A DNA stretch of 34,801 nt from Balneolaceae bacterium (GCA_007123985.1 SLGA01000176.1:1-34801); one strand, 5' to 3'. Shown: positions 1 to 34,801, counted from the first letter of the stretch. Translations and numbers: made by a program. The notes: generated from the letters alone by a model not told the origin.

Positions 1-312
1 CAAAGCCTGAACAACCAGGGGCGATCGTTTAAATTCGACTCCATTGAATGCCTGGCCGCATTTGTAATAACTGCTGATGACCCGGATAACATCCATTCAA
101 ACTGGGTTCCCGATTTTATAAACCGCGGAAACTGGCTGCAGGCGGAATCGGCCATTTATCTTCACAGCGAAACACTTCGAAGTCCGATGGGGCTTAATCT
201 TACCGCCTACGCTGAACGAGAAACAGCTGAACCAATTCAAACTGAATATGGCGGTGATCTTATTGAATTTGAAGCAGTATTGGAAATCGTAAAAAGAGAG
301 TGGCTGCAGTGA
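1..312 (+). CDS. nosL: NosL-family copper chaperone, 3' end only (partial)
   Basis: The window opens inside a + strand reading frame (frame 1) that runs to TGA at 310-312, giving the last 103 residues. It is not in the ORF track because its start lies outside. The visible part has the NosL pattern: a cysteine in FDSIECLAAF, an aromatic 'W-V-x-D' stretch (SNWVPDF), a 'NWLQAESAIYL' segment, then 'SPMGLNL' and a closing 'YGGDLIEFE'. NosL is a periplasmic, usually lipid-anchored Cu(I) chaperone that supplies copper to nitrous oxide reductase NosZ. The call is strengthened by nosD, nosF and nosY directly downstream (25 nt to the nosD start), the standard nos order. The N-terminal lipobox cannot be seen, so anchoring is unknown. 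Confidence 0.82.
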   Translation, partial: QSLNNQGRSFKFDSIECLAAFVITADDPDNIHSNWVPDFINRGNWLQAESAIYLHSETLRSPMGLNLTAYAERETAEPIQTEYGGDLIEFEAVLEIVKREWLQ

Positions 313-337
313 GAGCCAATTAACAGAACCTGAGAAC

Positions 338-1579
338 ATGAAACCATTCATTCACATATCCGCGCTGCTGTACACTTGTTTGATGATCACAACCTTCGTT
401 CAGGCTCAAATTATCGTGAGCCCCAATGCATCTATAACATCTATACAGGCAGGAATTGACCAGGCTGCTGCCGGCGATACAGTGGTTGTATATGCAGGCA
501 CGTATCAGGAGAATAACATTGAAATCACAAAACCGCTTGTGCTCATGGGAATTGATCGACCTGTGATTGATGGCAACAATGAAGGGACCATTTTGGTGAT
601 ACGTGCCGATAGTATTACCGTTCAGGGCTTTGAATTCAGAAATACAGGGCGAAGTTACATCCGTGATTATGCAGCAATATTAATCGATCAGGCGAGTGAT
701 TTTATTGTTAAAGAGAACCATCTGTACAACGTTTTTTTTGGCATCTACCTCGCCGAAACCGATCGTGGCAAAGTGCAAAACAACCGGATTGAATCGTACG
801 ACAGGCGCGAAGCCTCATCCGGTAACGGGATACATCTCTGGTATGTCAGAAATCCCGAAATTATCGGGAATAGAGTGGAAGGCATGCGCGATGGAATCTA
901 CCTGGAGTTCGCTGAAAATGCCCGGATTCACGGTAACATCAGCAGCAAAAACAACCGGTATGGGCTGCACTATATGTTCTCGAATGGAGGAACCTATTAC
1001 GATAACACATTCAGAGAAAATGGTGCCGGTGTTGCGGTGATGTACTCGGAAGATGTAGATATGAAAAACAATCTATTCGAGCATAACTGGGGACCATCAT
1101 CTTACGGACTGCTATTAAAAGATATGCGCCAGAGTAACATCGAAGGCAATCGCTTCTACAAAAACACCGTGGCAATCTATTCTGAAAGCTCAACAAATAT
1201 TCAAATCAAACGAAACCAGATTGAACAGAATGGCTGGGCGGTTAACATCAAATCGAGCAGTGCACGGAATTACTTTACGGAGAACAATTTCATTGAAAAC
1301 AGCTTCGATGTACGCACCGACAGCCCTCGCAATAACAACCTTTTTGAGGGAAACTACTGGAGCAACTACGAAGGGTACGACCTTGACAGGAATGGAACAG
1401 GTGATGTACCCTATCGCCCGGTGAGCCTCTTCTCTGTGATTATTGAAAAACAGCCCGAATCACTGATTCTAATGCGAAGCATGTTTATTCGCCTGCTTGA
1501 TACAGCTGAACGAATAATGCCCGTGCTCACACCCAAAACACTTTACGATGAACAACCAAAAATGCATCGAATACAATGA
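338..1579 (+). CDS. nosD: Nitrous oxide reductase maturation protein NosD (periplasmic beta-helix)
   Basis: This 413-aa protein has an N-terminal signal peptide of about 23 residues ending VQAQ. It then has a SIQAGIDQAAAGDTVVVYAGTY segment, the typical opening of NosD/CASH right-handed beta-helix proteins. Residues ~70-330 carry many short repeats of the 'N-x-I-x-x-N' type (NRIESY, NRVEGMRDGIYLEF, NNLFEHN, NRFYKN), as expected for PbH1 helix rungs. 'GNYWSNYEGYDLDRNGTGDVPY' near residue 345 is a NosD hallmark. NosD acts in the periplasm with the NosFY ABC transporter in assembling the copper centres of NosZ. The ATG at 338 gives a complete signal peptide. The stop overlaps the nosF start (ATGA), which suggests translational coupling. 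Confidence 0.92.
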   Translation: MKPFIHISALLYTCLMITTFVQAQIIVSPNASITSIQAGIDQAAAGDTVVVYAGTYQENNIEITKPLVLMGIDRPVIDGNNEGTILVIRADSITVQGFEFRNTGRSYIRDYAAILIDQASDFIVKENHLYNVFFGIYLAETDRGKVQNNRIESYDRREASSGNGIHLWYVRNPEIIGNRVEGMRDGIYLEFAENARIHGNISSKNNRYGLHYMFSNGGTYYDNTFRENGAGVAVMYSEDVDMKNNLFEHNWGPSSYGLLLKDMRQSNIEGNRFYKNTVAIYSESSTNIQIKRNQIEQNGWAVNIKSSSARNYFTENNFIENSFDVRTDSPRNNNLFEGNYWSNYEGYDLDRNGTGDVPYRPVSLFSVIIEKQPESLILMRSMFIRLLDTAERIMPVLTPKTLYDEQPKMHRIQ

Positions 1580-2280
1580 TTGAAATCAAAGAGCTTAAAA
1601 AGTCTTTCGGCAGCCTTGAGGTACTCAAAGGCATAAATCTTATGATTCCAAAAGGGCAATCCACCGGTATTGTGGGCCCGAACGGCGCCGGAAAAACCAC
1701 ACTAATCAAAACCATTCTTGGCCTTGTGAAACCAGATTCAGGAAGCATACAGGTAAATGAAACCGTGCTGAACGGCAACTGGCAGTATCGGCGTAACATC
1801 GGGTACATGCCGCAGGTTGCACGTTATCCGGAAAACATGCGGGTACACGAACTTCTTGAATTTATAAAAGGCTTACGAAATCAGCCGGCTCAGTATGAAA
1901 CTGAACTGATTGAGCAGCTTCATCTTGGTCCCGAGCTGCAGAAAGAGTTGCGTACACTGTCGGGCGGTAATCGCCAGAAAGTAGGCGCCACACTTGCCAT
2001 GATGTTTAACCCCGACATTCTTTTTTTTGACGAACCTACCGCCGGTCTTGATCCAAAATCGAGCCAAAAGTTCAAAGAGCGAGTTCAAACCGAAAAAGAG
2101 AACGGCAAAACCATAATTATTACATCACACATCATGAGTGAACTTGAGCAGCTCGTAGATCATGTAATTTTTATCCTCGATGGCAACGTTCGCTATTACG
2201 GATCTACAAAAAACCTGCTTGCAGAAAGCAATGAAGAGCGCCTTGAAGGAGCTATTGCAAGCATGATGGAAATGGCCTGA
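1576..2280 (+). CDS. nosF: NosF, ABC transporter ATPase for Nos maturation
   Basis: This 234-aa ABC ATPase has Walker A GPNGAGKTT near residue 36, a Q-loop at GYMPQ, the signature LSGGNRQK near residue 130, Walker B ILFFDEPTAGLD and a switch histidine in ITSHIMSE. The family is the short ATPase type that pairs with NosY and with the periplasmic NosD; the complex energises copper-site assembly in NosZ. The start overlaps the nosD stop by four bases (ATGA). nosY follows 23 nt after its stop, so nosDFY look cotranscribed. The sequence alone would support only 'ABC ATPase'; the NosF name rests on position between nosD and the NosY-like permease. Confidence 0.9.
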   Translation: MIEIKELKKSFGSLEVLKGINLMIPKGQSTGIVGPNGAGKTTLIKTILGLVKPDSGSIQVNETVLNGNWQYRRNIGYMPQVARYPENMRVHELLEFIKGLRNQPAQYETELIEQLHLGPELQKELRTLSGGNRQKVGATLAMMFNPDILFFDEPTAGLDPKSSQKFKERVQTEKENGKTIIITSHIMSELEQLVDHVIFILDGNVRYYGSTKNLLAESNEERLEGAIASMMEMA

Positions 2281-2303
2281 CTTGAATGTAACAATCTGAT
2301 AAA

Positions 2304-3098
2304 ATGAATTCACTACTACTTCACATCGCAAAAAATGAATGGAAAAGCCTGCTGCGAGGCAAATGGGTAGTTGGGTATGGGCTTATATTCCTTCTTCTTA
2401 CCGATTCACTGCTGCGTTTTGGCGGAGGCGGACCCGAAGCCCTCCTGAGCTTATCGAATGTTATGCTTCTGTTTATTCCCCTGGTTGGAATGATTTACGG
2501 TATCCTCTATATCTATCAGAGCCGTGAATTCATTGAGCTTCTTCTCACTCAACCAATCGATAGAAAAGTACTCTTCTGGGGACTTTTTGTTGGCATATCC
2601 ACTCCGTTGATGCTCGCTTTTGTGATTGGTTCTCTGCTACCACTTGGCTGGCACGGCATATTAATAAAAGGTGCAGCCGCATCTGCAATGGTACTTGGCC
2701 TTGGTGCGGTATTAACCTTGATATTTGTTTCACTTGGTTTTCTGTTCGGGCTGACCTTCTACGACGACCGCATCAAAGGATTTGGATTTACTATTGTAGT
2801 ATGGCTCTTTTTGGCGATATTGTATGATGGACTGGTACTCATGCTGGTGTTTATGTTCGGGCATTACCCGCTGGAGCGGTTTGTGATTGCTGTATCCATG
2901 CTCAACCCGATTGATCTTGCCCGCATTATGGTGATGCTTGAGTTTGATGTATCTGCATTAATGGGATATACCGGGGCTGTTTTTAATCGGTTCTTTGGCT
3001 CAAATATGGGAATCATCATAGCAAGTGCCATGCTTACGCTTTGGCTTGCCATGCCGGCGTGGATTGGATTAAGAGTATTCAAAAAGAAAGATTTTTAG
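2304..3098 (+). CDS. nosY: NosY, ABC-2 type permease for Nos maturation
   Basis: This 264-aa polytopic membrane protein has roughly six hydrophobic segments: ~20-37, 48-68, 90-112, 118-145, 155-185 and 235-255. It has the NosY-style N-terminus (LLHIAKNEWKSLLRGKW) and an 'SREFIELLLTQPIDR' cytoplasmic segment, typical of ABC-2 permeases. The late 'LNPIDLARIMVMLEFDVSALMGYTG' stretch is a strong NosY feature. It is the membrane partner of NosF and NosD. The heme A synthase gene starts only 7 nt after its stop on the same strand, so the nos run probably continues into heme genes. Confidence 0.9.
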   Translation: MNSLLLHIAKNEWKSLLRGKWVVGYGLIFLLLTDSLLRFGGGGPEALLSLSNVMLLFIPLVGMIYGILYIYQSREFIELLLTQPIDRKVLFWGLFVGISTPLMLAFVIGSLLPLGWHGILIKGAAASAMVLGLGAVLTLIFVSLGFLFGLTFYDDRIKGFGFTIVVWLFLAILYDGLVLMLVFMFGHYPLERFVIAVSMLNPIDLARIMVMLEFDVSALMGYTGAVFNRFFGSNMGIIIASAMLTLWLAMPAWIGLRVFKKKDF

Positions 3099-3105
3099 AT
3101 TTACA

Positions 3106-4131
3106 ATGACATCTGCAGACAAAAAACAGATTAAAATTTGGTACTGGAGTGGTGCCACACTTGTTTTTTTAATTCTGATAGTTGGCGGAATTACCCGTCT
3201 CACCGGCTCAGGTTTATCGATGACCGACTGGAAACCAATTATGGGAGCCATTCCACCCATAACAGAAGCACAATGGGAGGATGCGTTTGAACAGTACAAA
3301 CAATTCCCGGAGTACCAACAGATTAATCGGGGGATGAGCCTCGCTGAGTTTCAGTTCATTTTTTTCTGGGAATATCTGCATCGGATGATTGGCCGGCTTA
3401 TCGGGCTCGTTTTCATTCTCCCGTTTGGTTATTTCCTGATCAAAAAGAAATTAGATTCCACCCAGTTAAAACGTGCATCGCTTTTGCTTATACTCGGGCT
3501 TTCTCAGGGTTTAATGGGCTGGTATATGGTGCAGAGTGGCCTGGTTGATGTGCCAAGGGTGAGCCCTTATCGGCTTGCTGCGCATCTCTCTCTGGCATTT
3601 GCCATTTTTGGTTTTTGTGTTTGGTTTGCACTCGATCTGAAAGAACAGAGATATAAGGCGGGTAATGGCACAAAAGAACTGAAGGTTTGGCTCTGGATTT
3701 TTTTAGTAATACTCTCATTGCAGGTAATCTGGGGAGCGTTTGTTGCAGGACTCCATGCCGGGCATATCTACAACACATTCCCAAAAATGCATCAATTCTG
3801 GATCCCTCCGGAGCTATGGCTTATGCAGCCATTTGCCATCAATTTCTTTGAAAATATGGTTACTGTCCAGTGGATCCATCGCGTTCTCGCAACCCTCCTT
3901 GGGCTGATGGCAATTGGTATGTGGATTCGATCCTATCAAACAGGTACTACTTTTCAAACAAAAAAATGGATACTTGCGGTTTTTGCGCTCATATTAGTTC
4001 AGTATCTGATCGGTGTTTTTACGCTGGTCTATCATGTTCCCGTATGGCTCGGTGTACTTCATCAGGCGATGGCCATGGTTCTCTTTGGTGTAGTTATTGG
4101 TGCCTTGCATCAGATCCGTGCGGCTGTTTAA
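3106..4131 (+). CDS. ctaA: Heme A synthase (COX15/CtaA)
   Basis: This 341-aa protein has about eight membrane segments and the COX15 pattern: GGITRLTGSGLSMTDWKPI at the N-terminus, EYLHRMIGR (heme-ligand region), PRVSPYRLAAHL, VQWIHR and a final VLHQAMAM. The histidines in EYLHR, AAHL, QWIHR and LHQA correspond to the conserved heme-binding positions. The enzyme oxidises the C8 methyl of heme O to the formyl group of heme A, for aa3-type cytochrome oxidases. It resembles the longer COX15 form found in mitochondria and Proteobacteria. It starts 7 nt after nosY, an unusual neighbour because NosZ does not need heme A. ctaB is not in the window. Confidence 0.93.
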   Translation: MTSADKKQIKIWYWSGATLVFLILIVGGITRLTGSGLSMTDWKPIMGAIPPITEAQWEDAFEQYKQFPEYQQINRGMSLAEFQFIFFWEYLHRMIGRLIGLVFILPFGYFLIKKKLDSTQLKRASLLLILGLSQGLMGWYMVQSGLVDVPRVSPYRLAAHLSLAFAIFGFCVWFALDLKEQRYKAGNGTKELKVWLWIFLVILSLQVIWGAFVAGLHAGHIYNTFPKMHQFWIPPELWLMQPFAINFFENMVTVQWIHRVLATLLGLMAIGMWIRSYQTGTTFQTKKWILAVFALILVQYLIGVFTLVYHVPVWLGVLHQAMAMVLFGVVIGALHQIRAAV

Positions 4132-4173
4132 TACAGAATACATTTATTTATCGACCTACCAAATCAAGAGAAA

Positions 4174-5373
4174 ATGGATTTACATCCACACTTCAGACGA
4201 ATCTGGCATTTATCACTTCTGAGTTTTATCATCGCCTCGGTAACAGGTTTTCTGTATCGGTATGGCATGTTATACCCATTGGCTGAATGGCTTCATTTTG
4301 CAAATATACGCCACGCCCATTCTCATTTGATGTTTTTTAATTGGATATCACCGCCAATCATGATTTGGATGGCGTCATCAATTATCAAGAAAAGTGATTA
4401 CGCAGCCGTTCGAAATTTTTCTGTATGCATCTATACCATGCTCTTTATCGGGGCGCTCTCCTTTCCCTTTTTTCTGGTTTACGGTTATCACTCCGTACCC
4501 CTTGGGTTTGCAAGCCTGCCACTCGCTGCAATTCTATCTGGCCTGGTGATGATAACATGGTACTGGTTTATCTGGCTCTATTACCTGGCCGGAAATAATA
4601 GACCAAGGAACATTTCTAAACTTTTTTTTGATGCAGCCCTTCTCACCCTGTTTATAAGTTCACTGGGTGCATGGGGGGTATCAGTGATTCAATTTTTGGA
4701 TGTACAAAACCCTCTCTTTTCATCTGCGATGACCCACTTTTTTCTCGCTACATTTACAGAGGGATGGGCAATGCTGGGAATTCTTGGAATTTTATGGTCA
4801 AAAACTTCAGTGTCACAATCAAAATTACAAATATCAGCCGGATGGTTTTGGGTACCCCTGTTATTTGGTTCTATGATGATCTTCCCGTTCAGCCTAACCC
4901 AGACCCTGATAACTCCTGTTATGCTGTTAACTGCAAAAACAGGACTTGTTCTCATTATTGCGGGTCTTATTGCGAATGTATGGTTTCTTACAAAAGAAAA
5001 AGTATTCAACACGGTGACCAGAAAAGTGATTCTCCTGCTTTTGATTTTAAAAATTTTGTTCCAGGCTGCCGCCATTTTACCGCTTGAAATTTGGCCCGGC
5101 GAGCACGGCCTCAGGGTTCTCTATCTGCATATTCTCCTGTTGGGAATTATCTCTGTTACGTTAATTGAGGCTTTCACCGGTGTAAAAGTGACTCTGACAA
5201 AAGTACTTTTTGCAATTTCTGTGCTGCTCGTAATTCTATCGCTCGGTATGATTAGCGGTTACTGGCCGGCACATCTATTACCACCTGACATCTATGTTTG
5301 GGTAATGCTCATCTCCATTTTACCCACAATTCCTGCTATTTCAATCTGGATTTTTACAGTGAAAAATATGTAG
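4174..5373 (+). CDS. Polytopic membrane protein with HAHSH motif, possible heme-binding protein (uncharacterised)
   Basis: I do not recognise a named family with certainty. The 399-aa protein has about 11-12 hydrophobic segments and almost no soluble part. Near residue 47 it carries RHAHSHLMFFNW, similar in style to the 'HAHxxLxGW' heme-ligand helix of heme-copper oxidase subunit I-like and NnrS-like proteins. Further in-membrane histidines occur in MTHFFLATFTEGWAML and RVLYLHILLLG. This spacing suggests bis-histidine heme coordination, but the full cbb3 or NOR active-site set (e.g. WxxHxxVE, HHH) is absent. It lies 42 nt after heme A synthase and before an Rrf2 regulator and hemN, so a role in NO/N2O or heme physiology is plausible. 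The function is inference only. Confidence 0.6.
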   Translation: MDLHPHFRRIWHLSLLSFIIASVTGFLYRYGMLYPLAEWLHFANIRHAHSHLMFFNWISPPIMIWMASSIIKKSDYAAVRNFSVCIYTMLFIGALSFPFFLVYGYHSVPLGFASLPLAAILSGLVMITWYWFIWLYYLAGNNRPRNISKLFFDAALLTLFISSLGAWGVSVIQFLDVQNPLFSSAMTHFFLATFTEGWAMLGILGILWSKTSVSQSKLQISAGWFWVPLLFGSMMIFPFSLTQTLITPVMLLTAKTGLVLIIAGLIANVWFLTKEKVFNTVTRKVILLLLILKILFQAAAILPLEIWPGEHGLRVLYLHILLLGIISVTLIEAFTGVKVTLTKVLFAISVLLVILSLGMISGYWPAHLLPPDIYVWVMLISILPTIPAISIWIFTVKNM

Positions 5374-5394
5374 CTAAGAACAATAATTTTATGG

Positions 5395-5439
5395 TATTGA
5401 GTTGAATAAATTCCTATTTTGGATAAAAGAGTCTCAATA
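5395..5439. repeat. Inverted repeat upstream of the Rrf2 gene (candidate operator)
   Basis: TATTGAG (5395-5401) and CTCAATA (5433-5439) are perfect 7-bp inverted arms separated by 31 nt. They lie in the 84-nt gap between the membrane protein gene and the Rrf2 start. The spacing is long for a single dimer site, but Rrf2 regulators often autoregulate from this position. It is a weak, sequence-only suggestion. Confidence 0.3.
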
Positions 5440-5457
5440 ATGTATAACTAATTAATC

Positions 5458-5919
5458 ATGCTACTATCAAAATCATGCGTCTACGGGTTAAGGGCATCAC
5501 TTTACCTGGCAGCGAGAGAACAAGGAGAGTTTATACCTATCAGAAATATGAGTGATAAACTTGAAATATCATTTCACTTTTTAACCAAAATACTGCAACA
5601 GCTAACTGCAGAGGGTATTCTTGAATCATTCAAAGGGCCGAACGGTGGTGTACGCCTGACCCGAGAAGGAAGTGAAATACAACTCATTGATATAGTTTTG
5701 GCCATTGACGGGCCGCAACTACTTACTGAATGCGCTCTCGGCCTACCGGGCTGCGGGGTTAAAAATCCTTGTCCGCTCCACGATAAATGGGCCGAAACAA
5801 GAGATGCGATTCATGAGATGCTCGAAAAAACCACACTTACTGAACTAGTGCGCAAAGGAAAAGCAGAAAATCTGCGTTTAACCACAGATGGTGGTTTCGA
5901 CATCCTTTTTGAGAATTAA
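5458..5919 (+). CDS. Rrf2-family transcriptional regulator with three cysteines (NsrR/IscR-like)
   Basis: This 153-aa protein has the Rrf2 winged helix: MLLSKSCVYGLRASLYLA opening, a SFHFLTKILQQLTAEGIL recognition helix region, then the wing FKGPNGGVRL. It continues with ALGLPGCGVKNPCPLH, giving a C-x6-C-x5-C set near residues 98-111. Three cysteines at this place hold an Fe-S cluster in NsrR (NO-sensing), IscR and RsrR; the Fe-S here is inferred from that. It sits between respiratory/heme genes and hemN, whose GTG start is 15 nt after its stop, so it probably senses NO or redox state and controls heme or denitrification genes. The sequence does not decide between NsrR and another Rrf2 subgroup. 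Confidence 0.88.
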   Translation: MLLSKSCVYGLRASLYLAAREQGEFIPIRNMSDKLEISFHFLTKILQQLTAEGILESFKGPNGGVRLTREGSEIQLIDIVLAIDGPQLLTECALGLPGCGVKNPCPLHDKWAETRDAIHEMLEKTTLTELVRKGKAENLRLTTDGGFDILFEN

Positions 5920-5933
5920 TCTGTTTTAGTGCT

Positions 5934-7313
5934 GTGAGTTTACTAAAAGAAGAACTTCTTGACTTGGTGCAAAAATACAATGTACCCGGGCCAAGATATA
6001 CCTCATACCCAACAGCTGTTCAATTCAGTGAAGCATTTGAAATTGCAGAGCTTGAAGAAAACTTCTGCCGGAGAAAAGAGAGTGAAAATCCTCTGTCCCT
6101 ATACATTCATATTCCGTTTTGTTTTTCACTTTGCTGGTATTGCGGGTGCACCAAAATCATCACAAGAGATCAAAACAGAGGGGATGTATATCTCGATTAT
6201 CTTGAAAAAGAGATGGCTTTGGTCAGTAAAACCACCCATCCGCTTTCAACCTTGAAGCAGATTCATTTTGGCGGGGGAACACCAACTTTTTTAGATCCAA
6301 AGCAAATCAGAAGGCTTGGTAAGCTCATCAAGAGATATTTTACCCTTCATAAGAGTGCAGAGTTTAGTGTTGAGATAGACCCTAGAAGATGCAGCGAAGA
6401 GCACATTATTGCACTAAAACAGATAGGCTGTAACCGTGCCTCTCTGGGGGTTCAGGACACAAATGAAGAGGTACAAAAGGCGATTCACCGAATTCAGCCG
6501 TTCGGGGAGACACAGAAAGTAACTGAACAACTGAGAACCCACGGTATAAATAATATCAATTTCGATCTGATTTATGGCCTGCCGAAACAAACTCCCAGTT
6601 CATTTGAAAAGACTATTTCGGATGTAGTGAGCCTGCTGCCCGACCGCTTTGCAGTGTATAGTTATGCACATATTCCATCCATCATGCCGGCACAAAAACT
6701 GCTGAACGAAGCTGATTTTCCTTCAACCGAAGAAAAACTGGGAATGCTCGTTTACGCAATTGAAACCTTGCCCGGATTTGGCTACAACTATATTGGGATG
6801 GATCATTTTGCAAAGAAAACCGACGAGCTCAGCACTGCACTGACTAAGGGAACGCTGCAGCGTAATTTCCAGGGTTACAGCACTCATTCTGAACTTGAAA
6901 TGATTGCTCTTGGCATGTCGTCCATATCACAAGGCCCAAGCCTTTACTGCCAGAACGAAAAAGATTTGAACCAGTATTATGCGAAACTGGATGAAGGCAA
7001 ACTGCCTGTAAAAAAAATATTGCGCCTTACAGATGAGGATATCATCAGAAAAACCGTAATTATGCATATTATGTGCAGAGGTGAAATAATCTATAATAAG
7101 CTCTCTGAAGAACTTGGGATTACCTTTACAGAACATTTTTCCGGAGAGATTGAGAACCTGAAACAGCTCGAAGCGGATGGCCTTCTGCTCTTAACACCCA
7201 ACGGTTTTAAAATAACATCCACAGGACGTCTGTTTTTGAGAAATATTGCGATGATATTTGACGAGTACCTTACACAAAGCCGGCACAAAACTGCCTACTC
7301 CAAAACGGTTTAA
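5934..7313 (+). CDS. hemN: Oxygen-independent coproporphyrinogen III dehydrogenase (radical SAM)
   Basis: This 459-aa protein begins with the HemN signature VPGPRYTSYPTA. It has the radical-SAM cluster motif PFCFSLCWYCGC (CxxxCxxC followed by the extra Cys of true HemN), then FGGGTPTF, SVEIDPR, GVQDTNEEVQ, and the C-terminal HemN domain (YSTHSELEMIALGMSSIS). It converts coproporphyrinogen III to protoporphyrinogen IX without O2, allowing heme synthesis under the anaerobic conditions where N2O respiration operates. The extra cysteine and the RYTSYPTA segment favour HemN over the HemW chaperone. The start is GTG at 5934, 15 nt after the Rrf2 stop, and no better in-frame ATG precedes the conserved region. 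Confidence 0.93.
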   Translation: MSLLKEELLDLVQKYNVPGPRYTSYPTAVQFSEAFEIAELEENFCRRKESENPLSLYIHIPFCFSLCWYCGCTKIITRDQNRGDVYLDYLEKEMALVSKTTHPLSTLKQIHFGGGTPTFLDPKQIRRLGKLIKRYFTLHKSAEFSVEIDPRRCSEEHIIALKQIGCNRASLGVQDTNEEVQKAIHRIQPFGETQKVTEQLRTHGINNINFDLIYGLPKQTPSSFEKTISDVVSLLPDRFAVYSYAHIPSIMPAQKLLNEADFPSTEEKLGMLVYAIETLPGFGYNYIGMDHFAKKTDELSTALTKGTLQRNFQGYSTHSELEMIALGMSSISQGPSLYCQNEKDLNQYYAKLDEGKLPVKKILRLTDEDIIRKTVIMHIMCRGEIIYNKLSEELGITFTEHFSGEIENLKQLEADGLLLLTPNGFKITSTGRLFLRNIAMIFDEYLTQSRHKTAYSKTV

Positions 7314-7324
7314 CAGTCACTGAT

Positions 7325-7337
7325 TTTGCACTGCAAA
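7325..7337. repeat. 13-bp palindrome TTTGCA-C-TGCAAA
   Basis: A perfect 6-bp inverted repeat around one central base lies 12 nt after the hemN stop, in the 166-nt gap before the TPR gene. There is no T-tract, so it is not a normal intrinsic terminator. It could be an operator or chance. Nothing else is clear in this gap. Confidence 0.22.
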
Positions 7338-7479
7338 CCCATAGTATGCTTATCTCTGTAGGGATCATCTTACTGCACCCGTTCTTTTAAGAGATTTATC
7401 AGAAGATTATCTTTCGGAATGATCGGGAAGCAGATTCTCTTCATATATGTAAATCAACACACCGGAAAATAAACTCAGA

Positions 7480-8253
7480 ATGATTCCAAAGTTCGCTTTT
7501 ACTTTGATCTTTTTGTGCTTAGCAACTATTCAGCTTAAAGCTCAACAACAAACTGAACAGGTTGAAAGCATGCTTGATGAAGCTGCTCAACTGATGGACG
7601 AGCATGATGATAATGGTGCACTTCAAATATATCTGAATATCATTGAAATCTCTCCCGATAATTATAATGCCCTCTGGAATGCAAGCTTGCTCTACTCAGC
7701 AATTGGGTTTCGGTTTGATGATGAAGAGAGACAGAAGGAGTATTTTAAAAAAGCTCAGGAATTGGCCGAAACCAGCATTGACCTCTACCCCGATCGTGGA
7801 CACCCTTATTATGTGATGGCAGTGGCAAAAGGCCGAATGGCTGATCATGTAGGCGTAAACCGAAGGATTGAATTAGGGCATATTATTGAAGAATATGTAA
7901 AAAAAGCGGTGGACATAATGCCCGAACATGCACCATCCTGGCATCTTTACGGGGTGTGGCAATCAGAAGTGGCAAATGTTAGCCGTGCTGAACGAATAGC
8001 GGCAAGATTTATATCGGGCGGGCTCCCGGACGGATCGAACGAGCTTGCTGAAGAGTACCTTCGAAAAGCCATACAATTTGATCCGGGCAGCATTCTTATC
8101 AGATTCGATTTGTCCCTTCATTTCTTAAGATCCGGACAAGATGAACTTGCAATTCCAATCCTTGAAGACTTAGTGGAAATGGAGCCAAAATTAAAAGACG
8201 ATCCTGAACATATTAAAGCTGCAAAAGAACATCTGAGGGAGTTACGCGGATAA
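7480..8253 (+). CDS. Secreted TPR protein, RMDN/FAM82-like
   Basis: This 257-aa protein has a signal peptide (hydrophobic residues 4-16, probable cleavage after LKA/QQ) followed by TPR-type helices across the rest. The block from ~115 to 200 (YYVMAVAKGRMADHVG, then an 'EEYVKKAVDIMPEHAPSWHLYGVWQSEVANVS' style segment, then FISGGLPDGSNELAEEYLRKAIQFDP) closely matches the RMDN (regulator of microtubule dynamics) TPR fold. That family is known in eukaryotes and has bacterial relatives. Its partner is unknown. It converges with the HlyD gene, with the two stop codons one base apart, and has a 166-nt upstream region of its own, so it is probably monocistronic. The RMDN link is from motif memory. 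Confidence 0.8.
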   Translation: MIPKFAFTLIFLCLATIQLKAQQQTEQVESMLDEAAQLMDEHDDNGALQIYLNIIEISPDNYNALWNASLLYSAIGFRFDDEERQKEYFKKAQELAETSIDLYPDRGHPYYVMAVAKGRMADHVGVNRRIELGHIIEEYVKKAVDIMPEHAPSWHLYGVWQSEVANVSRAERIAARFISGGLPDGSNELAEEYLRKAIQFDPGSILIRFDLSLHFLRSGQDELAIPILEDLVEMEPKLKDDPEHIKAAKEHLRELRG

Positions 8254-8254
8254 A

Positions 8255-9349
8255 TTAACGTCCCGGTCGCAATACAATGTCTACAATTTCACCCGGTGAG
8301 AGTGCTATTTCTAATGAAGGATCAATGGCAATTTTCACAGGCAATCCGCTTTCGTAGATAGCTCCGGGTCTTTGCAACTGGCTGTCGATCATTCGTATAT
8401 GCGCACCAATCTGTTCGATATTCGCTTCAAAAAAGCTTCTGCCAGGCTTACGGGTACGAACTTCAACAGCCATACCCGGCTCTGGTTGTACGGTAAATGG
8501 TTGCCGCAGATATCCCACAATATAGGCCGGTTCTGCTGATTCGATTCGCAGCAGAGAATCACCGGCAGCCACATATTCACCCCGTTTATGGTGTACCAAA
8601 CTCACAACCCCGCTGATAGGTGCATAAATTGGTAACGGTGCTGCCTCTGCGAGCAATGCTTCCATTTTTTGCTCCTGAACCCGGATAGCAGCAAGAACAG
8701 GATCACGATCGGATCGGGTATCATACCGCAGAAAATCTTCGTTCTCTCTGATTTTTTCACCAAGAAATCGGATAAGCTCTTCGGTTTCAGTCACTTCAAT
8801 GGAAAGTAGTTCGTACTCCATTTTTGCAATTTCGTACTCTTGATCAGAAATAAGCTCTCTTTCAAAAAGCTCAGTCGCGCGCTGATAGTTTAATCGTGCC
8901 TGCCCTTTTCTCAGCTGTATAGATGCGAGCGAAATACGGGTATTCAGCTCTTCAATTTTAAGGTCTTCAAGGTTGGAGCGGTTCCTTAAATCATCGGCAC
9001 CGGCATCCATACTTTCCCGGATCAGATCACTTTCTGCACGAAGCAGGCGTAACTGCGCATTCACAAACAGCGTATCCTCCCTGTAGATCTGGCCAATCAG
9101 CTGGCCTTCTTCAACCCTGTCGAATTCATTGTAGTAGAAGTTAATTAAAATACCATTTGCAGGACTAGCCACTGTTGAATGATCTCCAACAACTTCTCCA
9201 ATCATTGCGGGAGAACTCACCTGATTTTCCCACAAGAAGAATACTATTATCCCTACAATCATAAATACCAGCACCGGCAATGCGCGAACGCGCAATTCTC
9301 TTAGACGCTGCTTAAAAGGAATGGGAACCGGAGTATATTTTTTTTCCAT
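8255..9349 (-). CDS. HlyD-type membrane fusion (periplasmic adaptor) protein
   Basis: This 364-aa protein has one N-terminal membrane span (~residues 24-42). A first half of the lipoyl/barrel-sandwich domain follows (STVASPANGILINFYYNEFDRVEEGQLIG), then a long helical hairpin (~75-215, rich in E/R/L). The second lipoyl half is PIYAPISGVVSLVHHKRGEYVAAGDSLLRI, and a beta-barrel region follows to the C-terminus (IVDIVLRPGR). Such adaptors bridge an inner-membrane transporter to the outer membrane. No ABC, MFS or RND partner is nearby. Instead it follows the DUF4956 gene by 3 nt and the VTC gene beyond it. It is therefore an orphan adaptor that may work with those two proteins. Confidence 0.88.
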   Translation of the reverse strand: MEKKYTPVPIPFKQRLRELRVRALPVLVFMIVGIIVFFLWENQVSSPAMIGEVVGDHSTVASPANGILINFYYNEFDRVEEGQLIGQIYREDTLFVNAQLRLLRAESDLIRESMDAGADDLRNRSNLEDLKIEELNTRISLASIQLRKGQARLNYQRATELFERELISDQEYEIAKMEYELLSIEVTETEELIRFLGEKIRENEDFLRYDTRSDRDPVLAAIRVQEQKMEALLAEAAPLPIYAPISGVVSLVHHKRGEYVAAGDSLLRIESAEPAYIVGYLRQPFTVQPEPGMAVEVRTRKPGRSFFEANIEQIGAHIRMIDSQLQRPGAIYESGLPVKIAIDPSLEIALSPGEIVDIVLRPGR

Positions 9350-9352
9350 AGC

Positions 9353-10039
9353 CTAAATCTCCGATTCATCTTCAGCCCGAAGGCTGCTTACATTTGTAAC
9401 ACCTTCTATCGATTTTATTTCATCAAGTAGTAAGTCCACCCTATCCGGATCACGCATCAGCAATCTGTAGGAGAGATGTGTGGCATCAGAGTCATCACCT
9501 GATCGCTGTGATGCAAGCTTTGTTTTTAAGGTATGGCGTTGCAGAAAGTTTTGAAGCTGATCCAGTTTTGACAGTGGCAGTGCCCAGCTTAGATTCAATA
9601 TCAGATCGTACCGCTGCCGTGCACCAAAATTTGTAAACCAGATAAATATCAATGCCAGAGCCGCCACAAGTACACCGATAACAGCGGTTGTGAATTTTTG
9701 GGTACCACAAGCCATCCCAACAACAATAAGGGAGAGAATATAGACCGTATCAAGTGTATCCCGGAGTATATTTCTAAAACGAACAATGGCAAAAACAGCC
9801 AGTAAACTGAAGGCTGTAACAAGGTTGTTATCCAGAACCATCATTACAAGCGCAACGGTAATAGGTATTATGATTAGTGAACTCACAAAATTTCGTGAAT
9901 AAGAGAGTCCGGTGTGGGTGTACATATAGACCCACGCAAGCAACTGGCCGCACATAAACGCTAAAAGAAGGCCTAAAAGCAATGTAGGCAGATCTGTTGG
10001 AAGCGGAGCCGTATCGCCAAATTGTAACCAATCATTCAT
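9353..10039 (-). CDS. DUF4956 membrane protein, partner of VTC-domain protein
   Basis: This 228-aa protein has about four to five membrane segments between residues 18 and 134 and a soluble C-terminal part (~140-228). The conserved DUF4956 core is visible: YSRNFVSSLIIIP, LLAVFAIVRFRNILRDTLDTVYI and a following glycine-containing helix. The IVRFR..ld motif resembles the MgtC-like 'SIVRFR' pattern, and the C-terminal region looks like a small alpha/beta regulatory fold. Biochemical function is not established. DUF4956 genes are frequently next to VTC-domain polyphosphate polymerases, as here: 19 nt after the VTC stop and 3 nt before the HlyD start. A role as membrane channel or scaffold for the VTC product is inference. 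Confidence 0.85.
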   Translation of the reverse strand: MNDWLQFGDTAPLPTDLPTLLLGLLLAFMCGQLLAWVYMYTHTGLSYSRNFVSSLIIIPITVALVMMVLDNNLVTAFSLLAVFAIVRFRNILRDTLDTVYILSLIVVGMACGTQKFTTAVIGVLVAALALIFIWFTNFGARQRYDLILNLSWALPLSKLDQLQNFLQRHTLKTKLASQRSGDDSDATHLSYRLLMRDPDRVDLLLDEIKSIEGVTNVSSLRAEDESEI

Positions 10040-10058
10040 AAACCGGGAAAACGTTTAG

Positions 10059-10808
10059 TTATACAGTAGTTAGTCTTCTGTTTTTAATTTTTATGATACC
10101 ATCAACATACTTTGCAGCAGATTGCTGTCTCAAATGGAAAACCTGAATAAGCTCTTCCATCCAGTGCGGAAACCTGTCTGTAAATTTCAATTCGAGAATT
10201 ACCGTGTTTCCAAAAACCGAAACAGCGTTGTTAAACTGAGCATTGAACCCATCAATGAGTTTAAAACGAGAACAACTTTGTACAGATCTGTCGAAGGTGA
10301 CCCTTGCAGAGTTGTTATCGTGCCTTTCATATGCTTCTCGCAGATACGCAACATGAATTTTTGGTGAGGCACCAATCAGATTTTGCAGATATATAAAATT
10401 TGATAGCGATTGTAACTGCTCCGGATTTTGGTGAACAAGATGGTTGTATGTGGGAATACCGCCGTTCAGAAGGTCATTAACAAACTCTCTCTTCACACTT
10501 GCGCGCTGTTTTTTAATTACTTTATTATATCTGCGTTTTATCTCAAAATAGACCGGGCCTTCATTTTCATTGTAGTATCTAAGGCGGAGTTTAAACCGGT
10601 TTCTGTCGCCATTAATGGTATCCTGATAGGTTTTCAGATTGTTCGAATCCAGATACAGACTGTTCACCCGATATGATAAATTCGGTTGGGTTTGGCCATA
10701 TAAGTCACAATCGAGATAGGTTCGAACAAATTGACGAATCTGCAGAGCTTTCGACTCAGAAATTCTGTACTTCAGCTCAAACCGCTGTCTCTGGATTTTA
10801 TCTACCAT
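10059..10808 (-). CDS. VTC-domain polyphosphate polymerase
   Basis: This 249-aa protein belongs to the VTC/CYTH tunnel family, whose best known member is yeast Vtc4, which makes polyphosphate from ATP. The expected tunnel residues line up by motif: RFELKY (E11, K13), FKLRLRYY (R75, R77), YFEIKRR (K91), VIKKQR (K99/K100), YLREAY (R157), VTFDR (R174), ILELKF (E206 metal position, K208) and AAKYVDG (K233). Nothing essential seems missing, so it is probably active. It has no signal peptide or membrane span, and so presumably works at the cytoplasmic face next to the DUF4956 membrane partner encoded 19 nt downstream. Length matches bacterial single-domain VTC proteins. No SPX domain is present. 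Confidence 0.88.
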   Translation of the reverse strand: MVDKIQRQRFELKYRISESKALQIRQFVRTYLDCDLYGQTQPNLSYRVNSLYLDSNNLKTYQDTINGDRNRFKLRLRYYNENEGPVYFEIKRRYNKVIKKQRASVKREFVNDLLNGGIPTYNHLVHQNPEQLQSLSNFIYLQNLIGASPKIHVAYLREAYERHDNNSARVTFDRSVQSCSRFKLIDGFNAQFNNAVSVFGNTVILELKFTDRFPHWMEELIQVFHLRQQSAAKYVDGIIKIKNRRLTTV

Positions 10809-10868
10809 GGTGCGTACAAATAAAACCTCTTTTTTCCGAGGCTTCCAACAATCAACTAATTAACGGCG

Positions 10869-10884
10869 TATCCTTTTAAGGATA
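10869..10884. promoter_or_regulatory. Palindrome TATCCTT-TT-AAGGATA upstream of VTC gene (candidate operator)
   Basis: Perfect 7-bp arms around two bases sit 61 nt upstream of the VTC start in the 170-nt gap after hdeD. The size and position fit a dimeric regulator site for the VTC-DUF4956-HlyD transcript. A second small inverted repeat (CCTC..GAGG) lies nearer the start. No TAnnTTTG element was found here. Confidence 0.4.
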
Positions 10885-10978
10885 ATCATATACTAATCGA
10901 GAAGAAAAATATTCTTTAACATTTTTGCTTTTCAATAAAATAAACAGCTTGATTCATAAGCACTAACAGAATTTTCAG

Positions 10979-11440
10979 CTATCCCGAAATGCGCATTCTG
11001 TTATTTCTTCCCTGTATGATTTTAATCAGATTTGAAACGCCGTAAAGAAGAAGAAATATGGCAATAAATAGCGCTACCGAATCGGGATTCATGATAATCA
11101 GTACAGCAATAATCAGGGTAAGAAAACCCATGATTGAAAATTGTAGTGCCAGTAATAAAATCAGCCCAAAGAAGCCTAAAAATGCCGCAAATGTGAATGG
11201 AATTAAATTTGGCAGGATGAAAATAATGATACCGGTAAGTACAGGAATAGCCGCTATAACTGGCGGGAACCGGAAATAGGCCATCAACAATCCAAGCGCC
11301 ATTAAGTAGCCTCCCGCAATCAGGTACAAAAAACCGGGATAACTCAAAGTAAGCACACCGGTAATAAGTGCAAGAATAGCGTTAAAAAGCTGGCGCTCTT
11401 TTGACCGATACTGAATATTAATCTGGAAGTATTGTGCCAT
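10979..11440 (-). CDS. HdeD/DUF308-like small membrane protein
   Basis: This 153-aa protein is composed almost wholly of six hydrophobic helices arranged as paired repeats, as in the HdeD/DUF308 family: short charged N-terminus, then LFNAILALITGVLTLSYPGF, a GGYLMALGLLMAYF helix, and a final ALFIAIFLLLYGVSNLIKIIQGR helix. The last helix with 'LYGVSNLI' plus a basic tail is characteristic. E. coli HdeD is linked to acid resistance, but that role should not be assumed here. It lies 30 nt after pepP on the same strand, so the two may be cotranscribed. The VTC gene begins 170 nt further on behind its own palindrome. Confidence 0.72.
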   Translation of the reverse strand: MAQYFQINIQYRSKERQLFNAILALITGVLTLSYPGFLYLIAGGYLMALGLLMAYFRFPPVIAAIPVLTGIIIFILPNLIPFTFAAFLGFFGLILLLALQFSIMGFLTLIIAVLIIMNPDSVALFIAIFLLLYGVSNLIKIIQGRNNRMRISG

Positions 11441-11470
11441 ATCCGTTTCCTGTTACATTCTGGATAAATT

Positions 11471-12811
11471 CTATCGGTTCATAATATTTTCAATCTCTTT
11501 TATCTCTTTTGGCACGTCTGTAAGATTTTCAACTCCGTTATCCAAAATAATGAGATTATCCTCAATCCTGATGCCGCCAAAATTATACAGAGATTCCACT
11601 TTTTCACGATTTAAATAACGAGCCTGATCACTGTTTTCAAGAGCAGGTTTGAGCAATGCTGGAATAAAGTAGATTCCGGGTTCGATGGTAATTACCATAC
11701 CGGGCATCAACTCGCGGCGTACGCGAAGAAATCGAATTCCCGGCCTGTCAATCCGATCCACTCCTTTGGGATAACCACCCACATCGTGTGTATCGAGGCC
11801 GAGAAAATGACCCAGTCCATGCGGGAAAAAGAGAGCGAAAATATTTTTTTCCATCATCTCTTCGATACTGCCCTTCACAATGCCAATATCTTTGAGACCA
11901 TGCAGAATGATACGGCATGCGGCAAGATGAAGCTCCTCCATTTTAACACCGGGAGTAACCATATCAATTGTTTTATTCAGTGCATCAAGGCATACCTGAT
12001 AAACAGCAGCCTGATTACCCGAAAATCGTCCGTTTACAGGAAATGTACGTGTAACGTCCGACGAATATCCCTTGAATTCGTACCCTGCATCTATTAAATA
12101 GAGTTCACCGTTGTTGATGGTTTGATTATTTTCCGTGTAGTGTAAAATGGCGCTGTTTACACCACCCGCGTGGATACCTGAATAGGCCGGTTGCAATAAT
12201 CCGTTTTTCTTTTGATGATAGTCGAAGATCGCTTTTGTTTCGTACTCATTCATACCCGGCTTCAAAGCTTTCATTACTTCAAGATGTGCCAAGTTATTTA
12301 CGCGTGCCGCCTCCCGCATGCAATCCAGTTCATATTCAGTTTTTATACTTCTGCAATAGGTTATCGCATCTGCAAGAGTTTCGGTATCAACGGTTAGTTC
12401 GCGATTTAAGTCCTCAATAAACTCAGCCTGTTCTTCATCAAGGCAGTAGATTAAACCCGGTTTTCTGCTATTCAGAACGGTGAGAAGCTCATTATTAAAG
12501 TGAAGATGATCCGGATTGTAAGACTCTTTAATCTCTGCGGGTTCTTTAATCCTGCCGTGCCAAACTGCAAATTGTGCATCCCGCTTCGGTGCAAATAGAT
12601 GAAAATCACCTGACTTAATATCAATTACAGCATGATAATCAGGTTCATTAACCCCTGTGAGATACCAAAAATTACTCTCCTGCCGAAAGGGGAATTCGTA
12701 ATCGGTACCATAACGGTACATAATTTCGGCACCTTTCAAGTAGATGAGACCTTCCTGATTCTCTTCAAACAGAGATAGCAGTTTTTCACGATGCATTTTT
12801 GCTGCTGACAT
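11471..12811 (-). CDS. pepP: Xaa-Pro aminopeptidase (M24B metallopeptidase)
   Basis: This 446-aa protein has an N-terminal creatinase-like domain (FRQESNFWYLTGVNEPD, ~38-55) and a C-terminal pita-bread catalytic domain. The dinuclear metal ligands are all visible: Asp in LIDAGYEF, Asp in YSSDVTRTFP, His in HGLGHFLGLDTHDVGG, Glu in ITIEPGIYF and Glu in GIRIEDN. The family removes an N-terminal residue next to proline, using Mn2+, in the cytoplasm. Length agrees with AMP-type PepP. The ATG at 12811 is used; a second ATG five codons in is possible. It leads the run pepP-hdeD on the minus strand and is separated from the upstream HsdR_N gene by 89 nt in which nothing is evident. Confidence 0.92.
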   Translation of the reverse strand: MSAAKMHREKLLSLFEENQEGLIYLKGAEIMYRYGTDYEFPFRQESNFWYLTGVNEPDYHAVIDIKSGDFHLFAPKRDAQFAVWHGRIKEPAEIKESYNPDHLHFNNELLTVLNSRKPGLIYCLDEEQAEFIEDLNRELTVDTETLADAITYCRSIKTEYELDCMREAARVNNLAHLEVMKALKPGMNEYETKAIFDYHQKKNGLLQPAYSGIHAGGVNSAILHYTENNQTINNGELYLIDAGYEFKGYSSDVTRTFPVNGRFSGNQAAVYQVCLDALNKTIDMVTPGVKMEELHLAACRIILHGLKDIGIVKGSIEEMMEKNIFALFFPHGLGHFLGLDTHDVGGYPKGVDRIDRPGIRFLRVRRELMPGMVITIEPGIYFIPALLKPALENSDQARYLNREKVESLYNFGGIRIEDNLIILDNGVENLTDVPKEIKEIENIMNR

Positions 12812-12900
12812 AATTTTCCGTCATTTATAGTTTTTTGAGCAGGCTGATGAATGAAGTTCCTGCAGTAATGGAGTTCATTGGAATTTAGCAGTTGATTCGA

Positions 12901-13815
12901 TCAATCAAAAAAGTTACGCAATGATTGCGGCATATTTTTAATATAACCTGCTTCCGCCTCTGATAAAGAAAGTGTTGATAAATCTGCATTCAACATGGAG
13001 GTTTTCCCATCTTTAACCATAGTAACCGATGGATTTCTGTTTGATAAAGCCTTTTCAAGATCTGCACTAATCATACCACTGCTAACCCCCTTTTCATTCA
13101 TAACAGCAAATAGATATGGCCCGGTATGTTCTCCCGCAAGCAGTGTAACAGCAAGCCTGGATCCATCACCAAAATCGATGATTTTGTAGTAATGACATAA
13201 CGGTATGCCTTCAAATTCTCCCTGAAAGGCAAGGTATCGTTTTCTGCCGCTAAATCCATCATCCCAAAAGCTATTTAGCAGATGAACCGAAAAATCTGCA
13301 AGTTTTTTTCCTGCACTTTTTTTCAAAAATCCTCTTTGAAACCAGTATTCTGCATCTCTCTCAAGAGGAGCAATTGTTGTTTGGTGAAACTGCGAAGGTA
13401 CCGCCTTTGTCTCCCCGTTTGAGCATTCAAACCACAAATCATCAACACCGTTTGTTAGTACAATGTATTTTGCACCAACTGATTGATTATAACGGGCTGC
13501 CTGCGCTGCTGTTCCCATAGTAATTGCCACGTTTTCGGCCTTGCACTCTATTAAAATTTCGGGACTCATAGCAGAGCCGTGGATAATCAGGTCTGCGCGC
13601 AGATCATTTGTAGCATGCTGACTTTTCACAGGATTCTCAATACCAATTCGTGATTTTTTCACATCTGTTTGATGCAAAAGAAATTCAAGCCAGGAAAGCC
13701 GAACTCTCTCTTCCGGTCGATTCTTGAATCGTTTTTTTAAAACCGGATTAAAAAGCCATTTTTGACTCTTATCAATTCTGATTTGCGGGAAGTGCATTTG
13801 GGCAGGACTCTTCAT
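12901..13815 (-). CDS. HsdR N-terminal-like (PD-(D/E)XK nuclease fold) protein, stand-alone
   Basis: This 304-aa protein has an N-terminal half matching the type I restriction HsdR_N domain common as a lone gene in Bacteroidota: 'PEERVRLSWLEFLL', a conserved acidic strand RADLIIH, and ILIECKAENVAI followed by AARYNQSVGAKYIVLTNG. The D...ECKAE pair is the PD-(D/E)XK catalytic core. The C-terminal ~130 residues (DGSRLAVTLLAG, FAVMNEKGVSSGMI) look like an extra beta-rich domain I do not recognise. There is no helicase part and no hsdM or hsdS nearby, so this is not a restriction system. It lies downstream of yidC behind a 50-bp hairpin. Its nucleic acid target is unknown. Confidence 0.72.
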   Translation of the reverse strand: MKSPAQMHFPQIRIDKSQKWLFNPVLKKRFKNRPEERVRLSWLEFLLHQTDVKKSRIGIENPVKSQHATNDLRADLIIHGSAMSPEILIECKAENVAITMGTAAQAARYNQSVGAKYIVLTNGVDDLWFECSNGETKAVPSQFHQTTIAPLERDAEYWFQRGFLKKSAGKKLADFSVHLLNSFWDDGFSGRKRYLAFQGEFEGIPLCHYYKIIDFGDGSRLAVTLLAGEHTGPYLFAVMNEKGVSSGMISADLEKALSNRNPSVTMVKDGKTSMLNADLSTLSLSEAEAGYIKNMPQSLRNFFD

Positions 13816-13838
13816 AAGGTTTGAAAAGTACCAAACAT

Positions 13839-13888
13839 CAGGGGTTCAAGAAAGATCTCATTTAAATGACATCTGTTCAGAACCCCTG
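13839..13888. repeat. 50-bp imperfect palindrome/hairpin between yidC and HsdR_N gene
   Basis: The outer arms CAGGGGTTC/GAACCCCTG are a perfect 9-bp match, and the centre is a perfect 12-bp palindrome TCATTTAAATGA. Over the whole element 20 of 25 positions pair. It fills most of the 83-nt gap, 10 nt after the yidC stop and 23 nt before the HsdR_N start (minus strand). No clean T-tract follows on either strand, so termination is uncertain. It could be a processing or attenuation hairpin. Confidence 0.55.
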
Positions 13889-13898
13889 TATAAAAACT

Positions 13899-15749
13899 CT
13901 ATTTTTTCTTTTTGCCTTTTTTAGATGGTCTCTTTTTGCCCTTGTTATCTTCTTCCGGCTCAGGCTTCTTGTTGCTCATCTGCTTATTAATTATAGCCTG
14001 CTGTGCAATTGAAAGCACATTATACACCAGGTAATACAAACTCAAACCTGAGGCAAAATTATTAAACACAAAAAGAAGTATGAACGGGATGATATAGGTA
14101 AAGGCCTTCATGTTTGGCCCGCCACTTGGTGCAGCACCACCACTCATTCCTCCTGATATCTTTGTCTGAAGGAACATAGCAGCAGACATTAGCAGCACAA
14201 AACCGGCGATCTGATCACCCAGGAAGGGGATAGTGAACGGTAGATCCAGAATATAATCCGGTGCAGACAGATCACCTGCCCACAAGAACGACTGCTGACG
14301 AATAAGCATGGAGTTCTGAAAAAAGAAAAAGAGTGTGATAAGAATCGGGAACTGCAACAACATCGGCAAACACCCGCCCAGCGGATTTACTTTTGCCCTT
14401 TTATACAGTGCAATTGTCTCTTTTTGCTGCTTTTGCGGATCATCTTTGTACTTTTCCTGAATCTCTTTCATCTGCGGCTGAAGCTCTTTCATAGCCGCCA
14501 TACTTTTGAAACTTTTCTGTGTAAGCGGGAAAAGAATCAGCTTGATAATCACACCAAACAGAATAATCAGTACTCCATAGTTACTGATAAACATACTTCC
14601 AAATGCAAAAAACGGGATTACCAAAAACCTTACAAGCGGATCGGCAAACCAGCGTATCAACGCATACCCGATTTCAATTACATCGTATGCATTTTCATGA
14701 AAATCACGCAGGTCGTAATATCTCAGCGGGCCTGCATAAAGTTCGTATGTAAGAGTTGGATTTTGAGCAAAACTGGACTGTACAGCCACCTGGTAGCGGT
14801 GGATTGTACCCGGTAATGACGGGTCTCCATCAACCTCACCTGAAAGAATAGCAGCATTTGAGTGTGTTACCGGCTTAATGTACTGCCCAAAAAACCTGGT
14901 TTTGGTCATTACCCAATCAATGGTACCGTTAAACCTCTGTTCGCCGGTGCCTTCTTCACCAATTTGCAGTTTCTCCATACTACCGCCAAGAAACACATTG
15001 GCTGAAGAGTTCATAGCATCCTGAACAAAATCTCTTTCTGTTAGGTTGAGTGCGGCTGTCCAGCCAAAATCAACATTGGTTCCACTGATGTAAGACTCCA
15101 TGTTAACCAGCTCCACATCAACCGAATATGCATACTGCCCTGCATAAAATGTATAGGTAAACCGAATTTCAGAATCATCATCAAGTGCAAGCCTGTACCC
15201 GATGTTTATGCTTTCACCATCTTCCAGCTCAAAGCTGCCGCTTTCATGGAGAGGTTCAAAAACCAGTTCGTTGGTTTCAATGTTGTAATTCTGATGAGAA
15301 AGAAATCCTAATGAGTAGGCAGAACGCAGGGTATCCGCGATCATTTGAACATTAAACTGATCCCATGTTTTATGCTCGAGAAGCGTGTACTTTACAGGTC
15401 CGGCACCAACATTAGACAGTTCAATTTCATAAAGAGGTGTGGTTACGGTAGTCGTCAGAGTATCACTGATTGATGCATTTGCAAAACTTCCCAGTGCCCG
15501 TGCTTGTGTTTGTTCCGGCTCTTGAATTTCGCCAATCTGAGCATCCGTTCTGGGTCTGTCCGCATCAATCGTATCAGGATCTTCAATACCAGGCTGCTGT
15601 TCTGCCTGAATTGCAGCAATACTATCTTGTGCAGCTAACCGCTCTGCTTCTCTTCGCTCAAGCTCTTCCTGGCTTGGCATTGTGGACCACGCCCAGGCAA
15701 TCGTGATAACAAAAATGAGTAGGAGTCCTGTAACTGTATTTCTGTCCAA
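13899..15749 (-). CDS. yidC: Membrane protein insertase YidC
   Basis: This 616-aa protein has the Gram-negative YidC layout: one N-terminal span (~6-22), a long periplasmic beta-rich domain (~60-350), then the conserved five-helix insertase core. Core hallmarks include FGVIIKLILFPLTQKS, MKELQPQMKEIQEKYKDDPQKQ, NPLGGCLPMLLQFPI and the last helices SGLSLYYLVYNVLSIAQQ. The tail is very basic (KGKKRPSKKGKKKK), as in insertases that hold translating ribosomes. It inserts inner-membrane proteins alone or with SecYEG. The start is TTG at 15749. It lies 13 nt after rnpA. Unusually, yidD, which often sits between them, is absent. Confidence 0.95.
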   Translation of the reverse strand: MDRNTVTGLLLIFVITIAWAWSTMPSQEELERREAERLAAQDSIAAIQAEQQPGIEDPDTIDADRPRTDAQIGEIQEPEQTQARALGSFANASISDTLTTTVTTPLYEIELSNVGAGPVKYTLLEHKTWDQFNVQMIADTLRSAYSLGFLSHQNYNIETNELVFEPLHESGSFELEDGESINIGYRLALDDDSEIRFTYTFYAGQYAYSVDVELVNMESYISGTNVDFGWTAALNLTERDFVQDAMNSSANVFLGGSMEKLQIGEEGTGEQRFNGTIDWVMTKTRFFGQYIKPVTHSNAAILSGEVDGDPSLPGTIHRYQVAVQSSFAQNPTLTYELYAGPLRYYDLRDFHENAYDVIEIGYALIRWFADPLVRFLVIPFFAFGSMFISNYGVLIILFGVIIKLILFPLTQKSFKSMAAMKELQPQMKEIQEKYKDDPQKQQKETIALYKRAKVNPLGGCLPMLLQFPILITLFFFFQNSMLIRQQSFLWAGDLSAPDYILDLPFTIPFLGDQIAGFVLLMSAAMFLQTKISGGMSGGAAPSGGPNMKAFTYIIPFILLFVFNNFASGLSLYYLVYNVLSIAQQAIINKQMSNKKPEPEEDNKGKKRPSKKGKKKK

Positions 15750-15762
15750 AATTCTGTATCAG

Positions 15763-16218
15763 TTATTTATCGTGATTGTTTGGTGCGGGAGTGTTATCGG
15801 GTAAAAACCTTGCCAATCGCTCTCTTGTTTTGTGCAGCAGATCCACAACCTGGGTATTTGCACTTTCGAGGGTAAGCTGGTCATTTCCTGCCATGAACAC
15901 CCCATGGATGCCGTACCTGTTTTGAGAGAAAAGATCTTGCAGAAGATGTTGGTTTTTCCGGTAAGATTCGCGCATTAATCGTTTGACTTTATTACGCTTA
16001 ACAGCGCTTTTAATCTTTTTTTTCGGAGCTACGAACCCAACATAGCAACCCTCAGCGGGATCGTTATAGATGCGGTAACGAAATTGGAGAGAATCTGAGT
16101 TCAGCACGGTTGACTTTTCAAAAAGGCGCTCGAAGTTGCGCCTTCCACGCAATATTTTAAATCGGGGCAATGAATGATCGGTGGTATGTAGTTCGCTACT
16201 ACTTACCTCCTCTTTCAT
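15763..16218 (-). CDS. rnpA: Ribonuclease P protein component
   Basis: The product has ~151 aa. The RnpA core is visible as [20 protein letters not shown], a beta segment [22 protein letters not shown], and the RNR box [20 protein letters not shown]. With the M1-type RNA it removes 5' leaders from pre-tRNAs. I chose ATG at 16218; a GTG one codon upstream (16221) is the alternative. Either start lies inside rpmH, overlapping it by about 20 bases, a known arrangement in some bacteria. A strong AGGAGGT lies just inside the coding region but has no start codon at useful distance behind it. The C-terminus extends slightly past the usual fold (APNNHDK). Confidence 0.93.
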
Positions 16219-16354
16219 CACTAACCGTAAGCTTATGTCTTCCTTTTTTTCTGCGGCGCTTAATCACTTCCTGACCATCTTTTGTGCTCATTCGCTTCCT
16301 GAAGCCGTGCTTGTTTACTCTCTTACGTTTACTTGGCTGAAATGTACGTTTCAT
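16199..16354 (-). CDS. rpmH: 50S ribosomal protein L34
   Basis: This gene is too short for the ORF track, but the minus frame from ATG 16354 to TAG 16199 gives 51 aa beginning [18 protein letters not shown]. It continues with [26 protein letters not shown], an unmistakable L34. The last few residues (SDERGGK) extend a little beyond the usual ~45-aa length and are where rnpA begins, so the two genes overlap by about 20 nt in different frames. The order rpmH-rnpA-yidC is the classical conserved order near many replication origins. No dnaA gene or clear DnaA-box cluster is visible here. Confidence 0.96.
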
Positions 16355-16402
16355 GTTCTGTTAAATTAAATAAATTCGTTTTACCTGTTTTTAGATAGAC
16401 CC

Positions 16403-16410
16403 CAAAAATA
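16403..16410 (-). promoter_or_regulatory. Putative -7 element TATTTTTG of the rpmH promoter
   Basis: Read on the minus strand, TATTTTTG fits the Bacteroidota-type TAnnTTTG element exactly, 48 nt before the rpmH ATG. A TTCG lies 19 nt upstream, one mismatch from the TTTG -33 element at the normal spacing. It is a pattern match only. Confidence 0.42.
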
Positions 16411-16517
16411 AGAAGAAAATAGATAAATCCGAACCCTTTATTTCTAATAAAACTTCACATCGAACATCAATCTTTCTGCCATTGTTGCGTTAAGTAATAA
16501 AATTAAAAACATGGCAC

Positions 16518-16525
16518 TATATTTG
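16518..16525 (+). promoter_or_regulatory. Putative -7 element TATATTTG of the secA promoter
   Basis: TATATTTG matches TAnnTTTG, 96 nt upstream of the secA ATG, in the 267-nt divergent region shared with rpmH. No good TTTG at -33 spacing is seen. It implies a leader of about 90 nt. The rest of the gap is AT-rich with no gene or strong hairpin. Confidence 0.35.
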
Positions 16526-16621
16526 TTCTCATAATTCAGCAACCAAACTACTGCTCAATACTGTTGAACAGCGCTTTATTTAGCTGTATTTTACCAGACT
16601 AATTAAAAAACGATTTTATTC

Positions 16622-19600
16622 ATGTTAGAACAGATATCCAGTTTTCTTACTAAAATTTTTGGCACAAAAAGTTCAAGAGATTTAAAAAAATTATGGCCAA
16701 TTGTTGATGAAATAAAAAGCTTTGAAGAAGATATTAAAGCCCTTTCCGATGAAGAGCTAAAACAAAAAACGGTTGATTTCAGGCAGCTCATCAAAGACAG
16801 AACACAAGATGTGAGCGATCAAATTGCTGAAATCAAAGAAAAAATGGATTCCAACGATGAATCCATCACTCTCGAAGAGAGAAGAGAGTTTTCTGATCTG
16901 CTTGAAGAACTTGAGCAGGAGTGGCTTGACATCCTTGAAGACACACTCGATGAAATTCTGCCTGAAGCTTATGCGGTACTAAAAGATACCTGTCGCAGAT
17001 TTGTTGGCAAAAAATGGAAAGTTGCCGGTAGTGAAATCATATGGGATATGATTCCTTATGATGTACAGCTTGTAGGTGCGGTTGCCATGCATAAAAGCAG
17101 TATTGCAGAGATGAAAACCGGTGAAGGTAAAACACTATCAGCGATTTTTCCATCCTATCTGAATGCACTTGCAGGCCGGGGTGTGCATGTAATTACAGTA
17201 AATACTTATTTGGCCCAGCGTGATGCCGAATGGAATGAACCTATTTTTAACTTCCATGGCCTCCATGTAGATTGCATCGACCGATACGACCCCAATACCG
17301 AAGCTCGAAGAAAAGCTTATCGGGCAGATATTACATACGGCACGAATAACGAGTTTGGCTTCGACTATCTGAGAGATAATATGGTAGTGGAAGAAGAGCA
17401 GCTGGTTCAGCGCGAGCATCACTACGCCATTATTGATGAGGTTGATTCCATTCTGATTGATGAAGCCCGTACACCTCTCATTATTTCAGGTCCGGTACCA
17501 CAATCAACCGGGCAGCAGAAATATGAAGAGATGAAGCCCCGCGTTGAGGCACTTGTTAAGGCACAAAAAGCACTCGTTGCTTCGCTCGTCAGTGAAGCAG
17601 AACAAGAGTACGAAAATGAAAATTATGAAGCAGCCGGCCTTGCACTTTTCCGGGCTGAGAGAGGATTCCCCAAGAATAAAAAATTCAGAAAGCTGATGCA
17701 GGAAGCGAACTATCAGCGGTTGGTGCAACAAACGGAAAGCCTTTACCTGGCCGATAATGCCAAAAACATGCCTTTTGTTGACGAGTACCTTTACTATGCG
17801 GTTGATCTGAAGCAAAAATCGATTGAAATGACCGATAAAGGTCGCGATTTCATCACCTCAGAAAAAGAAGGTGACGAATTTTTTGTGATACCGGATCTTG
17901 GCACAGAAACATCAATCATCGAAGAAGAGGCCGAAAATCTTCGAAAAGAGAAAATTGTTGCAGTTGAAGAAAACAGTGAGTTTAGTGATGATTACAAAGC
18001 CAAAAAAGTTGAAGAAATTGAAGAGGAGGTTAAACAAGAGCGTGAAAAGCGATTTAATGAATTGCACCGCCTGTTTGCAGAGCGCGGAGATCGCATCCAT
18101 ACAGTAAATCAGTTACTGAAATCCTACACTCTCTTCGAAAGAGAAGAAGAGTACATTGTTCAGGATGGCAAAGTTCAGATTGTTGATGAGCACACAGGGC
18201 GTGTACTATCCGGGCGCCGGTATTCCGACGGGCTCCACCAAGCCATCGAAGCGAAAGAGAATGTTAAGATCGAAGCAGCAACGCAAACGTACGCAACCAT
18301 AACGCTGCAGAACTACTTCCGGATGTATCATAAACTTGCCGGGATGACGGGTACTGCTGCTACAGAAGAGGGAGAATTCAACGAAATCTACAGCCTCGAT
18401 GTAACTGTAATTCCTACCAACCGTCCAATCATCCGGGATGATAAAGAGGATCTGATTTTCCGTACGAACCGGGAAAAGTACAAAGCCACCATCGATAAAA
18501 TTCGTGAATATCACGAGAAAGGCCAGCCTGTACTTGTGGGTACAACAAGCGTTGATGTTTCCGAGAGTATCAGCCGCATGCTGAAACGTGCAAAAATTCC
18601 GCATAATGTACTGAACGCCAAACAACACGCCCACGAAAGTGAAATTGTAGCACAAGCTGGGCGTCCCGGAGCTGTTACGGTTGCTACTAATATGGCCGGC
18701 CGGGGTACCGATATAAAATTGACAGATGAAGTAAAAGCGAATGGTGGATTAGCCATTTTGGGTACAGCACGGCATGAATCCCGCCGGATTGACCTTCAGT
18801 TACGCGGACGTGCTGGTCGACAGGGAGACCCCGGTGAAACACAATTTTTTGTTTCGCTTGAAGATGACTTAATGACCTTGTTCGGCGGTACCGACCGAAT
18901 TGCCAATATCATGGATAAGCTCAACTTCGATGAAGGCGAAGTTATTCAGCACCCGTGGGTTACAAAATCTCTTGAAAGAGCTCAGAAAAAAGTTGAGCAG
19001 AATAACTTCAGCATACGTAAGCGACAGCTCGAGTTTGATGATGTTCTGAACAATCAGCGAAAAGTAATCTACTCCAGAAGAAAGCATGCCCTTAAAGGCG
19101 ACCAGCTGCAAAGCGACATTTTCGACATGATTGAAAATCTGATTGAAAATGTGGTTTACGAACACTTCCCAAGCGGTGATTTTGAAAAACTGAGAGATGA
19201 AATTCTTCGCCTGTTAGCGGTTGAAATTGAAATTGACCGTGATAAATGGGCCATTTGGGGTGAAGACGGTTTAACCGATCACATAATTGAAAGATCATTC
19301 CAGGTTTACAGAAAAAAAGAGAAACTCATTGCTGATCCTCTTTACCGAATTATTCAGCAAATTCAGTCGTCTGATGCCGAGAAAAAACCAACCAAAATTC
19401 AGGTTATTTTTAGTGATGGTATCCGCCGGATGAGAATTATTGTGGATGTAGCACGTGCGGAGAAGAATCAAGGCCGTGAAGTTGCACGCGCACTTGAAAG
19501 AACAGCTATCCTGTCAACAATTGATAATAAATGGATGGAGCACCTGCGTGAACTCGATACGGTTAAAGAAGGTATTGGGCTTCGATCCTTCGGGCAGAAA

Positions 19601-20008
19601 GATCCGCTTCTTGAATACAAGCGTGAGGCTTTTGAAATGTTTAAAGTACTGCTTGATGAGATCAACAAAGAGACCATCACCCTTATCTGGAAAGCGATAC
19701 CTGAAATGTCGGGAGCTCCGCAACAAGCTCAAAAAACTCAGGGTAAATACGATATGGCAAAAGCGCAAACACAGCATGCCGATTCAACAAATATGGGTTT
19801 CAGGGGAGCACAACAGGGTGATAACGAAAATCAGCCACGTCCCTCTGCACCGGGCGAAAAACGCCAGCCTGTAACCGTGGAAGATGAACCCGGCCGAAAT
19901 GATTTTGTGAAAGTGCAAAATCTGAGCACCAACCAGGTGAAAAAAGTGAAGTGGAAGTACGCAAAGAAAATGGTGGATGAAGATGGCTGGATACTGGTTG
20001 AAAAATAA
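16622..20008 (+). CDS. secA: Preprotein translocase ATPase SecA
   Basis: This 1128-aa protein has the standard SecA N-terminus (FGTKSSRDLKKLWPIVDEI), Walker A MKTGEGKTLSA (~165), DEVDSILIDEARTPLIISG (~272), and the second motor domain with VGTTSVDVSESIS, VTVATNMAGRGTDIKL and LRGRAGRQGDPGETQFF. It drives export of proteins through SecYEG. It exceeds the ~900-aa norm because of an acidic, helical insert between ~315 and 490, a known trait of Bacteroidota-type SecA. The C-terminus lacks the zinc-binding CxCxSGKKYKxCH; it keeps a GRND-like start (EPGRNDFVKV) but ends in a lysine/tryptophan-rich segment, GWILVEK. It converges on hutG with 28 nt between and no strong terminator. Confidence 0.97.
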   Translation: MLEQISSFLTKIFGTKSSRDLKKLWPIVDEIKSFEEDIKALSDEELKQKTVDFRQLIKDRTQDVSDQIAEIKEKMDSNDESITLEERREFSDLLEELEQEWLDILEDTLDEILPEAYAVLKDTCRRFVGKKWKVAGSEIIWDMIPYDVQLVGAVAMHKSSIAEMKTGEGKTLSAIFPSYLNALAGRGVHVITVNTYLAQRDAEWNEPIFNFHGLHVDCIDRYDPNTEARRKAYRADITYGTNNEFGFDYLRDNMVVEEEQLVQREHHYAIIDEVDSILIDEARTPLIISGPVPQSTGQQKYEEMKPRVEALVKAQKALVASLVSEAEQEYENENYEAAGLALFRAERGFPKNKKFRKLMQEANYQRLVQQTESLYLADNAKNMPFVDEYLYYAVDLKQKSIEMTDKGRDFITSEKEGDEFFVIPDLGTETSIIEEEAENLRKEKIVAVEENSEFSDDYKAKKVEEIEEEVKQEREKRFNELHRLFAERGDRIHTVNQLLKSYTLFEREEEYIVQDGKVQIVDEHTGRVLSGRRYSDGLHQAIEAKENVKIEAATQTYATITLQNYFRMYHKLAGMTGTAATEEGEFNEIYSLDVTVIPTNRPIIRDDKEDLIFRTNREKYKATIDKIREYHEKGQPVLVGTTSVDVSESISRMLKRAKIPHNVLNAKQHAHESEIVAQAGRPGAVTVATNMAGRGTDIKLTDEVKANGGLAILGTARHESRRIDLQLRGRAGRQGDPGETQFFVSLEDDLMTLFGGTDRIANIMDKLNFDEGEVIQHPWVTKSLERAQKKVEQNNFSIRKRQLEFDDVLNNQRKVIYSRRKHALKGDQLQSDIFDMIENLIENVVYEHFPSGDFEKLRDEILRLLAVEIEIDRDKWAIWGEDGLTDHIIERSFQVYRKKEKLIADPLYRIIQQIQSSDAEKKPTKIQVIFSDGIRRMRIIVDVARAEKNQGREVARALERTAILSTIDNKWMEHLRELDTVKEGIGLRSFGQKDPLLEYKREAFEMFKVLLDEINKETITLIWKAIPEMSGAPQQAQKTQGKYDMAKAQTQHADSTNMGFRGAQQGDNENQPRPSAPGEKRQPVTVEDEPGRNDFVKVQNLSTNQVKKVKWKYAKKMVDEDGWILVEK

Positions 20009-20036
20009 CTATAACCGGAATCTTTCTTCCAGCAAA

Positions 20037-20918
20037 TTAGCGCATTGAGTAACCCAGAAGAAACTTCCAGATTGTAAGAGCCGCTAGTTTTACGGTTTGA
20101 TTATCTCTGTCGAACAAGGGGTTTACTTCGCAAAGGTCAAATGATGTAACATTGCTGCATTTACCAAACAGATATGCGAGTTCAAGCCATAAATCCTTTG
20201 ATATTCCGGAAGGATTGGGCGCACTTACTCCCGGAGCTTCTGCCTGATTTAGAGCATCCATGTCCATAGTAATCATAATCGGGCCTTCAATCTCCTTCAG
20301 TTTACTCTCTATCAAGGCTGCGGTTAATTCATGATCGAAGTACGCAAAACCGGCTGATTTGGTGTATTGATAATGGATGAAGGAGACTGACGCAGGATTT
20401 AGCCCAAATACGTGATACGCTTTACAGCACCCCGAATTATGCTCAATAGCCTGCCTGAAGGGAGATCCCGAGTGAGGCAACCCATTTTTAAGCGACCTTA
20501 CATCGGTATGTGCATCAATATTGATGATAGTGACAGGCTTTTCAGACATTGCATAACCCAGAAAATGCCCGAAGGACGTTTCATGTCCGCCGCCGAGAAT
20601 TACCGGTAAAATACCCATTTTTAGGCGCTCAGACAGTTCAGAGGCCAGTCTAAGCTGATCTTTTTCCACATCATTCTCACACGGAATCGTACCTGCAAAC
20701 TGTGTTAACTCCAAACAGTCTGTATGCTTTTGGTAATGCTCTGCATGAGGTGTCAGGTTACCTAAAGCTGCCCGTATAAGCTCCGGGGCTTTTGACGCTC
20801 CTGGCCGTCCGCCATTTATATAGACGCCATGGTCAGTCGGGAATTCAAGGATATGAATCTTTGAATGCTCAGGGTGCCGCCTGCCAATAAAATCACGAAA
20901 CCGAAGATCGTTACTCAT
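20037..20918 (-). CDS. hutG: Formimidoylglutamase (arginase/ureohydrolase family)
   Basis: This 293-aa member of the ureohydrolase fold has the Mn-binding motifs ILGGGHETSFGH, INIDAHTDVR and ITMDMDALNQAEAPGVSAP. The 'EAPGVSAPNPSG' sequence and a DLCEVNPLFDRD tail follow. In this family it could be arginase, agmatinase or formimidoylglutamase. HutG is favoured because hutI is two genes upstream on the same strand. HutG hydrolyses N-formimidoyl-glutamate to glutamate and formamide, the last step of the four-step histidine pathway. The start overlaps the antiporter stop by 8 nt, so coupling is likely. hutH and hutU are not in this window. Confidence 0.85.
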   Translation of the reverse strand: MSNDLRFRDFIGRRHPEHSKIHILEFPTDHGVYINGGRPGASKAPELIRAALGNLTPHAEHYQKHTDCLELTQFAGTIPCENDVEKDQLRLASELSERLKMGILPVILGGGHETSFGHFLGYAMSEKPVTIINIDAHTDVRSLKNGLPHSGSPFRQAIEHNSGCCKAYHVFGLNPASVSFIHYQYTKSAGFAYFDHELTAALIESKLKEIEGPIMITMDMDALNQAEAPGVSAPNPSGISKDLWLELAYLFGKCSNVTSFDLCEVNPLFDRDNQTVKLAALTIWKFLLGYSMR

Positions 20919-22002
20919 GTTGATTTGTATGATTGAAATTTCTAAACCGGTATCTCTTTTTTGCCTCCATCACACTGTAAAAAATTATGGTGACTGTAAA
21001 TACAGGTATTATGAAATAGAGCATCATATTCACAAAAACACTCAGAAAATTATGATCAGCTGACACCAGATAGAGATAAAACAGGTACGAAAAGTACAGA
21101 AAAAGTAATAAAAGGCCTTCCCACCGAACAATCTTATGGCCTGTATAAAAAATCGGGACACACAATACAGAAGCACCTATCAGCACTAACAAATCGAATG
21201 ATACAAGCACATCCTGAACCGGAATTGCCCCGGGTATAAACAACCCGGAAACACCAAGAACCGCCAAAAAATTGAGGATATTGCTTCCAATTACACTTCC
21301 AACTGCAATATCGCGCTCACCTTTCATAGCTGCTGCAAGTGAGATTACAATCTCTGGTAGTGATGTGCCAATTGCTACAACCGTGAGGCCAATAGTCAGT
21401 TCGCTAACGCCGGCCATTTCAGCAAAGATTAGTGCACTCCCGATCAGCCATCGCGCACCCAGTATAAGTGCTGCAAAGCCTGCTGCTGTGCCAATTAAAT
21501 TGAGGGCAATAACAGTAAAACTACGCTCCACCTCTACAACAGTACCCGGATCAGCTGTTCCCCTTCTTCGTGCGAGATAAATGAGATATCCCAAGAGAAT
21601 TAAAGAGAGTATAATGCATTCAAAAAAGGAAATGGAGCCACTTAATGCCATCAGATAAACAATTAAAGTAATGCCTATCATAATGGGTACATCCCATTTT
21701 ATCAGATTTTTATTCACTTTTAGCGGTATAAAAAGAGCTGAAATTCCCAGAATAAGAAGAGTATTGGTGATATTGCTGCCTACTATATTTCCGAGCATCA
21801 GGTCGGTTTGTCCATCAATACCGGCCTGAATACTGACAGCAAGTTCCGGGGCACTGGTACCAAAAGCAACAACAGTGAGCCCTATTACAAGTTTCGGTAT
21901 GCCAGAAATGATGGCTAATTTTGATACACAGCGCACCAAAATTTCTGCCCCTCCGATGAGAGCAACCAAACCGATTACAAACCAAATGATTGGTTCTACC
22001 AC
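20911..22002 (-). CDS. CaCA-family Na+/Ca2+ (or other cation) antiporter, YrbG-like
   Basis: This 363-aa polytopic protein has the duplicated alpha repeats of the CaCA family. Repeat 1 is VVAFGTSAPELAVSIQAG with GNIVGSNITNTLLILG (~45-90). Repeat 2 is VVAIGTSLPEIVISLAAA with GSVIGSNILNFLAVLG (~205-255). The acidic residues in TSAPE and TSLPE are the ion-binding glutamates. About ten helices are seen, with a charged tail. Bacterial members exchange Na+, K+ or H+ for Ca2+. It lies between hutI (57 nt upstream) and hutG (8-nt overlap), suggesting cotranscription with histidine degradation genes. The reason for that is not clear, and the ion is not determined by sequence. Confidence 0.9.
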   Translation of the reverse strand: MVEPIIWFVIGLVALIGGAEILVRCVSKLAIISGIPKLVIGLTVVAFGTSAPELAVSIQAGIDGQTDLMLGNIVGSNITNTLLILGISALFIPLKVNKNLIKWDVPIMIGITLIVYLMALSGSISFFECIILSLILLGYLIYLARRRGTADPGTVVEVERSFTVIALNLIGTAAGFAALILGARWLIGSALIFAEMAGVSELTIGLTVVAIGTSLPEIVISLAAAMKGERDIAVGSVIGSNILNFLAVLGVSGLFIPGAIPVQDVLVSFDLLVLIGASVLCVPIFYTGHKIVRWEGLLLLFLYFSYLFYLYLVSADHNFLSVFVNMMLYFIIPVFTVTIIFYSVMEAKKRYRFRNFNHTNQHE

Positions 22003-22059
22003 TGCTGCAAATTCCGTTTAATGGTTCTGATTTTTAAAACATGTGCTTCTTCGATCGTT

Positions 22060-23277
22060 TTAACTCTCAACCTTAACTCCTTTTACATATACGCTTTCGA
22101 TTTTACTGCCGCCAAAATGGTACAACCAAAAATTTATATCCGGTGCATTCAGCAGAATAAAATCAGCTTTTTTTCCGGGTTCAATTGAACCGGTTTTTTC
22201 TTCTGCTTTTATCGCCTTCGCCGAATATATGGTAGCAGCCTTTAATGTTTCCGATGGTGTAAGCCTGCCGTGATTGCAGGTCAGCATCATGGCCAGATGA
22301 ATATCAAAACTTGGTGCAGAACCGGGATTAAAATCGGTGGCAACAGCTACATCAACTCCTAAATTCAGCAGGCGCCGGCAGTTCAGGTAGGGCTGTTGAG
22401 TGTAGAGTGATGCCAACGGAAGCGTAACAGCCGTTACATTATTCTCAGCCATTTTCTGCAAACCTGTATCCGACACCTTTTCGAGATGGTCAGCGCTGAT
22501 TGCGCCAAGTTCGGCTGCAAGTTCAGCCCCTCCGCCATCACTTAGCTGATCGGCATGCAGTTTTGGAATCAGTCCATGCTCTTTCGCTGTTTCCAGAATT
22601 ATACGGGCTTCATCAACAGTAAAAGCCGATTCTTCCACAAATATATCGCAAAAACGAGCCAGTTTTTCAGCAGCAATATAGGGTATCATCTCATGAATAA
22701 TCAGATCAATATATCCCTGCCGGTTTCCTTTAAACTCGGGTGGTATAGTGTGAGCACCTAAGAAAGTTGGTATTATTTCAACCGCAAAGTTCTCCTGAAG
22801 CTTTTTATATACGTTCAGCTGTTTTATCTCATCCTGAAAACGCAACCCATAGCCGCTTTTACATTCAACCGTTGTAATCCCTATTCGGATCATTTTTTGC
22901 AGCAACGATGCTGCTTTTTCATACAACTCATTAAACGAAGCTTTTCTTGTACTTTTTACCGTTGAAAGGATTCCCCCGCCAGCTTTTGCTATGTCCAAAT
23001 AACTTTCCCCACGTGTTCTCATTTCAAATTCGTCGGGCCGCCATCCTCCAAAGCAGAGATGTGTATGGCAATCCACCAAACCGGGAATCACAATTTTTCC
23101 GTTCGCATCAATTGTATCAGCGGTATCATATTTTTTTGGCAGTTCAGACTCTTTTCCAACCCATTCAAACATACCATCGCACCATGCAATTGCAGCATTT
23201 TCTACCGGGTGAAGACTCTCCTGATTGCCTTCCATACGGCATGTATATAGAATGGAGATGTTTTTTAATACATGCAT
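22060..23277 (-). CDS. hutI: Imidazolonepropionase
   Basis: The product has ~405 aa and belongs to the amidohydrolase superfamily. HutI motifs: GLVDCHTHLCFGG (metal HxH, ~71), a TRGESYLDIAKAGGGILSTV segment, ECKSGYGL, the metal histidine in LHADQLSDGGGAELA, SADHLEKVSD, and ATDFNPGSAPS with the catalytic Asp. It opens the ring of 4-imidazolone-5-propanoate to N-formimidoyl-L-glutamate, the substrate for the downstream hutG product. Length matches the family (~400-410 aa). I chose ATG at 23277 over a GTG two codons upstream (23283). It is first in the run hutI-antiporter-hutG. A 149-nt gap with a terminator hairpin separates it from gdh. Confidence 0.95.
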   Translation of the reverse strand: MHVLKNISILYTCRMEGNQESLHPVENAAIAWCDGMFEWVGKESELPKKYDTADTIDANGKIVIPGLVDCHTHLCFGGWRPDEFEMRTRGESYLDIAKAGGGILSTVKSTRKASFNELYEKAASLLQKMIRIGITTVECKSGYGLRFQDEIKQLNVYKKLQENFAVEIIPTFLGAHTIPPEFKGNRQGYIDLIIHEMIPYIAAEKLARFCDIFVEESAFTVDEARIILETAKEHGLIPKLHADQLSDGGGAELAAELGAISADHLEKVSDTGLQKMAENNVTAVTLPLASLYTQQPYLNCRRLLNLGVDVAVATDFNPGSAPSFDIHLAMMLTCNHGRLTPSETLKAATIYSAKAIKAEEKTGSIEPGKKADFILLNAPDINFWLYHFGGSKIESVYVKGVKVES

Positions 23278-23397
23278 GGACACTTGTTACTGAAACCGGA
23301 AAATATTTCTTTATTTAATCTGAAAAAAAATGAAACCTTCTCTTTTCTTCGGCGTAATAGATATTAAATGTTTTGGTTAAAAGAAATGCATACTAAT

Positions 23398-23431
23398 AAC
23401 CCTGCACGTTGAAACGTGCAGGGTTTTTTTT
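23398..23431 (+). terminator. Strong intrinsic terminator with T-tract on the + strand
   Basis: AACCCTGCACG pairs perfectly with CGTGCAGGGTT (11 bp) around a short TTGAAA loop and is followed by eight T on the + strand. Both flanking genes (gdh, hutI) are on the minus strand. Read that way, the hairpin lies two bases after the gdh stop codon, preceded by an A-tract and followed by ATTAGTATG, a poor U-tract. It may still stop gdh transcripts, but its best orientation is opposite. Confidence 0.78.
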
Positions 23432-23432
23432 G

Positions 23433-24836
23433 TTATGGAAATATACCCATCTGCTCGTAAATACCACCCACTTTATTAATTGCGCTAATAAAGGCAGCCG
23501 TTCGCAGATCAACATCCTGAATTTTTCTTAGCTCATTGATCTCATTATAGCTGTTTACCATAGTATCTTTCAGCCCTGAATCCACGAGTTCTTTTTCACC
23601 TGCGCCACGGGCGAGGATTTCGAGCTCTTTTGAGGTAAACTTTCTGTCGGAAATAGTTTCTATAACCGATAGAATTCGTTTGTAGCTGTCCTCCTCAAAT
23701 CGTTTGCCCATCCGTCCAAAGCGTACGTGCTGAATATTTTTCAGCCACTCAAAGTACGATACAGTTACACCACCGGCATTCAGATAGTTATCCGGAATAA
23801 TAAGTGCTCCTCTATCTTTTATGATTTCATGAGCATCAGAAGTAGTAGGTCCATTCGCAGCTTCGCCTATAATTTTTGCCTTAATTTTCTCAGCGTTCTT
23901 CACATTCAGCTGATTTTCCAGTGCAGCTGGAATTAATACATCACACTCCGACTCGAGAACAGCCCAGCTGTCTTTCAGTTTTTCTGTTCCCTCAAAACCG
24001 GTTACTCCACCAGTCTCTTTTTTGTACTCCATCAGCTTTTCGAGGTCAATCCCTTTGCTGCTGTAAATTGAACCGTCTATTTCTGCTACACCAACCAGTA
24101 TTGCGCCGGCTTCTGTCATATACTTAGCTGAGTGGTAGCCTACATTTCCAAGCCCCTGGACGATAAATGTTTTTCCTTCAATACCAACCTCAAGGCCAAG
24201 CTCCTTCATATCTTCGGCATTTGAACAAGCTTCTTCAATTCCAAAAAACACACCCCTGCCCGTGGCCTCGGTTCGCCCTCTTATGCCACCCTGGCTAAGA
24301 GGTTTTCCTGTTACACATCCCTCTGCATTGATGTCGGAACTCATCTGGCGGAATGTATCCAGTATCCAACCCATTTCACGTGCGCTCGTACCATAATCGG
24401 GTGCGGGTACATCAGAACCGGGCCCAATGAAATTTTTCTTATACAGCTGAAAAGTATATCTCCGTGTAATACGCTCCAGTTCGGCATCTGAGTAGTTGTT
24501 CTTGTTGATCCTAATACCACCCTTTGCTCCCCCAAAAGGTACATCTACCACAGCACATTTATATGTCATCAGTGCAGCAAGAGCCATTGTTTCGTCTTCA
24601 TTTACCGTCATTGCATACCGAATCCCCCCTTTTGTGGGTAGTTTATGATGGCTGTGCTCCACTCTCCATGCGTGGATCACCTCTATACTGCCGTCGTCTC
24701 TCTCCAGCGGAAAAGTAATATGGAGTACATCGTTGCACGATTTCATTTGTGCAAGCAACCCTTTATCAAATCGTGTGTATGCCGCGGCTTTATCAAAAGC
24801 CTTATTTACCTGTTCATAAAACTTGTATTCACTCAT
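23433..24836 (-). CDS. Glutamate dehydrogenase (Glu/Leu/Phe/Val dehydrogenase family)
   Basis: This 467-aa protein has the GDH signature PTKGGIRYAMTVNEDETMALAALMTYKCAVVDVPFGGAKGG, containing the substrate lysines, and then GPGSDVPAPDYGT. GRTEATGRGVFFGIEEAC marks the nucleotide-binding domain with GLGNVGYHSA (Rossmann GxGxxG) and the DVLIPAA block. The FEWLKNIQH segment is typical of bacterial/archaeal hexameric GDH. It reversibly deaminates glutamate to 2-oxoglutarate. Being upstream of hutI-hutG, which release glutamate from histidine, it fits a catabolic role, although it has its own terminator and probably its own promoter. Cofactor choice (NAD or NADP) is not decided. It is longer than the ~420-aa norm by a few insertions. 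Confidence 0.93.
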   Translation of the reverse strand: MSEYKFYEQVNKAFDKAAAYTRFDKGLLAQMKSCNDVLHITFPLERDDGSIEVIHAWRVEHSHHKLPTKGGIRYAMTVNEDETMALAALMTYKCAVVDVPFGGAKGGIRINKNNYSDAELERITRRYTFQLYKKNFIGPGSDVPAPDYGTSAREMGWILDTFRQMSSDINAEGCVTGKPLSQGGIRGRTEATGRGVFFGIEEACSNAEDMKELGLEVGIEGKTFIVQGLGNVGYHSAKYMTEAGAILVGVAEIDGSIYSSKGIDLEKLMEYKKETGGVTGFEGTEKLKDSWAVLESECDVLIPAALENQLNVKNAEKIKAKIIGEAANGPTTSDAHEIIKDRGALIIPDNYLNAGGVTVSYFEWLKNIQHVRFGRMGKRFEEDSYKRILSVIETISDRKFTSKELEILARGAGEKELVDSGLKDTMVNSYNEINELRKIQDVDLRTAAFISAINKVGGIYEQMGIFP

Positions 24837-24910
24837 GTCACTCCGTTATTTTTGGTAGATCGTTTATGAATTGTCGCAAATATGCCCAATACATACAAGT
24901 TTAATGTGCC

Positions 24911-25435
24911 TTATCCTTTCAATTCACACACTTTATCAATCTCCCACTCATCGGGCGTGCCTTTAAGGCGTGTGAGGGCAATTTTATTGATAGCGAATGA
25001 CTTGGAAAAACTTTTTTTCAGATTCTCTCTTTCAGTGGATAGTTCAGAGCAGTGCAGATCAGCATAGAGTATGGATATGTGGTGGTCATCTCTTTTGCCA
25101 AATTCTTTTCCAAATATTCGGTCGATAGAATCAGCAACTTTCAACAGACGGGAATGAGACTCCAGAACGATTATCAATTTTTGATACGGATTCTCTCTGC
25201 ACTCAACCGATTTCGCCTGAATTACGAATGGCTCTATGCCGTCTGCAATTTGAGGAAGAAGATGGGTTAGCTTGCCGGAGTCAATATCTGGCACATTACC
25301 TATGGTAACGTGCGGATGGAACGGGTAGGCGTTAACTGTCTTGCTGATTCTTTCAATAGGCTCCCGTAATCTTATCTCTGACGGATGGTCTGGAAGAAGC
25401 CAAAGTACATATCCATCAAGGGCAGGTAATTTCAA
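24911..25435 (-). CDS. 2H phosphoesterase (LigT / cyclic phosphodiesterase-like)
   Basis: This 174-aa protein has two HxT/S motifs spaced as in 2H phosphoesterases: HPHVTIG (~40) and HHISILYAD (~119). These give the two catalytic histidines and their hydroxyl partners. The overall look (LWLLPDHPSE start, PHVTIGNV and SILYADL) is closest to plant/bacterial CPDase-type members rather than canonical ThpR. Likely activity is on 2',3'-cyclic or ADP-ribose cyclic phosphodiester bonds; the substrate is unknown. The start given is TTG at 25435, 20 nt after the upstream membrane protein stop. The frame stays open somewhat further upstream, so the N-terminus is uncertain. Confidence 0.82.
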   Translation of the reverse strand: MKLPALDGYVLWLLPDHPSEIRLREPIERISKTVNAYPFHPHVTIGNVPDIDSGKLTHLLPQIADGIEPFVIQAKSVECRENPYQKLIIVLESHSRLLKVADSIDRIFGKEFGKRDDHHISILYADLHCSELSTERENLKKSFSKSFAINKIALTRLKGTPDEWEIDKVCELKG

Positions 25436-25455
25436 AAAAGTGGCTTTAATCAGGC

Positions 25456-25731
25456 TTAGACGGACTTGGCGTCCACTTTATCTTCAGTATGAAAGCTAAA
25501 TACATTTATCAAAAACAGAAACGCAATGGAACCAATGGTTGCATAAACCAACGGTGCAAATAAATTTAACTGAATAGAAATCACACCGATAATAACTGAA
25601 CCTGCAGCACCCCAAAGCACGTTACCTATCATACCAATACCGCGTTTAATCATAGCCAGATCAATAACAAAACCAACAAAGAGGCCAATTGAGATTAACC
25701 AGTAAATTGTAACGCTGTTTAATTCTTCCAT
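25456..25731 (-). CDS. GlsB/YeaQ/YmgE-like small membrane protein
   Basis: This 91-aa protein has three predicted helices. The central GIGMIGNVLWGAAGSVIIGVIS segment carries the G-rich 'GxxGNxxxGxxGxxxGG'-type pattern of transglycosylase-associated (GlsB/YeaQ) membrane proteins, often stress-induced. N-terminal helix ~10-27 ends with a charged IKRG turn, as in that family. A short charged tail (HTEDKVDAKSV) is cytoplasmic or periplasmic. It is divergent from dinB, with a clear -7 element TATCTTTG 40 nt upstream, and the 2H phosphoesterase gene lies 20 nt downstream, so the two may form one transcript. Function is unknown. Confidence 0.65.
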   Translation of the reverse strand: MEELNSVTIYWLISIGLFVGFVIDLAMIKRGIGMIGNVLWGAAGSVIIGVISIQLNLFAPLVYATIGSIAFLFLINVFSFHTEDKVDAKSV

Positions 25732-25770
25732 GAATCAAAAGTTTTAATTGTATTACTTTAACCGAACGGG

Positions 25771-25778
25771 CAAAGATA
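25771..25778 (-). promoter_or_regulatory. Putative -7 element TATCTTTG
   Basis: Read on the minus strand this is an exact TAnnTTTG match, 39 nt before the ATG of the GlsB/YeaQ-like gene, in the 76-nt divergent region with dinB. No TTTG at the -33 spacing was found, so the call rests on the -7 motif and its position. Confidence 0.42.
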
Positions 25779-25807
25779 CAAATTTTCCCTTTTTGAGGCA
25801 GTTTTTT

Positions 25808-26905
25808 ATGACAAAACCGGAAGAAATCATCAGAAAAATTATCCATATCGATATGGATGCCTTTTTTGCCTCTGTTGAGCAGAGAGATTTTCCCGTTTAC
25901 AGAAATAAACCGGTAATTGTTGGTGGTTCCCCTCAGGGGCGTGGTGTTGTGGCTGCAGCAAGTTATGAAGCGCGTAAATATGGTATCCATTCTGCAATGC
26001 CGGCATCTCGTGCAGTAAAATTGTGTCCGCATGCAGTTTTTCTAAAACCTCGGTTTGATGTATACCGGGAAGTTTCCTATCAGATTCGGGATATTTTTTA
26101 TCGATTCACTGATCTTGTAGAACCACTCTCTCTTGATGAAGCCTATCTGGATGTCACTGAAAATCATGTAAAGATACCTTCGGCAACCATTATAGCCGCT
26201 CGAATAAAAAAACTGGTAAAACAGGAAACAGGCCTCACTGCCTCAGCAGGTGTTTCATTCAATAAGTTTCTGGCCAAAATCGCCTCCGATCTTGACAAGC
26301 CGGACGGTTTGAGTATTATTATACCGGATGAGGCAAATCGGTTTATTGAGAAACTTGAGGTTGGCCGCTTTCATGGGGTGGGTAAGGCCACACAGGCAAA
26401 AATGGAAAGCCTTGGTATAAAAACCGGAGCCGATCTAAAAAAGAAGAGCGAAATTGAGCTCATAAGACTTTTTGGCAAATCCGGCCACCACTACTATCGA
26501 ATTGTTCGCGGCCTTGATAAGCGCGAAGTAAAACCGCATCGAATCAGGAAATCTATCGGTAAGGAGCGCACGTTTTCGGAAGATGTGTCAGACCTGCAGT
26601 GGATTCATGAGTTTCTGGATGATCTTTCCGCAAAAATTGCCGCTTCAATGGAAAAATTGCAAGCTTCGGGAAAAACCATCACACTGAAAGTACGTTACAA
26701 AAACTTCGAAACCGTTACCCGGAGCCAGACACTCTCTCATTTTACAGATAAGAAGGAAGATCTTGCTGAAATATCAAAGAAACTTCTACTTGAAACCGAC
26801 GCGGGAGTGCGTGAAGTGCGCCTGCTGGGAATTTCCGTTTCTGGCCTCAATCTCACAGAAGGCGGTGTAATAGGCGAACAGCTTGAACTGCCTCTTCAAT
26901 TTTGA
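25808..26905 (+). CDS. dinB: DNA polymerase IV (Y-family translesion polymerase)
   Basis: The product has ~365 aa from ATG 25808. The ORF track extends 20 codons upstream, but that part (MYYFNRTG..) does not resemble the family and overlaps the intergenic promoter. Catalytic motifs: IIHIDMDAFFASVEQRD with the metal aspartates, AASYEARKYGIHSAMP, LEPLSLDEAYLDVT (catalytic D-E), SAGVSFNKFLAKIASDLDKPDG, then the little-finger domain from ~240. It copies damaged DNA with low fidelity. No LexA or beta-clamp gene is adjacent; the ending EQLELPLQF contains a likely beta-clamp-binding peptide (QLxLPLF-like), as in other DinB proteins. It converges with a small lipoprotein gene 11 nt away. Confidence 0.95.
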   Translation: MTKPEEIIRKIIHIDMDAFFASVEQRDFPVYRNKPVIVGGSPQGRGVVAAASYEARKYGIHSAMPASRAVKLCPHAVFLKPRFDVYREVSYQIRDIFYRFTDLVEPLSLDEAYLDVTENHVKIPSATIIAARIKKLVKQETGLTASAGVSFNKFLAKIASDLDKPDGLSIIIPDEANRFIEKLEVGRFHGVGKATQAKMESLGIKTGADLKKKSEIELIRLFGKSGHHYYRIVRGLDKREVKPHRIRKSIGKERTFSEDVSDLQWIHEFLDDLSAKIAASMEKLQASGKTITLKVRYKNFETVTRSQTLSHFTDKKEDLAEISKKLLLETDAGVREVRLLGISVSGLNLTEGGVIGEQLELPLQF

Positions 26906-26916
26906 GAAAACGTATC

Positions 26917-27228
26917 TCACCCTCTGATTAACACAGCATTGTAAGGGACTCTTCGGCTCAGGGTCCTGCAATTTCCCTGTGGTGGCTGATGACCGGGCGG
27001 GCGATCTGTGTACCAGATTCTACACATTCCGCGTGAAGGCAAATGGCCGGGCGGCACCCTTACGATAGACTTCTGACGATATTTTTTATGCTTAGCACCA
27101 ACTTTTTTCGGTGGCTGATCCCCAATCACAATCGGTTCGGGAGCTATCACCAATCCGCCCGAAACCATGCACCCGGTAAATGCGCCGGTACAAAACAGAA
27201 TTGCCAAAACAGGTATGAGCTGCTTCAT
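26917..27228 (-). CDS. Small lipoprotein with PPGH motifs
   Basis: The product has ~103 aa from the internal ATG at 27228; the track's extra 13 residues upstream are polar and would bury the signal peptide. The signal peptide is MKQLIPVLAILFCTGAFTGC, with FTGC as a lipobox. The mature part contains two related blocks, RVPPGHLPSRGMCRIWY and RPPGHQPPQGNCR. The 'PPGHxPPxGxC R(I/V)W' pattern occurs in small proteobacterial exported proteins of unknown function. Cysteines in the two blocks could pair. It converges with dinB and has an upstream gap of 137 nt to the MurF-like gene end. The function is unknown. Confidence 0.7.
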   Translation of the reverse strand: MKQLIPVLAILFCTGAFTGCMVSGGLVIAPEPIVIGDQPPKKVGAKHKKYRQKSIVRVPPGHLPSRGMCRIWYTDRPPGHQPPQGNCRTLSRRVPYNAVLIRG

Positions 27229-27365
27229 ATCAACCGTTTTTGGTTTGTAAGGTATTGTGCTGCCCACTATTTAAAGGCAGCACTCTTCTTAACCAAAAAA
27301 ACAGCTGACCAAGAGAATTGTTTCCCCAGAACAGCTAATTCACATCAACATGCTATACAGTTGCA

Positions 27366-29045
27366 TCAACTTGAAAACGTATCGGGAAGATCATTTTCGT
27401 AGAGAACAATATCGCCGGCCTGGGCATAATCGTTCAGGATATCATTTGCCTCAAACAGCGTATCCACAATTTGCACTTCCTTGTTATTTCCTTTTATCGA
27501 TGAGGTAATCCCTTCCAGAATTGGTCTTGTACGCTCTTTTCCTACAAGAATTACCAGATCGATGTCTGCAAGGCCAATATGCTCTCCAAACTTTTTATTT
27601 TCTTCATATTCAATTTCTCCAAGCTCAATCATGCCGGGTGTGATAATAATTTTACGCCCCTTTTTGAAGGAAACAAGAATATCGACGGCATTTTTGGCCC
27701 CGATTGGGTTCGAGTTAAACGCGTCATCAATCACCAACAAACCGTTTCGCTCCTTTAACTGAAGTCTATGTTCTACAGGTTCAATTCCTGCTGCTGCAAG
27801 TGCAACCGTCTGCGGACGTATACCAAACTCGCTCACTACAGCTGCACCAAGCAGGAAGTTTTGAATATTGTGCGCGCCCAACAGTTTTGTTTTGATATTT
27901 TCTGATTGTTTGATTTCACCCGAACTATCCAGCCAGTTTAGTGAAAACTCTGTTCCTGCCGGAGTAACCTCTACATGTGATGCCCTGATAGTCCCTTGTT
28001 CTCCGGTAAGCACAATTTTAATATCATCTCTGAAATTTTTAAGATTTTGAAGGTGCGGGTCGTCGCCATTCAGAACAAGGGTGCCTCCTTTCTTAAGCTC
28101 CCTTGCAAGTGTTGATTTTTCCCGGACAATCGCCTCCTGAGATCCAAATGTTTCGAGGTGAGCAACGCCAATATTGGTTAACACAGCGATATCGGGCCTG
28201 GCAATATCACACAATTCTTTAATGTTACCTTCGTACCGGGCGCCCATTTCAAGAATCAACACGTTGTGTTGTGCATTCAGATCGTTGTTAATAACCTTGC
28301 AGATTCCCATAGGTGTATTATAACTCCCTGGTGTAACACAAACATTCATCCGCTCTTTAAGAAAAGAGTGAATCACAAATTTAGTACTTGTTTTACCATA
28401 GCTGCCGGTAATGGCAATTACTTTGAGGTCAGGCATGGAAGCCAGTTTTTTCCGTGCTTTTCGCTTAAACCCGTTTTGAATGGTCGCCTCAACTGGTTTT
28501 AAAAGCCATCCTCCTATGTAGAGAATAAGCGGAACAAGTATATCTGCAAAAAGCAAGGTAAACCCGATGAAGTATGGATCTGTATGAACAAAGGGGGCTG
28601 CAAAATCTCTCATTGGCAGCGTATTAAAGCTGAAATCGATCAGGTAAAACCAGAGAAGCACCATCAGAACCAGAAGAGTTCCAGCAAGCCGTTTCATGCG
28701 CGGTGTGTAAACAAGAGGCTTTTTCTCTTTTTCAGGTTTGTATCGCGATGTACCCAAAAACCAGAATATGGTAAAGATACTCATGATGATAGCTCCTGCT
28801 GTAAGGGTAATTCTCTCCGCCAGGAAATTGAACATTGCCATCACTACAAGACTGTACAGCAGATGCTCAGTAGTAAACACCTTCGCAAAAAGATTTACCG
28901 ACAGCCATTGCCTCAACTCATTGGTTTTATAACCAAGCTGCTGAAACATATGCAAAAAGAATCGTAGCCTGTGTAAAGAATGGCGGATAAAAACGGCTAT
29001 CATAATATATACAAGGCCGTTGGTAAGAAGTGAGTATAATTCCAA
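27366..29045 (-). CDS. Membrane-anchored MurF-like Mur ligase (fusion of membrane domain and Mur ligase)
   Basis: This 559-aa protein has about five membrane spans in residues 1-185 (~7-25, 60-77, 81-98, 119-137, 158-180), replacing the usual MurF substrate-binding N-domain. A complete Mur ligase follows: P-loop ITGSYGKTSTK (~212), the LEMGARYEGNIKELC block, TNIGVAHLETFGS, LNGDDPHL, LLGAHNIQNFL, VIDDAFNSNPIGAK, GMIELGE and a MurF-like ending DIVLYENDLPD. MurF adds D-Ala-D-Ala to UDP-MurNAc-tripeptide, but in this variant the substrate is not certain. The start is TTG at 29045; an internal ATG at codon 15 would remove part of the first span. It is divergent from the nucleotidyltransferase gene with a 211-nt gap. 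Confidence 0.88.
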   Translation of the reverse strand: MELYSLLTNGLVYIMIAVFIRHSLHRLRFFLHMFQQLGYKTNELRQWLSVNLFAKVFTTEHLLYSLVVMAMFNFLAERITLTAGAIIMSIFTIFWFLGTSRYKPEKEKKPLVYTPRMKRLAGTLLVLMVLLWFYLIDFSFNTLPMRDFAAPFVHTDPYFIGFTLLFADILVPLILYIGGWLLKPVEATIQNGFKRKARKKLASMPDLKVIAITGSYGKTSTKFVIHSFLKERMNVCVTPGSYNTPMGICKVINNDLNAQHNVLILEMGARYEGNIKELCDIARPDIAVLTNIGVAHLETFGSQEAIVREKSTLARELKKGGTLVLNGDDPHLQNLKNFRDDIKIVLTGEQGTIRASHVEVTPAGTEFSLNWLDSSGEIKQSENIKTKLLGAHNIQNFLLGAAVVSEFGIRPQTVALAAAGIEPVEHRLQLKERNGLLVIDDAFNSNPIGAKNAVDILVSFKKGRKIIITPGMIELGEIEYEENKKFGEHIGLADIDLVILVGKERTRPILEGITSSIKGNNKEVQIVDTLFEANDILNDYAQAGDIVLYENDLPDTFSS

Positions 29046-29121
29046 TTTAATAACTATTGTTTATGTTAATTCAGCAGTTGGCAGGTCGAATCTGATTAAT
29101 CAATCTGTTATCTTGCGGCGA

Positions 29122-29129
29122 CAAAACTA
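29122..29129 (-). promoter_or_regulatory. Putative -7 element TAGTTTTG for the MurF-like gene
   Basis: Exact TAnnTTTG match on the minus strand, 76 nt before the TTG start, in the 211-nt divergent region. No matching -33 element was seen, so this is only a candidate. Confidence 0.28.
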
Positions 29130-29174
29130 CCTGTTTATTTACAGACCTAAAAGATAGTAAACATAGAACAAAAA

Positions 29175-29212
29175 GATGTTCCCACTTGCGGAAACTTCTT
29201 AAAGAGAACATC
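29175..29212. repeat. Inverted repeat GATGTTC...GAACATC upstream of the nucleotidyltransferase gene
   Basis: Perfect 7-bp arms with a 24-nt spacer lie 44 nt before the ATG at 29257. It might form a leader hairpin or be a regulator site; chance is possible given its length. Confidence 0.22.
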
Positions 29213-29256
29213 ACTGATTTTCGTCTGGACTCAATTTTAAAACTAAGAACTACATT

Positions 29257-30252
29257 ATGAAACTAATTATCCCCATGGCAGGCCGCGGCACAAGAGTGCG
29301 CCCTCATTCTCACACAACGCCAAAACCACTTTTACCTGTTGCCGGTACCATGATAATTGAAAGAATTATCGAAACATTTGCACGTACGCTGGACCGTACC
29401 ATTACAGAAGTAGTGTACATTTTGGGCCCCGATTTCAGTAAGGATATTAAAACCGCTCTTGAAGAGATGAGTAGCCGGCATAATGCTAAAGCAACTTTCC
29501 GGGTTCAGGAAACAGCACTGGGAACAGCACATGCCGTTTCTTGTGCCGGTGAGGATCTTAAGGGTGAGGTAATCATCGTGTTTGCAGATACCCTTTTTGA
29601 TTCAAAAGAGAAAGTTTCCGTTGATGATGCAGACAGTGTGATCTGGCTGAAAGAAGTGGATGATCCTTCCCGATTTGGCGTTGCTGTGCACGATGGTGAA
29701 ACAATTACCGATTTTGTTGAAAAACCCAGCGAACCCATTTCCAACCTGGCAATTATCGGGGTTTACTACTTCAAAAAGGGTGAAGACCTTAAAAAGGAGA
29801 TTCAATACCTGCTCGATAATAATGTAACCGGCCATGGCAACGAATACCAGCTTACGGATGCTCTTGACAGACTTCTTAAAGACGGTAAAGTATTCAGAAA
29901 AGCCACCGTTGATGAGTGGCTCGATTGCGGCACTCTGCCTGCCTGGCTCGATACAACCTCTGTTATTCTGGAAAAGGAGAGTCACAACTACGGTGAATTT
30001 GAAAAATCAAAAATTAACCCTCCTGTCTTTATCGGGGATGGTGTTTCCATATCCGGCAGCGAAATTGGCCCCTATGTGAGTATTGAGGCTGGTACCATAA
30101 TCAAAAATAGCTCTCTCAAAAACACCATTGTGCAACATAATGCATCCATTACCGACAGCACATTGGAAAGCTCGTCCATAGGAAACAGTGCAGAAATAAC
30201 CGGTGCAAAGGGTGAAATTCATGTGGGTGACCACTCCATTCTGAAGCAATAA
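29257..30252 (+). CDS. Sugar-phosphate nucleotidyltransferase with C-terminal left-handed beta-helix
   Basis: This 331-aa protein has the N-terminal RmlA/GlmU-type domain: MAGRGTRVRPHSHTTPKPLLPVAG (activation GxGTR..PK), QETALGTAHAV and FADTLF (metal Asp), DDPSRFGVAV, FVEKPSEP, and WLDCGTLPAW. Residues ~255-331 show hexapeptide-like repeats (INPPVFIGDGVSISGSEIG and following 'x-I-x-x-x-x' turns) that end GDHSILKQ. It joins a sugar-1-phosphate to an NTP to make an NDP-sugar for envelope or polysaccharide synthesis; which sugar and base cannot be told. The second active site of GlmU is not evident. It is a single gene, converging with the lipoprotein gene at 30287. Confidence 0.88.
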   Translation: MKLIIPMAGRGTRVRPHSHTTPKPLLPVAGTMIIERIIETFARTLDRTITEVVYILGPDFSKDIKTALEEMSSRHNAKATFRVQETALGTAHAVSCAGEDLKGEVIIVFADTLFDSKEKVSVDDADSVIWLKEVDDPSRFGVAVHDGETITDFVEKPSEPISNLAIIGVYYFKKGEDLKKEIQYLLDNNVTGHGNEYQLTDALDRLLKDGKVFRKATVDEWLDCGTLPAWLDTTSVILEKESHNYGEFEKSKINPPVFIGDGVSISGSEIGPYVSIEAGTIIKNSSLKNTIVQHNASITDSTLESSSIGNSAEITGAKGEIHVGDHSILKQ

Positions 30253-30286
30253 CAGCACCTGTTTTTTACCGGAATTTAATGAAACG

Positions 30287-31060
30287 TTACGGGGTATAGC
30301 TTCGCTGCAAAAATCTGAACCTGTGGAGATCTTCACCAACCTGAATAAACACGATGTAAACCCGAGCTTCTTTTATATTCGTAATACTGATTTCTCCGGC
30401 AATGGATTCTCCAGGCAGCAGATCGGTAGTACGAATAGCAGATGTTTCCCAATAGGTTCTCATCTCGTTCAGGTTGGTTACCTGTGAGTAGAAGTGCTCT
30501 CTTCGTTCAGCCCGCTCCATTGCAAGTCTGTTTCGGCGGACATCTCTCGCAACTCTTTCAGATGAAGTTGAACTGCCAATACTTGAGAGATCATCTAATG
30601 CATACAGGGTTCCAGAAATACCTTCCAGTACAGTATTTGTGCGATTTCGGGCAACTGCTCGAGACTCTCTTTTATCGATATTTAAAATCATTTCCTCAGG
30701 ATCCGTTGCCTTACTCTCCGCAATCAGCTCCTCATCCCAATATCCTTCATCTGAATTTTCGTCATTATTGTATCTATACAAATAGGCTCTATATGATATG
30801 TCTTCCGGTCTAAATCGAACGTACTCATTACCGTAATTTATCACCTCCAAATCCATTACAATTTCATTTCCAATATGGCGATAGTAAGCAAGTATGGTGG
30901 ATGAATTCTCGGCATCACTGTAAACATAATCCATACCACGGTAAATCCTCACCGATTCATCATCATGGTCGTGCTGGAGCCTGAAGATCGGCTCCGGTGA
31001 ACAGGCAGTTAAAAAAATCAAAGATGAGATTAAAAGAATTGCTCTGTTGATGATTTCCAT
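30287..31060 (-). CDS. Lipoprotein of unknown function
   Basis: This 257-aa protein begins with a signal peptide and lipobox LTAC (cysteine at ~20), so it is a lipoprotein. The mature part starts with a beta-rich region (IYRGMDYVYSDAENSSTILAYY, DLEVINYGNEYVRF), consistent with an immunoglobulin-like or jellyroll fold. It is followed by an Arg/Glu-rich helical stretch (RNRLAMERAERREHFYSQ, ~175-200) and a closing beta pair (GESIAGEISITNIKEARVYIVFI). It resembles families in which a beta domain reacts to changes in folded outer-membrane or envelope state, but I recognise none. It converges with the nucleotidyltransferase gene and is divergent from the OmpA-type lipoprotein gene. Confidence 0.75.
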   Translation of the reverse strand: MEIINRAILLISSLIFLTACSPEPIFRLQHDHDDESVRIYRGMDYVYSDAENSSTILAYYRHIGNEIVMDLEVINYGNEYVRFRPEDISYRAYLYRYNNDENSDEGYWDEELIAESKATDPEEMILNIDKRESRAVARNRTNTVLEGISGTLYALDDLSSIGSSTSSERVARDVRRNRLAMERAERREHFYSQVTNLNEMRTYWETSAIRTTDLLPGESIAGEISITNIKEARVYIVFIQVGEDLHRFRFLQRSYTP

Positions 31061-31124
31061 GTGCTTATTCGGTTTTATTACTCATTCGTTTACGGAAAAT
31101 AAGGCCCGAAGTTGGCGAAATCGA

Positions 31125-31140
31125 TCACATATTCATGTGA
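31125..31140. repeat. Palindrome TCACAT-ATTC-ATGTGA in the divergent lipoprotein/ompA region
   Basis: Six-bp arms around a four-base spacer, 65 nt from the lipoprotein start and 124 nt from the OmpA start. It is the everted order of a CRP-like site (TGTGA-N6-TCACA), so not a CRP site. The 203-nt gap shows nothing else clear and no TAnnTTTG. Confidence 0.22.
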
Positions 31141-31263
31141 AACACTTTCTAAGTATGAAAGAACAAAAAATAATTACAGTAAAACCTTCGCGACAACCAG
31201 TCGGAACATAAACTCGCACTTGCAGTTCACTGTTTCAACAACAATGAATTAACAATACTTGCA

Positions 31264-31935
31264 ATGACATCAAAGACATCCCTACTATTTATTACTTTTT
31301 TTCTATCAATGGCTTTTATTTTTTCAAGCTGTTCAAGCTGGAACCGTACAACCACAGGAGCAGTAATCGGGACCGGAGCTGGAGCCGCTGCCGGTTCTGT
31401 GATTGGGAAAACGCTTGGTAATACTGCCGCAGGTGCCATTGCAGGTGCGGCCGTTGGAGGAACAGTTGGAGCTATTATTGGCCGCCAGATGGACCAAAGA
31501 GCAGAAGAAATAGCGAAAGAACTCGATGGAGTAACCATTCAGCGAGTTGAAGAAGGAATAGCCGTAAGTTTTGACAGCGGAATTCTCTTTGACTTTGACT
31601 CATCCGTATTGAGGCCGGAAGCCCGGGAAAACCTTCGAAAACTAGCACAAATTATGAGCGAAGATGACGAAACAGAGCTCATGATTGTTGGCCATACGGA
31701 TTCTGTAGGAAATGAAAACTACAATATGCGATTAAGCCTGCGCAGGGCAGAGTCAGCAGCAAATTATATGATTTCTCAGGGTCTCAGCGAGCGTCGTGTT
31801 TCCGTTGAAGGGCGTGGCGAATACGAGCCAATAGCCACAAATGAAACAGATGCAGGAAGGCAGGAAAACCGACGGGTTGAAGTTGCTATCTTTGCCAGCC
31901 CTGAGCACATAGAACGCCTGGAAACAGACAACTAA
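31264..31935 (+). CDS. OmpA-family lipoprotein with glycine-zipper domain
   Basis: This 223-aa protein has a signal peptide and lipobox SSC (Cys ~20). A glycine-zipper region follows (~30-75: AVIGTGAGAAAGSVIG, GAIAGAAVGGTVGAIIGRQMD), then an OmpA C-terminal peptidoglycan-binding domain. In that domain LFDFDSSVLRPEARENL, MIVGHTDSVGNENYNMRLS, RRAESAANYM and RRVEVAIF are the usual motifs; the D and R that hold diaminopimelate are in GHTDS and 'LSLRRA'. It would tie the outer membrane to peptidoglycan. The layout is that of YiaD/Pal-like proteins. It is single and followed by a good terminator. Confidence 0.93.
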   Translation: MTSKTSLLFITFFLSMAFIFSSCSSWNRTTTGAVIGTGAGAAAGSVIGKTLGNTAAGAIAGAAVGGTVGAIIGRQMDQRAEEIAKELDGVTIQRVEEGIAVSFDSGILFDFDSSVLRPEARENLRKLAQIMSEDDETELMIVGHTDSVGNENYNMRLSLRRAESAANYMISQGLSERRVSVEGRGEYEPIATNETDAGRQENRRVEVAIFASPEHIERLETDN

Positions 31936-31963
31936 ATGTTTCATTACCATATCAGAGAGTTAT

Positions 31964-32011
31964 AACAGCCTCCTCCGCCACTCCCCTTGGCTGCGAAGAG
32001 GCTGTTTTTTT
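31964..32011 (+). terminator. Intrinsic terminator after the OmpA-family gene
   Basis: AACAGCCTC pairs with GAGGCTGTT (9 bp) around a loop that itself can pair GCCA/TGGC, followed by seven T. It lies 29 nt after the stop codon. Confidence 0.82.
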
Positions 32012-32134
32012 ATAGATTTCCCAATCTTTTATAATATTACCATCAAAATAAACCTCACAAATTTCACTAAGATAAGTCTGATTGCTATTCGAATAGTTTT
32101 TATTTTACAAGGCTAATTAAAAGCCCAAGATACT

Positions 32135-33547
32135 TTGATCGACATCCCAAAAAAGCACAGAGAACTATTCGAATACATCGGAAAAACTGCCGATAGCATT
32201 GGCCAAAAGGTGTTTGTAGTGGGTGGCTACGTGAGAGACTACTACCTAAACAAACCTACTGAAGGGAGTACCGATATTGATTTTGTAACCTTGGGTTCAG
32301 GAATACGGCTTGCCGAAGAACTCGCTAAACATTTACCCAACACAAAAATCTCTGTTTTCAAACAATTTGGCACGGCACAGATTAAATATCAACAACTTGA
32401 TCTGGAATTTGTTGGGGCACGCAAAGAAAGTTATCGGCGGGATTCACGAAAACCAATTGTTGAGGATGGAACCTTAGAAGACGATCAGCTTCGCAGGGAT
32501 CTTACGATCAATGCACTATCCTGGTGCATCAACCCGGGTTCTTTCGGTGTACTTCATGATCCGTTTGGCGGTATTAAAGATCTTCAAAATCAGGTAATTC
32601 GAACACCGATAAATCCGGAAAAAACGTTTGATGACGACCCCCTCAGAATGATGAGAGCAGTTCGTTTTGCAACCCAACTTAATTTTCGGATTGATGTTAA
32701 AACCGTAGCTGCAATTAAAAAAATGGCGCCGCGTTTAGCCATCATCTCCAAAGAAAGAATTGTTGATGAGCTAAACAAAATTGTGATGGCACCAATCCCA
32801 TCCACAGGATTTGCACTGTTGCTCGAAACTGATCTTTTGAAGCAATTTTTACCTGAAATGGTAAATCTGCTGGGTGTAGATGAAAAAAACGGACAGCGCC
32901 ATAAAGATAATTTCTGGCACACACTCGAAGTACTCGATAATGTAGCAGAGGTAAGTGATAATCTATGGCTTCGCTGGGCTGCCATCTTGCATGATATTGC
33001 GAAGCCTCCCACAAAACGATTTGATAAACATGCCGGATGGACTTTCCACGGGCACGATGCAATCGGTGCGAAATGGGTCCCCAAAATTTTCAGACGTCTT
33101 ACGCTGCCACTCGACGACCGTATGAAATACGTGCAAAAACTGGTTCGCCTGCACCTGCGCCCGATTGCCCTCGTTTCCGATGAAGTAAGCGACAGCGCCA
33201 TTCGCCGCCTGATTTATGAAGCCGGTGATGAAATTGAAGACCTGATGACACTCTGCCGGGCAGACATTACAAGCAAGAATGAGTGGAAAGTGAAGAAATT
33301 TCAGAACAACTTTGACAGGGTTGAAAAACGCATCAAAGAAGTTGAAGAGAAAGACAAAATCAGAAACTGGAAAAACCCAATTAGCGGCCAGGATATTATG
33401 GATGTATTGGAAACCGGACCCGGTCCAATCATTGGCACCGTAAAAGACAATATTAAAAATGCCATCTTAGATGGAGAAATTGAGAACAACTATCATGCAG
33501 CCTACAATTATCTTTTAAGTATAAAAGATCAGTACATTAACCACTAA
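32135..33547 (+). CDS. cca: CCA-adding tRNA nucleotidyltransferase with HD domain
   Basis: This 470-aa class II nucleotidyltransferase has VFVVGGYVRDYYL (GG-x-VRD), the metal acids in STDIDFVTL, EDDQLRRDLTINALSW, FDDDPLRMMRAVRFATQL, then a helical domain. A C-terminal HD phosphohydrolase block follows (FWHTLEVLDNVAE, WAAILHDIAKPPTK, TFHGHDAIGAK). It adds or repairs the 3' CCA end of tRNAs. The HD domain is common in bacterial forms. The TTG at 32135 is the start: no ATG precedes the conserved motif. The gene begins a + strand run cca-semiSWEET-ispE. There is a 126-nt gap after the terminator above and no clear -7 element. Confidence 0.94.
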   Translation: MIDIPKKHRELFEYIGKTADSIGQKVFVVGGYVRDYYLNKPTEGSTDIDFVTLGSGIRLAEELAKHLPNTKISVFKQFGTAQIKYQQLDLEFVGARKESYRRDSRKPIVEDGTLEDDQLRRDLTINALSWCINPGSFGVLHDPFGGIKDLQNQVIRTPINPEKTFDDDPLRMMRAVRFATQLNFRIDVKTVAAIKKMAPRLAIISKERIVDELNKIVMAPIPSTGFALLLETDLLKQFLPEMVNLLGVDEKNGQRHKDNFWHTLEVLDNVAEVSDNLWLRWAAILHDIAKPPTKRFDKHAGWTFHGHDAIGAKWVPKIFRRLTLPLDDRMKYVQKLVRLHLRPIALVSDEVSDSAIRRLIYEAGDEIEDLMTLCRADITSKNEWKVKKFQNNFDRVEKRIKEVEEKDKIRNWKNPISGQDIMDVLETGPGPIIGTVKDNIKNAILDGEIENNYHAAYNYLLSIKDQYINH

Positions 33548-33577
33548 TTGAGCTTAACAACCAATCACTTACTAATT

Positions 33578-33835
33578 ATGGATGGAAATACAATTGTAGG
33601 ACTATTAGCAGGTTTCTGCACAACCGTAGCTTTCTTGCCGCAAGCCATTAAAACATGGCGTACAAAATCAGCCAAAGATCTATCACTTGGCATGTATTCA
33701 ATCTTTTGTACCGGTGTAGTATTATGGCTGATTTATGGAATTCTCATATCCGATTTGCCAATTATTTTAACCAACATGGCTTCCTTAACTTTGGCATTCA
33801 GTATTCTCTATTTTAAACTCAGTTTTAAAAATTAG
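33578..33835 (+). CDS. SemiSWEET sugar transporter (MtN3/saliva family, PQ-loop)
   Basis: The product has ~85 aa from ATG 33578, the length usual for SemiSWEETs; the track's TTG start ten codons upstream adds a polar leader and is less likely. It has three helices with the PQ-loop hallmark AFLPQAIKTWRTKSAKDLSLGMY, then GVVLWLIYGI and a last helix. SemiSWEETs work as dimers and let sucrose or other sugars pass down their gradient. It lies between cca (30 nt) and ispE (8 nt) on the same strand, so these probably share a transcript, though the three functions are not obviously related. Confidence 0.9.
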   Translation: MDGNTIVGLLAGFCTTVAFLPQAIKTWRTKSAKDLSLGMYSIFCTGVVLWLIYGILISDLPIILTNMASLTLAFSILYFKLSFKN

Positions 33836-33843
33836 AATAACTT

Positions 33844-34710
33844 ATGACCTGGATTGCCAATTCGAATGCAAAAATAAATCTTGGATTGCACATCCTTGAG
33901 CGTCTTCCAACAGGATATCACCGTATAGAAACCGGGTTCTGCTTCATCGAATGGAGCGATCGCTTCGAGGTGAAAGAATCCGAAAATTATCAGCTTCGCA
34001 TGTCGGAAGAAAATATTCCCACGGACAACCGCAATCTGATTACAAAAGCTTATCATGCTTTCGAAAGATATGTTGGATTAAAAAACCACTATGCATTTAG
34101 CATCACAAAGAACATTCCTGCAGGAGCAGGTCTTGGCGGTGGCAGCAGCAACGCTGCATTAACATTCCGCATTTTAAACAAACTTGAAAAAACCGGTTTG
34201 AGCAGTGAAGATTTGATCGATCTTAGCAGAGATCTTGGCGCTGATATTCCCTTTTTCATAAAAGGAGAACCCGGAATAGGTACCGGAGTTGGCCAGGATA
34301 TTGAACCGCTGGATATTCAGCCCGATGCATGGATCTTAACCATCTACCCGGGATTTGAATCATCAACTGCAGAAGCCTACCAAAGATGCAGGCCAAACCC
34401 CAGCCCCGACTTTTCAATCAAAGGGGTGCTTACTGAAGAGGAAACGGACCAATGGCAGTACCTTTTGCAAAACGATCTTGAGCCGGCTGTAATCGCATCC
34501 TACGAAATGATTGGGAACATAAAGGACCAACTTATTGATTTTGGAGCTCTTTACGCCTGTATGAGCGGAAGCGGTTCTTCAATTTTTGGCCTTTTTGAGC
34601 AGGATTTTGTTGCAATTAATGCGTATGAGTCGTTTCATAAGCTTGGGTTTGCCACAAATTTAACAAGACCCGGCTTTAAACCGGACATGGGCATTTACAG
34701 AAAAGACTAA
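33844..34710 (+). CDS. ispE: 4-diphosphocytidyl-2-C-methyl-D-erythritol kinase
   Basis: This 288-aa GHMP kinase has the IspE pattern: NAKINLGLHILERLPTGYHRIETGF at the N-terminus, the ATP-binding glycine loop PAGAGLGGGSSNAA (~97-110), GADIPFFIKG and the C-terminal MSGSGSSIFGLF. It phosphorylates CDP-methylerythritol in the MEP route to isoprenoids. IspE is shorter than typical mevalonate kinases and has the 'ADIPFF' motif, which separates it from them. It follows semiSWEET by 8 nt. The next gene starts 24 nt after its stop on the same strand. Confidence 0.94.
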   Translation: MTWIANSNAKINLGLHILERLPTGYHRIETGFCFIEWSDRFEVKESENYQLRMSEENIPTDNRNLITKAYHAFERYVGLKNHYAFSITKNIPAGAGLGGGSSNAALTFRILNKLEKTGLSSEDLIDLSRDLGADIPFFIKGEPGIGTGVGQDIEPLDIQPDAWILTIYPGFESSTAEAYQRCRPNPSPDFSIKGVLTEEETDQWQYLLQNDLEPAVIASYEMIGNIKDQLIDFGALYACMSGSGSSIFGLFEQDFVAINAYESFHKLGFATNLTRPGFKPDMGIYRKD

Positions 34711-34734
34711 TTTCTACCACACACTAAATATATT

Positions 34735-34801
34735 ATGAGTAACAAAAAAGTAATCAATCCGCGCGCCGGAATGGACGTGGATTCTTTCAGAGAAGACATC
34801 A
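34735..34801 (+). CDS. Start of an unidentified protein (partial at window end)
   Basis: An ATG at 34735, 24 nt after ispE, opens a frame that runs to the window edge without a stop. The 22 visible residues begin MSNKKVINPRAGMD and end in VDSFREDI, too short to recognise. The close spacing suggests it belongs to the ispE transcript. Confidence 0.5.
   Translation, partial: MSNKKVINPRAGMDVDSFREDI

Follow-up and report, generated by a model that had tools for sequence, protein, structure and literature searches.

A conserved gene cassette of VTC polymerase, DUF4956, and HlyD adaptor suggests export of phosphate chains toward secreted CotH kinases

Genes for a VTC-domain polyphosphate polymerase, a DUF4956 membrane protein, and an HlyD-family periplasmic adaptor stand side by side on a contig of the 3.0 Mb draft genome of a Balneolaceae bacterium (GCA_007123985.1, SLGA01000176.1), which was analyzed over its whole length of 34,801 nucleotides and is hereafter called the window. 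The architecture of this cassette is well supported, the adaptor beside DUF4956 is no chance neighbor, and secreted CotH is the strongest genomic partner of DUF4956. The cassette, as found in the Bacteroidota, and its association with CotH suggest a machine that exports phosphate chains to feed kinases. As such, the cassette would offer one answer to two questions, namely how bacterial polyphosphate leaves the cytoplasm and where extracellular kinases obtain their phosphate.

Organization of the cassette

The cluster is operon-like (Table 1). A sequence-only reading of the window had described its genes as lying on one strand, 19 and 3 nt apart, and had pointed out that the adaptor lacks an ABC, RND, or MFS partner. 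Both observations are borne out, the former by the ORF coordinates and the latter by the Pfam assignments of the neighbors (DUF308-like and TPR genes). Judged by ORFs and Pfam, the cassette is preceded on the same strand by the gene for a DUF308-like membrane protein, and aminopeptidase P is encoded upstream as well; downstream of the HlyD gene follows a convergent gene for a TPR protein. No ABC, RND, or MFS transporter gene was found in the window cassette, nor in the sister locus of type B (described below) that was examined by Pfam, and no pel genes are present among the window neighbors assigned by Pfam. The same three genes recur in the same order throughout the genus and among relatives that belong to further genera and families of this order, so the cluster is not a product of chance.

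Table 1. Coordinates of the cassette in the window
Feature	Position (nt)	Strand	Description
VTC-domain polyphosphate polymerase	10059..10808	-	249 aa, soluble, 0 membrane helices; PF09359
DUF4956 inner-membrane protein	9353..10039	-	228 aa; PF16316
HlyD-family periplasmic adaptor	8255..9349	-	364 aa; PF13437 + PF16576
VTC/DUF4956 intergenic gap	10040..10058	.	19 nt, operon-like
DUF4956/HlyD intergenic gap	9350..9352	.	3 nt, operon-like

Two further genes in the surroundings deserve a short mention. The TPR protein (window 7480-8253) carries a Pfam RMD1-3 match (2.4e-11), a family named after eukaryotic microtubule regulators. Between the aminopeptidase P and YidC genes lies that of a lone HSDR_N_2 protein (window 12901-13815), which is type I restriction N-terminal nuclease-like.

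The VTC polymerase

The window VTC matches PF09359 with an E-value of 4e-41 (141.6 bits, curated cut-off 23), and a profile of bacterial VTC proteins (n=38) aligns over the full length with yeast Vtc4 (3g3q; E 1.1e-20). Herein, K13, R75, R77, K91, and K100 of the window protein pair with K200, R264, R266, K281, and K294 of Vtc4, and R157, R169, E206, and K233 with R361, R373, E426, and K458. Eight of these residues (K13, R75, R77, K91, K100, R157, E206, and K233) are invariant in 38/38 homologues, and R169 is conserved in at least 90% of the 38. We take the aligned Vtc4 residues to line the catalytic tunnel, and the numbering offset to be that of the published Vtc4 structure. The earlier claim that the tunnel residues are all kept is upheld by this alignment, with two positions corrected (K99 becomes K100 and R174 becomes R169). 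Because these residues are kept, the window VTC likely makes polyphosphate, as far as can be told from its sequence.

The window genome also encodes PPK1, so VTC would be dispensable for ordinary cytosolic polyphosphate. In yeast, VTC couples synthesis to translocation via a basic channel (PMC9911596). VTC is never found without DUF4956 in our phylum sample, where all VTC genomes (49/49) have DUF4956 as well.

A dedicated HlyD adaptor

The adaptor is recognized by both HlyD_3 (PF13437; 2.5e-9, 38.3 bits, cut-off 22.2) and HlyD_D23 (PF16576; 7.7e-9, 35.6 bits, cut-off 30). It consists of an N-terminal membrane anchor (read from the sequence), a lipoyl-type domain, and an alpha-hairpin, and its best solved relatives are EmrA (1.7e-23) and MacA.

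Our survey covered 97 genomes from the GTDB family, 298 genomes from the phylum, and 80 named contigs, the latter taken from an all-bacteria-and-archaea collection and chosen by similarity to one query rather than at random. Two DUF4956 lineages emerged, the window type and a Bacteroides-type. HlyD adaptors, whose co-occurrence with DUF4956 the sequence-only reading had left to such a survey, turned out to be nearly universal for the window lineage and to form a dedicated family. Window-lineage DUF4956 has a same-strand HlyD gene nearby in 59/63 loci (a contig end truncates one of the four without it), whereas this is the case in 0 of 18 Bacteroides-type loci. In the latter lineage, a gene for a DUF2490 outer-membrane barrel comes next in both loci examined by Pfam (2/2).

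In the adaptor tree, the 43 DUF4956-linked adaptors split from 30 other adaptors of four genomes; the separating branch has a low support of 37, and 0 of 500 shuffles were equally clustered. Adaptor subclades correspond to DUF4956 subclades, and the identities of both proteins are strongly correlated (Mantel r 0.94 and 0.67), to which shared species history contributes. In G009, a member of the window's family with the other cassette type, adaptor and DUF4956 are both of the matching type, thus the cassette moves as a unit.

The gene order varies among relatives. VTC-DUF4956-HlyD is found in the window's order, and most other families of the group have HlyD-VTC-DUF4956. In the window's own family, many members have DUF4956-HlyD-TolC without VTC (type B), and mixed forms occur too. 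The idea of a three-gene system stands insofar as the cassette is conserved and needs amendment insofar as HlyD pairs with DUF4956 even in genomes without VTC. Since this pairing persists without it, the core in the window lineage is DUF4956-HlyD, with VTC as an addition.

We also considered the adaptor as a strict marker of diderm bacteria and rejected this, as outer-membraned proteobacteria and planctomycetes have CotH-VTC-DUF4956 without HlyD. Such runs (L218, L221, L222, L225, L226, L227, and L228) come from Omnitrophota, Bacteriovoracales, Planctomycetes, Desulfocapsaceae, Roseovarius, and CPR bacteria. In several of them, a different gene comes first (judged by eye to be TPR-like in L222 and L225-L227), and no Pel genes were recognized in these runs.

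The outer-membrane partner

Residues 157-168 of the adaptor, RATELFERELIS, form an exact R-x3-L-x6-S match (RxxxLxxxxxxS) on the alpha-hairpin, a motif that was shown to bind TolC (PMC3391258). This RLS motif is present at the hairpin tip in 33 of 43 VTC-linked adaptors, versus 3.5 expected by shuffling. Type B adaptors mostly lack it, and some adaptors have lost its serine.

TolC-type proteins are encoded in several sister loci. A Cytophagaceae contig (L205) contains the tight run HlyD-VTC-DUF4956-TolC (OEP 6e-39), and OEP proteins adjoin the cassette in L123 (1.1e-34) and L127 (4e-17). The third gene of type B has a weak Pfam OEP match, and its AlphaFold2 model has the TolC fold, with 44/44 matches at E<=0.001 belonging to the TolC family (best 2e-12). 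An interpretation of the type B genes after HlyD as ABC permease and ATPase was rejected, as they encode this TolC-fold protein and a short-chain dehydrogenase. The type B loci (L032-L037, L040, L041, L043-L046, and L131, from genomes without VTC) share the synteny DUF4956-HlyD-TolC-short chain dehydrogenase, together with MutS, BrkB, methylpurine glycosylase, YceI, and DUF6580 genes.

The window's own cluster contains no TolC gene. Elsewhere in its genome, five other OEP proteins are encoded, four on contigs with an HlyD match and one on C210, and no dedicated TolC for the cassette was recognized among these five. The C210 protein was dismissed as a dedicated partner and is probably a general TolC, since its gene is adjoined by an MlaC-like gene and by ATP synthase genes (read by eye). 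Another TolC-like candidate, L110 orf416, gave a weak hhalign result (22%) and was left out of the counts. The adaptor's outer-membrane partner is likely a TolC-type channel encoded elsewhere. Given the 59/63 adjacency, the dedicated adaptors, and the DUF4956-HlyD-TolC sets, an apparatus that spans the envelope and has DUF4956 as its inner-membrane part is well founded. To the picture drawn by the sequence-only reading, the TolC-type partner has to be added, as well as CotH, which that reading had missed.

The DUF4956 membrane protein

The window DUF4956 matches PF16316 with an E-value of 2e-11 (44.4 bits, cut-off 30.6). Its AlphaFold2 model (pLDDT 77) has five predicted helices (H17-41, H49-69, H73-89, H95-112, and H116-136) and a C-terminal domain with a beta-alpha-beta-beta-alpha-beta arrangement, which is ACT/ferredoxin-like. 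When this model was used for a fold search, only the ACT-like tail was matched (to ACT/S6-like folds), and a sequence search against solved structures returned nothing significant.

Comparison of DUF4956 with MgtC by hhalign gave a probability of 86% (E ~5e-7, 205-209 columns), or 75% with default settings, versus 0.1% for two other multi-helix membrane families used as controls. The window protein has no match to Pfam PF02308 (MgtC) or to an NCBIfam model, and a relative in L105 is matched by NF007431 (NCBIfam MgtC/SapB) at 8.8e-11 and 41.8 bits, below the cut-off of 214. The homologue from S. intermedius has been described independently as an MgtC membrane domain plus an ACT domain (PMC12345266). 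On the strength of profile and model, DUF4956 thus resembles MgtC/SapB with an ACT-like tail.

Only two columns, R87 and R89, are invariant across 67 DUF4956 homologues, and they are retained in VTC-less relatives too. If the basic channel of yeast VTC (PMC9911596) is taken as a model, both arginines could line an anion path. Within the window lineage, the mean pairwise identity of DUF4956 (0.75) exceeds that of VTC (0.57) and HlyD (0.47).

Association with CotH kinases

In the phylum sample, CotH is present in 69 of 76 DUF4956 genomes versus 40 of 222 without DUF4956 (p 1e-30), and in the family sample in 47 of 49 versus 5 of 48 (p 2e-19), whereby these p-values count genomes as independent, which the genus-stratified test within genera (p 5.5e-9) does not. 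The link with DUF4956 also holds among VTC-less genomes (25/26 versus 5/48), and 48 of 49 VTC genomes of the phylum sample have CotH, versus 61 of the 249 others. The CotH gene lies inside the locus in 41 of the 80 named contigs, a non-random set gathered for its similarity to a single query. PPK1 was considered as a partner too and discarded; it is present in the window genome and is not associated with DUF4956, CotH, or VTC (p 0.19, 0.11, and 1.0, respectively).

Type IX sorting domains are present in all five CotH proteins examined, i.e., the two encoded by the window genome and three from a VTC-less relative. These proteins should therefore act beyond the outer membrane, in surroundings with scarce ATP, and hence the cassette may be the supplier of their phosphate donor. 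The B. subtilis control has CotH, which acts in the mother cell there, and lacks DUF4956, in keeping with this hypothesis.

Some loci contain additional genes of interest. At L098:4915-6571, DUF4956 is followed by a gene of the phosphate-selective porin O/P family and by CotH, and this locus has neither VTC nor HlyD. Several HlyD-VTC-DUF4956 cassettes are adjoined by a gene for a secreted beta-propeller protein (SdiA-regulated/phytase-like), which may act on exported phosphate (L108:4148-4942, L118:4074-4868, L130:4181-4948, and L113:5673-6446; the L108 copy was assigned by Pfam and the others were likened to it by eye).

Proposed export machine and alternative explanations

In the machine that we propose, VTC would polymerize phosphate from ATP at the cytoplasmic face, and the nascent chain would pass to a DUF4956 oligomer that substitutes for the membrane channel of yeast VTC. 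The HlyD adaptor would be seated on DUF4956 in the periplasm, with its hairpin tip docking on a TolC-type channel encoded elsewhere, so that polyphosphate or a short phosphate polymer could reach the cell surface. There, it would most plausibly be the phosphate donor of T9SS-exported CotH, with little or no ATP being available outside. We infer the channel activity of DUF4956, the polyphosphate cargo, the protein contacts, and the use of polyphosphate by CotH. That the cassette is a synthesis-coupled envelope exporter, sending polyphosphate outward, plausibly as donor for CotH, has in our view somewhat less than an even chance of being correct. We find it rather unlikely that it represents a hitherto undescribed exporter class, driven by polymerization of its cargo, in which an MgtC-like inner-membrane unit, instead of an ABC, RND, or MFS transporter, moves polyphosphate across both membranes to fuel phosphorylation by surface CotH.

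Critically speaking, several observations count against this proposal. The strongest objection is that type B keeps DUF4956-HlyD-TolC and CotH without VTC; VTC-made polyphosphate is therefore not the sole cargo, unless PPK1 feeds the exporter. CotH-VTC-DUF4956 occurs without HlyD in many phyla despite an outer membrane, CotH is also present in the aforementioned 40 phylum genomes without DUF4956, and MgtC proteins are known regulators, not channels. S. intermedius aggregated less and had an altered Pel amount when either its DUF4956 gene or its CotH gene was deleted, an effect not reported for deletion of its VTC gene (PMC12345266).

The main rival sees DUF4956 as an MgtC-like regulator or sensor. 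Its cytosolic ACT-like domain would sense a phosphate-related ligand and control VTC or the envelope, with HlyD only as an anchor across the periplasm. This agrees with the MgtC/SapB similarity and the ACT-like tail, with the known effects of MgtC on ATP synthase and PhoR (cited in PMC12345266), and with the regulatory-looking increase in Pel amount in S. intermedius once its DUF4956 gene is deleted (PMC12345266). Yet we consider such a role unlikely, for it leaves unexplained the TolC encoded with DUF4956-HlyD in separate loci, the TolC-docking motif, and the strict presence of DUF4956 with VTC. Alternatively, polyphosphate might be delivered to the periplasm or membrane only, for metal binding, storage, or envelope stability, with an adaptor that shapes or clears the exit and no outer-membrane channel. 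The lack of a TolC gene in the window cluster would then be no surprise, nor would the lost RLS serine in some adaptors, and yeast VTC indeed delivers polyphosphate into a lumen (PMC9911596). We nevertheless judge this improbable, given the TolC genes of L205, L123, L127, and type B and the export of the CotH partners past the outer membrane.

The cargo could also be a phosphorylated glycan or another envelope polymer, with VTC transferring phosphate during synthesis and CotH modifying the polymer or a protein carrier. CotH-VTC-DUF4956 is indeed accessory to Gram-positive Pel loci (PMC7112168, PMC12345266), where deleting two of the three accessory genes changes the Pel amount (PMC12345266). 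The conserved Bacteroidota cassette, however, contains no glycosyltransferase, and the tunnel residues of VTC suit a linear phosphate polymer, leaving this explanation with little probability. Finally, a VTC-DUF4956 pair might merely sit next to an unrelated adaptor without any joint function. A genome does contain many HlyD genes (11 to 17 matches to PF16576), but the 59/63 adjacency across many families and in several gene orders, the dedicated adaptor family, and the correlated divergence make this extremely improbable.

A clean natural comparison is offered by close relatives of three kinds, i.e., those that have VTC, those that have just the DUF4956-HlyD-TolC core, and those that lack both. 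For DUF4956, which is present in many phyla, the exporter that we propose would be the first function assigned to the family, if real.

Comparison with known systems

With yeast VTC (Vtc1/Vtc3/Vtc4), the cassette shares a catalytic tunnel with the same basic residues and a proposed coupling of synthesis to membrane passage. Unlike the yeast complex, the window cassette has neither an SPX nor a VTC membrane domain, has two membranes to cross, and includes an adaptor. No sequence link was found between DUF4956 and the yeast VTC membrane domain. DUF4956 is similar to MgtC/SapB in its helix pattern, ACT-like C-terminal domain, and full-length profile match, whereas it stays below the NCBIfam cut-off, has no Pfam MgtC match, and has VTC, HlyD, TolC, and CotH as partners.

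Genes for CotH, a polyphosphate polymerase, and DUF4956 are known as accessory genes in Gram-positive Pel loci (PMC7112168), e.g., SIR_1592-1594 of S. intermedius (PMC12345266). VTC beside DUF4956 and a secreted CotH are common to both systems. The window-type cassette differs in that it occurs without Pel genes, has a dedicated HlyD adaptor along with TolC partners, and often has CotH encoded elsewhere. The VTC-DUF4956-CotH grouping is thus already published for Gram-positive Pel loci. A 2025 paper did not find the trio outside such loci (PMC12345266); contrary to that report, it is widespread outside Pel loci in our survey. In the open-licence literature that we searched, we found no account of a link with HlyD and TolC, of the trio occurring well away from Pel loci, or of the genome-wide association with CotH, and relative to that literature these appear to be new here.

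Lastly, as in HlyD/TolC tripartite efflux and type 1 secretion, there is a periplasmic adaptor with an RLS motif and (in sister loci) a TolC-type channel. The inner-membrane partner in published tripartite systems is an ABC, RND, or MFS transporter (PMC8277102), whereas DUF4956 is the only inner-membrane candidate for the window adaptor. If the export reading is true, HlyD/TolC machines would have a fourth kind of partner at the inner membrane.
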